A stretch of DNA of 64,000 nucleotides, from assembly GCA_003021235.1 (NCBI GenBank), contig PXQR01000018.1, positions 64,205 to 128,204 of the forward strand, in the 5' to 3' direction. Origin of the DNA: Halobacteriales archaeon QH_6_64_20 (GTDB lineage Archaea; Halobacteriota; Halobacteria; Halobacteriales; Halococcaceae). A program made the position numbers and the translations under genes. Each line of letters opens with the position of its first letter. Within the stretch, counting starts at the first letter, position 1. Of this stretch, positions 1-64,000 are shown piece after piece. The notes under the pieces are model-generated. The model saw only the letters and a list, made by a program, of their open reading frames with translations, searched no databases and was not told the origin of the DNA.

Positions 1-38
1 ATTGACGTAGGGGTTCGTTCGCCCCGCGGACGGTCGTC

Positions 39-593
39 TCACAGCCGGCCGGCAAGCACGAACGTCTCGCGGCGGGCGTTCGCGCTCGTGACCTCGAAGC
101 CGTGGGCCTCCAGGTCGCTAACGGCGCGCTCGACGTCGAAGCGCTCGTCGAGCGCGGGGCCGTCCTCGCCCGTGCCCGCGGCTGACCAGTCGACGATGCC
201 CACTGTCCCGCCCGGTCGGAGGACGCGGGCGAGTTCGCTGAGAGCGGGGTCGTCGGCGAACTCGTGGTAGGTCATCGTCGAGAAGGCAGTGTCGAGCGCG
301 TTCTCCTCGAACGGGAGGTCGGCGATCTCGGCGGTGATCGTCGAGACGTTCTCGGGAAGGCCCTTTTCGCGATAGTACTCGCCCATCGCCTCCTGGACGT
401 CGACCGCGTAGACGGCCTCTACATAGGGCGCGACGTCGTCGGTGTAAAAGCCGGTTCCGCTACCGAGATCGGCGACGGTATCGGTGGGGCTAGGGTCGAA
501 CAGCGCCAGCAGTTCCTCGACCGAGCAGAACTCGTACCGCCAGGAGTCCTCCAAGGCGTCGGCGCGCTCGATCGGGTAGGTGTGAAAACCCAT
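39..593 (-). CDS. class I SAM-dependent methyltransferase
   Basis: ORF; motif I VADLGSGTGFY, post-motif LARVLRPGGTVGIVDW; likely start MGFHTYP rather than the longest ORF. Confidence 0.88.
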   Translation of the reverse strand: MGFHTYPIERADALEDSWRYEFCSVEELLALFDPSPTDTVADLGSGTGFYTDDVAPYVEAVYAVDVQEAMGEYYREKGLPENVSTITAEIADLPFEENALDTAFSTMTYHEFADDPALSELARVLRPGGTVGIVDWSAAGTGEDGPALDERFDVERAVSDLEAHGFEVTSANARRETFVLAGRL

Positions 594-660
594 GTCCGTT
601 CGACGGGCGGGTCGAACACATACCCTTCGGCCCCGAAAGCCCGATACGGGTGGTCGTTCG

Positions 661-1890
661 CTACCCGTTCGGCTCCGGGCCGTAGTAGGCGAGCACGGCA
701 CCGAGTCCGACGACGACGGCCGCGTAGCCGAAGGCCGCGACGTACGTCCGGGTGGACTCGATGAGCGCGCCGGCGATCACCGGCGCACTAAACGAACCGA
801 GCGCGCTCATCGTCGTCAGCGCCGACAGCGCGGTCGCCGTGACGGTCGATCGGACCAGTTCCTGGACGTAGGTAAAGAGGATCCCTATCCCGAGCTGGAG
901 GAACAGTCCGGCGAGCAACAGACAGCCGGCCACGACCGCGGGCACCTCGGTGAGCGCGATCACCCCGACCAGGGGGAGCGTGCCGGCGAAGGCCACGGCG
1001 ACGAGCGGCCGACGACGCCGGGAGAGGAGGCGATCGGAGACGAACCCGCTCGTGCTCCGCGAGAGCACGCCGATCGCGGGGAACACCGAAACGAGCACGC
1101 CGCTCGCCGTCAGGGACAGGCCGAGTTCCGCGGTGAGGTAGGTCGGCATCCAGCTGTTGAAGAAGACGTACGCCGAGTAGACGAGAAACCCCATCGCCGC
1201 GACCGAGAGGACGTTTCGGTCGGTGAGCACGCGCCGGAACTCCGCGAGGTGTGGGGCCGCCGTGCCGCCGTCGGCGCGTTCGGGACGGCCCGAACGGCCG
1301 GACGGATCGCCGGAGGGGTTCGAACTGGCGAACCAGAAGGCGATCCCCGCGATCGCGACCGTGAGCGCGAAGACCCCGAAGGGCGCGCTCGGGCCGTACC
1401 GGGCGACGACCCGCGGGCCGGCGAACTGGCCGACGGCGAAACCGGCCGGCGCGCTCGTCGTGAACACGCCGATAGCGCTCGCCCGACTCGCGGGATCGAA
1501 CCGCCGGCCGATGAGATCGATACAGGCGCTCCAGATCAGCGGGAAGGTGAGGCCGGCGGCCGCCCGCGCGCCGAGCAACGACCAGTACGACCCACTACGG
1601 GCGGCCTGCCAGCTCCACAGACACGCACCGAACAGCACGCCCGCGGCGAGGGTCGCTGCCCGCCGTTCGTCGACCCGATCCAGGACGACTCCTGCCGGTA
1701 TGCCGACGAGAGCACCGACCGCGAAGAGCACGCTCACCAGCCAGCTGGCGGCCGTCGCGTCGATACTCAACCCTCGAGAGAGGACCGGAAAGAAACTCGC
1801 CGGCACGATGATGTACGCGTTCAACGCGGCGGCGAGCAACCAGCCGCCGCCGACGAGCGCCCACCCGCTATCGACGCGCCGACCGCTCAC
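661..1890 (-). CDS. MFS transporter
   Basis: 409-aa hydrophobic multi-TM ORF with MFS loop pattern (GVVLDRVDERRAATLAAGVLFG). Confidence 0.88.
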   Translation of the reverse strand: MSGRRVDSGWALVGGGWLLAAALNAYIIVPASFFPVLSRGLSIDATAASWLVSVLFAVGALVGIPAGVVLDRVDERRAATLAAGVLFGACLWSWQAARSGSYWSLLGARAAAGLTFPLIWSACIDLIGRRFDPASRASAIGVFTTSAPAGFAVGQFAGPRVVARYGPSAPFGVFALTVAIAGIAFWFASSNPSGDPSGRSGRPERADGGTAAPHLAEFRRVLTDRNVLSVAAMGFLVYSAYVFFNSWMPTYLTAELGLSLTASGVLVSVFPAIGVLSRSTSGFVSDRLLSRRRRPLVAVAFAGTLPLVGVIALTEVPAVVAGCLLLAGLFLQLGIGILFTYVQELVRSTVTATALSALTTMSALGSFSAPVIAGALIESTRTYVAAFGYAAVVVGLGAVLAYYGPEPNG

Positions 1891-2063
1891 CGGGTGCGAC
1901 CCGCCAGTGGCTGCGGTGCTCGCGGTACTGCGACGAGTCGCCGATCGAACGGCGAGCGAACGGGACGACCGCGGTCGTTGGACACACCTCGATACGGGGT
2001 TCGGCGAGGAAAAAGCGCTCCGCTCGGTCCTCGCCCGTCCGTTCGATCCCTATTGGCCGGGGT

Positions 2064-2122
2064 CGGCTCGTTGGCCCGTCGACCCGTTAGCCCGTCGGCC
2101 CGTTGGCCCGTCACCCCGTCGG
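2064..2122. repeat. degenerate short tandem repeat (GCCCGTCG/GCCCGTTG units)
   Basis: ctcgttggcccgtcgacccgttagcccgtcggcccgttggcccgtcaccccgtcgg. Confidence 0.6.
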
Positions 2123-2523
2123 CACTCGACGCGAGCCACGCTAGCGGGGTTCCGTCGAAAACGTCGAACCTCGAACGGCGAGCCCGGCAACGAGTGAAGG
2201 AGCGGAAACTGCCGGAATCGGTGTGAGGGTCCCCCGTGTTCGTCTCGACAGGTGGATAATCGTCGATTCGCCGCACGGCGTTCGAGTCCACGTCTCGGCG
2301 CTTGGGCGATCGGCGTGATCGTCTGCCGGTAGGGTGTCGCTAACGCTTAGTGAGCCCGGGCTCCTCGCTACGGTCGCGCTCGCGGGAATCGTCGCGGTCG
2401 GCTACGAACCGCTCCGACGTCGGTCACCGAAGAGCGCCCGGTTGCTCGACGTCGAGCGACCGAGGTAGGCTGTTAATAATTCATTAAACTTATCGCAGAC
2501 TGCTACAACAGCACTCGCGTGCC

Positions 2524-4149
2524 ATGAGCGATCATCGATCTTCGAGCATGGAGACGCTCCTCGTCGGGCTCGACGGGGCTTGTCTGTCCGTGCTCGAACC
2601 GCTGTTCGAGCGAAACGACCTCCCGTACCTCCGGTCCGTGTTCGCCGAGGGTGCGAGCGGTCCCTTGGAGTCACAGATCCCGCCCTGGACGCCCAGCGCC
2701 TGGCCGTCAATATACACGGGGAAGAACCCGGGCCGACACGGCGTCTTCGATTTCCTCGCCTTCGACGGGTACGATTGGGACGTCGTCAACGCGACCCACG
2801 TTCGGGAACCCTCGATCTGGGAGCTGCTCGGTCACTACGGCGTTTCGAGCGTCGTCGTCAACGTGCCCGTGACCCACCCACCGCAGCCGTTCGACGGCGC
2901 GCTCGTCCCCGGATACGTCGCCCCCGAGACGCCGGAGTGTCACCCGCCCGGACTCCTCGAAGAGATAACCGACGCTATCGGCGAGTACCGCGTGTATCCA
3001 CCCCGTGATGTCTCGAGCGACGAGCAGGTCGAGCGCTACTGTGAACTCACGCGGATGCGGGGCGATGCGTTCCGGTATCTCGCGGATCGGTTCGACCCCG
3101 GGTTCGGGTTCGTCGAGTTTCAGGGGACGGACACGGTGTTTCACGACCGGCCGGGCGACCTCGATGCCGTCCGGGCGATCTACCGGGCGGTCGATGCGGA
3201 GGTCGGCGCGATCCTCGACGAACACGATCCCGAGAACGTTCTCGTCGTCAGCGATCACGGGATCGGTCGGTACGAGGAGTACGAGGTCCGCGTGAACGAG
3301 TTCCTCCGGAACGAGGGGTTCCTCGAAGCGAGACGAGGCGGGAAGGGGATGCCGACGTGGGCGACCGTCCGGGAGAACCGACTGGTAAAAGGCGACGCGG
3401 GAACCGAACGGGAATCGGGACTGTTCGAGCGATCGATGGCACTCGCCGCACGCTTCGGTGTCACCGCCCAGCGTCTCGAACGGCTCGCCGAGGCCGTCGG
3501 CCTCGCCGACGTCATCGGCGGACGGGTCTCGAACGACGTGATCCGGGCGGCGGCCGAGCAGGTCGACTTTCCCCGCTCGCGGGCGTACATGCGCTCGCGA
3601 AGCGAACTCGGGGTTCGTATCGATCTCGAAGGGCGCGAGCCGGACGGAACGGTGCCACGAGCCGAATACGAGGGGACTCGATCGGAGCTCATCGCCGCCC
3701 TGGAATCGGTCACGACCCCGGAGGGCGACCCGGTGTTCGAGGACGTCGCCCCTCGGGAGGAGTACTTTCAGGGCCCCATGGTCGGTCGGGCGGTCGACGT
3801 CGTTACCGTCCCCCGGGAGTTCGAGCAGTTCCTGTCGGCGGAACTGGGAGGGGAGGTCTTCGGCGCGCCGAGCGAACCCTGGAACCACGAGATCGAGGGC
3901 GTGATCGCCGCCCGGGGGACGACGATCGACTCTACGGTGGATCCCGAGGGCGCTCACCTGTTCGACGTCGCGCCGACGGTTCTCGCCACGTTCGGCCTGC
4001 CCCGTGACGAGCGCATGGACGGTACCGTCCTCCCAATCGTCGAGTCCGCGGGCGAACGGGCCTACCCTGCGTTCGAGCCGGTATCGGAGACGCCGACCGA
4101 CGACAGCGCCGTCGAGAACCGACTCGCCGACCTCGGGTACATACGATGA
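2524..4149 (+). CDS. alkaline phosphatase superfamily / type I phosphodiesterase-nucleotide pyrophosphatase-like protein
   Basis: MxTLLVGLDGAC..., WPSIYTGKNPGRHGVFDF, VVSDHGIG motifs. Confidence 0.87.
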   Translation: MSDHRSSSMETLLVGLDGACLSVLEPLFERNDLPYLRSVFAEGASGPLESQIPPWTPSAWPSIYTGKNPGRHGVFDFLAFDGYDWDVVNATHVREPSIWELLGHYGVSSVVVNVPVTHPPQPFDGALVPGYVAPETPECHPPGLLEEITDAIGEYRVYPPRDVSSDEQVERYCELTRMRGDAFRYLADRFDPGFGFVEFQGTDTVFHDRPGDLDAVRAIYRAVDAEVGAILDEHDPENVLVVSDHGIGRYEEYEVRVNEFLRNEGFLEARRGGKGMPTWATVRENRLVKGDAGTERESGLFERSMALAARFGVTAQRLERLAEAVGLADVIGGRVSNDVIRAAAEQVDFPRSRAYMRSRSELGVRIDLEGREPDGTVPRAEYEGTRSELIAALESVTTPEGDPVFEDVAPREEYFQGPMVGRAVDVVTVPREFEQFLSAELGGEVFGAPSEPWNHEIEGVIAARGTTIDSTVDPEGAHLFDVAPTVLATFGLPRDERMDGTVLPIVESAGERAYPAFEPVSETPTDDSAVENRLADLGYIR

Positions 4150-5171
4150 CCGTTACCGTCACCGTCGCGGACGCGAGCGACCGTGAAGAGTGGAACGGGC
4201 ACCTCGAACGATCGCCGTACGGGGGGCCGTTCCATCGGTACGAGGCACTACAGGCTCAAGCGAAACACGCCGGAGCGACGCTCCATCCGCTGGTCGGCCA
4301 CGTCGGCCAGGAACCGATCGGCATCCTTCCCGTGTTCGAACTCCGGAAGGGGCCGATCACGGGAGCGTTCTCCCCGCCCCCGTATCTCCACGTGTTCTAT
4401 CTCGGACCGGTGTTACTGAACGTCGATAAACTGAAAGTACGGAAAGCGGAACGGCGTCACGAGCGGTTCATCGACGGCTGTTTCGAGCAGGTGAACGAAC
4501 GGATCGGTCCACAACACGTTCAGGTACGGACCAGCGATCGACACGGCGACGTCCGTCCCTTCGAGTGGAACGGCTGTACGACGACCCCCTGGTACACGTA
4601 CGTGGTCGATCTGACCGGCGGCGAAAAAGCGGTACTGGCGGCGTTCAGTAGCGACGCTCGAAGCAACGTCCGTTCCCCCGACGACGGGAGCTACACGATC
4701 CGGGAGGGCGGCACCGAGACGATCGAGCGCGTTATCGGCCAGGTGAGAGAACGCTACGAGGCGCAGGGGCGATCGTACGGCGTTCCGCCCGATTTCGTCA
4801 CGGAACTGTACTCCCGGTTGCCCGACGGACGGGTACGGCCGTACGGGCTTCGCATCGACGGCGAGTTCGTCGGTGGGATGGTCGTGCTCGAACACGGCGA
4901 TACGGTCTATCGCTGGCAGGGAGGCGTGAAACCGGCCGCGGACGTCGACGTACCCGTCAACGATCTGCTCGACTGGCGGGTCATGCGGGACGCGATGGCC
5001 CGCGGGATCGAGCGATACGATCTCGTCGGCGCGGGTAATTCGCGCATCAACCGGTACAAATCGAAGTTCGGCCCGAACATCGCGACGTCGTACGAGATCG
5101 AAGGCGGGGATCAAGCGGTGAACGCGCTCGTACAGCTCTACAAGTGGGGCTCGGCGAAGATCCCCTCGTAG
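4146..5171 (+). CDS. FemAB/GNAT-like acyltransferase
   Basis: ATGA overlap with upstream gene; ...WNGHLERSPYGGPFHRYEAL..., ...LLDWRVMRDAMARGIERYDLVGAGNSRINRYKSKFGP typical of FemAB-like GNAT proteins. Confidence 0.8.
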   Translation: MTVTVTVADASDREEWNGHLERSPYGGPFHRYEALQAQAKHAGATLHPLVGHVGQEPIGILPVFELRKGPITGAFSPPPYLHVFYLGPVLLNVDKLKVRKAERRHERFIDGCFEQVNERIGPQHVQVRTSDRHGDVRPFEWNGCTTTPWYTYVVDLTGGEKAVLAAFSSDARSNVRSPDDGSYTIREGGTETIERVIGQVRERYEAQGRSYGVPPDFVTELYSRLPDGRVRPYGLRIDGEFVGGMVVLEHGDTVYRWQGGVKPAADVDVPVNDLLDWRVMRDAMARGIERYDLVGAGNSRINRYKSKFGPNIATSYEIEGGDQAVNALVQLYKWGSAKIPS

Positions 5172-5279
5172 ACGCGTTTTCGGCGGGTATTTCGTGCGAT
5201 CGATCGGTATCTACGACGGCTCCCCCCTGTCCGCTCCGAAGCGTACGAGTCGTCGCCCTCGGAGACGACCGCCGCGATA

Positions 5280-5323
5280 GTTGCCAATGCAACTAACCGA
5301 AGCGGTTAAGTTGCGGTAGCAAC
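5280..5323. promoter_or_regulatory. tandem palindromic operator GTTGC-N4-GCAAC x2
   Basis: GTTGCCAATGCAAC (5280-5293) and GTTGCGGTAGCAAC (5310-5323), start-to-start 30 bp. Confidence 0.75.
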
Positions 5324-5334
5324 TACTTTGTCGT

Positions 5335-5580
5335 GTGAGCAACGGACCGACCGCCCGGCGCGTCTCGCTCGACGGGCGAACACCGAGTGCCCGCATCGGG
5401 CCGGCCTCGGTCGTTCGGTTCGACGCGTCTCATACCCGGGTGATGGAGATAGGAGATTTGCACCAACGGTACGAACGGACTGTACAGGACGGACGATCGA
5501 GGACAGGGAACGCTCGGAACGCCACGGGAGACGAGTACCGGCGGGCGATGCCCGGAGTCGAGAACGGTAATCGAGCGTGA
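5335..5580 (+). pseudogene. MarR-family regulator relic (N-terminal residues recognisable)
   Basis: VSNGPTARRVSLDGRTPSARI parallels VSNGSIAWHVSLAGRALSTRI of the intact marR at 13520; rest of HTH missing; stop overlaps next GTG. Confidence 0.65.
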
Positions 5581-7446
5581 GCGGGGAGACGAGCGGCGGG
5601 TCCGCCGAAACGGACACGGACGGCGGCAACTCGATGTGGCGTCTCTACGCCGAGTACGGCCGGGACAACGCCTCGAAGGGCGTCGTCGGCGTGCTCGGCA
5701 CGGTGCTCGCACGCTCTCTGGGTCTGATCCCGGCGTTCGTCCTGGGGCTCGCGATCGACGCGATCTTCCTGGATCAGCGGCCCTTTTCGCTCCCGTTAGT
5801 CCCGAGCGAGTGGATTCCGACGGGAGCCGACGGCCGACTCGTGTTCGCGATCGGCCTGATCGTCGGCGCAACAGTCTTAGGAGCGGCCGTTACGTGGGCG
5901 CAGAACTGGGGCTGGAACGCTTTCGCCCAGCACGTCCAGCACGCCTTACGCGTCGATACCTACGAGGCGATGCAGGGCCTCGATATGGGCTTTTTCGACG
6001 AGCGCCAGACCGGCGAACTGCTGAGTGTTCTCAATAACGACGTCAACCGACTGGAGAGCTTTCTCAACGACGGGATCTCCTCGGCGTTGCGTATCGGGAG
6101 TATGATCGTCGGGATCGGCGCGATCATGCTCGTCATCAACCCCCAGCTCGCCGCGGTCGCGTTGCTCCCGGTACCCGTGCTCGCCCTGTTCACCTACGTC
6201 TTCGGCAAGCGGATCCGCCCGAAGTACGCCGCGATGCGCGAAAGCGTCGGGACGCTCAACGCCCGCATGGAGAACAACGTCGGCGGCATGCAGGTCATCA
6301 AGACCGAAACTGCGGAGGACTACGAGGCAGAGCGTGTCGAAGGAGCCTCGCAGGGCTATTTCGACGCGAACTGGGACGCGATCACGACCCGGATTCGCTT
6401 CTTCCCGGGATCACGTGTGATCTGAGTGGGATTCGCGCTCACCTTCGCCGTCGGGGTTTTTGGGTGCTTTCGGGACCGCCGCTCGGCCTCTCGGGGACGC
6501 TCACGGCGGGATCGTTCGTCACGTTCATGATCTACACTCGCCAGTTCATCTGGCCGATGGCCCAGTTCGGCCGGATCATTAACAACTACCAACGCGCGAA
6601 AGCCTCCAGCGAACGGGTGTACGGGTTGATGAACGAACCCGGCCGTCTCGACGACGCCGGTTCGGAGGGAAACCGGGACGACGGAGCCGGCCTCGACTTC
6701 GACGGCAGCGGCGGCGTCGAGTTCGACGACGTGACCTTCGGCTACGACGAGGATCCGGTCGTCACCGACGTCGATCTGCGCGTCGAAGCGGGCGAGACGA
6801 TCGGCTTCGTCGGCCCGACCGGGCGGGCAAATCCACCCTCCTCAAGCTACTGGTTCGGATGTACGACCCCGACGACGGGGCGATCCGGATCGGCGGCACG
6901 GACGTCCGTGACGTCTCCTTGCGGACTCTCAGGGAGTCGGTCGGCTACGTCAGCCAGGAACCGTTCCTCTTCGGCGGCTCAGTGAGAGAGAACATCGTCT
7001 ACGGCACCTTCGACGCGACCGACGAGGAGGTAGAAGACGCCGCGCGGGCCGCCCGGGCACACGAGTTCGTTACCAATCTGCCCGAGGGCTACGAAACGAC
7101 CGTCGGCGAGCGCGGCGTCAAACTCTCCGGCGGTCAGCGCCAACGCCTCTCGATCGCTCGGACGATCCTCAAGGACCCCGAAATACTACTACTCGACGAG
7201 GCGACGAGCCACGTCGATACCGAGACCGAGGCGCTGATCCAACACAGTCTCGATGCCTTCGCCGCCGACAAAACCACCTTCGCGATCGCCCATCGCCTCT
7301 CGACCATCAAGGGAGCCGATGAGATCGTCGTGCTCGAAGACGGACGGGTTAGCGAACAGGGCACTCACGAGGAGCTACTGGCCGCCGACGGACTGTACGC
7401 GAACTTCTGGCGGGTTCAGGCGGGCGATGCCGGCGCGCTTCCCTAG
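5577..7446 (+). pseudogene. ABC exporter (fused TM-NBD, MsbA/LmrA-like), disrupted
   Basis: TM half 5577-6425 ends at TGA; continuation in other frames (LSGPPLGLSGTLTAGSFVTFMIYTRQFIWP; LSGGQRQRLSIARTILKDPEILLLDEATSHVD); Walker A frameshifted (GPTGRANPP instead of GPTGAGKST). Confidence 0.85.
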
Positions 7447-7877
7447 GACTTTCTCGAACGGACGAACCGACGGCGAGCCGAGGTCAACGGATAGACCACG
7501 GTCGGTGCGGGACCCGGCAATCGCACGCAATCACGGGCGGGTTCGAACCGACGTGGCCTCGCAGTTTCGTTCCTGTCCCCTACTGTAGCCGAACGAGTCC
7601 GATCGGTCGCTAATCCGTATGCACCGCGACCCCCCGATAACGAGAGCGCGGGCGTAGTGTAACTACTCCGTACGTCGGCGTGGCTCCGGCGCTCGTCCCG
7701 ACGACTCGACTCGCTCCGACGAGACCGACGAACGGGCACCACGAAACGACCCGGACGGATCGAGGGGTTCGACGAACGAACCGGCGGCGAGCAACTCGGA
7801 TCGAACGCTAACTCGGGCTCCGTGTGCAGAAACGGCAACGTATTTGTTGAGAGGGGTTCTCGGCGCGGAGTGACAGT

Positions 7878-9041
7878 ATGCAACCCTACGAACACGAGTT
7901 CGTCGATGCACAGGGCGGCTACGACGAGTGGGGGGCAGCGGCCGTCGCGGACTTCGACGGCGACGGCGTCCCCGAGTTCGCCACCGGCGGCCGCGGCGGC
8001 GGGTTTCTACACCTGTACGATTACGACGGCTCGTGGTGTCGCTACGAGGTCACCCACGCGGTGAGCCCGAACGTCGGAGCGGCCCCCATCGATGTCGACG
8101 GCGACGGACGACCGGAGCTCGTGTTCGGCGAGTGGGGACCACAGGTTCGCGGCGAGTCCCGGGGTGGCACCGCGGGCACCTCCCGGTACCCGGGTGACGA
8201 AGGGAAGCGGTTGTTGTGGGCACCGATGGACCCGTCGCGGGACGACTTCGGCGAGGTTCACGCCGTGGGCGGTGGTTTCGACGATCCACACGACGTCCTC
8301 GCCGGCGACCTCGACGGGGACGGCGACGAGGAGGTCGTCGTCCGCGAAAAGGACGGCCCGCTCTCCGTCTACGACGTTCCCGCGGATCCGACGGTCGAGT
8401 GGGAACAGCGACAGCTAACCGACCGTCTTCACGGGGACGGGACGTCCCTCGCCGATCTCACGGGCAACGGACGTCTCGATATCGTCACGAACCAGGGTTG
8501 GTACGAGAACGACGACGGCCAGTTCGACCGGCACGACCTTCCCCTCTCCGAGGACTGGGATCACGAGACGCGCCTGGCCGTCGGCGACGTCGACGACGAC
8601 GCCATTCCGGAGGTAGTCGTTACCGAATCGGAGGTCGATCACGAGGCTCGGATCGCCGTTTTGAGCCACGACGGAGCCGGCCGGGACTGGGAGCGCGAGA
8701 TCGTGATCGAACGATCACGCGACCGGCGTGGCCTTCATTCGCTACAGATCGCGGACGTGGACGGCGACGGGAGAACCGAGGTCTTCAGTGCCGAGATGGA
8801 AAACGGAAAGACCGACGGACAACACACCACGCCCGAGTGGTTCGTCCTCTCCTACGACGGCGAGTGGACCGAGGAGGTCGTCTTCGACGCGAACCTCGGT
8901 GCCCACGAGGCGAAGGTCGCGGACGTAGACGACGACGGTGACCTCGAGATCGTCGGGAAGATCTGGCACCCGAACCTCCCGAACGGCAACGGGACCGACC
9001 ACCACGTCAGCTGCCTCGATCCGATCCCTCCGAAGGGGTAA
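7878..9041 (+). CDS. FG-GAP/VCBS-repeat beta-propeller protein
   Basis: repeated ADFDGDGVPEF, IDVDGDGRPELVFG, GDLDGDGDEEVVV, ADVDGDGRTEVF. Confidence 0.87.
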   Translation: MQPYEHEFVDAQGGYDEWGAAAVADFDGDGVPEFATGGRGGGFLHLYDYDGSWCRYEVTHAVSPNVGAAPIDVDGDGRPELVFGEWGPQVRGESRGGTAGTSRYPGDEGKRLLWAPMDPSRDDFGEVHAVGGGFDDPHDVLAGDLDGDGDEEVVVREKDGPLSVYDVPADPTVEWEQRQLTDRLHGDGTSLADLTGNGRLDIVTNQGWYENDDGQFDRHDLPLSEDWDHETRLAVGDVDDDAIPEVVVTESEVDHEARIAVLSHDGAGRDWEREIVIERSRDRRGLHSLQIADVDGDGRTEVFSAEMENGKTDGQHTTPEWFVLSYDGEWTEEVVFDANLGAHEAKVADVDDDGDLEIVGKIWHPNLPNGNGTDHHVSCLDPIPPKG

Positions 9042-9503
9042 ATCCCCACTGCCCCCCGACTGCGCCTTACCCGCTCCGCACCGGTGTTTCCTCGACTTCG
9101 CGATCACGCGAGACGAGCCGTGGTCGTCCCCTCGCATCGTCTCCCTGAAGGAGGATACGGCGAGGGAGTCGTGTAGCAAGTCCCTCATCGCCCTGTACGA
9201 AACGCTACTGCTTCGAATACAGCTACCACCGTGTGCGACCCACGAACGAGTCCGCGGTCTCAGTGCGGGTCTCCTCCCGGTGGACGCCCGCCGATACGCT
9301 CGTCGCTCGGCTCACCAGTCGAGGCGCTGTTCGTCGCGCCGGAACAACCGCTCGGACTCTCCGGGGTGAATCACGCGAGTCGGACGGGCGTTTCGGCTCC
9401 CTTCCCGGGACACTGCGGTACGTCACCGCTGACGGACGACTATCACTTCCGAGCGATGCTGACTGTACTGACCGGGGCGATCGTCCCGGCTACCACGAGG
9501 CGT

Positions 9504-10292
9504 TCATCGGACTAAGCGCCGTTCGAGTCGTTCAGCGGCACCGACGGCGAGCACGCCGACGGCCGAAAGGGCGACGATCCCCGCCAACAGGCGCGCGATC
9601 CGGAACGTCGCGCCGCTGTCGATGAGGTATTGGCCCAACTGATCGGCATAGAGGAACAGCTCGGCTGCGACCATCCCCCGGATCGCGCGCCCGGCACCGA
9701 GGCGAAGCCCGGTGAGGACGTACGGAAGCGCGTGCCGGAAGTGAACTTTCGAATAGACCTGTCGATCGTTCGCGCCGAAGGTACGGGCGGCCTCGATCAG
9801 TCCCTCGGGCGTCTCGGTGACGCCGGCTTCGGTGTTAATGATTATCACGAACACGGCGAAGACGAACACGAGAAAGACCTTCGCGACGACCGTGAGCCCG
9901 AACCAGATGATGATCAGCGGGGCGAGCGCGACCATCGGAGTCGCGTACAGCGCGTCGACGATCGGGTCGAGGACGTCCCGAGCGGGCGTCCAGAAGCCGA
10001 CGAGGAAGCCGACCGGGACGCCGACGGCGACCGCCAGCGCGTAGCCGAGCGCCGCCTGGCGGAGGGCATCAACGATCGCCCGGAGAAGCGTCCGGTCGAC
10101 GAAGACCTTCGCGAGCAACACCTCGAACACCTCGGTCGGCGGAGCGAGAAGGATCGTCGACCGCGTCGCTACGGCCTGCCAGCCCGCGAGGAGCGCCACC
10201 ACCGCGAGGAGCCGGAGCCCCCAGCGTCGCGCCGGAAGCATCGAGCGGGCCGAGTCGCTGCCGGCGTCGAGAACGCGGTTCCCGCTCATCAG
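9504..10292 (-). CDS. ABC transporter permease (SsuC/TauC-like)
   Basis: EAARTFGANDRQVYSKVHFRHALPYVLTGLRLGAGRAIRGMVAAE EAA-type loop; start MSGNRVLDAG overlaps upstream stop. Confidence 0.88.
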   Translation of the reverse strand: MMSGNRVLDAGSDSARSMLPARRWGLRLLAVVALLAGWQAVATRSTILLAPPTEVFEVLLAKVFVDRTLLRAIVDALRQAALGYALAVAVGVPVGFLVGFWTPARDVLDPIVDALYATPMVALAPLIIIWFGLTVVAKVFLVFVFAVFVIIINTEAGVTETPEGLIEAARTFGANDRQVYSKVHFRHALPYVLTGLRLGAGRAIRGMVAAELFLYADQLGQYLIDSGATFRIARLLAGIVALSAVGVLAVGAAERLERRLVR

Positions 10293-11143
10293 GACGTCCC
10301 TCCCTCCCACCCGGCGTACCGTTCTTCGAGCCACCGGAGGACGCGGACGCCGAGCACCGCGATGACCATGACGTGAACCACGACTGCGAAGACGTAATCG
10401 GCCTGTGCGTACCGCTGGTAGCTATGCAGGAGGCTCCCGAACCCGGCGTAGATCCATAGCTCGGCGACGACGACGCCCTTCACCGCTCGGTTGAACCCGA
10501 TCCGGAGCGCCGCGATCGCGAACGGCAGGGCCGCCGGCAGTAACACGTACCGATAGCGCCGCCAGTTCGTCGCGCCGAAGGTACGGGCCGCCTCGACGAG
10601 ACCGGGACCGACGTTCGCGGTGCCGGCTCGGACGGTGAGGATCATGTGAAACACACAGAAGAGGAACACGACGGCGACGTAGAACCCGAGGCCGGTGCCG
10701 ACGACGATGATCAGGAAAGGCAACAGGCTCGCGACGGACGTCACGAACATGATCGTCACGTAGGTGCCGAGCAGTTCGTCGAGGGTTCCCGAGACCCCCA
10801 TGACCGCGCCCACCGGGACTGCGACGGCGACGGCGAGCGCGTAGCCGATCAGCAGGCGGACGACGGTCTCGACCAGCGGGCCGTAGATCGCGCCGGAGGC
10901 GTAGAGGTCGACGGTCGCGACGAGGATCGACGACGGGGGCGCGATCCCGAGGCCGGTAGCGCTGAGGCGGCCGACGAACTCCCAGAGCCCGACGATGAGG
11001 AGGCCGCCGAGGAGCCGGTTCCGGCGGCGCTCCCGGGTACGGGTCGCCGTTCGAGAGCGTTCCCGGTTCGCGCTCGCGTTCCTGGGCTCGGACTCGGTGT
11101 TCCGGGCTTCGCTGTCGGTACCCGAGCGGGTCACACGGCTCAT
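10289..11143 (-). CDS. ABC transporter permease (SsuC/TauC-like)
   Basis: EAARTFGATNWRRYRYVLLPAALPFAIAALRIGFNRAVKGVVVAELW. Confidence 0.88.
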   Translation of the reverse strand: MSRVTRSGTDSEARNTESEPRNASANRERSRTATRTRERRRNRLLGGLLIVGLWEFVGRLSATGLGIAPPSSILVATVDLYASGAIYGPLVETVVRLLIGYALAVAVAVPVGAVMGVSGTLDELLGTYVTIMFVTSVASLLPFLIIVVGTGLGFYVAVVFLFCVFHMILTVRAGTANVGPGLVEAARTFGATNWRRYRYVLLPAALPFAIAALRIGFNRAVKGVVVAELWIYAGFGSLLHSYQRYAQADYVFAVVVHVMVIAVLGVRVLRWLEERYAGWEGGTS

Positions 11144-12036
11144 GAGTTCTCGGAGACGGTGGTAACGGCGTCCGGGTCCCCGCTCGACTCCACGTCCGCC
11201 CCGTCGTGCTCGTTCGTCGCTTCTCGATCGCCGGTCGTTTCCTGCTCGTCGGTCGTTTCGTCGTCCGGTCCCTCGTCGCGGAGCACGGACCGGACGCGGC
11301 GTTCGAGCGCGGTGAATTCGGCCGTCGTTTCGAGGCCGCGGCCGTATCGCGGCCGGTCGAAGGGCACGTCGATCGTCGCCGCGATGCGGTTCGGGTCCGC
11401 CCCCATGACGAGCACTCGATCGGCGAGCACGAGCGCTTCGTCGATGTCGTGGGTAACGAAGAGGATCGTCTTCCGATCCCGTTCCCGGATCCGCAACAGT
11501 TCGCGCTGGAGGGTCTCGCGGGTCCGAGCGTCGACGGCTCCGAAGGGTTCGTCCATCAACAGTACGGACGGGTCGACGGCGAGCGCCCGCGCCAAGCCGA
11601 CACGCTGGCGCATACCGCCCGATAGCTCGTCCGGGTACCGACCTGCGAACCCGTCGAGCCCGACCAACTCGATGTATTCGCCGGCGATCCGGTTACGCTC
11701 GGCCTCGGGGACGCCGCGCATCTCCAGCCCGAAAGCTACGTTCCCCCGCGTCGTTCGCCAGGGAAAGAGGTTGAACTCCTGGAACACCATTGCACGGTCC
11801 GGGTCCGGTCCGGTAACCGGTTCGCCGTTGGCTATCGCCGCCCCCGAGGTCGGCTCGATCAGGCCGGCGAACAACCGTAACAGGGTACTCTTCCCGCAGC
11901 CGGAGGGGCCGACCACGACGACGAACTCGTCTCGCTCGACGGTAAACGAGACGCCATCGAGCGCCCGGACGGCCTGCTCGGGCTCGTCGGCGTCGTACAC
12001 CCGCGAGAGCTCGCGGGCTTCGAGGACCTCAGACAC
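11140..12036 (-). CDS. ABC transporter ATP-binding protein (SsuB/TauB-like)
   Basis: GPSGCGKSTLLRL Walker A, LSGGMRQRVGLARALAVDPSVLLMDEPFGAVD. Confidence 0.94.
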   Translation of the reverse strand: MSEVLEARELSRVYDADEPEQAVRALDGVSFTVERDEFVVVVGPSGCGKSTLLRLFAGLIEPTSGAAIANGEPVTGPDPDRAMVFQEFNLFPWRTTRGNVAFGLEMRGVPEAERNRIAGEYIELVGLDGFAGRYPDELSGGMRQRVGLARALAVDPSVLLMDEPFGAVDARTRETLQRELLRIRERDRKTILFVTHDIDEALVLADRVLVMGADPNRIAATIDVPFDRPRYGRGLETTAEFTALERRVRSVLRDEGPDDETTDEQETTGDREATNEHDGADVESSGDPDAVTTVSENS

Positions 12037-13084
12037 GGCCGAGAGCCCCGAGCGCGTCGTCGAGCGGTCCGCGGCGGAACACCTCGTCGGTCGGTATCCG
12101 TTCGTCGGTTACGCCGAGGCGTCGCGAGAGGCCGAGCATGAAATCCACGTCCGAGCGTCGCAGGCCGCCGTTCGGCGGCCAGATATCGATCCCCGAGAGG
12201 AACTCGTAGGTCGGTCGGAGGACGTCGGTGCCGGGGCCGCCGCCGGGAACGTACTACTTGACGACGCCTCGATAGCGATCGAACCCGTCGTACAGCGCTC
12301 GGTTCGCTCGAAGCTGTCCCTTGATGAACGCGGTGATCTCGGGTCGTTTCCGTTCGAGCGTCTCCCGAGGAATCATGAAGGCCTCCTGGACCCATCGGTC
12401 GAGGCGCTCGCCGAACGTGAGTAGCCTGTTGAGATCGGGGTTCGCCGAACGCATCCCCAACCACTGGGCGAAGTGCTGTGGGGAGACGTCGATCTCGCCG
12501 TTGCGGATGGCCGTTCGACGGGCGCTCGAATAGCCGACGCGCTGGAAGTTCAGTCGATCGATGCTGTCGATGACGCCGGCCTGTAGCATGACCGCGGCCA
12601 CCTGCACGGCGTCTAGGCCGGTCGGTGCGGACATGCCGATGACGGCGTCCTGTTCGACGATGTCCGCGAGCGACTCGATACCCGGTCGCGTAACGAGCAC
12701 GTAATCGGTGGTCTCGACCGGCGACATGACGAATTCGAAGGGCCTTCCGGCCGCGATGATCGATGCGGCCGCCGGGATCGAGCCCCGAGCCATGTCCGCT
12801 TCGCCGCCGAGAACGGACTGGACGGCCAGGTCGATGCCCTCGAAGACGTCGATCGACGTACTCAACTCGTAGTCGTTCGGCGCGAACCGCTCGGCTCCGA
12901 GCCACGTGTTCACGTCCGTCGTTTCCGCCGGGGCCTGGAACGCGATATCCAGCGAACCGACGCCGTCGTCCGACCCGCCGTCGGACCCGCCAACGGGACG
13001 ACCGACACATCCCGCTCCGAGAGCGAGCGACGCGCTTCCGGCGGCCCCGATTCGAGACAGGAGGTCTCTCCGTGTACGACCCAT
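12029..13084 (-). pseudogene. ABC transporter substrate-binding lipoprotein (NMT1/SsuA-like) interrupted by an in-frame TAG
   Basis: 12254-13084 ORF MGRTRRDLLSRIGAAGSASLALGAGC...YRGVVK*, then same-frame YVPGGGPGTDVLRPTYEFLSGIDIWPPNGGLRRSDVDFMLGLSRRLGVTDERIPTDEVF... to TGA at 12029. Confidence 0.82.
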
Positions 13085-13464
13085 TGATTTGTGTTGTGTC
13101 TGCGGATTTAAGACGTAATCGACAGAGTGGTTCTTTGCCGGCTATTGAAGAAGTTTGTTCTTCACGCGCGGCTCCGTCGTCCGGCCGGGCGCGAACCGTA
13201 TCGACCGCTCGTCGTCGGAGTCGTCGGTCGTGACTTGATGCCTTAGCTCGCGTTGGCCGTCGAATCGAACGAGCGCGAGCGTGTGGCGTTCCTTCGACGG
13301 ATCGGGGATCTCGAACCGGCCGGCGAGCCGGCCGTCCAACGAGTCGTACAGATCGACGCCCGTGCTCGTAGACGCACCGAGAGCGGAGAACGGGTAGCTT
13401 GCTTGCCGATCAACGAGGAGGGGTTGGCATACGGTTCAGTCCGTCTCGAACGGTCACGACAGTA

Positions 13465-13508
13465 GTTGCACAAGCAACTAATCGGAGCAATTAAGTTGTG
13501 CCAGCAAC
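13465..13508. promoter_or_regulatory. tandem palindromic operator GTTGC-N4-GCAAC upstream of marR
   Basis: GTTGCACAAGCAAC (13465-13478) and GTTGTGCCAGCAAC (13495-13508), start-to-start 30 bp, just upstream of GTG 13520. Confidence 0.75.
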
Positions 13509-13519
13509 TACTCTCGCGC

Positions 13520-13960
13520 GTGTCCAACGGATCGATCGCCTGGCACGTCTCGCTCGCCGGGCGGGCGCTGAGCACCCGCATCGAGCAGGGCCTCGCGCCG
13601 CACGGCATCGGCCGCGGGGAGTACCGGGTTCTGTCCGCGCTGTACAACGAGGAGGGCGTCTCACAGACGACGCTCGCCGACGACCATCACCTGGACAAGG
13701 GCGTCATCGCCCGCGTCGTCCGCCGGCTCGAGGAAAAGGGCTACGTCGAGCGCCGGCCCGACCCCGAGGACAAACGCCGGAAACTCCTCTATCTCACCGA
13801 GGAGGCCGAGGGACTCCGCGCCGAGGTCGGCGATCTGAAGGCGACCGTCGACGCCGAGATAGCGGACGGGCTTTCGGACGAGGAGGTCGGGACGCTGATC
13901 GACGGACTGGAGACCGTCTGTGAGAACTTGGGCATCGCTACGAGCGGGGACGGAGCGTAG
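13520..13960 (+). CDS. MarR-family transcriptional regulator
   Basis: GEYRVLSALYNEEGVSQTTLADDHHLDKGVIARVVRRLEEKGYVERRPDPEDKRRKLLYLTEEAEGL; GTG start in frame. Confidence 0.92.
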   Translation: MSNGSIAWHVSLAGRALSTRIEQGLAPHGIGRGEYRVLSALYNEEGVSQTTLADDHHLDKGVIARVVRRLEEKGYVERRPDPEDKRRKLLYLTEEAEGLRAEVGDLKATVDAEIADGLSDEEVGTLIDGLETVCENLGIATSGDGA

Positions 13961-15009
13961 TGGCCGAACCCTCCGGCGAGGCGCTCTCCGAGCGTCGAAG
14001 CGAGAACTCGTTACTGTCGCGCTCGCCGGCGACGGCGCTATGGGTGATCGCTGCCTCTGGGACGCTCACCGTGATGGCGGGGGCGATCCTCGGTCCGATG
14101 GTCAACGGATTGGGGCCGGACTCGGCGTCCCGGGGTCGCTCGCGGGGCTGATCATCACGACCCACGGACTGTTCGTCGTGCTCACGAGCCCGCTCGCCGG
14201 CGCGCTCATCGATCGCTACGGTCCCCAGCGGCCGTACGCGCTCGGTCTGGTGCTGTATGCCTTCGCCGGCGGCGCTCTCGAAACCGTCTCCTGGCAGCTT
14301 CCCTTCGGCGTCTACCTGCTTGCCCTCCCGCTCGGCGCGCTTGCTTTCCTTCCCGTTCCGGAGCCGGCGGTCGCTACTAGTGATCGGGAGTCCAACGGCG
14401 GCCCCGGAAACTCCGAAAGCGGGATCGGCGGCGTGGTGAACGCCTTCCGGGGAACGCCGTTGTTGATATTCGTCTACGGGCTGCACTTCGCGGCCAATGC
14501 CCTCTGTACGCGATCGTGGTCTACCATCTGCAGTTGCTCGCTGGCTTCGGGATGACTTCTGCGCTCGTCATTAGCCTCTACCTCTCGGTGCTGGGGATCG
14601 CTGGCGGGTTGAGTGCGTGCTTTACGGTCGCATCGAGCGTCGCTTTACTTACCGCTAGCTCACCTTCGTCGCGCTCGACCTCTGGGTAGCGGGCTTTTCG
14701 CTCGCGGTGGTCGCCTCGACGCGGGTACTCGCCCTCCTCCCGGTCGTCCCGTTCGGTCTCGGCCAGGGACTCGTCTTCCCGACCGTCTTGCTCTGGGTCG
14801 AGGAGTTGGTCCCCGCCGATCGACAGGGCCGGTTCAGTTCCTACGTCGCGATGGCCGGCTACATCGGCCGGTTCCTTTCACCCGTGTTGTTCGGCCTCGT
14901 CGCCGAACCGTTCGGAATCCGTACGGGGTTCGCTGTGGCGGCGGGATGCGCCGGCGTCGCGCTCGCAGTCTCCAGCAGTGGATACGTAGCACGACAGCAC
15001 ACGCTGTAA
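13960..15009 (+). pseudogene. MFS transporter, frameshifted and internally deleted
   Basis: GTG overlaps marR TAG; TM segments in shifting frames: ALWVIAASGTLTVMAGAILGPMVNGLG / LGVPGSLAGLIITTHGLFVVLTSPLAGALIDRYGPQRP / LALLPVVPFGLGQGLVFPTVLLWVEELVPADRQGRFSS. Confidence 0.85.
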
Positions 15010-15049
15010 GAATCTGCGGGGAGGCCTTTGATATCGCCAGTCGATTCAA

Positions 15050-15709
15050 TTAGTGTCGTTCCCGCTCGAACCTTTCGATCGATTCTGGAATCCGGTCGTA
15101 TCGGTCGTCAGCGGTCGCCCAGTCGAGAACGTTCCACCACGCCTCGACGTACTCGTCCCGCCGGTGCCGATAGGAGAGGTAGTAAGCGTGTTCCCAGCAG
15201 TCGAGAACGAAGAGCGCGCCACGACCGTCCGTAAGCGGGTTATCGTTGTTCGCTGTCGCCTCGATCCGGAGCGTGCCCTCTTCATCGGTAGTAAGAAAAG
15301 CCCAGCCGCTACCGAAGACGCTCAGTGCCGCGTCGGTGAACGCCTCGACGAACGCGTCAAGTCCGCCGAAGGCCTCGTCGATCGCGTCGGCGAGCGCGCC
15401 GGTCGGCGCGTCGGCGGCCGCCAACGCAGGAGCCATGACTTTCCAGAACAGCTGGTGGTTCGCACAGCCGCCACCGTAGAAGCGTGCGAGCGGGTAGATC
15501 TCCTCGGGGACGCGATCGAGGTTCCACAGCAGGGCTTCGATCGAATGGTTGGCGAGGCCGGGGTAGTCTGCAAGCACTTCGTTGAGGTCGTTAGCGTAGC
15601 GACGGTGGTGCTGGTCGTGATGGATGCGTAGCGTCTCGGCGTCGATGTGTGGTTCTAACGCGTCGTAGTCGTAGGGTAGTTCCGGGAGTTCGTAGGCGAT
15701 TGCAGGCAT
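15050..15709 (-). CDS. sod: superoxide dismutase (Fe/Mn type)
   Basis: HHDQHHRRYANDLN, YGGGCANHQLFW, FGSGWAFL, DCWEHAYYLSYRHRRDEYVEAWWNVLDW. Confidence 0.96.
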   Translation of the reverse strand: MPAIAYELPELPYDYDALEPHIDAETLRIHHDQHHRRYANDLNEVLADYPGLANHSIEALLWNLDRVPEEIYPLARFYGGGCANHQLFWKVMAPALAAADAPTGALADAIDEAFGGLDAFVEAFTDAALSVFGSGWAFLTTDEEGTLRIEATANNDNPLTDGRGALFVLDCWEHAYYLSYRHRRDEYVEAWWNVLDWATADDRYDRIPESIERFERERH

Positions 15710-15849
15710 GATCGACTGTATTCGTCGAGATTGGTGTCGATCTCGGAGGCTGTCGGGGGCCGACCTCGATCGGTGCGGATAGTCCTCGTAGTCGTTCGTA
15801 TCTCCACGAGCAGGACGTATAGCTATTCGCGGCGAGCGATCGTAACTCC

Positions 15850-15884
15850 CCTGTTCGATCTAAACTACCGTGTTCGAGACGCTA
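15850..15884. promoter_or_regulatory. copy 1 of a recurring TTCGAT(G)CTAA...GTTCGA element
   Basis: cctgttcgatctaaactaccgtgttcgagacgctat, upstream of sod; aligns with 17027-17064 and 17710-17747. Confidence 0.45.
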
Positions 15885-15956
15885 TCGAAGAGTCAGGTAG
15901 CGAACGCGTCGGCATCGGTCGGTTCGGCTTCGCGCCTGTGGTGCTCGTAGGCTTCT

Positions 15957-16585
15957 TCAGGCCCATGTGAGAACTGCCTCGTCGTCAGTTTCGATGAACG
16001 CCGGGACGAAGCCACTGCCGTCGTTCAGTTCGAAACCGACAGTGCCGTCGAAGAGTCCGAACGTCATCGAGGCCTCGCTGTTATAGTGATACATCTCGAC
16101 TCCGGCTTCGATGTATTCGATGGCACCTTCTCTCATCGTCGGATCGGCCAGGACTGCCTCCATCACGTCGGCTGTGAGGATTCCTTCGACGATCGGTGTC
16201 CTCCGAGCTAGTTCTCCGACTTCCCGGGCATGTAGTTGATCGTATGCAGCAACGAACATTTGCATCCGTTCAGTGGATGCCGTCAAGAGTTCGGCCGAGC
16301 GGCGTAGCGGTGCCTGCGTGTCGCTCTTCGTCGGCCGGGTGATTCGAGCGCCCCCAAGCCGTCGGAGGTCGAACTCGAACTCGAACTCCTCGGTCGGGAG
16401 GTACTGCTGGATGTCGCTCAGTTTCTCGGCTGTGTCGGTTGTTTCGAGCAACTGGTCGAGGTCCTCGGCGATGAGCCTCCCACATGGGGTGATCTCGTGC
16501 GTCTTCTCGAGTCGATCTCCTTCGATCCATCCTCTGTCTTCAAGGGCTTTATTGAGATGTGCGTAGCGAGTCGAACACCGCTGAG
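15957..16585 (-). pseudogene. HTH transcriptional regulator (DUF1724/FilR1-like), N-terminally truncated
   Basis: ...STRYAHLNKALEDRGWIEGDRLEKTHEITPCGRLIAEDLDQLLETTDTAEKLSDIQQYLP... parallels the paralogue at 17742-18493; upstream HTH replaced by the C-terminus of another gene. Confidence 0.7.
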
Positions 16586-16968
16586 AGGTCCTCGTTTAGA
16601 TCCATCGACGCTACCTCCTGCTCGACGTCAATGGTATCGAGTTCGCCGTCGGCCGCGCCCTGGTTGTTCAGGATGGCGACGTTGTAGAGATACGAGAGCC
16701 GTAGCAGCCAGACCGCGTGCTCCCGGTCGGCGTCCCCCTCAATACGGAACGATATCCAGCCCGACTCCGGGATGACGTGGTGCTCTTGGGCCTCGCCTTC
16801 TTCGACGAGGACGTCCCTAATGCGCTTTGCGAAGGGAATATCGAGCAGTCGCTCGCCGTGGACGTGGCCGACCTCCCGTGCGCCGAGGGTGAACTCCCGC
16901 CCGTTGAAGCGATGCGGTTCGGCGGCGATTCCAGGCCATGCGGACACTTCGTCTTCGATGGATGCCAT
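16549..16968 (-). CDS. luciferase-domain (DUF5519-like) protein
   Basis: MASIEDEVSAWPGIAAEPHRFNGREFTLGAREVGHVHGERLLDIPFAKRIRDVLV; C-terminus overlaps the regulator relic. Confidence 0.6.
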   Translation of the reverse strand: MASIEDEVSAWPGIAAEPHRFNGREFTLGAREVGHVHGERLLDIPFAKRIRDVLVEEGEAQEHHVIPESGWISFRIEGDADREHAVWLLRLSYLYNVAILNNQGAADGELDTIDVEQEVASMDLNEDLSAVFDSLRTSQ

Positions 16969-17026
16969 ACGTATCCCGAGACGGGGGAAGCCGGGATAGC
17001 TGTTCTCGACGTACGGTCTGAACACC

Positions 17027-17064
17027 CTTGTTCGATGCTAAACCGTGTGTTCGATGCTTAACTA
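17027..17064. promoter_or_regulatory. copy 2 of the recurring TTCGATGCTAA element (direct repeat)
   Basis: ccttgttcgatgctaaaccgtgtgttcgatgcttaact: TTCGATGCTAA/TTCGATGCTTAA direct repeat. Confidence 0.5.
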
Positions 17065-17709
17065 GCGAGTTCGCCGGTACCATTGAAGCGGAAGGAATCC
17101 GGGACTACCGGTCTGTCAGTATCCGACGTCGAGTTGCCCATGAACCGCCTCGTCATTTTGGGCCATCACCGAACGCGACGGCGAAGCCCTCCATCGAAAC
17201 GCGACTGGGTGAGTATAGTGCACTCACTCGCGAAGCTGTACATCAGCGTTCGGATGCTGGTCGGGATAGACGGCTACTTCGCCCTGTTGCTTGAGATCGT
17301 ATATCTGCTGGTCCGCGGCCGTGTAGGAGTGCTAACCGCATAGTACGGCGAGAGTAGCACGCAGAAGTGATTTGGGGACCCCCGCTGCGTGGAGACTTCC
17401 GTCGGTGCCGCGGTAGCCGGACGCATCGCTCCGGATGAACCTGATGTGCTCTCGAACGTCCGCCTCGTCGGTGAGGTCCTCGTGTCACCGTATCGGAAAC
17501 GTACTCATTGAGGTCGATCATTGCAGTAGCCCCCTCCGAAACGAGTTGCTGAGCGATCCGATGGTGTTCTACTTGATTCGAGTAGCGATGGTTTGTATCG
17601 CTCCGGGTCGCTCCGGGTCGCGCCGTTGTTGCTGGCATCTGATCGTGTCCTCCGTGCTTCGAAGAACGAAATGAGCGATATAACTACTCTCGATGAACGG
17701 GTGTGATTC

Positions 17710-17747
17710 CCTCTTTAGATGCTAAGTTCCGCGTTCATCGCTCAACT
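17710..17747. promoter_or_regulatory. copy 3 of the recurring element (diverged)
   Basis: cctctttagatgctaagttccgcgttcatcgctcaact. Confidence 0.4.
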
Positions 17748-18493
17748 GGAGAACACATCAGTATCGAGAGGGTCCGCTTCGTTCCTGTATCGCTCGAAGC
17801 GCTCTTCGGCCCACGCCAGTACTTCTTCATCGTCGCTGATGACGGTCGCAGGAACGGCTCCCTGACCGTCGTTCAGTTCGAGCACGACCGTCTCGCCGAA
17901 GATCGACAGTGCGTATAACCATTCATCTGGATGGTAGTAGTACTTACACGATGTGCGGTCAGCCACCTCTCGGAATCCGTGAGCCATGTCCGAGTCAGCG
18001 GCGATCGCATCGAGCGAGTCGCCTAAGAACACGAGCTGAATGGGATATAGTCAGCATCGAGAGCGAGGTCTGCCGAGGATTTCAGCGGCGCAACGGTATT
18101 GGTTCGCGTCGGCGTGACGACCTCTGCGTTCTCGAGTTGACGGAGGTCGAAATCAAATGACTCGACCGGAAGATATTGTTGGACATCGCGCAGTTTCCGG
18201 GCGGTCGCTACCGCGTCGAGCGCCTCGGCTATCTCGTCGATCACGAGGCGACCACAGGGAGTAATTCGGTGTTCCTCGGTTCGACTAGCTCGCACGAGCC
18301 AGCCGTGTTCTTCGAGATCGTCGAGCATTCGGTTCATCGTCACTCGCGAGACGCCGATCGCGTCCTGTAGCTCCGCATACTCGCGTGGTTCCGCCGCCAG
18401 CAATTCGAGTACCGTGACGCGGTTTTCCGAGCGAGTGAGCCAGTCGAGGTCACCGAGCGGACCGCTCATCCCTAAACCACTTTGCGCGCTCAC
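17742..18493 (-). pseudogene. HTH transcriptional regulator (DUF1724/FilR1-like), frameshifted/internally deleted
   Basis: N-half 18023-18493 (NRVTVLELLAAEPREYAELQDAIGVSRVTMNRMLDDLEEHGWL); C-half in another frame 17742-18032 (YYYHPDEWLYALSIFGETVVLELNDGQGAVPATVISDDEEVLAWA). Confidence 0.8.
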
Positions 18494-18799
18494 ACAAAGA
18501 ACTGTCCCAGGTCGGCGGAGAACTCCCTACGTGTGGTATATTTCTCCCGAATTCGACCGAACGTCCGACTCGAAGGGGACGAACCGTTGTCGATCGCTAT
18601 ACAGCGGGCAGGCGAGCGGCAATTCTTCGCACTGTGAGCGTCGAACAGGGTGGTTAGCACCGAAAGCGGGGGTTCACACCGGACACCGGGAACAGTTATT
18701 CCGGCTCTGCCCGTCCCAGCCACCGCGGAGGAAACCAATGAAAAGCCAAACGGAATCGGTCGTCTCGTCGCGTAGCTACGACCCACAGGGGTGTACTCG

Positions 18800-19324
18800 A
18801 TGAGCGAAAACGCCTATCGGACACCGGACTCGGACACCGAGCGCTCGATCGTCTCGGTCGGCACGGAAGCACCCGCGTTCACCTTGCCGACGACGCCGGA
18901 TCAAAGCGTCTCGCTCGATGACTTTCGCGGCCAGCCGGTCGTCCTCGCCTTTTACCCGGCGGACTGGAGTCCGGTCTGTGGCGATCAGATGGGCGTCTAC
19001 AACGAACTCCTCGCGGAGTTCCAACGCTACGACGCCCAACTGCTCGGCATCTCCGTCGACGGTGTCTGGTGTCACGACGCCTTCGCCGCCGATCGCAACC
19101 TCCACTTCCCGTTGCTCGCGGACTTCGAGCCGAAGGGCGAGGTCGCCCGCGCGTACGGCGTCTACCGCGACGACGCCGGCACCACCGAACGTGCGCTGTT
19201 CGTGATCGACGGTGAGGGGGTCATCCAGTGGAATCACGTCTCGCCGGTCGGCGTCAACCCGGGAGCCAACGGGATCCTCACCGCGCTCGACGACATGCAG
19301 GGAGAAGGGGAGGAGGCAGCCTGA
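18800..19324 (+). CDS. peroxiredoxin (AhpC/Bcp-like)
   Basis: FYPADWSPVCGDQ peroxidatic Cys motif; MSENAYR start. Confidence 0.92.
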   Translation: MSENAYRTPDSDTERSIVSVGTEAPAFTLPTTPDQSVSLDDFRGQPVVLAFYPADWSPVCGDQMGVYNELLAEFQRYDAQLLGISVDGVWCHDAFAADRNLHFPLLADFEPKGEVARAYGVYRDDAGTTERALFVIDGEGVIQWNHVSPVGVNPGANGILTALDDMQGEGEEAA

Positions 19325-19869
19325 TGGCTCGATCGTCGGCTGTCGAACTCACGCTGCCGGTCGATAGCGACCGCGATCACATTCAAGGGCCAGTGGACGC
19401 CCCGGTGACGCTCGTCGAGTACGGCGACTACGAGTGCCCGTACTGCGGGCAAGCGTACCCGATCGTCAAGGAGGTGCAAGAGGAACTCGGCGACGACCTG
19501 CGCTTCGTCTTCCGAAACTTCCCGTTGGGGGATATGCACCCACACGCGCGCCGCGCGGCCGAGGCCGCCGAGGCGGCTGCGACGCAGGGCGAAGAGGCGT
19601 TCTGGGAGATGCACGACTACCTCTACGAGCATCAGGACGCACTCGACGACGATCACCTGGTCGAGTACGCCGATGAGGTAGGTCTCGACGTTGAGCAGTT
19701 CGAAGGGGAGCTAGCCGAACGGACCAACGAAGAACGCGTCCAAGAGGACTTCCTGAGCGGCGCGCGAAGCGGCGTCAACGGGACGCCGACCTTCTTCATC
19801 GACGGCGAGCGCTACGATGGCGAGTGGAGCGCTGAACGGCTTACGACCGCACTACGAGAACGCCTGTAA
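19324..19869 (+). CDS. DsbA-family thioredoxin-fold oxidoreductase
   Basis: VEYGDYECPYCGQAYP CPYC motif; GVNGTPTFFIDGERYDG; overlaps upstream stop. Confidence 0.93.
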   Translation: MARSSAVELTLPVDSDRDHIQGPVDAPVTLVEYGDYECPYCGQAYPIVKEVQEELGDDLRFVFRNFPLGDMHPHARRAAEAAEAAATQGEEAFWEMHDYLYEHQDALDDDHLVEYADEVGLDVEQFEGELAERTNEERVQEDFLSGARSGVNGTPTFFIDGERYDGEWSAERLTTALRERL

Positions 19870-20089
19870 CGAAATGACCTGCTCGCTCGTCCGCTCACCG
19901 TGTCAGCACCTCATTAGTCCGGCTGGTCTTCCGTTCGTGGACTGTAGCGAACCCCAACTCCGCTCGCGACTCGTTGCACCGCATCAACCAGGCGGTGTGA
20001 GGCCGAGCCGGTCTCTCAGGTCGGGAACACGGTGCATCGAGAGCGTCAGAGTCGAGGCGGATTTCAGTAGCACTCCGGGGTAGCCCTGT

Positions 20090-20881
20090 ATGTCGCCCGG
20101 CGTCTCAACAGTAGTGTTGATGGCTATCGGAATCGTCCTGTTCTGCGGTGGCACGGTCAAAGGCGCGGCCGGCTTCGGCTACGGAATGGTGAGCCTGTCG
20201 TTGCTGACGGTGGTCGTCGACCCACAGGTAGCGGTGGTGTTGATGATCGTCCCGCCCATCGCGGCGAACCTCGACCTCGTGCGCGAACTCGGCCGAGACG
20301 ACGTGAAGCGCTGTGGCCAGCGCTTCTCGTTGTTCATCGTCGGCGCGATCGGCGGCACGCTCCTCGGAATGGCGCTTCTCACGCGGCTCCCGACCGCCGC
20401 GCTCACGTTCGTGATCGGGCTGATCGTGCTCACCTACGTCCTGTTCCGACAGGAGGCGATCGCCCTGCCACTGCCGCGAACCGAACACCTCGGGCTCCGG
20501 TACTTCCGGCCGAGCGAGTCCACCAAAGCCGGCTTCGGGTTCGTCGGGGGCGTGGTGTTCGGCGGGGCGAGTCTCGCCGTTCTGATGGTCACCTATCTCG
20601 ACAGCCTCAAACTCGAACGCTCGCTGTTCGTCGGGACCGTGGCGATGATCCTTCTCGGCATCTCGACGGTTCGCATCGGGACGGCCTGGGTGCTCGGACT
20701 CTATGGCTCCGCTGCGCTCCTGGTACTATCGGCCGGAGCGGCCGTGCCGGGAGTGCTCGGCGTCGCGACCGGCGCGCGCATCCGTCACAAGCTTTCGGAC
20801 CGATACGTCGAGACGGGCGTCCACCTCCTCCTGACCGTCGCCGGCCTCAAATTGACGCTTGGAGGCTTAGGGTTACTCTAA
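20090..20881 (+). CDS. sulfite exporter TauE/SafE family protein
   Basis: multi-TM; GTVKGAAGFGYGMVSLSLLTVVVDPQVAVVLMIVPPIAAN. Confidence 0.87.
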   Translation: MSPGVSTVVLMAIGIVLFCGGTVKGAAGFGYGMVSLSLLTVVVDPQVAVVLMIVPPIAANLDLVRELGRDDVKRCGQRFSLFIVGAIGGTLLGMALLTRLPTAALTFVIGLIVLTYVLFRQEAIALPLPRTEHLGLRYFRPSESTKAGFGFVGGVVFGGASLAVLMVTYLDSLKLERSLFVGTVAMILLGISTVRIGTAWVLGLYGSAALLVLSAGAAVPGVLGVATGARIRHKLSDRYVETGVHLLLTVAGLKLTLGGLGLL

Positions 20882-20940
20882 CGAGTCATACACATGAGAC
20901 GTATTCACCACCGCGCGGATATCGGGAGCAAACGACGACG

Positions 20941-22137
20941 ATGAGCAACGACGAGCGACTCATGGGGTGGGTACAGTTCCCCCGATTACGAATGGGAGAG
21001 GGCGAGCGAAGCGCGACCTGGTTGGAGTTGTTCTACGATCTCGTCTTCGTCGTCGCGGTCGCCGAGCTCGCACACGTCTTAGAGGGCGACGTCTCGATTA
21101 CCGGAGTACTCGGGTTCGTCGTGCTGTTCGTCCCCGTCTGGTGGGCGTGGATCGGCTCGACCTTCTACGCGACGCGCTTCGACACGGACGACCTCGGCCA
21201 CCGACTGTTGACGATCGTCGAAATCTTCGCCGTCGTCGCGTTCGCCGTCGAGATCCACGCCGGCCTGGGCGCGACCTCCGGCGGGTTCGCGCTCGGCTAC
21301 GCGGCCGTCCGAGCGATTCTCGTCGGCAAATACCTCGGCGCGCATTGGAACGTTCCCGAGGCACGGCCGCTTACTCGTCGATACATGCTCGGGTTCGGCG
21401 CGGACGCAACGCTCTGGTTCCTTTCGGCGTTCGTCCCGACGCCGTACCGCTTCGGCTTATGGATCATTGGCCTGCTCGTCTCGTTCGGGACGCCGCTGAC
21501 CGCCGGTCAGCTACACAGCGAGATCCCACCGCACAGATCACACCTGCCCGAGCGCTTCGGGCTGTTTACCATCGTCGTCCTCGGCGAATCGGTGGTCAGC
21601 CTCGTCGGCGGAGCGGTCGAGCAGACCTGGACGATCCGGTCGTTTCTCGTCGGGGGCTTCAGCCTCGCGATCATTTTCTGTCTGTGGTGGGGGTACTTCG
21701 AGGACCTCGACGGCTCGGAAATCCGGGCGGCGGCGGAGGCGGGCCGAACCGGCGTCTATCAGGGCTGGCTCTACGCGCACCTCCCGCTCGTGATCGGCCT
21801 CACCGCCGTCGGGATCAGTATCGAGCGCGTGTTGCTCGCTTCCCCGGGGTCGAGCATCCCGACCACTAGTCGATGGTTGCTCTGTGGCGCGCTCGCGACC
21901 TGTCTGTTCGCGCTGGGGGCGATCCGCTACACTGCCGGCGCTCGCGTCGATCGGAGTTTCACCGTCTCGTGGACCGGCCGGATCGGTGCCGGTGGAGTTG
22001 CTCTGCTGCTCGGCGCTGTCGGTGGGAACCTCTCGCCGGTCGTGCTCTGTGGGGTGCTCGTCGTCGTCTGTATCGCACCGATCCTCCTCGACTTCCACGA
22101 ACAGTACGTCTACCGCTCGCACGAGGTCGAAAGCTAA
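20941..22137 (+). CDS. low temperature requirement protein A (LtrA) family membrane protein
   Basis: ERSATWLELFYDLVFVVAVAELAHVL...ERFGLFTIVVLGESVVSLV. Confidence 0.93.
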   Translation: MSNDERLMGWVQFPRLRMGEGERSATWLELFYDLVFVVAVAELAHVLEGDVSITGVLGFVVLFVPVWWAWIGSTFYATRFDTDDLGHRLLTIVEIFAVVAFAVEIHAGLGATSGGFALGYAAVRAILVGKYLGAHWNVPEARPLTRRYMLGFGADATLWFLSAFVPTPYRFGLWIIGLLVSFGTPLTAGQLHSEIPPHRSHLPERFGLFTIVVLGESVVSLVGGAVEQTWTIRSFLVGGFSLAIIFCLWWGYFEDLDGSEIRAAAEAGRTGVYQGWLYAHLPLVIGLTAVGISIERVLLASPGSSIPTTSRWLLCGALATCLFALGAIRYTAGARVDRSFTVSWTGRIGAGGVALLLGAVGGNLSPVVLCGVLVVVCIAPILLDFHEQYVYRSHEVES

Positions 22138-22199
22138 CACGAAATGACCGACTATCTGCCCAGTACGAGCGGTCATCAGCAACGAGGGAGCCGAGAACT

Positions 22200-23708
22200 G
22201 TGAGTTCCGAGTCGAAACGCGGTGTCGATCTCACTGAGGGCGACGTCTTCAGACCGTTGATGTTGCTCTCGGTGCCGATCGTGCTCTCCCAGTTGCTCCA
22301 GGTCGCGTACAATCTCATCGACACCTACTGGGTCGGCCAGCTCGGCGCGGCGGCGGTGAGTACCATCTCGTTTTCCTGGCCGGTCATCTTCCTTATGATT
22401 AGTCTCGCCAGTGGCTTTACCGTGGCTGGGACGACGCTCGTCTCCCAGAACGAGGGCGCGAACAACCATGCGGCTGTCAACCACGTTGCCGGCCAAACGG
22501 TCGCCTTCACCTTGGGTGGATCGTTACTCGTCGCTTCCCTCGGCTACCTGCTCGCGCCCACCCTCATCACGCTCGTCGGCGCGACGCCCGGATCGGAGGT
22601 ATTCACCGGCGCGGTCACCTACACCCGAACGATGTTTCTCGGCATCTATCTCATGTTCGGCTTCTTCATGTTCCAGGCCCTGCTCCGGGGCTACGGCGAT
22701 ACGGTCACGCCGATGTACTTGATGGCCTTCGGCGTCGTCTTCAATACGATCCTCGATCCGTTCCTCATCTACGGCTTTACGAACAACGCGCTGTTCGGGC
22801 TGGTCGGCCTCGGCGGCCTCGAAGAAGCTCTGTTCAGTCTGACTGGCTTTGCAGGCTTCGGCGTTCAGGGCGCGGCGATCGCGTCATTGATCGCCCGCGG
22901 GACTGGGGCAATCATCGGCCTCGCGCTTCTCTTTTCGGGGTGGGTCGGTATCGAGATCACACTGGCCGACCTCTACCCGGACCTCGATACGTTCCGACAG
23001 ATCGTCCGGATCGGTGCACCGTCGAGCGCTGAACAGAGCATGCGCGCGCTCGGCGTCACCGCGCTCACGGCGCTGATCGCGATCGCCGGACCGGACGCCG
23101 TCGCCGCGTTCGGCATCGGCAATCGGCTCAATTCCCTCGTCTTCCTGCCGGCGATCGGCCTCGCCCAGGGAACTTCGACCGCCGTCGGCCAGAACCTCGG
23201 CGCGGCAAAGATCGAGCGCGCCAAGCGCTCAGTGCTTCTCAGTTCGGAGGTCATCGCGGTCGCGCTCGTGGTCCTCAGCGTACTTGCCTTCCTGTTCGCC
23301 CGTCCGATCGTCGCGATCTTCGTCGCAGGACCGCAGGCCGAGACGGTCATCGAGGTCGGCGCGAGCTACCTCCGGATCATCGGGCCGACGTTTCTGTTCT
23401 TAGGAGTGTTCCGTGTCATCAACGGCGCGTTCAAAGGCAGCGGCAATACGGGAACGTCGATGGGGCTCTCGATCCTCTCACTGTGGGTATTCCGGCTCCC
23501 GGTCGCGTATGCGTTGTTAATCCGGCTCGACATGGGTGCGATCGGCGTCTGGTACGCGATCGCCTTTTCGAACGTCGCGAGCGCCGCGGTCGCGGGTGCG
23601 TGGTTCCTTCGCGGAACCTGGACCGAAAGCGTGATTGAAGAACACACCGAAGGAAGGGGATCAGCCGAATGCGAAGCCGACTGTCTCTCCGATCACCATA
23701 TGAACTGA
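22200..23708 (+). CDS. MATE family efflux transporter
   Basis: GTG start MSSESKRGVDLTEGDVFRPLMLLSVPIVLSQLLQVAYNLIDTYWVGQLG... Confidence 0.94.
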   Translation: MSSESKRGVDLTEGDVFRPLMLLSVPIVLSQLLQVAYNLIDTYWVGQLGAAAVSTISFSWPVIFLMISLASGFTVAGTTLVSQNEGANNHAAVNHVAGQTVAFTLGGSLLVASLGYLLAPTLITLVGATPGSEVFTGAVTYTRTMFLGIYLMFGFFMFQALLRGYGDTVTPMYLMAFGVVFNTILDPFLIYGFTNNALFGLVGLGGLEEALFSLTGFAGFGVQGAAIASLIARGTGAIIGLALLFSGWVGIEITLADLYPDLDTFRQIVRIGAPSSAEQSMRALGVTALTALIAIAGPDAVAAFGIGNRLNSLVFLPAIGLAQGTSTAVGQNLGAAKIERAKRSVLLSSEVIAVALVVLSVLAFLFARPIVAIFVAGPQAETVIEVGASYLRIIGPTFLFLGVFRVINGAFKGSGNTGTSMGLSILSLWVFRLPVAYALLIRLDMGAIGVWYAIAFSNVASAAVAGAWFLRGTWTESVIEEHTEGRGSAECEADCLSDHHMN

Positions 23709-23907
23709 GATGCACGGAGCTACCTACGCTAAAGGGTTCGAGGCTCAGGCATCGTACCGCCGCTGTATCCGCTGTCCATGACAGTTCTACAGCGAACGTC
23801 TTCTTCCAGCAGTGGACAGCCCAATGACCTAACCCGGATAGTCAAACTCGTTCTCGACTCCATTCTGAGCAACCGATTGAACTGACCTCGGAAATGAACG
23901 GCCGGAC

Positions 23908-24171
23908 ATGGGTTATCAGACCGCCCCTTCAGCGGATGTCGATTCGGCGATTCCCGACGGATAAGGCGAGCTCTGGCTGCTTCGCGAGGCGCTCAACGCC
24001 GAACACCTCGGTATCAGTATTCTCGAACTAAATTCCGGAGCCAGCAGCATGGAGCACGATCACGAAGACGACAGCCAAGAAGGGGTCTACTACGTTATCG
24101 AAGGGCGAGTCGACGTCGAACTCAACGACGAGACGGTCACGCTCGAACCCAACGAACCCCGTGACCGGACC
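23908..24171 (+). pseudogene. cupin-domain protein relic with in-frame TAA and lost C-terminus
   Basis: MGYQTAPSADVDSAIPDG*GELWLLREALNAEHLGISILELNSGASSMEHDHEDDSQEGVYYVIEGRVDVELNDETVTLEPNE. Confidence 0.7.
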
Positions 24172-24293
24172 TCCGCGTCCCCAACCGCTCAGGACGTACA
24201 GCAGTGTCGGGCCGCCGTCTCGATCGTCCCGGAGTGCGATCGAAGCCCGTACCCGCTGTGGGTTTTTATTACACCGCCACATGACGAAGTGGT

Positions 24294-24884
24294 ATGGCAC
24301 GCACACACGTCGTCGGCGTCGTCGGGAGCTTGCGTGACGACAGCTACGCACGCCGGGCGCTCTCCCGTGCGCTCAACGCCGCCGAGGAGTCCGGCGCGAC
24401 GACCGACCTGCTCGATCTCCGCGAGTACGATCTATCGGTGTTCGATCCCGATCGCGAGGACCCGGTCGATGCGACCCGTCTCACGGAGGCGATCGAGGCG
24501 GGCGACGCCGTTGTCCTCGCGACGCCGGTCTATCACGGCTCGTATTCCTCGCCGCTGAAACTCGCGCTCGATTACTGTGGGTTCGACGAGTTCGAGGACA
24601 CCACTGTCGGGTTGCTCGCCGTCGCGGGCGGAGGGTTTCCGGTCACGGCCCTGGAACACCTCCGGTCGGTCTGTCGGGCGCTCAACGCTTGGGTGCTTCC
24701 CCATCAGGCGGCGATTCCACGCGCACGAAACGCCTTCGAGAACGGCGCGCTCGTCGACGAGGACATCGCCGATCGCGTCGATACGCTCGGCGAACGAGCC
24801 GTCGAGTTCGCCCACATCGAACCCGACCCACCCTGTCCCGAGAGCCTCGAAAACGTCGGCGCACACATCCAACCGGACCGATGA
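24294..24884 (+). CDS. NAD(P)H-dependent FMN reductase
   Basis: VVGSLRDDSYARRALSRALN...ATPVYHGSYSSPLKLALDYC. Confidence 0.92.
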   Translation: MARTHVVGVVGSLRDDSYARRALSRALNAAEESGATTDLLDLREYDLSVFDPDREDPVDATRLTEAIEAGDAVVLATPVYHGSYSSPLKLALDYCGFDEFEDTTVGLLAVAGGGFPVTALEHLRSVCRALNAWVLPHQAAIPRARNAFENGALVDEDIADRVDTLGERAVEFAHIEPDPPCPESLENVGAHIQPDR

Positions 24885-24891
24885 AACGAGG

Positions 24892-25422
24892 TCAGTCGCC
24901 GTTGAGCGTCTGCCAGCGTTCGTACACCGAGACGGCGTCGTCGTTCCGTTCGTCGTCGAAGACGAGCGGCAGGTTCCGCTCGTCCCACTCTTTTCCGTAC
25001 TCGTCGTAGAACTCGCCGAACTCGAAGTACCGCGTGCCGTCGGTGTAGTACTGTTCGTACTGATCGCGCTGGGTGAGAAAGATCACCCGATCGGGTTCGC
25101 AGTAATACAGCGCCCCGAGACACATCGGACACGGGTGGGCAAGCACGTAGACGTCACAGCCGGCGAGCGATTCGCTCCCGACGCGCTGGCAGGCCTGGCG
25201 GATCGCGACGGTTTCTGCGTGGGCCGTCGGGTCGTTCGACTGCTCGACTAAGTTCGGGCTCTCCGCTAAGACCTCGCCGTCGCGGACGACGAGACAGGAG
25301 AAGGGTCGCCCGCCGTCCTCGACGTTCTCGCGGGCGAGTTCGATCGTCCGCTCGACGAACCGAGAATCGGACTCCAGGTCACTGTTCGATGACACGGTTC
25401 GCCGAAACGCGCTAACCCGCAT
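24892..25422 (-). CDS. nucleoside/cytosine deaminase (CDA fold)
   Basis: PTAHAETVAIRQAC...HPCPMCLGALYY. Confidence 0.92.
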   Translation of the reverse strand: MRVSAFRRTVSSNSDLESDSRFVERTIELARENVEDGGRPFSCLVVRDGEVLAESPNLVEQSNDPTAHAETVAIRQACQRVGSESLAGCDVYVLAHPCPMCLGALYYCEPDRVIFLTQRDQYEQYYTDGTRYFEFGEFYDEYGKEWDERNLPLVFDDERNDDAVSVYERWQTLNGD

Positions 25423-25446
25423 AACGGTTCGCCAATCCGCAAATCA

Positions 25447-26715
25447 TTAGTTCGCTGGCGCGTCGGTGATCGTTCCGTCCGTTGCGACGACCCGGCCCTC
25501 CTTGAGTACGTATCGCGGGTCGGCCCGTTCGAGGATCGCCCACTGGGGCGAGGGCGTCCGGTGGACGACGAGATCCGCGGGGGTTCCCGGCTCGATCCCG
25601 TACGAATCTTCGCGGCCCAGTACGGTCGCTCCCTCGGTCGTGATGAGCCGCCAGAGATGGCCCAAACCGCTGTTGGTCGAGTAACCGTCGAGCTTGATCG
25701 ACTCGACGCCCATCGCTTCGAGCGCGTTGACGTTGCCGCGCGGCCGCCACAGGTCCCGAACCTGATCGGTGCCGTGTGCCATCACGAGCCCCCCGTCGTG
25801 GAACTCCCGGACCGGCATCCCTCGTCGCGTGCTTCCATAACAGGTGACGAATCGGAGATCGGCCGCATCGAAGGTCTCCATCGCGGCGTCGAGCGGGTCA
25901 TCCCCGCTATCGTCCGGGTTCGCGTCCCCGTCCTCGCTCGCGGTCGCGGCGTCGGCGAGCGCGTAGGCGTGACTCGCCGTGACCCGGTCCTCGTAACCTC
26001 GATCGACGGCTTCCCCGGCGAGTCGTTCGAGGGTTCCCATGCCCGTTTCCCCACGCTCGTGGATGTGGACGTCCACGTCCGCGTCGTGCTCTTTTGCGAT
26101 ATCGAACCAGGTCCCGATTACCCCCTCGCGGTCGTCGTTGAGCGTAGCCGGGTCGAGGCCGCCCACGAGATCAGCGCCGGCGTCGAGCGCGGCGTTTAAA
26201 GCGTCGGCCGAGCCCTCGTCGCGGCGGATGCCACGCTGGGGGAACGCGACGATCTCGGCGTCGAGGCGGTCGTCGAACGCCTCCAGTACTTCGGCTACCG
26301 TCTCGACGACGCTCGTCCCGACGACGCTATCGACGTAGGTATGCGCCCGGAGATGGAGCACGCCGTTCGCGATCGCCCTGTTCGCGACTTCGCGGACGTT
26401 CGCGGCGATCTCCGCTTTCTCCGTGTCGGCGAAGTACGCCGCAGTCCGCTCGATTGCGTCGATCCGGCCGGTCCACTCCTCGTTGTTTCGCGGCAGGCGG
26501 TCGCCGGTCGCCGACAGCGCCATATCGAGGTGGACGTGTGCGTCGATCAGTCCCGGCGAGACGAGCGCGCCCTCGGCGTCGAGTTCGGTTTCGCCGGTCG
26601 TCGCTATCCCCGGACGGATCGCCTCGATGCGACCGTCGGCGACGGCGATATCGACGACGGCGTCCCGCTCTGGGAGGTACGCGTTCCGAACGACGGTCTC
26701 GGGACTATCGTTCAT
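25447..26715 (-). CDS. amidohydrolase (cytosine deaminase-like)
   Basis: SPGLIDAHVHLDMA, DVHIHE, VTASHAYAL, MAHGTDQVRD. Confidence 0.9.
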   Translation of the reverse strand: MNDSPETVVRNAYLPERDAVVDIAVADGRIEAIRPGIATTGETELDAEGALVSPGLIDAHVHLDMALSATGDRLPRNNEEWTGRIDAIERTAAYFADTEKAEIAANVREVANRAIANGVLHLRAHTYVDSVVGTSVVETVAEVLEAFDDRLDAEIVAFPQRGIRRDEGSADALNAALDAGADLVGGLDPATLNDDREGVIGTWFDIAKEHDADVDVHIHERGETGMGTLERLAGEAVDRGYEDRVTASHAYALADAATASEDGDANPDDSGDDPLDAAMETFDAADLRFVTCYGSTRRGMPVREFHDGGLVMAHGTDQVRDLWRPRGNVNALEAMGVESIKLDGYSTNSGLGHLWRLITTEGATVLGREDSYGIEPGTPADLVVHRTPSPQWAILERADPRYVLKEGRVVATDGTITDAPAN

Positions 26716-26850
26716 GACTACCGACCACGGGAGGAGCCGGCAAGTCCGTATCGATCGGCAGTCGTCGTTTTTCGAGGGATTCGACCGCTTCGATCCGTTC
26801 GATCACCGAATATATCGATCCAGTGGGTTCGATCAGTCGAGGGAGACCGA

Positions 26851-27126
26851 ATGAGTTGGACCGATAACGCTGAATCGGATGAGACGTACGGGACGGCGCG
26901 GCTCAACGATCGAGGGCGACTGACGATTCCGAAGGGGCTTCGGGACGATCTCCACCTCGACGATGGCACCGAGTTCGCGGTCGTACGTGACGAAAGGGAC
27001 ATCCGCCTCGTACGACGACTGCCGGAACTCGAAACGCTGACTCGGGGCGGAGAGTGGGGCACTGAATCCTTTCGAGACGCGGGCGAGGCGACCTTCGGCG
27101 GGACGATGACGGACGAACAGCCGTGA
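26851..27126 (+). CDS. AbrB/SpoVT-type DNA-binding protein
   Basis: YGTARLNDRGRLTIPKGLRDDLHLDDGTEFAVV. Confidence 0.88.
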   Translation: MSWTDNAESDETYGTARLNDRGRLTIPKGLRDDLHLDDGTEFAVVRDERDIRLVRRLPELETLTRGGEWGTESFRDAGEATFGGTMTDEQP

Positions 27127-27250
27127 TGGGACACCGAAGCGGTGGGGCCACCGCTTCGGAGGAGATCGGTATAACTCGCCATCGCCGGACCGTCGGCTTC
27201 CACGAGGAGCTCTCCCATCGGTTTATGTTCAGGGGGACGAACGGAACGCG

Positions 27251-27766
27251 ATGACAGGGGACACGCCGATGCGCGTCGATCACGTCGGGATCGCCGTCGA
27301 GTCGATCGAGGAGGCCGAACCCGTACTACGAGCGTTCGGCGTCGAGAAGCTCACCGACGAACGCACGACGGAGTTCCGGTGGGCGTACTACCGTCTCGGC
27401 AACGGTTCGCGGCTCGAACTGATCGAACCGGCCGATACCGGAGAGAACGGTGATGGTGACGGTGACGGGAGCGACGAGTCGTTTCTCACCGACTTCCTCG
27501 ATCGACACGGGCCGGGGCTCCATCACGTCACGCTCGAAGTCGCGGACTTGGACCGGGCCATCGAGCGGGTCGAGGCGGCCGGCCTACGCGTCGTCGACCG
27601 GGCGGACGAGAGCGACTGGCGCGAGGCGTTCGTCTCGCCGGCCAACCCCACAGGTACCTTGTTCCAGCTCATGGAGTACCGCGAGGGATTCGCCGAAAAC
27701 CGCGACACAGGGGCCGAACTGTTCGTCAGCGGACGGGCGCTCGCCGAGGAAGAAGGGCAGAGGTGA
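27251..27766 (+). CDS. mce: methylmalonyl-CoA epimerase / VOC family protein
   Basis: MRVDHVGIAVESIEEAEPV...GPGLHHVTLEVADLDRAI. Confidence 0.88.
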   Translation: MTGDTPMRVDHVGIAVESIEEAEPVLRAFGVEKLTDERTTEFRWAYYRLGNGSRLELIEPADTGENGDGDGDGSDESFLTDFLDRHGPGLHHVTLEVADLDRAIERVEAAGLRVVDRADESDWREAFVSPANPTGTLFQLMEYREGFAENRDTGAELFVSGRALAEEEGQR

Positions 27767-27900
27767 ACATCCGGGAACTGATTAAGGACGAGAGATCCGA
27801 TTCGGAGTGTCGTTCGGCGAGAGCTACGCGCTCGGACAACGGTCGAGGAGCTTCGACGCCTGCCGGCATCGGAGGGTCCCCGAGAACGGAGCGACACCGA

Positions 27901-28277
27901 TCAGACGACGATCGAGGTGGCGACGACGAGCGGGACTAATACGGCGAGATAGGCCGCGGCTTCGAGCGCCCACGCACGGGCGATGGTCAGGCGTCGCTCC
28001 CGTGAGGTCCCCCGCGAGCGCGGGAGCACGACGAAAACGAAGAATGGACCACTGCGGCCAAGCGTCGGGGCGCATTATCAGGACGGGTCTCGGTGAGGAC
28101 GCCGCTGGCGACGCGCGGCGGTGTCGATCCCTCGTCGATGCGCGCCATGACGAGGTCCATTGCGAGCGTCGCGAGCACGCCGGCGACGACCCCGAAGAGG
28201 ACGCGAAGCGGCGTCGCAAGCGAGGGCGAAGCGACGAGCACGGGCGAGAGGTCGAGCGAAAGCGCGAGTCGAGCCAT
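27901..28277 (-). pseudogene. small membrane protein with frameshift/deletion
   Basis: LATPLRVLFGVVAGVLATLAMDLVMARIDEGSTPPRVASGVLTETRPDNAPRRLAAVVH then in another frame FFVFVVLPRSRGTSRERRLTIARAWALEAAAYLAVLVPLVVATSIVV*. Confidence 0.55.
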
Positions 28278-28458
28278 GGTCGGACGTAGGGCGTCGGTCA
28301 CATATCGGTTCCCGCCGGCGATCGCCGACGTCCCACCCCGTCTTCCCCTCCCGGGGACGCTGCTCGCGCGGATCGCTTTCGTGCCACTCATGTAGACTGC
28401 CTCCACGCCGTCCGGGCGACGGCGAGTGATTCATTAGCGAGCACGGATCAGGGAGGGT

Positions 28459-28632
28459 ATGTCAAACCGAATCATCGTTCCGCCACGGAAACGCGAGTGC
28501 GAGCGGTGCGGGCGACGGGACGTCTGGGACGACGACGCAGAGGGATGGCTGATCGCGAGCGGGTCGCCTGCCGATCCGTACTGCATCCACGAGTGGGATA
28601 TTAACGGTCAGTACGATCCGTTCGGCGAGTAG
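28459..28632 (+). CDS. small HEWD-family protein (57 aa)
   Basis: MSNRIIVPPRKRECERCGRRDVWDDDAEGWLIASGSPADPYCIHEWDINGQYDPFGE; below ORF-track cutoff. Confidence 0.8.
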   Translation: MSNRIIVPPRKRECERCGRRDVWDDDAEGWLIASGSPADPYCIHEWDINGQYDPFGE

Positions 28633-28799
28633 TCGGGTCGGTTGTGTGCAAACGTCTCACGCGTCACGTATCCATTCAATCAGCGCCCGTACGCGTACCA
28701 CCGACTCGCACGAGGTATGTTGAAAAGCGACTCGAAGTACGGGCCGGGAGACCGAACGCAGAGAGATGCGGCCACATCGGCCGATAGCTGTCCATAGCC

Positions 28800-29939
28800 C
28801 TACAGTTCGTTCAGCTTTCGCAATAACTGGCCGCGTTCTTCCTCGTCGCTACGCCGGCCCTTGAGTTCCAAGACGTTGCGCTCTAACTTGTCAAGGGCGA
28901 TTCGTAGCGCCTCGTCGGCACCGTACCCCTCACCGGTGCCCGCGACTTCCTCCTGATCCGTTCGGAGTCGGATTTTACACTGAACGAGCGGGTCGCCGCG
29001 GAGCTCCTCCTCGTGTTCGTGAAAGCGGACGTGAGCGTGGAGTACATCCATGTCCTCGTGGCGGCCGGCGATCTCCTCGACGCGTTCGGCGACGTCGGCC
29101 TTCGAGGCGCGCCGGAGGAGGGAAACGTTCGTGATCTGGACGTCCATCGTCTCCTCCTGGGTGTACGAAAGCGCACGGAGCACGTCGGTCTTCGTGAGCA
29201 CGCCGGTCGGACGGTCGGCGTACTCGGGCACGACGATCAGTCCGTCGCGGTCGACCGCTAACATCCGCTCGGTGGCCTCTTTGACCGTCTCGTCCGGCGA
29301 GGCCGTCGGCGGGGCGTCGTCCATGGCGTCACGAACCGGAAGATCGAGCATCCGAGTCGTATCGCCCGTTCGGTCGCCGGAACCCTGTTGAGTCGTCTCG
29401 CGCAGTACGAACTCGGTCATATCGTTCGTCGTCAATACACCGACGAACTGCCCGCCATCGTCGGTGACCGGCAAGCGCGAGACACCGTTCTCGCGAAGTG
29501 TGTTGACCGCTTCACCCATCGTTGCGTCGGGCGCGATGTCCACGACATCGGCGCTCGCGATCTCCCCGACCGAGAGCACGTCAAGGTCGTCGAGCACTGC
29601 GTCGAGGATCGCGTTGGCAGTGACGCTGCCCCAGAGTTCACCTCCTTCTCGTACCGGGACGACCGACGACTCGCTCTCGACGAGCAGGCGACAGACCTCC
29701 CGGACGTCCGCCGTTCGATCGACCGTCGGAACGGGTTTCGCGAGCGCGTCGGCGCTCGTACTGTCGCTACGGTGGGAGTTGAGCACCTCCCGCGGCGTGA
29801 TCACCCCGAGCGCATCGTCCCCGTCGAGTATGAGGATCGTGCTCCGGCCCTCCGATTCGAGCACCGAGCTGAGTTCGCCGAGGCGCTCGTTGGGGCTCGC
29901 GTCGAGAAAGCCTTCGGTCGCGATGTCGGTGATATCCAT
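28800..29939 (-). CDS. CBS-domain protein (about four CBS motifs) with C-terminal HPF/RaiA-like domain
   Basis: repeated CBS signatures (TEFVLRE.., GVLTKTDVLRAL, SRLPVTDDGGQFVGVLTTNDM) then VQITNVSLLRRASKADVAERVEEIAGRHEDMDVLHAHVRFHEHEEE...VQCKIRLRTD. Confidence 0.87.
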   Translation of the reverse strand: MDITDIATEGFLDASPNERLGELSSVLESEGRSTILILDGDDALGVITPREVLNSHRSDSTSADALAKPVPTVDRTADVREVCRLLVESESSVVPVREGGELWGSVTANAILDAVLDDLDVLSVGEIASADVVDIAPDATMGEAVNTLRENGVSRLPVTDDGGQFVGVLTTNDMTEFVLRETTQQGSGDRTGDTTRMLDLPVRDAMDDAPPTASPDETVKEATERMLAVDRDGLIVVPEYADRPTGVLTKTDVLRALSYTQEETMDVQITNVSLLRRASKADVAERVEEIAGRHEDMDVLHAHVRFHEHEEELRGDPLVQCKIRLRTDQEEVAGTGEGYGADEALRIALDKLERNVLELKGRRSDEEERGQLLRKLNEL

Positions 29940-30072
29940 GGACGTAACGGACGTCGGGACCTAAGAGTGTTAAAGCGAAGCCTGCGCTCGCAGGTGAATC
30001 AACCCCGAACATCGTATTCGGCTATCGAGTCCCGCCGAGCCTTCGATCGCCCGATCGAGGCCGTTCCCTCGG

Positions 30073-30504
30073 TTAGTCGCGCTCGGGGACCTCTTCCTCG
30101 TCTATCTCGTCCATCTCCTCGGCGAAGTCGAGCAGGTGACCGTAGCCCTCGTCCTGGGGGAGGTGGGTAACGACCTCCTGGAACTGGCCGGTATCGGTCG
30201 CGTCGGCGACGACGCTCATGACTGCTTGGGCGAGCTGGCCGGGCCGGTCGGCCAGCGAGTCGAGTTCGACGCGCTCGGCGACACGGGACGCGAACTCCTC
30301 GAAGTCGAACTGTTGGCCGGAGTCGGCTTCTTCCAGGTGGCGGTCGATCTCGATCGGGAGCTGGGAGGCGAGATCGTTGGCTTCCCCGCCCTGAATCCGT
30401 TCGCCGAGGGTCGTAAGAACGGCCCTGGTGGCCGTATCGGCTTCGCCGCGGCTCGATAGGTCCGCCCGTTGCTGTACGGTGCCGAGGAAATCATCGTGAT
30501 CCAT
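30073..30504 (-). CDS. DUF2267 domain-containing protein
   Basis: MDHDDFLGTVQQRADLSSRGEADTATRAVLTTLGERIQGGEANDLASQLP. Confidence 0.88.
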   Translation of the reverse strand: MDHDDFLGTVQQRADLSSRGEADTATRAVLTTLGERIQGGEANDLASQLPIEIDRHLEEADSGQQFDFEEFASRVAERVELDSLADRPGQLAQAVMSVVADATDTGQFQEVVTHLPQDEGYGHLLDFAEEMDEIDEEEVPERD

Positions 30505-30630
30505 GTAGGAAAACGGGACGGGACGGTAATAACGGCCAGGCCTGCATGCGCGAGTGGAGGGTTCGAGCGTGACAGTCGGTTCGCGGACCTCTCCGTGATC
30601 GCCGGACGGTGCCGGATCGAACGTCAGGAG

Positions 30631-31407
30631 TTATCCGGCACCGACCTCCGTATCGGCTTCCGTGACGAGTTCGGGCGCGTCGTTCGACGGGTCGTTCACC
30701 GCACGCGAGACCGGGTAGGCGCGCATGTCACCCTCGTAGGGCGTGAGCAGGTCTTCCACGTCGTCGGGATCGTCGTCGAGCCACCGTCGCTCGGCGTCTC
30801 GTGGGAGTACGACCGGCATCCGGCGATGGAGTTCGCCAACGACGTCGTTCGGCTCGGTCGTCACGATCGTAAAGGTCTCTACGGGGTCGGGCTCGGACTC
30901 GTCGCTTCGGGCCCCGGTGTCGTCGCCGCCGTCGATACCGCCGCCGGAACTGGGGTTGCCGTCCTCAGCGCCACCATTAGTGAACGCCTCGAGGTCGCTC
31001 TGGGTTTCGTCGGGGGTCCAGCGCTCCCAGAGCCCGGCGATGCAAAAGGGATCGTCCCCTTCGAGCGTGACCCGGTAGGGCTGTTTGCCGGTTTCGGTCT
31101 CGGCCCACTCGTAAAACCCGTCGGCGAGCACGAGACAGCGCCGCTGTTCGAAGGGTTCGGCGAAACTGCGCTTCTCACGAAGCGTCTCGGCGCGGGCGTT
31201 GATGAAGTCCGTGCTACGGTCGTCGGCCCACCGCGGGATCAGCCCCCAACGCAGGTGCGTGATCTCCGCGGGCGAGTCGTCGCGGATCACCGGTAGGTCC
31301 TGGTTCGGCGCGGCGTTGTATCGCGCGTCGAGCGGCGTTCGGGGAACCGCTCCGAAGCGCTCCTCGAAGTCCGTATCGAGCATGAAGATCGTGTAGCGCC
31401 CACACAT
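30631..31407 (-). CDS. SOS response-associated peptidase (SRAP/HMCES/YedK family)
   Basis: MCGRYTIFM...; RYNAAPNQDLPVI; RWGLIPRWA; NARAETL; RRCLVLADGFYEW. Confidence 0.95.
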   Translation of the reverse strand: MCGRYTIFMLDTDFEERFGAVPRTPLDARYNAAPNQDLPVIRDDSPAEITHLRWGLIPRWADDRSTDFINARAETLREKRSFAEPFEQRRCLVLADGFYEWAETETGKQPYRVTLEGDDPFCIAGLWERWTPDETQSDLEAFTNGGAEDGNPSSGGGIDGGDDTGARSDESEPDPVETFTIVTTEPNDVVGELHRRMPVVLPRDAERRWLDDDPDDVEDLLTPYEGDMRAYPVSRAVNDPSNDAPELVTEADTEVGAG

Positions 31408-31690
31408 ACCCGGAAGCGGACCTCCACGTCGATAAACGCCCCGTCCCGGCTTCGTCGCCCCGTCCTCGATCGATCACGTCGATCGTGTCGATCACATCGA
31501 TCCACCGGCTCCAACGACCGCTTCGACGTCCGGGACAACCGACAACCGGGACGGGCGAGACGGTAGCGGGGACGAGGAGCGGCGAGCGAGCGGGTTCGGA
31601 TTTCCTCGTTCGGAATCGAGAACCGCGTTCGGAGGGCACGGTGGCGCGCCGGCACCACCGTTTTGTGACTCGCAGTACGATCGGAACGTA

Positions 31691-32086
31691 ATGGCGAACG
31701 ACAGGTCGAGACCGGACGACCGGGCGACGAGCGGGGGGAGCGAGGACGCCACGGACGCCGCCGGACGGCGACGACGCGAACGCGCGAAGAGCGCCGAACG
31801 CGCCTCGCGGGAGTTAGAGGGGTACTTCGGCGAGTTCGAGTACCCCGTGTCGAGCGAGGACTTGGCGATCGAGTACAGCGGCCAGGAGATCGACGTGGCG
31901 AACGAGACCGAATCGCTCGGAAGCGTCTTCGACCGCTTGGCGGGCGAGGAATACGACTCACCGGAGGAGGTCAGAGAGGCCGTCCGCGGCGAGATCACCG
32001 GCGAGGCAGGTGGCATAGGAGAGGCGAACGCCGAACGGGACCTCGGAACGGTCGACGAGCGCGACCCCGAGGACGTCGCGGACTAA
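31691..32086 (+). CDS. DUF5789 family protein
   Basis: LEGYFGEFEYPVSSEDLAIEYSGQEIDVANETESLGSVFDRL. Confidence 0.8.
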   Translation: MANDRSRPDDRATSGGSEDATDAAGRRRRERAKSAERASRELEGYFGEFEYPVSSEDLAIEYSGQEIDVANETESLGSVFDRLAGEEYDSPEEVREAVRGEITGEAGGIGEANAERDLGTVDERDPEDVAD

Positions 32087-32526
32087 AACGAAGCGTCGAA
32101 CGATCGCGGAAGAACCGAGTCGGGGGCCGAAACGGAACGTCGGCCGTCGACCGCCCGGTTAGCCCGTACCCACGTGTTCGCGGCAGCCGCGACGAAACGC
32201 GAGCCCCGCACGGAAAGGAGCCAGCCGAGCACGTCGGCGAGGAACACCACGGCCACGACGAGCCCCGAGAGAACCGTTGCTCCGACGGAGGCGTATCGTA
32301 TCGCGCACCGGGATCGACCGCCTCGATCGAGCACGGCGAACCCGTGGAGGCGAACGGCGGCGGTCTCAGCGGCGACTTCGAGACCGACGACGGCGGCACC
32401 GAGGGAGACGAGCAGGCCGACCGAGCCGTCGAGGGCAACGCCGACGAAGCCTGCTAACATGTCGACGGCCGCGACGGTCAGCGCGGCCGAGAGCGGAGCG
32501 ATCAGCAGGAGTGCACCGAGCAACAC
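32083..32526 (-). CDS. hypothetical membrane protein
   Basis: several hydrophobic helices; convergent 4-bp overlap with 31691-32086. Confidence 0.6.
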   Translation of the reverse strand: MLLGALLLIAPLSAALTVAAVDMLAGFVGVALDGSVGLLVSLGAAVVGLEVAAETAAVRLHGFAVLDRGGRSRCAIRYASVGATVLSGLVVAVVFLADVLGWLLSVRGSRFVAAAANTWVRANRAVDGRRSVSAPDSVLPRSFDASF

Positions 32527-32671
32527 CGCCCCGGCCGCCGGCGAGCGTCGATCAAGGGCGGTCGTACTGAAACAGTGGCGTTGTCAAGCCGTAAATACCC
32601 CGACTCGATCGACGTAGCCCGGGCACGGATCACGGGGCGAAACGCGAGAGTAACGAGCGTGCGTAACCGGC

Positions 32672-33154
32672 TCAGTTATCGAACGGTTCCTCGTCGCGGT
32701 GCGCGTCGGGGTTCGACGAGTCGCGGGCGGCCGCCTCGCGTTCGATCGACTCCTCGACTTCCTGTTCGGCTTCCGATTCGCGCGCAGCCGCCTGTGCTTC
32801 CTCGTCGGCCTCGTCGGTTCGCTCGTCCTCGGCTTCCCTGGCGGGCGTGACGTCGGCGTCGTGTGCGCTCTCCGCGTCCGATCGATCGACGTCGCTGTCG
32901 CCGCGGCGCAGCCGGATCTCCTCCTCGCTTACCGAGTCGATGGCCGTCCGCGGGAGCGGGTAGGGGGCGTCGTCCGCGTCGTTTCCGCTCTCCCGTCCGT
33001 CCCACCCGAGCGTCGCCGTAAGGGTATCGGGTGCGTCGGGGTTGGGTTCGACGTAGGCGACACTCTCCTCGACGCGCGCGACGGTCCCAACGGCCTCGCC
33101 GCCCGCGGTTACGACCGTCGCGTCCGCCTGCGCGTCAGTGATGTCCGTTGGCAT
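32672..33154 (-). CDS. PRC-barrel-like protein with long acidic tail
   Basis: MPTDITDAQADATVVTAGGEAVGTVARVEESVAYVEPNP...; ATG at 33154. Confidence 0.72.
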   Translation of the reverse strand: MPTDITDAQADATVVTAGGEAVGTVARVEESVAYVEPNPDAPDTLTATLGWDGRESGNDADDAPYPLPRTAIDSVSEEEIRLRRGDSDVDRSDAESAHDADVTPAREAEDERTDEADEEAQAAARESEAEQEVEESIEREAAARDSSNPDAHRDEEPFDN

Positions 33155-33548
33155 GTGTAACCGAATGGGGACGGAGTAATTGTGAGTACTGCCTGCCCGT
33201 GCAGGCAACGGCGGTAAACCGTATGCAACCGCCATATCGGGACGAGAGGCCGAAAGCGGGACCGGCCCGCATGCACGAAAGCGCCCGTCGATCGGCGCTC
33301 TCCGGCCCCTCTCCGGTCCCCTCGACGACCGGTCGTCTCGACCGGCGAGAAGGAGCCCGTGAGAACCCCGAAACGACCCGTCGAGCACGGTGACAGGTAT
33401 GTGAGGTAAATCGGGTCGATATAGCGGAGTGAAACGACGAAGCATTTAAGTGAGACAGAACCGTTTCATTAGATACGAAGCTTGGCTTCCGGTTTCTCCG
33501 TGCGTCCTGACCTGGAGTCAGAACCCTACCTCGAACGGTGACGAAATC

Positions 33549-34541
33549 ATGACAGACACTCGATTCAGAACGCGATCAGAGCGCACCGACGAGCGCGGAC
33601 AGAGCGAGGGCGAACGCACCGACCAGGACCAGCAAACGGAGATGACCTGCCCGGAGTGTGGCGGTCGGTTGATGACCGACGCCGAACACGGCGAGACCGT
33701 CTGTGAGGACTGCGGGCTGGTCGTCGAGGACGAGGCGGTCGATCGCGGCCCGGAGTGGCGCGCCTTCGACTCCCGGGAGAAGGACGAGAAGAGCCGGGTC
33801 GGCGCACCCACGACGAAGATGATGCACGACCAGGGCCTGTCGACCAACATCGACTGGCGCGACAAGGACGCCTACGGCAACACGCTCAGTTCGCGCCAGC
33901 GCGCGAAGATGCAACGGCTTCGCACTTGGGACGAGCGCTTCCGGACCCGGGATGCCAAGGAGAGGAATCTCAAGCAAGCGCTCGGCGAGATCGAGCGGAT
34001 GGCGAGCGCCCTCGGACTGCCCGAGAACGTTCGCGAGACCGCGAGCGTGATCTACCGCCGAGCGCTCGACGAGGACCTCCTTCCGGGGCGGTCGATCGAG
34101 GCGATCGCGACGGCCTCGCTACACGCCGCGGCGCGTCAGGCCGGCGTGCCCCGCAGTATCGACGAGGTCGCCGACGTCAGCCGGATCGAACAGATGGAGT
34201 TCGAGCGGGCCTATCGCTACATCGTCCGTGAACTCGGCCTCGGGATCAAACCCGCGGACCCGACGAGTTACGTCGGCCGCTTCGCCTCCGATCTCGACGT
34301 CTCGGACGAGGTCGAACAGCGAGCGCGCGAACTGCTCGAAACCACGAAACGCGAGGGTGCTCACAGCGGCAAGAGTCCCGTCGGACTCGCGGCCGCCGCG
34401 GTCTACGCCGCCGCCTTGCTCACCAACCAGCGGGTGACCCAGAGCGAGGTCAGCGAAATCGCGGACGTGAGCGAAGTCACGATCCGCAATCGCTACAAGG
34501 AACTCTTAGAGGTCGAAGGCGACGCACGAGCGATCGCCTGA
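33549..34541 (+). CDS. tfb: transcription initiation factor IIB (TFB)
   Basis: CPECGGRLMTDAEHGETVCEDCGLVVEDEAVDRGPEWRAFDSREKDEKSRVGAP; two cyclin-fold repeats. Confidence 0.97.
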   Translation: MTDTRFRTRSERTDERGQSEGERTDQDQQTEMTCPECGGRLMTDAEHGETVCEDCGLVVEDEAVDRGPEWRAFDSREKDEKSRVGAPTTKMMHDQGLSTNIDWRDKDAYGNTLSSRQRAKMQRLRTWDERFRTRDAKERNLKQALGEIERMASALGLPENVRETASVIYRRALDEDLLPGRSIEAIATASLHAAARQAGVPRSIDEVADVSRIEQMEFERAYRYIVRELGLGIKPADPTSYVGRFASDLDVSDEVEQRARELLETTKREGAHSGKSPVGLAAAAVYAAALLTNQRVTQSEVSEIADVSEVTIRNRYKELLEVEGDARAIA

Positions 34542-34620
34542 TCGGAGCCTGATACTCCCGGACATCGCGTCTTTTTCGCTCGAGCACGTTCGGGTTCACT
34601 TCGGGAGCTACAACGACAAC

Positions 34621-34640
34621 GACGGTTCTTACGAACCGTC
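34621..34640. repeat. perfect hairpin GACGGTTC-TTAC-GAACCGTC
   Basis: 8-bp stem, 4-nt loop. Confidence 0.6.
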
Positions 34641-34644
34641 GGAC

Positions 34645-34695
34645 GTGAGATTTGGACCATGGTCGCTTCGCTCCACTCCCTGATTCAAATCTCAC
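34645..34695. repeat. inverted repeat GTGAGATTTG / CAAATCTCAC
   Basis: 10-bp perfect arms 34645-34654 and 34686-34695; shares TTCAAATCTCAC with the adjacent tRNA-Ser T-arm. Confidence 0.6.
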
Positions 34696-34876
34696 GCCAA
34701 AGCGACTTCGACAGCGCACCGCGACACGGGGCGGTCGCGAGGGCACCGTTAACGTACCCAATTACCCGCCAAACAACCACCGCGAGCGGAAGGGCGGGGC
34801 TGAAAGGGGCCGACCGCTCGGCGAACCCCGGCGAAGTAAGCACTGGAGCGGAGTGAAGCGCGCAACGAGCCGCGGG

Positions 34877-34960
34877 AGCCGGGGTGAGATTTGAACTCAC
34901 GAGTCCGTGAGGACAGTTGCTTTCGAGGCAACCGCCTTGGCCAGGCTAGGCTACCCCGGC
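34877..34960 (-). tRNA. tRNA-Ser(CGA)
   Basis: GCCGGGGTAGCCTAGCC...GTTGC-CTCGAAA-GCAAC...GTGAGTTCAAATCTCACCCCGGCT; long variable arm. Confidence 0.93.
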
Positions 34961-35034
34961 TTCGATTCGACATTGGACGATCGGTTCTTATTCGTTTCGG
35001 TTCGCTCGACGGGAACGGAAGCGATCGACGACGG

Positions 35035-36702
35035 TCAGAGGCCGAGCGCATCGAGCGCGACGTGTTCGTCGAGGAGCGCGGCCGCCCGGTCGTACGGCGA
35101 CCGTCTCGCCCCGCCGGGAGCCGGCCGGGGTTTTCCGGCGTTTTCGAACACTCGATCGAGGAAGCCATCGCGAGCGATTCGGTTCTCGAACAGTCCGTGC
35201 AAGTAGGTGCCGAGAACGCGATCGGTCGCCGCGCCTTCGCTCTCGTTCCCGTCCTCGCTGATTCCTTCTCCCTCGAAGGGGCGGTCGGCCGGCCCGACGA
35301 GCTCGGTGTGACCGTGGTGGATCTCGTAGCCGGTCACCTGTCCACTCACGCCGGCGAGCGGACCGCATCCCCGGAGATAGCGGGTGGCTGGCGTGACGGT
35401 CTTTTCGTCCTCGAAGCGCGTCTCCGTCGGTAGTAACGAGAGGCCGTCGAGGACCTCGATTTCACCTGTGCCCTCCCGGGCGGCGTTCGTGAGGCGCTCG
35501 CCGAGCATCTGGTAGCCGCCACAGAGCCCGACGATCGGTCCGTCGAACCCATGCAGGTACTCGTCGAAACCCGCCTCTCGGAGCGCGAGCAGGTCGTCGA
35601 CGGTATTTTTACTGCCCGGAATCACGACCGCGTCGACGCTACCGGGATCGTCGAACCCATCGACATTATCGACGCCGCCGAGGCCGTCGGTCGAGAACTC
35701 GTCATCCGTCGAAGCCCCAGCCCCGGCCCCGGTCCCGTTCTCGTCCGCAGTCGCGCTCGCCCGGTTCGTCTCGTGTCTCTCGTCGATCGAAGGCGTTTCG
35801 GGAACGGTGTCGAGCGGGAGATACGCGACGCGAACGCCGGGTTCGCGGGCGAGCGGTTCGACGTCGGTGAAGTTCGAGATTCGGGGCAAGCGCGGAACGG
35901 CGATCGTGACAGCTCTCCTGGGGGGAACGCTGTCGTCGGCACCGATGATCGATCGCTCGCCCGCCGACGGCAACGAGAGGCTGTCCTCGGCGGGTAAGCC
36001 CGGATCATCGTAGGGCAGTACTCCGAGCACCGGCACGCCGGTCCGGGCTTCGATCCCCTCGATGCCCGGTTGCAGGAGAGCACGGTCGCCCCGGAACTTC
36101 GTGATGACGGCACCGCGGAGGCGTTCACGAAGGTCGTCGGGTAGCAGCTCGATCGTGCCATACAGGCTCGCGAAGGCTCCGCCGCGCTCGATGTCGACCA
36201 GCAGGCAGATTTCGGCGTCGGCGAAGCGGGCGGTCGCGACGTTCGCGAGGTCACGATCGTGGAGGTTGATCTCCGCGATGGAACCTGCTCCCTCGGCGAT
36301 AACCACTTCGTGTTCGGCGGCGAGGCGCTCGAAGGATTCGCGGGCCGCCGCTCGTGCGCGCTCCCAGTACTCGTCGTAGTACGCGCCGACGCCGAGATGC
36401 CCGACCGCCTCGCCTTGAATCACCAACTGGGATTCGCCGTCCCCGCGCGGTTTGAGTAGTACGGGGTTCGTGTCGGTCGTCGCGGGGATTCGGGCGGCGT
36501 TCGACTGTGTGTACTGCGAGACGCCGATCTCGCCGAATTGCCCTCCGGGTGTAGCGACCGCACGGGCGTTGTTCGACATGTTTTGAGCCTTATATGGTGC
36601 GACGCTCACCCCACGGTCGGCGAGCAGGCGACAGAGACCGGCGGCGACGGTGCTCTTGCCGACGTGGCTCGCGGTGCCGGCGACGAGGATCGTCCGGGTC
36701 AT
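35035..36702 (-). CDS. cbiP: cobyric acid synthase
   Basis: [56 protein letters not shown]; start at MTRT. Confidence 0.95.
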
Positions 36703-36890
36703 ATCGCGGTTCCGATGGCTCATTGGAGGGCGAGGGAGCCACTGTGGGTAAGCGTTCCGCCGACGAGGGGATCCCCACCGGAACGCCGGGACGGTCGAGC
36801 GAATCACACCGGCCGCTCGTCGAGGAAACCACGTACGAGTGGTTATATAGGTCACAGGTTATATGCGCCACCGGTGTGTGCCGAGGTATC

Positions 36891-38156
36891 ATGGGTGAGC
36901 TGCAGTGGCGCGTGGGGGTGTGTGAACCGGACGCCCTCCCACCGGACTCGACCGTCGAACTGGTCCTCCAGTACACCAATCGCAACGACTACCCTCACCA
37001 CGTTCAATCGGCGTTCCTCGCACGGACGTGGGATTCGAGCCACGTATCGCACCATTCCGTCGATCGCGAGATCGCGCCGGGGGCAACCGAGCGCCTCGCG
37101 CCGATCAGACTGACCACCCCCCGGGGAATCGGCGGGAACCAAGGGGTTCGGATCGGCTTCGACGTGGGTGAGGCTACCGATCGGGAAACGACGGACTACG
37201 AGCGGAAGTGGGGGGAGGCTCCCCTACGGCTGGACGTGCCTGGGGCCGCCGAATACCGTCCCGTATACTGTGTGTCGGGGAGCGGGGACGATTCGGCGGT
37301 ACGACGGCTGGTTCACGACTGGGGGTTCGACGTCCGTGAAGTACACGACCCCGAGGGCGTCGTCGACGCGTTCGAAGCGACCGAAACGACGCCGATAGCC
37401 GTCTTCGGGGTAGTGCTCCCGAGCGGCGACGGAGCTTCGAGCCGGGGACTGGTGAGCAGCGCGGCGACGGCTGCACGCAATGAGAACAGAATACCGCTCG
37501 TGTTCAGACACGAGGGCATGGAGGACGCTGCCATGCCCGATCTGCCCGACCAATGTATCGTCATCGAATTCGACCCGGATGATGAACCACGTCTCGAGGA
37601 AGCCGCCGGACGTGTACTCCTCGGTATTCGACACCTGGAAGAGGCGGGTCGGACGAACCGATTCGTGGGGATCGTCTCGCAGTATATCGACGAATCGAGA
37701 GAAAAGGCGGCGAAGGCGTCTCGACGAGCGGGACAAGAGCTCAGGAACGCTCCGAAGCAGCTATTGTGGGCGTGGGTCGGACACGTCGTCCTTTCGGCAA
37801 CCGGCGCGGATGAGGCAACTGACGACCTGATCGAGGAATTCCAGGAGAGAACGAGCGAGGTAGTCGCGAGCGAGCGCCCGCCCGAGTCTCCGACGCGGGG
37901 TCAGGACCGGCAGCAGAAAGAGAAATCACACGCCGAACTGTCGTCCGAATCTACCGCGGCACTCGGCGGCTGGCCGCTGTTTCGGGCCGACGCCGCCAAC
38001 ACCGGCCACGCCCCCGACGAAACCGGACCGACCTGGATCGCCAGACAGCGGTGGCGCGTCGAGACTGGAAGTCCGGTGTACTCCTCGCCGGCGGTGGTCG
38101 ACGGCACCGTCTACGTCGGCAGCGACGATAACAACGTGTACGCGTTGACCGAGTGA
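36891..38156 (+). CDS. multidomain protein: N-terminal beta-sandwich-like region + TIR-like/Rossmannoid region + single PQQ-type propeller blade
   Basis: ATG after TATA-like TTATATA; GELQWRVGVCEPDALPPDSTVELVLQYTN...; YRPVYCVSGSGDDSAVRRLVHDWGFDVREV...PIAVFGVVLPSG...RIPLVFRHEG; GWPLFRADAANTGHAPDETGP...SSPAVVDGTVYVGSDDNNVYALTE*. Confidence 0.7.
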   Translation: MGELQWRVGVCEPDALPPDSTVELVLQYTNRNDYPHHVQSAFLARTWDSSHVSHHSVDREIAPGATERLAPIRLTTPRGIGGNQGVRIGFDVGEATDRETTDYERKWGEAPLRLDVPGAAEYRPVYCVSGSGDDSAVRRLVHDWGFDVREVHDPEGVVDAFEATETTPIAVFGVVLPSGDGASSRGLVSSAATAARNENRIPLVFRHEGMEDAAMPDLPDQCIVIEFDPDDEPRLEEAAGRVLLGIRHLEEAGRTNRFVGIVSQYIDESREKAAKASRRAGQELRNAPKQLLWAWVGHVVLSATGADEATDDLIEEFQERTSEVVASERPPESPTRGQDRQQKEKSHAELSSESTAALGGWPLFRADAANTGHAPDETGPTWIARQRWRVETGSPVYSSPAVVDGTVYVGSDDNNVYALTE

Positions 38157-38338
38157 CCGCCGCTCCCGGCCGAGCGGCGGTCGGCCCGCTCGCCGCCGTT
38201 CCGTGACACCTCCTCCGGGGGTGGCGGGTCGCGATCGATACCGCCTCCGTGCCCGACCGCCGATCGAACCGCACCGACGCCCTCTACCGGGGGCGTACGG
38301 AAACACGCGGGAGCGAACGCCGGCCCGCTCGGCGACCG

Positions 38339-38387
38339 GTACTCGGTGCCACGCCGGGCGCGCCGGCCGGCGTCGAGCAGGTTGGTT
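38339..38387 (-). pseudogene. relic of a cobO 3' end
   Basis: encodes LLDAGRRARRGTEY vs PIDAGQRARRGTEY* of cobO at 38807; differences mostly at third codon positions. Confidence 0.5.
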
Positions 38388-38806
38388 TCACTTCCAGACT
38401 CCGGTGACAGGGGGCCGATCGCCGCCACGAACGGTCGCCCGTTCGTGGGCGAGCAGTACGTCGCGGTCACGCTGACGAGGAAGGCGTGGTACGGCGGACC
38501 GATCCAACTGCCCGAGGAGGGGTCGTCGGAGGGAGAGGTCCGAGGGACGGTTCCGTCGTCCGTGAGGTGTCGTCTCGCCCGCACACGAGGACGTCACGGA
38601 CCCGTTCGAGCGCGTCGAGCGAGCGGCAGAGCGGGAGGGCGGTAGAGCGGTAATCGGCGAGGCCGTGACGGCGTCGATCGGTTACCGACGGCGAGCGAGC
38701 GTTGGCACCGACCGGGAAGGCCGGGTCGTCCGGTGCCGTCCCGTCGCCAGTTTCGCCGTCGCTCCGGATCGGGATCGGTCGGTGTCACTGACCGACGACT
38801 CGGGAG

Positions 38807-39541
38807 TCAGTATTCGGTGCCGCGCCGAGCGCGCTGGCCGGCATCGATCGGGTGTCTTTCTTTGCGTACCTGGGTCACGAGATCGGCGTGTTCGATAACG
38901 TACTCCGGAGTACTGTGTCCGCCGGTCAGTACGAGTTCTAACCCGTCGGGCTTCGAGTCGATCAGCTCGACGAGGGCTTCACGGTCGATCAGCTCGCGGT
39001 TCGCCGCGTAGAGCACCTCATCGAGGATCAGCATGTGGGTTCCGTCGTCGGGCGGACCGTCGAGGTCAAACGGCGAGTCGAGGTCGGCTTCGGCCGCCGC
39101 GTCGACCAGCTCGCGGGTTCGTCGGAGCGCTCCTCGTGCGCTCGCGGCATGGTCGTCGTCCTCGGAGCCGTCGGGCAGGGCGTGCCAGCCGTAGTGTCCG
39201 GAGTTCTCGTACGAAAAACCCGGCATGGCGGCGATCGCGTTGTACTCCCCGCGGACGTCCTCGACGCTCGATGCCCCTCCCTTGAGGAACTGGAGCATGT
39301 GGACCCGGTAGCCATGACCGGCGGCACGAAAGCCCATGCCCATCGCCGCCGTGGTCTTTCCCTTGCCGTCGCCCCACCAGACCTGTACCAGGCCGAACTC
39401 CTCGGGGGTGCTCGCCTCGATCGAGCGGGCCTCGGGGGTACGACCCTTTCCGGGCGTTCGAGCCTGGGGGTCCTCGGCGGTCGTCGCGTCGTCGTGGCTG
39501 TCAACGTCGTCGGTTCCGGCTCCCCGGTGGTCGTCGGACAT
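38807..39541 (-). CDS. cobO: cob(I)yrinic acid a,c-diamide adenosyltransferase (CobO/CobA/BtuR)
   Basis: GLVQVWWGDGKGKTTAAMGMGFRAAGHGYRV...LDEVLYAANRELID...LVLTGGHSTPEYVIEHADLVTQVRKERHPIDAGQRARRGTEY. Confidence 0.95.
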   Translation of the reverse strand: MSDDHRGAGTDDVDSHDDATTAEDPQARTPGKGRTPEARSIEASTPEEFGLVQVWWGDGKGKTTAAMGMGFRAAGHGYRVHMLQFLKGGASSVEDVRGEYNAIAAMPGFSYENSGHYGWHALPDGSEDDDHAASARGALRRTRELVDAAAEADLDSPFDLDGPPDDGTHMLILDEVLYAANRELIDREALVELIDSKPDGLELVLTGGHSTPEYVIEHADLVTQVRKERHPIDAGQRARRGTEY

Positions 39542-39609
39542 ACTATTGGCCAGGAAGGGCATCGGTATCAGTGTACGGCCGCCTGAGAGAGGCGATTACG
39601 GGGAGACGA

Positions 39610-40485
39610 TCACGGGTCCGACGGACGAAACGGCTCGGTCGAACGAGTGGTTCTGACGCCGTACTCGGCTTCTGCGACCGTGTTCGGGAACCCGTCGTCG
39701 GGATAGCGCGACCGGAGACTCCCAGTCACTGCGGCCCTGACACACGCCCGCGTCGCCGCGCCGACCGGCGTTGCGCTCCCGGTGAACTCCTCGTACTCGC
39801 CGTCCGGATCGCAGCCGACGACGATCGCATCGGAGGTCGTTCCCGGAAAGCCCGTTCTCCCGAGCAGGGTTGCCGTCTTGGCCTCGACGGCGGTCGCGAG
39901 CAGGGTCGCAAGGCCCGCGTCGTCGAGCGCGCGGTCGGTGGTGACGAGGAGGTTCACCGTCCCCAGCGGGGGCGAGTCGTCCGTTTCGGTGGCGTTGTCC
40001 GAACGATCGTTCCCGCTGACCGATCGAGCGTGCGAGCTCGATTCCGGCTCTGATTCGGTACTAGTATCGGAATCGAAGGCGGGGTCGGGCTCGGAGTCGG
40101 GAGCTAACGGGAGCGCTGCGGGGTTCGATAGCCCGGCGGTCGCGACCGCACACACCGGATCGTGCCGAGCGCCGCGGGCGTGTGACAACGAGAGCCCGGT
40201 CAACAACGCCGGTCCCGGCTCGGGAAAGGCCGCTTCCCGGCGTCGCTCCTCGACGTAGGTGCTGAGATCGGTGCGAGAAAACCCCGTGGGAACCGAGACG
40301 TTGTACGCCGCGTCGGCGACCCGAAACCCACCATCCGAACCCGAAGAGAGCCATTGCGTTCCCGGCCGACGAACCTGTAGGACTCCCTCGCGGATCGTCG
40401 CGTCGACGATCGGAGTTTCGGGGTTTCGATCGGCTCCGTCGCCGGGTTCGTCCCCGATGTCGCCGTCGCTCGTCCGCTCATCCAT
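39610..40485 (-). CDS. cbiZ: adenosylcobinamide amidohydrolase
   Basis: NLLVTTDRALDDAGLATLLATAVEAKTATLLGRTGFPGTTSDAIVVGCD; start MDERTSDG. Confidence 0.9.
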   Translation of the reverse strand: MDERTSDGDIGDEPGDGADRNPETPIVDATIREGVLQVRRPGTQWLSSGSDGGFRVADAAYNVSVPTGFSRTDLSTYVEERRREAAFPEPGPALLTGLSLSHARGARHDPVCAVATAGLSNPAALPLAPDSEPDPAFDSDTSTESEPESSSHARSVSGNDRSDNATETDDSPPLGTVNLLVTTDRALDDAGLATLLATAVEAKTATLLGRTGFPGTTSDAIVVGCDPDGEYEEFTGSATPVGAATRACVRAAVTGSLRSRYPDDGFPNTVAEAEYGVRTTRSTEPFRPSDP

Positions 40486-41521
40486 CGGCGAGGACCTCGT
40501 CGAGAGCCGTGAGGAGCCGATCGTTCTCCGCGCGGGTGCGCACCGCGACCCTGATATGTGAATCGAGTCCCCGAAAGGTCGTCGCGTCCCGCAGTGCGAT
40601 CCCCCGCTCGCGGGCGGCGACGACGACGGCCGCGGGATCGCGCTCCCCGAGGTCACAACACAGGAACGGGGCGTCGGAAGGGTAGACCTCGACGGAACCC
40701 GAGAGCGCGGCGAGGCGCTCCCTCAAGCGAGGGCGTTCCCGTTCGAGGTGGCCGCGGGTCTCGCGGACGAACTCGCGATCGCGCATACAGTGAGCGCCCA
40801 CGCGGGCGGCGGGCGTACCGAGCGCCCAGGCGCGCCGGGCGTTCGCGAGCCGCGCTCGGCAGTCGCCGCTCGCAACGGCGAACCCTGCCCTGAGCCCCGG
40901 CAGGCCGAACAGTTTCGTGAGCGAGCGCGCGACGATCACGTTCTCGAAACCCGAGACCGCGGCGGCGAGCGAGTCGCGGTCGGTAAAGCCCGAGAAGGCC
41001 TCGTCGACGAGCAGTACCGTCCCGGCGTCCGAACAGTGCCGTGCGAACGCCCGTAGCGCCTCGGGATCGTACGCGTCGCCGGTCGGGTTGTTCGGCGTAC
41101 AGCCGATCGCGAGTCCATACCCATTGGGATCGGCGTCACACAGCGCGTCGTACGGAACGAACTCGGGCGTCGCGCCCTGCAATCTGACCTCGCGGGCGTA
41201 CTCGCCGAAGCTCGGGTAGGGAACGAGGACCGAATCACCCCTCTCGACGACGACCTCGATCGCGAGTCGGATCGCCGCCAGTCCCCCCGGTGTCGGGATC
41301 ACTTCGGAGGGCTCACAGCCGACGTGTGTAGCGCCCGCTTCCCGATAGTCGGGGTAGTCGTCGGGCGGGTACCGTCGGGCACGATCGAGCGCATCGGCGT
41401 AGATCGCACGAACGCCGTCGGGAACCCGAGGGTTGACGTTCGCGCTGAAGTCCAACAGGTCGAAGTCGTCGCTGCTTCCGTGAGGCACCCGGCCGACGCT
41501 CGCGGTAGCCTCAGGATCCAT
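40478..41521 (-). CDS. cobD: PLP-dependent threonine-phosphate decarboxylase-like aminotransferase
   Basis: LDFSANVNPRVPDGVRAIY...NPTGDAYDPEALRAF...RSLTKLFGLPGLRAGFAVA. Confidence 0.87.
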   Translation of the reverse strand: MDPEATASVGRVPHGSSDDFDLLDFSANVNPRVPDGVRAIYADALDRARRYPPDDYPDYREAGATHVGCEPSEVIPTPGGLAAIRLAIEVVVERGDSVLVPYPSFGEYAREVRLQGATPEFVPYDALCDADPNGYGLAIGCTPNNPTGDAYDPEALRAFARHCSDAGTVLLVDEAFSGFTDRDSLAAAVSGFENVIVARSLTKLFGLPGLRAGFAVASGDCRARLANARRAWALGTPAARVGAHCMRDREFVRETRGHLERERPRLRERLAALSGSVEVYPSDAPFLCCDLGERDPAAVVVAARERGIALRDATTFRGLDSHIRVAVRTRAENDRLLTALDEVLADG

Positions 41522-41609
41522 CAGCGATCGCCCCCCGGTCGCATCGAACCTCGATGATCCCCTGCTTCGGAGGCCGAAGCACGTTCGATCACACCGATCC
41601 CGACGACGG

Positions 41610-42431
41610 CTACTCGCATAACGCCTCCGCGACCGCCAGGTCCGTAGGTCGGTTGACGTTCACCGCGAGGCGGACGTCGTGGCTCACGTAGGTCGTCTCC
41701 TTCGGGTCGTCGTCTTCGAGGGAATCGGTCGTCGTAGCCGGCTGTCCGGCGGCCTCGGTGTCGGTGTCAGTATCAGTGTCGGTATCGGTATCGGTCGCCG
41801 AACGATCACAGTCACGCTCCGGGTTCCCGCTCGTTTCGTGTCCGCCACGAGCCTGTGCGACGACGTTGAGACCGGTCGGCGCGAGTTCGCGCCTGCCGTG
41901 TGTCCAGGTCGCATCGGTGCTCAGGCCCAACTGTCGTTTCAGCGCCGCAGGTACGTACACCGCGAGCGACCCACGGACCCCCTCGGCGCGATCGAGTACG
42001 CGATCGATTACCGCCGGCGCGAGGAGTGGTAGGTCACAGGCGACGGTGAGTACGGGGGGATGGACTCGATCGAGAGCGTATCCGAGGTCCGAGACGTAGC
42101 CCTCGCCGAGCGCGTCGACGACCGCAACGGCGGCCGGACGAGCGTTCTCACTGTTGCGATCGGAGTCGATGGAATCGGCGAGTTCGGGGTCAACGGAGTC
42201 GGAACGAGAGCCGTCCCCATCGAGCAGGCTCACGAGGTGGGTGCGTGTCTCAGGGGCGTGTGGCGACGTCACGAGGTGGATTCCCTCGACGCGACTGCCG
42301 TACAGCGCACCCAATACGCGATCGATCATCGTGGTTCCACACACCTCAACGAGGGGCTTTTCCTCACGGTGGGAGTCACTACCCTGATCGAGCCGGGCAC
42401 CCCGTCCGCCACACATCAAAAGAGCGTCCAC
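41610..42431 (-). CDS. cobY: GTP:adenosylcobinamide-phosphate guanylyltransferase (CobY-type)
   Basis: MDALLMCGGRGARLDQGSDSHREEKPLVEVCGTTMIDRVLGAL; location in cobalamin cluster. Confidence 0.87.
   Translation of the reverse strand: MDALLMCGGRGARLDQGSDSHREEKPLVEVCGTTMIDRVLGALYGSRVEGIHLVTSPHAPETRTHLVSLLDGDGSRSDSVDPELADSIDSDRNSENARPAAVAVVDALGEGYVSDLGYALDRVHPPVLTVACDLPLLAPAVIDRVLDRAEGVRGSLAVYVPAALKRQLGLSTDATWTHGRRELAPTGLNVVAQARGGHETSGNPERDCDRSATDTDTDTDTDTDTEAAGQPATTTDSLEDDDPKETTYVSHDVRLAVNVNRPTDLAVAEALCE
41757..41800. repeat. hexamer-like repeat encoding (TD)n in cobY
   Basis: tcggtgtcggtgtcagtatcagtgtcggtatcggtatcgg; protein TDTDTDTDTDTDTEA. Confidence 0.7.
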
Positions 42432-43210
42432 GCCACCACCCCCGCGTGGACTCCACCCACTCGCCCGAGCTCGTTCGCCGCGCCGAGCACGTCGCCGGTG
42501 ACTCCGCCCAACTGTCGGTGCGATCGGATTAGTAGTACGAGGGCGACCGCCGGTCCCGTGAGCAAGGTCGCGAGCAGTGCCGGCCCGCCGCCGATCGGCG
42601 CAAGCAGGAGTACCGGGGCCGCGGCGGTCACGACCGGGACGAACGAGCGCGGGGCCGACCCGGCAACGAGCTGGGAGCCGAGCCCCTCGTGGGCGGCGCT
42701 CCCGAAACAGACGAGCGTCGCCATGCCGGTCTTCGCGCCGACCTCCGCACAGAGCGCCACCGCGAAGGAAAGCGCGGGACCGGCCCCGGCGAGCGCGAGC
42801 GCACCGAGCGCGAGCGCCACTACGACCACCGAGACGGCGAGCGTGCCGGCCGCCCCGGTAGAAGAATCGGCCATGACGTCGAGGCGCTCTTCTGAACTAC
42901 CGTGGATCGCCGCCCCATCGGCTAAGTCGGCCAGGCCGTCGACGTGAGCGATGCCGGTCACGAGATAGACGGCGATGAGATACAGGACGGCGGCGGTCGG
43001 GAGCGGCACGCCGATGCCCAAGAGCGCAGTGACGGGCGCGCCGGTGAGCAAGAACGGGGAAGCGACGATCACGCCGATCACGTAGCCCGCGAGCGGAAAG
43101 GTAAGCGGCGCGCGTCGAAACGCGTCCCACGCGCTCTCGGAGCGTCCGACCGGTAACCGCGAGAGCGCGCCGAGCGCGCCGCTGAGCGCGGTCACGACCA
43201 CCCGACCCAC
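42416..43210 (-). CDS. cobS: adenosylcobinamide-GDP ribazoletransferase
   Basis: LSRLPVGRSESAWDAFRRAPLTFPLAGYVIG...GIAHVDGLADLADGAAIHGSSEERLDVMADSSTGAAG. Confidence 0.94.
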   Translation of the reverse strand: MGRVVVTALSGALGALSRLPVGRSESAWDAFRRAPLTFPLAGYVIGVIVASPFLLTGAPVTALLGIGVPLPTAAVLYLIAVYLVTGIAHVDGLADLADGAAIHGSSEERLDVMADSSTGAAGTLAVSVVVVALALGALALAGAGPALSFAVALCAEVGAKTGMATLVCFGSAAHEGLGSQLVAGSAPRSFVPVVTAAAPVLLLAPIGGGPALLATLLTGPAVALVLLIRSHRQLGGVTGDVLGAANELGRVGGVHAGVVAWTLF

Positions 43211-44376
43211 CTCGATACGTTCGACACGTTCGATAGGCTCGGCGCGCGCGATACGATCGCATCGAGGAGCCTCGGCAGTCGCGCTCGTGAGTGCTGTGGC
43301 CGTCGGCGATCGCGGTCGCCCGAGCGCTTCGACCCTCGTAGTTCGTTGTCGTCGGTGGCGGTGTCATCGTCGTCGCCGAAGAGGGACCTGGCGACGAGGG
43401 CGAGCGAGCACACGGAAGCGGCGAGAACGGCGGCCCGGTCAACGAGGTCGATACCCCTGTTCGCTTCGTCGATCGTCGGAAGCTCCTCGGAGGCACCGAG
43501 CGCGTAGACGCCGGGCTTTTCGAGTCGGACGTCGAGGGCGGCGGCGAGCGTCGCCATCGGCCAACCGGCGTTCGGCGAGGGGGGTTCACCCGCCCACACG
43601 GTGGCCCTGCGAAGCGCGGTTGGATCGGCCGCTACGAGCGCGAGACAGGCGGCGGTGAGGCGGGCGGGTACCCACATGGCACAATCGTCGAGACGGGCGG
43701 GTGCCCAGCCGGTAGGAGTCGATCGGTAGCCGAGCATCGAGTCCATCGTGTTCACCGCCTTGACCCACGCCGCTGCGCCCGCCGCCGCGGGCAACGAGAC
43801 TCGTGTGAGAAACGCGAAGGCGCACAACGGGGCGAGCAGTCCGTCGGCGAGGTTCTCGCCCGCCGACTCGACGGCCGCGCTCCTGACTTCGCTGGCCGAC
43901 AGGTTCCTACTATCGCGTCCGGCGAGCGCTCGTAAGTCCCGGCGAGCCCGCGAGAGATCACGTTCCGTGTCAGCGACGACCGAGCGCGCGGTGTCGGTCA
44001 ACATCCGGCGACTCGTCGTTACGAAGAGCACGCCCGCCCCGACGAGCGTCCCGGGTATGGGTGATCTTCGACCAGTGAAGACACCGGTAGTGACGCCGTC
44101 AGCGGGGCGGGGGGGCGAACACCGACCGGCGATGGCGACCGCGCCGGCCGCGATCCCGGCGGCCGCCAGCGGGAGACAGACGCTCGCGAGCGCGCCGACG
44201 GCACGGGGAGCGGCCCACGCGCGATCGAGCGGGGCGACGAACCGGCCGAACAGCGCCACCGGATGCACCCTACGGGGGGGTTCGGAAACGAGGGCGTCGA
44301 GCGCGAACGCGAGACTGATCGCGGCGGCACCGCGAGCACCCGACCGATCGCCGACGGTCAGTTCTTCCGGTCGCAT
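43192..44376 (-). CDS. cbiB: adenosylcobinamide-phosphate synthase
   Basis: LAFALDALVSEPPRRVHPVALFGRFV...RDLRALAGRDSRNLSASEVRSAAVESAGENLADGLLAPL. Confidence 0.93.
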   Translation of the reverse strand: MRPEELTVGDRSGARGAAAISLAFALDALVSEPPRRVHPVALFGRFVAPLDRAWAAPRAVGALASVCLPLAAAGIAAGAVAIAGRCSPPRPADGVTTGVFTGRRSPIPGTLVGAGVLFVTTSRRMLTDTARSVVADTERDLSRARRDLRALAGRDSRNLSASEVRSAAVESAGENLADGLLAPLCAFAFLTRVSLPAAAGAAAWVKAVNTMDSMLGYRSTPTGWAPARLDDCAMWVPARLTAACLALVAADPTALRRATVWAGEPPSPNAGWPMATLAAALDVRLEKPGVYALGASEELPTIDEANRGIDLVDRAAVLAASVCSLALVARSLFGDDDDTATDDNELRGSKRSGDRDRRRPQHSRARLPRLLDAIVSRAPSLSNVSNVSRWVGWS

Positions 44377-44999
44377 CTCGCCTCCAGATAGGTCGGGAGG
44401 TCGGCGAGCGAGACGTCCGCCAGGAGGACAGCAGTCGCGCCGACCGCCTCGGCTCCGCCATCGTCCTCGGGGTCGTCGCCGACGTGGACTATATCGGTAA
44501 GCGAAACGTCGAGTCCGGTTGCAATGCCCCGAAAGGCCCGTTCGTGGGGTTTGCGCCAGCCGAGATCGACGCTCGAGACGATCGCGTCGAACCCGTCCGT
44601 GTCGATCGCGGATCGCTCCAGGATCCGCTCGACGAGGCCGGGCACGCTACAGTTAGACAGTACGCCGACCGGCCCCTGGGAGGCGGCAACGGTCACCGCT
44701 TCGACGGCTCCCTCGCGGGTCTCGACCGGCCGGTCGAAGGCGGCGAGCACGGCGTCGTCGATCACCCCTTCATCGGGGTGGACGTCCCGGCTCGCGAGCG
44801 CACGGGAAACGTAGGTCGTGATCGGGACCTCCTCGCCGTCGGCGGCGTCGATGTCGGCGGCGGCCTCGCGGCCGGCGGCGTCCCAGTCCGTCGGAACGGG
44901 GACGTTCCGGGTGCGGAGTTCGTCGGCGATCGCTTCGGGGGTGTTTTCGGGACGCGGGACGGAGACGAGCGTGTCGAACAGATCGAACGAAACGGCCAC
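44358..44999 (-). CDS. HAD family hydrolase
   Basis: GTG start; VSFDLFDTLVSV, LSNCSV, GWRKPHERAFRGIA, HVGDDPEDDGGAEAVG. Confidence 0.91.
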   Translation of the reverse strand: MAVSFDLFDTLVSVPRPENTPEAIADELRTRNVPVPTDWDAAGREAAADIDAADGEEVPITTYVSRALASRDVHPDEGVIDDAVLAAFDRPVETREGAVEAVTVAASQGPVGVLSNCSVPGLVERILERSAIDTDGFDAIVSSVDLGWRKPHERAFRGIATGLDVSLTDIVHVGDDPEDDGGAEAVGATAVLLADVSLADLPTYLEARCDRKN

Positions 45000-45302
45000 G
45001 GTGAACGAGACAGGGGAGCGGTGGTAAAGAGGTTGGTCCTGTCGGTAGGCTACAGCGAGGTAGTCGCGGTGAGCACGAGGACGGCTGCTCGGCGAGCACA
45101 TAACTCGCCGCTGGTCGAATCGTGGCAATGGTCGTGTTCGCGACCGATCGACGGCCGCTACACCGTCATGCCGAGTGACGGAGGACCGATCCGAGGGTAC
45201 GTTCTCACGGCCCGACCGACCCGTCCGTTCGGCGACCGACCGCTCGCATAGGGACTCGTTAGAAGGCTTTATTCGGCGCTGTCACGTTAGTTTCGGGTGT
45301 TC

Positions 45303-45536
45303 ATGATCGAGCAGCTCAAACGCGTTGATCGTCAGACCCGTGTCCAGTACGGGCTGATGATAGTCTTCGGCGGGCTGTGTCTCGTCGCCGCGCTCGCCCC
45401 GCTCGACGACCTCACTCGCACCGCAGCGGTCGGCACGACCTTCGGGTTTACCGCCGGGCTCTGGGTTTCGCACCTCATCGGGGTGCTCCAGCGTGCCGCT
45501 GAGGACAGCGTCGACAGCGCCCTCGCTTCGGACTGA
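45303..45536 (+). CDS. small two-TM membrane protein
   Basis: MIEQLKRVDRQTRVQYGLMIVFGGLCLVAALAPLDDLTRTAAVGTTFGFTAGLWVSHLIGVL; overlaps next ATG. Confidence 0.72.
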   Translation: MIEQLKRVDRQTRVQYGLMIVFGGLCLVAALAPLDDLTRTAAVGTTFGFTAGLWVSHLIGVLQRAAEDSVDSALASD

Positions 45537-46465
45537 TGGCGGCCGACGACTCGACATCCGACGGAGAGGCTTCGAGCGAGGCCTTCGAGATCGTTGCGCC
45601 CCTCACCGGCGAGGACCCGAACCTCGGCTCGTTCTTCCTGGTCGTCGGGGCCGTGACCTGTGTGTTCATCGCCGTCTTCCAGTTCACGCTCCCGGAGGGA
45701 GTTCGCTTGCTCCTCACCGGCGGGGTGCTGCTGGTCACGATCCTGAGCGCCATCGTGGCCTCGTTGCTCGAAACCCTGGGGTACTTCGACCAGGAGTCGG
45801 CGGCCGACGAAGGAAGCGAACGTACCGATGGGACGACGACGGAAGGGGCGGAGGGAAAGCCGTGGACGCCGACCGCCGATACCAGATATCCACTCCCGCC
45901 GATCGTCAACTTCGACGACGAGCTTCGGACCTACCAGGAGATGTTCGATGGAGACCTCCCCGGAGAGTTCGACGAGTTCGTCGCCGAGTACAAGCGGTTG
46001 AAGACGACGAAGGGAAACCGCGTCAACATCGCAAGCGACCTTCGGGCCGACCTGAACCCCATCGGCGTGCTGTTCGACGAGGGCTCGCGCGGCGCGGAGA
46101 TCCACGACGACATCGGCGACCGACTGTTGCGCTACATCAAAAACGACGCCGTCGAGTACCTCTCACTGACCGACGTGGGTTTCTACGACGACGGCAACGA
46201 GGTCGACGTAGCGTCGGTCGACGACGGGGTCATACGTGCCGAGGCGAGTGTCGAGAACGAAGGCGAGGCGACGACAGTCGAGGTGATCGTCGAGTTCTTC
46301 GATAGCGACGGTACGAGTCTCAGGCGCGATACCTCCCCGGTCGGGGAGATCAGCCCGGGCGCCACCGAAACCTTCGACGCCGACGTCTACGTTCCCTCGG
46401 CCGCCGAACGCGCGACCACCACGCTTCAGGTCACGAACCCCGGCACCCGCGTCGCCAGCACGTGA
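45536..46465 (+). CDS. membrane-anchored FxLYD-like hypothetical protein
   Basis: two TM helices; VEVIVEFFDSDGTSLRRDTSPVGEISPGATETFDADVYVP. Confidence 0.72.
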   Translation: MAADDSTSDGEASSEAFEIVAPLTGEDPNLGSFFLVVGAVTCVFIAVFQFTLPEGVRLLLTGGVLLVTILSAIVASLLETLGYFDQESAADEGSERTDGTTTEGAEGKPWTPTADTRYPLPPIVNFDDELRTYQEMFDGDLPGEFDEFVAEYKRLKTTKGNRVNIASDLRADLNPIGVLFDEGSRGAEIHDDIGDRLLRYIKNDAVEYLSLTDVGFYDDGNEVDVASVDDGVIRAEASVENEGEATTVEVIVEFFDSDGTSLRRDTSPVGEISPGATETFDADVYVPSAAERATTTLQVTNPGTRVAST

Positions 46466-46481
46466 GCACTTATCATAGTGT

Positions 46482-46562
46482 TGCTCTCCGACTCCGTTCT
46501 GTTCGATAATCGCTCGGATCGATCGATCCCGATTTCGGACCTCGTATAACGGTCGGAGAGCA
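46482..46562. promoter_or_regulatory. inverted repeat TGCTCTCCGAC / GTCGGAGAGCA around the HNH-WYL promoter region
   Basis: perfect 11-bp arms 46482-46492 and 46552-46562; TATA-like cgtataac just before the right arm. Confidence 0.5.
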
Positions 46563-46605
46563 GTACCGCGAGAATTCATCACATAGTGGAGGATCAGACA
46601 GTCCC

Positions 46606-47145
46606 ATGCGAAGAGGGGGCCATCCGGACGATCGGGCCGACCGGAGAAAGCGGGTACTCAGGCGAGACGATCATCAGTGCCGGAAATGCGGCGGATCGAG
46701 GGAGTCGCTTCACGTTCATCACGTCCGACCGATTTCTCAGGGTGGGAGCCACGACATCAGCAACTTGGAGGCGCTCTGTCGGAGCTGTCACGCCAAGGAG
46801 CACCCGACGAAAGTGAAACTCAGCTCCGCAGTGTCCGATCGGCGGCGTGTTCGGATGAACTACCGTTCGTCCAGCGTGACCAGGGTACGCGAACCGGATC
46901 CCTACGCGATCGAAACCCACGACGGAATACAGTATCTGGTCGGCCACGATTACTACCGAAACGAGATCCGGGTGTGCAGACCGAAGCGCATCGTGTGGTT
47001 GGACGTATTGGAGACGTCCTTCGCTATACCGACGAGTTTCGACGCTACGGAGTATCTGGCCCGAAGACTGCGACCGAGAAGGCGATCGAGACGAAGGCGG
47101 GAGTCGGCTATCGGACGAATCCTGCGGTCGATCTTCGGACGATAA
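46606..47145 (+). CDS. HNH endonuclease-WYL domain fusion
   Basis: RRKRVLRRDDHQCRKCGGSRESLHVHHVRPISQGGSHDISNLEALCRSCHAKEH (HNH) + VSDRRRVRMNYRSSSVTRVREPDPYAIETHDGIQYLVGHDYYRNEIRVCRPKRIVWLDVLETSFAIPTSFDATEYL (WYL pattern). Confidence 0.82.
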   Translation: MRRGGHPDDRADRRKRVLRRDDHQCRKCGGSRESLHVHHVRPISQGGSHDISNLEALCRSCHAKEHPTKVKLSSAVSDRRRVRMNYRSSSVTRVREPDPYAIETHDGIQYLVGHDYYRNEIRVCRPKRIVWLDVLETSFAIPTSFDATEYLARRLRPRRRSRRRRESAIGRILRSIFGR

Positions 47146-47161
47146 CCGTTCGACGTTGGGG

Positions 47162-48358
47162 CTACTCGCGGGCGACGACGTTCGACTCGATGTCGCGCGG
47201 AAAGTACGTGAGCGTCTCGGTGCCTTCCTCGGTCACGAGCACGGTATCGGAGTGGCGATAGCCCTCGGTCTCGGTGTAGAGACCGGGTTCGATCGTGTAG
47301 ACCTGTCCGGGAGCGATCTCGGCGTCGCCGGCCTCACCGTGTTCGTCGACGTGTGCTTCCCAGCCCCGATCGAGGTAGGGCGGTTCGTGGGCACCGAGGC
47401 CGATGTTGTGCCCGACGTGATGGCGAAGGAGGTCGGTAATCCCCTGTTCGTCGGCGTACGAAAAGACCGCCTCGTCGATCGCGCTCACCGGCACGCCGGG
47501 TGCGATCGCGTCGATGGCGATCTCCTGGGCTTCTTTCATCAACTCGAAGTAGTAGGCCTGCTCGTCGGAGTACTCGCGGACGAACATCGTCCGTTCGAGT
47601 TCGGCGTAGTAGCCGTCGACGTTCGCCGTCGCGCCGGTGATCAGGGCGTCGCCCGCCGAGAGGCGCTCGTTCGGAGTGTGACCGTGCGGGAGGGCGGTTT
47701 CCGCACCCGAAATATACCCCGCATGCACCGGGCCGCCGCCGCGGGTCCGCACCGCATAGCGCTCGCCGAGCGTATCGAGCATGGCTCGTGAGGCATCCGT
47801 CGAGGCCTGCTGACTTACCGTGACTGGGTGAGCGCCGACGTCGGTATAGTCGGCGAGGTAGCGATGGCCGAGGTTCGCCCAGCGGGCGGATTCCCTGACG
47901 AGGTCGACCTCGACGGCGGATTTCTCCCAGCGCATCCGCGAGACCCACTCCTGGGACTCGACGTCGAGGAAGTCCGACAGCGGCGGGCCGTCGTAGCCCA
48001 TCGTACCCGGCGCGCCGTCGGCGTCGGCGGCGACGGTTTCAGTACCCATGTCCTCTACCATCCCGGCGACGACCTCGATCGGAGCCCCGCCGGGGTAGTC
48101 GAAATACGAGTGTACCGCGTCGATCCGTGGGTTCGGCGCGACCCGCTCGACTTCGAGGCGCGGGACCGTGATCGAGACCGCATCGGGCGAAACGGCGAGA
48201 CAGACCGGCCGTTCGGTCCGGATGTGGTGAAAGCCGGTGAGGTATTCGATGGCCGTCGCGCCGAAAAAGACCCCAGTATCGGCGTCGCTTTCGGCGAGGC
48301 GGTCGCGGATCGCTACGAGTCGATCGTCGAACTCCGCTTCGGGAACGCGCGTCGTCAT
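47162..48358 (-). CDS. M24 family Xaa-Pro peptidase
   Basis: TGATANVDGYYAELERTMFV...DLLRHHVGHNIGLGAHEPPYLDRG...IEPGLYTETEGYRHSDTVLVTEEGTETLT. Confidence 0.94.
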   Translation of the reverse strand: MTTRVPEAEFDDRLVAIRDRLAESDADTGVFFGATAIEYLTGFHHIRTERPVCLAVSPDAVSITVPRLEVERVAPNPRIDAVHSYFDYPGGAPIEVVAGMVEDMGTETVAADADGAPGTMGYDGPPLSDFLDVESQEWVSRMRWEKSAVEVDLVRESARWANLGHRYLADYTDVGAHPVTVSQQASTDASRAMLDTLGERYAVRTRGGGPVHAGYISGAETALPHGHTPNERLSAGDALITGATANVDGYYAELERTMFVREYSDEQAYYFELMKEAQEIAIDAIAPGVPVSAIDEAVFSYADEQGITDLLRHHVGHNIGLGAHEPPYLDRGWEAHVDEHGEAGDAEIAPGQVYTIEPGLYTETEGYRHSDTVLVTEEGTETLTYFPRDIESNVVARE

Positions 48359-48446
48359 AGGGAGTCTGTGCGACCCGGGAACAAAAACCGGACGCCACGC
48401 GGGCGAAAGACCGTTGCTCGGCGCGCCCGTAGCGAAGACGAAAGTC

Positions 48447-48863
48447 GTGACCCAGAAGGACGCCGATCCGGACGGAGGAACTGAGGAGGACGAACACGGA
48501 GCCGAAGCGAAGCGAACGCACGGATCCGAGGCCGAACACGGACCCGGAGATCGGGCGGAGGGAGACGAAAGCGAAGAGGGGAACGGAGATCGAAACGAAG
48601 GCGGAGACGGGGATGGGAACCCCGAGACCGAGCCGGAAGGCGACCTCGGAGAGCGGGTCGCGACGCTCGAACGGACGGTCGGGGATCTCCGGGAGGAACT
48701 CGATCGTCGGGAGCGAGTCTTGCGCCTGCTCGCCGGGAGCGTCGACGTCGCGCCCGTGACCGCCCAATGTCCCGAGTGCGAGACGGGCGAACTCTACCGC
48801 GAATCAGGTCTGAGTTGGGCGAAGCTTCACTGTCAGGACTGTGGGGCGAGGTGGGAACTCTGA
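48447..48863 (+). CDS. acidic coiled-coil protein with C-terminal zinc ribbon
   Basis: ERVATLERTVGDLREELDRRERVLRLLAG...CPECETGELYRESGLSWAKLHCQDCGARWEL; GTG start. Confidence 0.68.
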   Translation: MTQKDADPDGGTEEDEHGAEAKRTHGSEAEHGPGDRAEGDESEEGNGDRNEGGDGDGNPETEPEGDLGERVATLERTVGDLREELDRRERVLRLLAGSVDVAPVTAQCPECETGELYRESGLSWAKLHCQDCGARWEL

Positions 48864-48957
48864 GTGACTGAAGGGGGCCGTGCGTCACCGCGTTCCGAGT
48901 CGCCGGCCGCGTTCCGCTACGATTCCGCTACGAGCGCCAGCGATCGACGCACGACGC

Positions 48958-49031
48958 CCGGTGCTCGGTGCTCGGTGTTCGGTATCCGGTGCTCGTATCC
49001 GATAGTCGATCCTCGGTGCTCAGTGCTCAGG
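48958..49031. repeat. degenerate GGTGCTC tandem repeat
   Basis: cggtgctcggtgctcggtgttcggtatccggtgctcgtatccgatagtcgatcctcggtgctcagtgctcagg. Confidence 0.65.
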
Positions 49032-49488
49032 CGGGTGCGTCCATCTCGACGCCGCATTCGGGGCATTCGAGCGTCATACCGTCCTCGCCCATGTGAACGG
49101 CCATCGAATCGCTCTCGCCGCATTCCGGACACTCCATCGCGACCCGGGTCTCGGTGCTTTCCTTCGGCGCGCCGAGCGCGAGCGCACTGAGTACCGAATC
49201 GCCCTCGTTCTTGCCCTGTTGGTAGTCGCCGGGGGCGAATCGAATCACCTCGCCGGCGTCGACCTCCTGAGAGCCGTCGGGAGTCTCGAACGTCGCGGTG
49301 CCCTCGATCACGTAGAAGACTTCCTCCTGGTCGAAGTGGGCGTGCATCCCACCGGTGAAGCTCTGGCCCGGTTCGAGGCGAAAGCGGTTCATCGCGAGGT
49401 CCGTCGTCCCGAGCGCGTCGGCGACGTTTCTGACGTCGGCTTCGCCCGTCTCGCTTCCGGCGATCTCGTCGATCGTGACTTTCTCCAT
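49027..49488 (-). CDS. cupin-domain protein with C-terminal zinc ribbon
   Basis: RLEPGQSFTGGMHAHFDQEEVFYVIEGTATFET...MECPECGESDSMAVHMGEDGMTLECPECGVEMDAPA. Confidence 0.88.
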   Translation of the reverse strand: MEKVTIDEIAGSETGEADVRNVADALGTTDLAMNRFRLEPGQSFTGGMHAHFDQEEVFYVIEGTATFETPDGSQEVDAGEVIRFAPGDYQQGKNEGDSVLSALALGAPKESTETRVAMECPECGESDSMAVHMGEDGMTLECPECGVEMDAPA

Positions 49489-49624
49489 GGACCCACGATC
49501 GACGCCCCGGAACAAGGTAGTGCCGATAGCGGCGAGACGGGGGTTGGAACTCGGAAGCTGGGAGCGACGAAGCGAAAGCCGAGAGCGATGAGACGGGTTA
49601 CGTCGGCGACCGACGACGTATGGC

Positions 49625-50614
49625 TTACCAGCGGTGATGGACCGACTCGGCGACGTGTTCCTCGTAGACGTCGTGCATCGCGCCGTGTTCCCGCCCGGTG
49701 AGCGAGGGGGCCTCGGAGACGGCGGCGTTTCCCTCGATGTGATCGGGGTTCACCGATCCGGGGATCACCGACGAGACCGCGTCGTGATCGAGGATCCACC
49801 GGAGCGCGAACTCGGCCATCGTGCGCTCGTCGGGAACGTACGACCGAAGCGCCGAAACGGCGTCGAGCCCCCGTTCGAAGGGCACGCCGGCGAAGGTCTC
49901 CCCGCGGTCGAAGGCCTCGCCCTCGCGGTTGAAGTTCCGGTGATCGTTCTCCGGGAACTCGTCGTCCGCCGAGAGCGCACCTGTAAGCAGACCCGACGCG
50001 AGGGGCACCCGGACGATCACGCCGATATCCCGGCGTTTGGCCTCTCGGAAGAACAGTTCGGCGGGACGCTGACGGAAGGGGTTGAAGACGATCTGGATCG
50101 TCTCGACGCCGGGATACTCGATCGCTTTAAGCGCCTGTTCTACCTTCTCGACGCTCACGCCGTAGCCATCGATCGCGCCTTCCTCGCGCAGTCGCGTGAG
50201 CGCGTCGAAGGTCTCGGGTCGGTAGTACGCCGGCCAGGGCGGACAGTGCAGTTGGAGTAGGTCGACCGCTTCGACGCCCAAGTTCTCGCGGCTCCGATCG
50301 GCGAATTGCGAGAGGTGCTCGTAGTCGTAGCCCGCCGCCTCGTGTGGATCAAGGCGGCGGCCGGCTTTCGTGGCGACGATCACGTCCTCGCGGGCCTCGC
50401 GCTCGTCGAGCACGCTCGCGATGTGGCGTTCGCTCCGGCCGTCGCCGTAGACGTCGGCAGTGTCGAGAAAGGTAACTCCGGCGTCCAGTGCGGCGCGGAT
50501 CGCCTCCTTACCTTCTTCGTCGGACACGTCGCCCCAGTCGGAACCGATCTGCCAGGTGCCGAGCCCGATCTCGCTGACTTCGTATCCCGTGCTACCGAGG
50601 TCGCGGTGGTTCAT
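49625..50614 (-). CDS. aldo/keto reductase
   Basis: LGSTGYEVSEIGLGTWQIG...FLDTADVYGDGRSERHIASVL...LQLHCPP; start MNHRDLG. Confidence 0.94.
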   Translation of the reverse strand: MNHRDLGSTGYEVSEIGLGTWQIGSDWGDVSDEEGKEAIRAALDAGVTFLDTADVYGDGRSERHIASVLDEREAREDVIVATKAGRRLDPHEAAGYDYEHLSQFADRSRENLGVEAVDLLQLHCPPWPAYYRPETFDALTRLREEGAIDGYGVSVEKVEQALKAIEYPGVETIQIVFNPFRQRPAELFFREAKRRDIGVIVRVPLASGLLTGALSADDEFPENDHRNFNREGEAFDRGETFAGVPFERGLDAVSALRSYVPDERTMAEFALRWILDHDAVSSVIPGSVNPDHIEGNAAVSEAPSLTGREHGAMHDVYEEHVAESVHHRW

Positions 50615-50788
50615 AGCCGCCCGGCGTAGCCGACCGGTTGTAAGTCCCCGCATCACGGCAGGTAGTGGAGGTCAAGTAATCGAACCGTAGGCAAGCACGC
50701 CCGGACTGGCCGAACACTCGGAACGCGAATCGAAGCAACGGATACGACGCTCGTCGTCCGTACGTCGCTCGGAGTTCGAGCGGAGAAA

Positions 50789-50862
50789 TCCGCACTCCCC
50801 GATTTGAACGGGGGACAAGCCGATCTACAGTCGGCTGCTCTGCCGGGCTGAGCTAAGCGCGG
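50789..50862 (-). tRNA. tRNA-Tyr(GTA)
   Basis: CCGCGCTTAGCTCAG...GCCGA-CTGTAGA-TCGGC...CCCCGTTCAAATCGGGGAGTGCGGA; C1-G72 typical of archaeal tRNA-Tyr. Confidence 0.94.
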
Positions 50863-51128
50863 ACACCTGTAGGTAGGCCCGTCGCCGGACTTAACCGTTT
50901 CCTTCGGCCCGGAACTCCGAGAACGGACAGCGAGCGCCAGCGCCGACGGCGAGCGCGGACGACGTGTCCGACGGCGGCCACCGACCGAAAGGGAGGCGTC
51001 TGTCGTGGCGTGAGACGGTCGGACGACGACCCAGAGCGGAGGCGACGGGCACCGAGTGGACGGCCGTCAGACATCCGTCAGCCGGCGCGGAAGATACAAG
51101 CCTATGGGAGACGAGGGGTACGACAGCG

Positions 51129-51674
51129 GTGAGCAAGATAACGTTCCGGGCCGACGACGACCTCATCCGCCAGCTGGAGTCGTTCGACGCCTCGAAGAGC
51201 GAACTCATGCGCGAGGCACTGCGCGAGTACCTCGCGGACGGCCCGGAGCGATCGCACACCGACCGTAAAAACCCTTCAGGGGACGAGTCGAGCCTCGACG
51301 ATCTCCTCGCGGAACGGATCGACGCCCTCGTAGACGAGCGACTGTCGACGGCGTTTACGCCCACACAGCCTTCAGATGTCAACGTAAACATCACGCTCGA
51401 CGGCGGAGACGCCGATTCGATCGAGGTGTCCGACGAAGACGTCCCCAAGCGTAAGACGGCCCGCGAGGAGCCGGCGCACACGTCCGACACCGGCCGTAAG
51501 ACGTGTGGCCAGTGTGGCGAAAAAATGGACTCAGAGCACGTTTACTGTCCGAACTGTGGCGCAAACACGAGCAAGGCGTTCTGTGAATGCGGCGAGGAAC
51601 TCAGGTCCGACTGGGCGTTTTGTCCTGCATGCGGAGCCCGAACCCCGGCCGCGGACGTGCTCGACAGGTCATAA
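51129..51674 (+). CDS. cdrL: cell division regulator CdrL-like (RHH + double zinc ribbon)
   Basis: VSKITFRADDDLIRQLESFDASKSELMREALREYLA...CGQCGEKMDSEHVYCPNCGA...CECGEELRSDWAFCPACGA; directly upstream of cdrS-ftsZ2. Confidence 0.83.
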   Translation: MSKITFRADDDLIRQLESFDASKSELMREALREYLADGPERSHTDRKNPSGDESSLDDLLAERIDALVDERLSTAFTPTQPSDVNVNITLDGGDADSIEVSDEDVPKRKTAREEPAHTSDTGRKTCGQCGEKMDSEHVYCPNCGANTSKAFCECGEELRSDWAFCPACGARTPAADVLDRS

Positions 51675-51689
51675 CGGGCGTGAGACGGC

Positions 51690-51706
51690 GTTTACCTGGC
51701 GTAAAC
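51690..51706. promoter_or_regulatory. inverted repeat GTTTAC-CTGGC-GTAAAC
   Basis: perfect 6-bp arms in the cdrL-cdrS intergenic region. Confidence 0.5.
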
Positions 51707-51774
51707 CGCTCGTTTGCACTCCGTCTTACTCAGTCCGGAAGTTTTATTACAATACAATCAGAGCATACGACTGC

Positions 51775-51792
51775 GTAAGACGGTCGTCTTAC
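51775..51792. promoter_or_regulatory. palindrome GTAAGACG-GT-CGTCTTAC, candidate cdrS-ftsZ2 operator
   Basis: perfect 8-bp arms; further CGTCTTAC/GTAAGACG half-sites near 51722, 51842 and 51873. Confidence 0.65.
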
Positions 51793-51818
51793 ACAGAGTC
51801 GATCCGAGTCGGATCGTG

Positions 51819-51836
51819 CCGCCGTACGGCGGTTTT
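51819..51836 (+). terminator. terminator-like hairpin CCGCCGTACGGCGG-TTTT within cdrS leader
   Basis: perfect palindrome followed by T4. Confidence 0.35.
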
Positions 51837-51899
51837 CGCGTGTAAGACGCGCGGGTGTACGAAACCGTCGCCGTCTTACCGGAAAGGGGATAGCCAATC

Positions 51900-52106
51900 A
51901 TGGAGCGTGTGACACTACGGATTCCGAAACAGCAGATCGAGGGCGTCGAGCGAATAGTCGAAACCGGCGAATACCCGAACCGGAGCGAGGCGATCCGTTC
52001 GGCCGTTCGCGAGATGCTCGCCGAAGAGGACGACGGGCCCGAGCGACCCTCCGAGCGCCGCCGGGGCGAGCGCCGTCAGGCCGAACGCAACTGGGCGAAG
52101 GTGTAG
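51900..52106 (+). CDS. cdrS: cell division regulator CdrS (short RHH protein)
   Basis: [40 protein letters not shown]; 3-nt gap to ftsZ2. Confidence 0.92.
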
Positions 52107-52109
52107 CTC

Positions 52110-53300
52110 ATGCAGGATATCGTCCAGGAGGCCTTAGAGAACGCGGAACGCGAGGAGCAGGCCAGAAGCGAGGCCGACACTGGTATCGACGAGTTCGGCG
52201 ACCCGCGCATCGTCGTCGTCGGCTGTGGCGGCGCTGGTAACAACACCGTCAATCGCTTGTACAACATGGGTATCGACGGTGCGGAAACCGTCGCGGTCAA
52301 TACCGACAAACAGCACCTGCAGATGATCGAGGCCGACTCGCGGGTGCTCGTCGGCAAATCCCTCACTGGGGGCCTCGGAGCGGGCGGTGACCCCGAGATG
52401 GGCGAGCGCGCGACCGAGATGGCCCGAGGCACCGTCAAGGACGTCCTCGGCGATGCGGATCTCGTCTTCGTTACCGCGGGCATGGGCGGCGGGACGGGCA
52501 CCGGCGCAGCGCCCGTCGTCGCGAAGATCGCAAAGGAATCCGGCGCGATCGTCGTCGGGATGGTCTCGACGCCCTTTACCGTCGAGCGTGCCCGGACGGT
52601 GCGCGCCGAAGAAGGCCTCGAGGACCTCCGCGGGGAGGCCGACTCGATCATCGTGCTCGACAACAACCGCCTGCTTGATTACGTGCCCAACCTGCCCATC
52701 GGCAAGGCCTTCTCGGTGATGGATCAGATCATCGCCGAGACGGTCAAGGGGATCGCAGAGACGATCACCCAGCCCTCCCTCATCAACCTCGACTACGCCG
52801 ACATGACCGCCATCATGAACCAGGGCGGCGTGGCGGTCATGTTAGTGGGCGAGACTCAGGACAAGAACAAGAGCGAGGAGGTGGTCCGCGACGCGATGGA
52901 TCACCCCCTGCTCGACGTCGATTATCGGGGTGCCTCCGGAGGATTGGTCCACATTACTGGCGGACCTGACCTCACCCTCAAGGAGGCAGAAGGCATCGCC
53001 CAGGACATCACCGAGCGCCTCGAAGCCGACGCGAACGTTATCTGGGGCGCACGCATCCGCGAGGAGTACAAGGGCAAAGTGCGAGTCATGGCGATCATGA
53101 CCGGCGTGCAGTCCGCCCAGATCCTCGGGCCCGACGCCCAGCAACAAGCCGACCAGTCCCGCCAGGCCCTCCAGCACGGCGACGGCGGCTACGGCTTCGT
53201 CGACGCCACAGGGGACGTTCGAGGGAAAAACAACGCACAAAGCGACGGTGGCCGCGACACGGAGGGCGAACGGAGTTACGGCCTCGACGTCGTCCGCTGA
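52110..53300 (+). CDS. ftsZ2: cell division protein FtsZ2
   Basis: [20 protein letters not shown]...[44 protein letters not shown] tubulin signature. Confidence 0.97.
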
Positions 53301-53518
53301 GTACACCGGTTTCCCTCCCGCCGCCCGATTCGAAGGGGTCCCGGCTAACGACGAATCGGCCCTCCATCAGCGTATCTCGACGGGAGTTGCTCGTCGGAGC
53401 GCCACGCCCTGGGTGCGCTCGTTTTCGTTTCCATCGAAACGCGATCAATCGGACGAGTAGCCGCCGCTCCGGAGGAGGGCCAGGCATGAGAACACGCCGA
53501 TTCGGTCGTTCGGAGCCG

Positions 53519-54526
53519 TCAGTCGGCGGCGTGAACGCTCTCGACGAGCTGGCACTTCCGACAGACCTCCCGCGTGGTCGCCGCACCGCACCGTTCGCAC
53601 TCCCCGAGGCCGTCGTGACTGTCGTCGGCGGCGTCGTTGCTGTCGGCGCCTTCCTCGCCGTCGCGGCGGTACTCGCGGGCGGCGAGCGCGGCGAGGTCCT
53701 CGTAGCCCGAGAGGATCGAGTGACGCGTCCCGGGGTGGTTCTCCTCGAGACCTAAGAGGAGGTCCTTGATCTCCCCGCGGTAGGCCTCGCTCGCGTGGGG
53801 ACACTCTGCCATGTGAACCGGTAGGTCACGCAGATGGGCGTACAGCGCGACTTCCTTCTCTGGGACGTCCCGCAGGGGTTTCGCGCGCGGGACGAACGTC
53901 TCCGATTCGCCGCGCTCGTCGAACCCGCCTAAGCTGGCGTCGAAGTGTTTCGCGACCTGGCGGACGTCGCCCTCGAAGAGGTTCATCAGCGCCGTTTGGG
54001 TCTCGTCGTCTAAGTTGTGACCGGTCAGTAGTTTGTCGGCGTCGTACTTTCTAGCACCGCGTTCGAGCAGGTTCCGGCGAAAGACCCCACAGTACGCACA
54101 CGGAGCCATCCCTTCCGGGTCGTCGCGCGCGACGTCGTCCATCTCCAAGTCGAACTCCTCGGCGTAGCTCAGTCGTTCGTGTTCGATCTCCAACTTTTCG
54201 ACGAGTTCGATCGAGGCGTCGAGACTCGCGTCGCGATAGCCCTCGATCCCCTCGTGGATCGTGAGACAGACCAGGCGAATCCGGGGATCGTCGGCGAAGG
54301 TCTCGTGGAGGACCTGGGTGAGGACGACGCTGTCCTTCCCGCCGGAGAGGCCGATCAGCCAGGTTTCGGGGTTCTCCGGCGTGGCGTCGCGGCCGATCAA
54401 GCCATCCGAACGGATCCGACGCCGGACCCGCTTTTCGACCGACCGACGGAGGTGGCGCTCACAGAGGTGACCGCCCGAGTACGCCGCGAAGTGGACTGCC
54501 GGGCGAGAACACCGATCGCACTCCAT
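53519..54526 (-). CDS. ncsA: tRNA 2-thiolation protein NcsA
   Basis: MECDRCSRPAVHFAAYSGGHLCERH; LSGGKDSVVL PP-loop; CAYCGVFRR; LTGHNLDDE; CERCGAATTREVCRKCQL. Confidence 0.94.
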   Translation of the reverse strand: MECDRCSRPAVHFAAYSGGHLCERHLRRSVEKRVRRRIRSDGLIGRDATPENPETWLIGLSGGKDSVVLTQVLHETFADDPRIRLVCLTIHEGIEGYRDASLDASIELVEKLEIEHERLSYAEEFDLEMDDVARDDPEGMAPCAYCGVFRRNLLERGARKYDADKLLTGHNLDDETQTALMNLFEGDVRQVAKHFDASLGGFDERGESETFVPRAKPLRDVPEKEVALYAHLRDLPVHMAECPHASEAYRGEIKDLLLGLEENHPGTRHSILSGYEDLAALAAREYRRDGEEGADSNDAADDSHDGLGECERCGAATTREVCRKCQLVESVHAAD

Positions 54527-54795
54527 CGATGCCTACTGTGTCCGAAGCGGGTTTGTGGGTTTCGAAACGGACCTTTTGCTCTGCGCTCGCGGCCGAAGGC
54601 TGCTCGCTCGGCAAAATCTCCACCAAAATAGCGCGTGCTCCCTCCGGCACTCGCTCCCTCCGGTCCCTCGTGCCTCCCGTCCGTGCGCGCTACTGCTCCC
54701 TCGCGCCGGTTGGCGCTCGGTCGCAGGGAACCGCTCGCTCGTTCGCTCGCGGACACGAGTTCGAAGCGAAACGGGCCCCAAGAGGATCTCGAATC

Positions 54796-56892
54796 TCACT
54801 CGGCTTCGATCGCGTCATCGAACCCCATCGGATCGGGGCCCGATGCCTCGCAGCCGAGCGCACGACCGAGATACAGCGCGGAGTTGATCAGGCCGATGTG
54901 GCTGAACGCCTGCGGGAAGTTCCCGAGATGCGCGCCGGTGTCGGGGTCGACCTCCTCGGCGAGCAAGCCGAGCGGGCTGGCGTAGGAAAGCAGAGTCTCG
55001 AACAGTTCGCGAGCCTCCTCGATCCGGCCGGAAAGAGTCAGTGCGTCCACGAGCCAAAACGAACAGAGCACGAACGCGCCCTCTTCGCCCTCCAGGCCGT
55101 CCTCACCATTGTAACGGTACACCAATCCGTCTTCACCCGTCAGGTGGGTGAGAGTGGCGTCGATCGTCCCGCTAACCCGTCGATCGTCGAACGGTAGAAA
55201 GCCGACGATCGGGAGGAGCAATCCAGTGGCGTCGAGTTCGTCACCGTCAAGCGTGCGAGTGAAACTGCCGTGCTCGCCGATTTCCTCGTCGAAACCGCGT
55301 TCGAGCACTACCTCACGGATCTCGGTTCTCGTCTCGCGCCACTCACAGAGCGGCGCGTCGAACTCGCGGGTTTCGGCCATGTCGATCCCCCGATCGAGCG
55401 CCGCCCAGCACATCACCTTCGAGAAGACGAACTGTTTGGGCTCACAGCGCACCTCCCAGATGCCCTCGTCGGGTTGGTCCCACACCTCCCGGACGTGCTC
55501 GACGACCGCCCGGATCGCCGACCACTCCCCGGCGTCGAGTTCGGTGCCGCCGTCGGTCGTCTCGTGGATCGCTACGAGGAGTTCGCCGAAGATATCGAGC
55601 TGGCGCTGGTCGCGCGCGGCGTTACCGACCCGTACTGGGTTCGATCCGCGATACCCCGAGAGGTGCTCCAAGGTCTCCTCGTCGAGGTCGATCTCGCCGT
55701 GCAGGCCATACAGCGGCTGGAGGTCGGCCGGATCGGTGTGACACAGGCCGCGGAACCAAGTGAAAAAATCCCACGCCTCCTCGCGGTGCCCGAGATTGGA
55801 GAGCGCCTGAACGGTGAAGGCACCGTCGCGAAGCCAGCTGAAACGGTAGTCCCAGTTGCGTTCGCCGCCGATCTCCTCGGGCAACGAGGTCGTCGGGGCC
55901 GCCGCGATCGCCCCCGACTCACGGTGGGCAAGCAGTTTGAGCACCAATCCCGACCGGGTCGTCAGGTCGTGCCACGGTCCGTCGAAGACACAATCTCGAT
56001 CGTCGCAGTCGTGGGTCCACTCGCGCCAGTACCGAATAGTCTCACTGAGGCGGCGCTCGGGCACGAGCGAGGCGGCGAAGTCAGCGACGACGCCGCGCCC
56101 GTCGGCGTCCGCCGCATTGGATAGGTCCGACGAGTCCGCCGGGTCGACCGACTCGGCCGAACTAGTCGCGTCCGTCGAACCCCCCGATTCGTCGGCGCCG
56201 ACCTCCCGGTAGCCGAGGACGAACCAGGCCTGATCGCCCGCGGGAAGCGTCACGCGGGCCGTCGCCGTGTCGGCTTCGACGTCGAACGCGGGGGCAGCCG
56301 CGAGCAGGAGCGCTTCGTCCTCGGCCCGGGCGAGAAGACCACCCTCGACCGCTTCGATCGCCGCCTCCGCCCGGGCGAAGTCCGGTCGTGGAGCGAACTC
56401 GACGCCGAGGTCGACCTCCCCGGCGACGCACTCGACCTTCCGGTAGATCGCCCGCTGTGAACCGGAACCGACGCTGCTACCAGCAGTGTCGACGCTATCG
56501 GAGTCGCCGACGTCCCCGTTGTCGCTGTTACCGGAACCGCGGGAATCATCGGAGTCGTCGGAGCCATCAGGGCCACCGGTGTCGTGGGAGTCCTCGGTGT
56601 CGTCGCCGCCGGCCGGCATGAAGTCCGTCAGAACACACGTCCCCGAATCGGTCCGAAAGGTCGTCCGGAGCACGTTCGTCCGTTCGATGTACTCGTGGGT
56701 CGCCTCGAAGGGGACGAGCGGCCGGATCGAAAAGCGCCCGCCACGATCGGCGTCGAGGAGCGACGCGAAGACCCCGGGAGACTCGACGTGAGGGGCCGGG
56801 AACCAGTCGATCGAGCCCCGTCGGCTCACGAGCGCACAGGTCTCTTCGTCCCCGATGAGACCGTACTCCTCGATCGGCGTGTACCCGCTCAT
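54796..56892 (-). CDS. glycoside hydrolase family 15 (glucoamylase-like) protein 1
   Basis: YGLIGDEETCALVSRRGSIDWFPAPHVESPGVFASLLD; SLPEEIGGERNWDYRFSWLRDGAFTVQAL. Confidence 0.94.
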   Translation of the reverse strand: MSGYTPIEEYGLIGDEETCALVSRRGSIDWFPAPHVESPGVFASLLDADRGGRFSIRPLVPFEATHEYIERTNVLRTTFRTDSGTCVLTDFMPAGGDDTEDSHDTGGPDGSDDSDDSRGSGNSDNGDVGDSDSVDTAGSSVGSGSQRAIYRKVECVAGEVDLGVEFAPRPDFARAEAAIEAVEGGLLARAEDEALLLAAAPAFDVEADTATARVTLPAGDQAWFVLGYREVGADESGGSTDATSSAESVDPADSSDLSNAADADGRGVVADFAASLVPERRLSETIRYWREWTHDCDDRDCVFDGPWHDLTTRSGLVLKLLAHRESGAIAAAPTTSLPEEIGGERNWDYRFSWLRDGAFTVQALSNLGHREEAWDFFTWFRGLCHTDPADLQPLYGLHGEIDLDEETLEHLSGYRGSNPVRVGNAARDQRQLDIFGELLVAIHETTDGGTELDAGEWSAIRAVVEHVREVWDQPDEGIWEVRCEPKQFVFSKVMCWAALDRGIDMAETREFDAPLCEWRETRTEIREVVLERGFDEEIGEHGSFTRTLDGDELDATGLLLPIVGFLPFDDRRVSGTIDATLTHLTGEDGLVYRYNGEDGLEGEEGAFVLCSFWLVDALTLSGRIEEARELFETLLSYASPLGLLAEEVDPDTGAHLGNFPQAFSHIGLINSALYLGRALGCEASGPDPMGFDDAIEAE

Positions 56893-57111
56893 CGGTCGTT
56901 CCCGCTACGGGTCGCGGCACTTCGGGACGAGACGTCGGGCGAACGAAGCGAGAGCGCGCGACGATCGATCAGGAGCCGTCGCGCTAAAAGCGAAGGCGCT
57001 GTCGGCGAGGCGAAGGGCGTCATTCGTCCTGCGATACGGGCGAGCGAGTCAAAAGCCCCCGGTAATCGTGCGACTGCGGTGCCATCGCGTACGACTCGGA
57101 GCGCAAGGGCC

Positions 57112-59076
57112 TCAGTCCGAGTGACCCGGTTCACCCTCGGCGTCGTCGGCCTCGAAGTCGGAGTCGGGGTCGGGGCCGATCGGACCCGGCGCGCGCCCGG
57201 CCGACTCGGTCGGACTGAAGGGTGCGTCGAGCGTGTTCGCTTGTAATGCTCGCTCGCGGGCCTCGCTCAGGTATAGCGCGGAGTTGATCAGTCCGATGTG
57301 ACTGAGCGCCTGGGGGAAGTTGCCCCGGGCCTCGCCGGTTTCGGGATCGACCTCTTCGGCGAGCAGGCCGAGCGGGCTGGCGAACTCGACGACGGCGTCG
57401 AACAGTTCGGTCGCCTCCTCGACCCGGCCCGACAGCGCCAGTGCGTCGACGAGCCAGAACGAACAGAGCAAGAAGGGGTTGTCCCCGCCGGCGACGCCGT
57501 CCTCGCCGTCGTAGCGATACACTAGCCCGTCGTCGGTCGCGAGTTCTTCGATCACGGCGTCGATCGTGCCCTGTACCCGCCGGTCGGAAACGGGCAAAAA
57601 GCCGACGACCGGGAGGAGGAGGCCGGTAGCGTCGAGGTCGGTCTCGGTTTCGAACGCTCGGACGAAGCTTCCCTTCGCGCCGATATCGGGGTTGAACCCG
57701 TGGTCGAGCACTGCCGTTTTGATGTCGGCCCGCACCGCACGCCACTCAGAGAGCGGCGCGTCGAGGTCGTTCGAGACGGCCATGTCGATCCCGCGGTCGA
57801 GCGCGACCCAGCACATCACCTTCGAGAACACGAACTGGCGGGGCGGCGAGCGGACCTCCCAGATCCCGCTTCCGGGTTCGTCCCAGACCCGACAGACTCG
57901 TTCGACCACCCGACGGACGGTCGCCCAGTTCTCCGCGGAGAGGGCCGCACCGCGCCGGGAGGTCTCGTGAACGGCTAAGAGGAGTTCGCCGTAGACGTCG
58001 AGTTGGCGCTGGTCGCGCGCGGCGTTGCCCACTCGTACCGGGCTCGACCCCCGGTAGCCCTCGAACCCGTCGAGGACTCCCTCTTCGAGGTCGATTTCAC
58101 CACGCATTCCGTACAGCGGACGATAGATCGGCTGGTCGAGCGCGTCGGGATCGTCCTGAGCTAGGTTCAGACACCACGAGAAGTACTGCTCGGCCTCGGC
58201 GGTGTTGCCGAGCCGGTAGAGCGCCTGAACGGCGAAGGCGGCGTCGCGAAGCCAACTGAAACGGTAATCCCAGTTTCGCACCCCGCCGATCTCCTCGGGC
58301 AACGAGGTCGTCGGGGCCGCCGCGATCGCGCCGGTCGAGTGATGCATCAACAGTTTGAGCGCCAGCCCGGAGCGCACCACCAGATCGTAGCGCGGACTGT
58401 CGAGAACACATCGGGAGGGATGGGTACACCGGCGCGCCCACTCGCGCCAGTACGAGATCGTCCCCGCGAGGGCACCTTCGAACTCGGCGGTAGCAAGCGG
58501 GTCGTAGGTGCCGTACTGGAGGCTCAGGACGCGACGATCGCCCGCCGAGAGCGTTTCGGTCGCTCGCGCGCGAGTGTCTCCGTCGTCGATCGCGAGGTCG
58601 ACGGGGCCGGACAGAAAGAGGCGCTCGCCGTCCGCCCGGGCGACGACGCCCGTCTCGGTGGCGTCGATCGTCGTCTCGGCGCGTGCGTAGTCGAAGCGAG
58701 GGTCGAACTCGACGCCGAGTTCGATAGTTCCCTCAGTACACTCGATCCCCCGGTAGATCGCTCGTGAGGGAGTCTGGGGGGTGCGCTCGTTGCCCGTGAC
58801 GGGCATGAAGTCAGTGAGCGTTACGCGTCCCGAGGCGGTCTCGAAGACGGTCTCTACCACGTTGGTGCGGGGGACGTACGACTGTGTAGCGGTGTACTGG
58901 CCCGTGAGCCGAACCGCGAAGGACCCGCCACGGTCGGCGTCGAGGAGCGACGCGAACACGCTCGGGGAGGCGAGTTCGGGGACCGGAAACCAATCGATCG
59001 AGCCGTCGCTTCCGACGAGCGAACACGTCTCTAGGTTTCCGATGAGAGCGTACTCCGCTAGCGACTTGTATTCCAT
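57112..59076 (-). CDS. glycoside hydrolase family 15 (glucoamylase-like) protein 2
   Basis: MEYKSLAEYALIGNLETCSLVGSDGSIDWFPVPELASPSVFASLLD; SLPEEIGGVRNWDYRFSWLRDAAFAVQAL. Confidence 0.94.
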   Translation of the reverse strand: MEYKSLAEYALIGNLETCSLVGSDGSIDWFPVPELASPSVFASLLDADRGGSFAVRLTGQYTATQSYVPRTNVVETVFETASGRVTLTDFMPVTGNERTPQTPSRAIYRGIECTEGTIELGVEFDPRFDYARAETTIDATETGVVARADGERLFLSGPVDLAIDDGDTRARATETLSAGDRRVLSLQYGTYDPLATAEFEGALAGTISYWREWARRCTHPSRCVLDSPRYDLVVRSGLALKLLMHHSTGAIAAAPTTSLPEEIGGVRNWDYRFSWLRDAAFAVQALYRLGNTAEAEQYFSWCLNLAQDDPDALDQPIYRPLYGMRGEIDLEEGVLDGFEGYRGSSPVRVGNAARDQRQLDVYGELLLAVHETSRRGAALSAENWATVRRVVERVCRVWDEPGSGIWEVRSPPRQFVFSKVMCWVALDRGIDMAVSNDLDAPLSEWRAVRADIKTAVLDHGFNPDIGAKGSFVRAFETETDLDATGLLLPVVGFLPVSDRRVQGTIDAVIEELATDDGLVYRYDGEDGVAGGDNPFLLCSFWLVDALALSGRVEEATELFDAVVEFASPLGLLAEEVDPETGEARGNFPQALSHIGLINSALYLSEARERALQANTLDAPFSPTESAGRAPGPIGPDPDSDFEADDAEGEPGHSD

Positions 59077-59484
59077 GTGGAGGGCGACGTAACTAATAGG
59101 ATCTTTCATTACTTAATACTGTTGGTCGGTGCGAACACGACACGTACACGGCAACGAACCGGCGAGCGTTCGGTGACGATCCGGTCGCTACGCCGTCGGG
59201 CGATTCGGAGATTCGGATCCCGACGGCCGATCATAGCGATCGATCGTGATGGTTCCCAGTCACTGTCGGTCGTAGCAGTCGATCGTGACAGTCATGACGA
59301 CCGAGTCGGTCCGGAAGTACTCTGTCCGACGCTCCGGTCCTGACACCGATTCCGGGTTCAGTCCGTTCCGGGCTCGGCCCGGTTCGGGTTCCGGTCCCGG
59401 CGACCGCTACTCGGAGAGGAGCTCTGAAGGGACAAGCGGGCGGTAGCGGAAACCGTTTTGCGCGCGGAGCGGGTACCATCGACG

Positions 59485-60147
59485 ATGGACGACTCGACGG
59501 GAATCGAACGATCGGCGGCGGTAACGCGGCTCTCCCGGCTGGTCGAGACGGTCGAAGAGCAACTCATGCCCGTTCCCGTCCGCGAGCTGTGGGTGTACGG
59601 CGACCTGGCGCTCGGTCTCGATCCGGTCGAGCGTCTCGACGTCTACCTCACGAAGGACCTGCTGTTTCACGGCGACGGGGATCGAGAGGAGGAGTTCGTC
59701 GAGTCACACGGCGTCGAGGGGGTCGGCAAGACCGTGCGCGCGAAGTGGGCCGATCGGTACCCCGAGTACGTCCGGGCGAACTCCAATGGCCACATCGCCC
59801 CGGAGAAGTGCCTCGCGGCTCATCTGGTGGGGAGCGACGAACCGATCCACCTGGAGGTCTGTAACGCGAGCTTCGAGGACAACGTCACCCAGCGACTCCG
59901 CGGGGCGATGGCCCGGGAGAACTACGAGCAGGTCCTTGACCCACGCGGGGTGTGTCTCTGGGCTGAGGGTGCTCGGAGCGAGACGGCCTTTGAGAAGCTC
60001 CGCGACGGCGAGTTCGTCTTCCCAACGCTCGCGGAGGCGCTGACGATGATCGGTATGGACGATCAAAAGGCCGAGGAAGCCGCTGCGGCGATCTCGGCGT
60101 ATCGGGCGGACCAGGAGGGCGCGACCGTCCGCGGCGACGTCGTGTAG
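59485..60147 (+). CDS. conserved haloarchaeal protein (DUF7095-like, nucleotidyltransferase-type N-terminus)
   Basis: VPVRELWVYGDLALGLDPVERLDVYLTKDLLF...; GHIAPEKCLAAHL. Confidence 0.75.
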   Translation: MDDSTGIERSAAVTRLSRLVETVEEQLMPVPVRELWVYGDLALGLDPVERLDVYLTKDLLFHGDGDREEEFVESHGVEGVGKTVRAKWADRYPEYVRANSNGHIAPEKCLAAHLVGSDEPIHLEVCNASFEDNVTQRLRGAMARENYEQVLDPRGVCLWAEGARSETAFEKLRDGEFVFPTLAEALTMIGMDDQKAEEAAAAISAYRADQEGATVRGDVV

Positions 60148-60287
60148 GTCGTACAGATCGCACGATGTGATCGTCGCCACAACCCGGACGACGATCCCGT
60201 GACTATCGCCGATAGCCGACGTAGGGCACGAAGCACGCACTAGCAGACACATACTACTTACTCGCGGCCGGTGAGGGAGGAATCGAG

Positions 60288-60491
60288 ATGGACAGCGATC
60301 GCACGGCGACACGACGACGCGCGCTCCGCACGACCGGACTCCTCGTGACAGCGGGACTCGCCGGCTGTGGAGCCCCTGGCGGCGGTGGCGAAGGCGGCGA
60401 AGGCGGTGAGGGCGGCGAAGGAGGGGAACAGGAAGGCGGCGGCGAAGGTGGAGAAGGTGGCGAGGGAGGCGAAGGCGAGGAAGGCGGCTGA
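60288..60491 (+). CDS. small Tat-type lipoprotein with (GGE)n low-complexity mature region
   Basis: MDSDRTATRRRALRTTGLLVTAGLAGC lipobox, then GAPGGGGEGGEGGEGGEGGEQEGGGEGGEGGEGGEGEEGG. Confidence 0.75.
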   Translation: MDSDRTATRRRALRTTGLLVTAGLAGCGAPGGGGEGGEGGEGGEGGEQEGGGEGGEGGEGGEGEEGG

Positions 60492-60504
60492 GAGAACGAT
60501 CGGT

Positions 60505-61362
60505 TCAGTCGCGTTCGCCGCGTAGCTCCCGCACGCGTTCGACGTTCCAGGCGTAGCTACGATCGTCTTCGGTCGGAGTTTCGAGGATCAGCGGGAGGGT
60601 TCCTATGGTCTCGTGGGTAACGATCGCCTGCATGCCCGCGTCGCCGATCTCGCCCTCGCCGATATGGGCGTGTTCGTCGGCGTTCGAGCCACAGGGGTGC
60701 TTCGAGTCGTTGAGGTGAATGCATTCGAGATGATCGAGACCGACGACGGTGTCGAACGCCTCGATAGCGTCCGCCACGCCGTCGGGGGTCGAGAGGTCGT
60801 AGCCCGCGGCGAAAGTGTGGGCCGTATCGAGACAGACTCCAACGTCGGCGGTCGTTCGGTCGAGGACCGCCTCGAGGTGGGCGAAGTCGCCGCCGAGCTT
60901 CGTCCCGCTACCGGCGTCGCTCTCGACGAGGAGCGTTACCCCGTCGGGAATATCGAGTTCGTCGATCACGCTCGCGGCGTTTTCGAGTCCGGCTTCGACG
61001 CCGGCACCGGTGTGCGCGCCGAGGTGGACGTTCACGTACTCGATTCCCAGTTCCTCCGCGGCGTCGAGTTCCTTCCCGAGGCTCGAAATCGACTTCTCGC
61101 GCAGGTCGTCTTTGGGGGTTGCGAGGTTCACGAGATAGGAGGCGTGGATCACCCATGGGCCGTCGAGTTCCCTCGAACTTTTCTCGCGGAAGCGTTCGGC
61201 CCGTTCGGCCTCGATCGGCGGCTGTTTCCAGACCTGTGGGGAGTGGGTAAAGACCTGCCCGCAGTTGCCGCCGACATCGCGCTGGCGTGAAACGGCGTTG
61301 TCGATACCGCCGGCAATCGAGACGTGCGCGCCGATACGCGTCGTCGAGGGAGGTGAGGACAT
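60505..61362 (-). CDS. nfo: deoxyribonuclease IV (endonuclease IV)
   Basis: [59 protein letters not shown]. Confidence 0.96.
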
Positions 61363-61686
61363 GGCGATGCTTCGATCGTCGGAGACATAGTGACTTCGAC
61401 TTCCAGAGTTCAAATATCGCTATCAGGAGCGTTCGATAACGTTCGTGACCGTCTCGATGTCGATGTCGCTTCAACCCCACAAGGGTTCGTCTGTAACCAT
61501 ACCCAGTTCGGCGGGCATAGTGCCTATATTTACTGCTGGGCGCGTAATGTTTCGGTCGACCTCCAATACCCGCTCAGCCCCGAAGAGTCGACGATCGGCG
61601 ACAACGGAGACCGCCCTATCGACAACTCGAACGGCCTCGACACGTCGGCCGAGGATACAAGTACCGGTACGAAACCAGGGAACACA

Positions 61687-62223
61687 ATGACAGAATCGGT
61701 CGGCCTCGCTGTCGGCGAGCAAGCCCCCGACGTGACCGCGACGCTCGTGCGCCCGACCGGCGCGACCGAACCGGTATCGCTCGCGGAACTGGTCGGCGAA
61801 CGGCCCGTGTTGCTGTCGTTTTACCCGCTCGATTTCAGCCCCGACTGTATCCGGGAGTGGTGTGCCTTCCGGGACTTCGAGTGGTTCGCGAGCGACGATC
61901 ACCTGCAGGTCGTCGGCGCGAGCCGGTCGAGTCCACGAATTCATCAGGAGTTCATCTCGCGGTTGGACCTCGGCTTTCCCCTCTTCGCCGACACGGACCT
62001 CGCGCTCGCGGAAGCGTTCGGCGTGCGGTATCGGGCTCTCGGTATCTCGGCGCGCGCCCGGCGGTCGTGTTTCCTCCTCGACGAGGATCGGGAGATCAGG
62101 TATCGCTGGGTCGGCGAACACTGGCTCGACCCGACGCGGGATGTCCCATCGATGACGGAGTTGGCGAGCGCCTTCCGCGAGGAACTCGACGTGGCCGAGG
62201 CCGACCGCTTCGGCATGGCATGA
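61687..62223 (+). CDS. redoxin/peroxiredoxin-like protein, copy 1
   Basis: VLLSFYPLDFSPDCIREWCAFRDFEWFAS; SCFLLDEDREIRYRWVGEH. Confidence 0.87.
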   Translation: MTESVGLAVGEQAPDVTATLVRPTGATEPVSLAELVGERPVLLSFYPLDFSPDCIREWCAFRDFEWFASDDHLQVVGASRSSPRIHQEFISRLDLGFPLFADTDLALAEAFGVRYRALGISARARRSCFLLDEDREIRYRWVGEHWLDPTRDVPSMTELASAFREELDVAEADRFGMA

Positions 62224-62349
62224 GCGGCGAGCGTCGCCGGGCACGACGGCTCGAAGCCGGCGATCCGAACGGTGGGGGGGCCGGGTCGGGGACGGTCGGG
62301 TCCGAACGGCGGCGAAGGTACAAGTACCGAAGCGGGACGAACGCTGACC

Positions 62350-62880
62350 GTGAACGAGCCACACGGTCTCGATGTCGGCGGGCGGGCACCGGAGTTCGGT
62401 GCCTCGCTCGTGCGGAGCGATGGGACCGTGGCCGAGGTCACGCTGTCGGAGTGTCTCGGAGACGGACCGGTCCTGTTGACCTTCTGTGCGCTCGACGCCG
62501 TGCCGAGGGACCCCGAGGGGTGGTGTGCGCTCCACGACGTCGGGTGGTTCGCGAGCGACGAGAACCTACAGGTCGTCGGCGTCAGTCGGGCCGACACCCG
62601 AACCCACTGTCGATTTATAGAGCGTTTCGACCTCGGCTACCCGCTCGTCTCCGATCGAGGCGGCGAGGTGGCCGATCGCTACGGCGTGTGCTACCGGGAT
62701 CCGCGGTCGGCAACGAGCGCCGTCCGGTCGTGTGTCCTCGTTGACGAGGATCGAGAGATCAGGTACCGGTGGGTTGGCGAACACCGACCCGAGCACACGA
62801 GTACGCCCCCGCTGGGCGAGATGCACGGGGCAATCCGCCGGGAGGTGAGCACGCCGGCCGAGACGTTCGGCCTCGTCTGA
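62350..62880 (+). CDS. redoxin-like protein, copy 2, peroxidatic Cys lost
   Basis: VLLTFCALDAVPRDPEGWCALHDVGWFAS; SCVLVDEDREIRYRWVGEH; GTG start. Confidence 0.83.
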   Translation: MNEPHGLDVGGRAPEFGASLVRSDGTVAEVTLSECLGDGPVLLTFCALDAVPRDPEGWCALHDVGWFASDENLQVVGVSRADTRTHCRFIERFDLGYPLVSDRGGEVADRYGVCYRDPRSATSAVRSCVLVDEDREIRYRWVGEHRPEHTSTPPLGEMHGAIRREVSTPAETFGLV

Positions 62881-62970
62881 AGTCATGATCGCCAAAGGGA
62901 GCGTGCGTCGTAGTCGGACACGTCGATCGCCGAACGCCGTCGTGCCGGAGCCGACGGAGGCGCAGTAGAC

Positions 62971-63789
62971 TTATCGCGTCGCCCGGCCACTCGTCTGACC
63001 GCGGTTCCACGCCTCGCTTGCGTACTTCCCGCTCGCGCGCTCGCGTGCGCGAGAGAGTTCGTCGTCGGTCCAGTCACCCTCGTCGGCGTTCGCCCAGTCG
63101 CCGAGGGTATCGGCGAGCGTCGTGACCGCCGCCGAACGACCCGTATCGGTGTGATCGTCGATCCCGGTAACCCGCTCGCGGAACTCCCGGGGGCTCACGC
63201 CGGAGTCGGCGAAGACCGCGAGGTGGCGCTCGGCGTCGACCGAGTACGTGAGCGAGCCGTGCTGGACGACCGCGTCCCGTCGGCGGTACTGGGCGTTGCC
63301 GCTTACCTTCCTCTCGTCGGCAACGACGTCGTGCGCCGGGTGCAACCCCCTGAGATAGCACGCCGGCTCGTAGATCGCCGGCCGGGATTGCTCGGCGAAC
63401 TGTGCAGGAACGCCCAGCCGCGAGAGGGCTTCCAGTACCGGTTCACATAGCAGTTCGTAACACTCCATGAGGTCGCCCGGGAGTTCGGCGGCGGGCGCGA
63501 CGATCGAGTAGGAGATGTCGCCCCACGAGTCGTGATAGATCCCGCCGCCGCCGGTCTGACGGCGCACGACGTCGATGTACTCCCGGTCACAGAAGTCCCA
63601 GTCGACGGTCTCAGGGTCTTGATGGTAGCCGAGCGAGAGCGTCGAGGGCTCCCATCGATAGACCCGGAGGGTTCGTGGTCCGCCCGCGGCAGCGGTCTCG
63701 GCGGCGATCTCGTCGAGCGCCATGTTCATCGCCCCGTCCCGAACGTCTTCGGCGATGAGCCGCCAGTCCTGGTCGGCGAGCGTCGTCAT
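62971..63789 (-). CDS. lipoate-protein ligase A family protein
   Basis: MALDEIAAETAAAGGPRTLRVYRWEPSTLSLGYHQDPETVDWDFCDREYIDVVRRQTGGGGIYHDSWGDISYSIV. Confidence 0.94.
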   Translation of the reverse strand: MTTLADQDWRLIAEDVRDGAMNMALDEIAAETAAAGGPRTLRVYRWEPSTLSLGYHQDPETVDWDFCDREYIDVVRRQTGGGGIYHDSWGDISYSIVAPAAELPGDLMECYELLCEPVLEALSRLGVPAQFAEQSRPAIYEPACYLRGLHPAHDVVADERKVSGNAQYRRRDAVVQHGSLTYSVDAERHLAVFADSGVSPREFRERVTGIDDHTDTGRSAAVTTLADTLGDWANADEGDWTDDELSRARERASGKYASEAWNRGQTSGRATR

Positions 63790-63944
63790 GACTCGTTCGA
63801 GGGACCGCGACCCGAAAGCAATTATGACGCTGTCGGAGTCGTCATGATCGTCGAGACTATTAGACTCGTCGAGTTCTCCGTAGTCGCGAGCCGTGGTCTC
63901 AAGTCGGTGCCGACCGTTGGGAAGACCGACCGGAGGAACGACCG

Positions 63945-64000
63945 ATGGCTGAGGGACTACGGATCAGGCGATACGACCCGCACGACGCCGACCCGGTGTG
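63945..64000 (+). CDS. partial ORF running off the window (possible GNAT acetyltransferase)
   Basis: MAEGLRIRRYDPHDADPV...; only about 18 codons visible. Confidence 0.4.
   Translation, partial: MAEGLRIRRYDPHDADPV

Follow-up and report, generated by a model that had tools for sequence, protein, structure and literature searches.

The ORF at 36891–38156 (+) encodes a 421-residue protein and is a genuine gene with a three-part anatomy, in which exactly one PQQ-type propeller blade ends a chain whose residues 1–324 have no detectable relatives; it is an orphan gene of one haloarchaeon, and it lies in an insertion between the cobalamin genes cobO and cbiP. We judge the chances to be about even that it is a young lineage-specific chimera, probably a cytosolic interaction protein, whose propeller has shrunk to one blade.

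An orphan gene inserted between cobO and cbiP

The ORF opens with ATG at 36891 and closes with a stop codon at 38154–38156. By codon usage its frame scored best across the entire ORF to the stop; upstream the frame is open to 36594, with the codon-usage signal beginning only at ~36890 and all frames negative before 36891, and due to this we favoured ATG 36891 as the start. A TATA-like box, TTATATA, stands at 36843–36849 (+), ~42 bp 5' of the start codon, and is the sole occurrence of this string in the 64-kb window (the whole stretch of DNA that we analysed), where 0.17 would be expected. The first-pass annotation, made from the letters, was thus right to give the gene a TATA-like sequence of its own, and its description of a 421-residue protein of three unlike parts was borne out in coordinates, length and anatomy.

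Residues 1–324 had no relative among the 18 family genomes searched (whole-protein query, all candidates scored), no credible one among 400 class and 249 phylum genomes, and none in plasmids; the whole protein had no relative in phages, and peptide patterns taken from it recovered none from genome contigs. As scoring in the class scan was limited to the top 4–5 candidates of each genome, distant relatives may have been missed. The weak class-wide matches (E-values of 1e-3 to 1e-2, a few of them, on the minus strand, examined in part) were set aside, two being to response regulators and the others unsupportive.

The gene and cbiP are transcribed divergently, the gene and cobO convergently; the neighbours confirmed by Pfam are TFB, CbiP, CobO, CbiZ, an aminotransferase and an NTP transferase. 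It sits inside a 2.1-kb insertion that adjoins a decayed extra 3' end of cobO (38339–38420, −; two matches, none expected), a trace of rearrangement that is nearer to the cobO of congeners than to that of the genome itself. We fetched this region from nine relatives. In four of them, which belong to other genera of the family (L071, L073, L074 and L075), cobO and cbiP are immediate or near-immediate neighbours, and we therefore regard the gene as an insertion. A further genus of the family has genes for 216-residue and 149-residue membrane-like proteins between the two (L076:3303-4384), two relatives (L072 and L077) have no cbiP within the fetched stretch, and in two congeners (L069:4350-7300 and L070:4130-8730) the stretch from cobO to the TFB gene contains no cbiP, its place being taken by a ~500-residue membrane protein and other genes. 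These variable contents, together with the decayed cobO copy, indicate that the junction is insertion-prone and that the locus was made by rearrangement. The proposal that an accessory gene had been inserted here, running against the cobalamin cluster, therefore holds, most relatives having no intervening gene.

A single C-terminal PQQ blade

The C-terminal part of the protein (residues 358–421; 37962–38156, +) was identified by profile, PDB and class-wide matches as a single PQQ-type propeller blade with an N-cap (GWPLFRADAANTGHAPDETGP...SSPAVVDGTVYVGSDDNNVYALTE). The PQQ_2 match of the protein (E-value of 1.1e-3) was below the curated cut-off of that model; residues 385–419 matched PDB chains of both designed and natural PQQ propellers with E-values down to 3e-52, and a blade sequence of the PQQ propeller type (PF13360) is present. 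In addition, 329 of the 400 class genomes matched the protein at E-values of 1e-3 or less, and among the matches listed all fell on the C-terminal part. Residues 358–421 resemble the first blade of haloarchaeal PQQ propellers (39–67% identity in the best listed matches) and share with these PQQ-binding-like beta-propeller repeat proteins (PF13360, BamB-like) the first-blade cap WPxFRxDxANTG and the blade motif SSPAVVDGTVYVGS. Counted with the target's own blade as query, however, most comparable haloarchaeal proteins have eight blades and the target one, at its C-terminus, too few to close a ring in one chain. Furthermore, in haloarchaeal PQQ proteins the cap is commonly preceded by an N-terminal Tat or lipoprotein signal, whereas a reading of the N-terminus of the target revealed no apparent signal peptide, lipobox or other export signal; a cytosolic location is probable. 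The GC content at third codon positions was 0.86 in the blade versus 0.68–0.78 in residues 1–357.

The blade closes with VYALTE-stop, much as complete propellers of other proteins do; one blade thus combines a propeller cap with a propeller end. The region had been read from the letters as the start of a PQQ/WD-type propeller that halts after one blade; the count of exactly one PQQ blade was correct, but no propeller runs on in another frame. We rejected such a continuation because the blade has both a first-blade cap and a last-blade-like end, with nothing convincing downstream (no convincing propeller remnant in the 744 bases 3' of the stop).

Few-bladed PQQ proteins were also found in other genomes. 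One from Natrinema gelatinilyticum (L149, 2955-4090) has only two PQQ blades and, after them, a tail of repeated beta-domains, and as its replicon is a plasmid recorded as complete, the few-bladed state occurs outside draft contigs; another (L026) has three PQQ blades. A longer protein from another genome (L042) has a cap and tail similar to those of the Natrinema protein, and this pair may reflect natural blade loss or early amplification. In one PQQ protein frame of >1000 residues (L014) we counted 16 blades within the stretch fetched. Propellers whose blade number falls short of what is usual in their lineage are regarded as fragments, and natural oligomeric propellers are very rare (PMC9218822). 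Among the matches listed from a strict-pattern search of 400 genomes, no second lone-blade C-terminus was evident, and no ancestor with the same N-terminal domains and a full propeller was found, so that we infer rather than observe a loss of blades here.

The simplest reading of the lone blade is as a remnant of an eight-bladed propeller. In the chimera that we favour, the eight-bladed PQQ propeller would have been cut to one blade by in-frame recombination between its first and last blades, which would leave the one remaining blade joined to an arrestin/Spo0M-like sandwich, an alpha/beta domain of non-enzymatic, pseudo-receiver-like character and a helical linker, in a young gene that entered the cobO–cbiP junction. 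The protein, if active at all, would bind partners through its sandwich and alpha/beta domains, and the blade would be non-essential or a weak self-association surface. We favour this reading because the majority of the haloarchaeal PQQ proteins that we compared are eight-bladed and the target combines a single blade with both a cap and an end, because a few-bladed protein exists in a complete replicon, and because residues 1–324 have no relatives and the gene is an insertion.

Two other explanations of the blade were weighed against it. A lone blade that works as such, ~eight chains building one propeller with eight sandwich/alpha-beta heads around the ring as an assembly-triggered sensor or scaffold, is in our view unlikely. 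The blade is indeed intact and near consensus (the PDB E-values above), with cap and end in place, and few-bladed WD40 designs do form oligomeric propellers (PMC6805158); however, single-blade WD40 constructs from PkwA remained unfolded or partly folded monomers where several-blade constructs assembled (PMC6805158), the matches listed from the strict-pattern search revealed no second lone-blade C-terminus, and no relative shows the architecture to be conserved. Like the single- and few-blade oligomeric propellers (the WRAP, PkwA and Pizza constructs), the target is below the blade number of a closed ring and so would need to oligomerise, but those are engineered, whereas the target is a natural ORF and its oligomerisation only a prediction. 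That it is a natural single-blade protein which assembles by itself into a ring of ~eight blades, bearing eight sandwich/pseudo-receiver heads and acting in the haloarchaeon as a scaffold or sensor, we hold to be quite improbable. An assembly artefact, in which tandem near-identical blades were collapsed to one, appears rather improbable: the assembly is a draft of 152 contigs, errors are an acknowledged risk in highly repetitive propellers (PMC9218822) and the blade unites a first-blade cap with a last-blade-like end, but blades within one haloarchaeal propeller differ from each other here, making an easy collapse unlikely, the gene lies inside a 135-kb contig away from its end, and few-bladed PQQ proteins are present in a complete replicon.

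The putative N-terminal sandwich and middle alpha/beta domain

No meaningful family match to residues 1–357 was identified in Pfam, NCBIfam, PADLOC or PHROG. Residues 1–116 (36891–37238, +) are predicted to form a 7-strand beta-sandwich: the single-sequence AF2 model, poor overall, placed strands across residues 3–109 (pLDDT 45–70 over residues 20–80), and the best Foldseek matches of the low-confidence whole-protein model included Spo0M (E-value of 6e-5) and the N-lobes of VDUP-1 and ARRDC3. An arrestin/Spo0M-type sandwich is thus plausible, based on the modelled succession of strands and its matches to Spo0M and arrestin N-domains. The target differs from those proteins in having no Pfam sequence match and in its low model confidence, so the Ig/arrestin-type sandwich suggested earlier is weakly supported by the modelled strands and Foldseek matches and not by Pfam. 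Residues 258–357 (37662–37961, +) are a predicted linker, helical and then of low complexity, in which AF2 placed helices at residues 270–285 and 307–327 with low confidence.

Between these lies a putative alpha/beta (flavodoxin-like) domain (residues 117–257; 37239–37661, +), which we compared with locally built profiles, one of them made from ten haloarchaeal TIR_2 domains and others from sets of receivers. Our first receiver HMM scored 10.3 bits on the domain, a score reached by none of 1000 shuffles but inflated, as the receiver set included two sequences (L046 and L048) that had been found with the target. Due to this we rebuilt the set from PF00072 matches alone (34 receivers), and the independent HMM scored 6.9 bits, which again none of 1000 shuffles reached and which 7 of 2381 pieces of other ORFs (~0.3%) equalled. 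The similarity to PF00072 receivers and pseudo-receivers is weak and extends over beta2-alpha2-beta3 and the LPxxDG turn; the domain has no Pfam-level receiver match, falling below any Pfam threshold, and the hallmark residues are replaced. The phospho-Asp column holds Gly, the switch Thr is Arg and the Lys is Ile, while the acidic pair is Ser-Asp in the alignment, leaving one Asp as the only phosphotransfer residue kept. The AF2 model of the domain made with no alignment was poor (pLDDT 53); its Foldseek search gave no match at E-values of 0.001 or less and favoured no family, GTPase-like folds ranking highest.

The domain had originally been described as a TIR/Rossmannoid fold. It resembles TIR_2 (PF13676) proteins in alpha/beta order and in one short motif-like stretch; however, the HMM of ten haloarchaeal TIR_2 domains gave no score on it, a second TIR-like family profile gave nothing, and 13 of 150 shuffles did as well as the domain when aligned to TIR_2 by hhalign. 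The Glu column that is invariant in the ten haloarchaeal TIRs holds Gly in the target, the invariant Trp is absent from the alignment, and GASSRGLVSSAATAARN contains no acidic residue, the conserved NADase Glu, which in TIRs lies in the helix that follows the S..W motif, having no counterpart. We found no TIR match for the target in Pfam, NCBIfam or PADLOC, and PF10137, the CAP12 TIR, hardly occurs in the class. As the receiver score exceeded all shuffles and all phosphotransfer residues but one Asp are replaced, a dead receiver or pseudo-receiver is a better but unproven lead than a TIR domain, one for which these scores are suggestive only. For the chimera, we favour a pseudo-receiver part since the receiver signal is stronger than the TIR signal and Gly occupies the phospho-Asp position. 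Our searches also revealed a widespread haloarchaeal TIR_2-like family (L097-L111; ~200–350 residues, VFVSHAP...) in many genera, with a WVNQE motif and a Cys-containing C-terminal part.

These results bear on two readings of what the gene does. A TIR-type NAD-processing effector with a propeller sensor, acting in a conflict system, could draw on the strand order, on 'VSGSGDD', which is reminiscent of the first TIR motif, and on the occurrence of TIR_2 proteins in 79 of 250 haloarchaeal genomes; we nevertheless consider it highly improbable given the silent profiles, the hhalign shuffles and the replaced Glu and missing Trp, and as the source genome has no TIR_2 match. PADLOC found no defence match among the target and ten further window proteins, and the neighbours are cobalamin genes and TFB. 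With no TIR, no PADLOC match and no relatives in defence islands, the conflict-system effector or sensor proposed earlier has no positive support. A functional part in cobalamin metabolism or regulation, to which the position between cobO and cbiP and the divergence from cbiP might point, we regard as barely credible: the gene is on the opposite strand, it is missing at the junction in the nine fetched relatives and from the other 17 family genomes, and a B12-binding domain, considered because of the cobalamin context, was rejected as the sequence has no DxHxxG motif.

Implications

If the blade truly works, the protein would be a natural test of homo-oligomer assembly by single propeller blades, a question so far addressed with engineered constructs. 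The likelier alternative, a young orphan gene whose propeller has collapsed, would clearly illustrate both the loss of blades and the entry of a gene into the junction of a metabolic operon, and would warn against taking orphan alpha/beta domains for TIR effectors.
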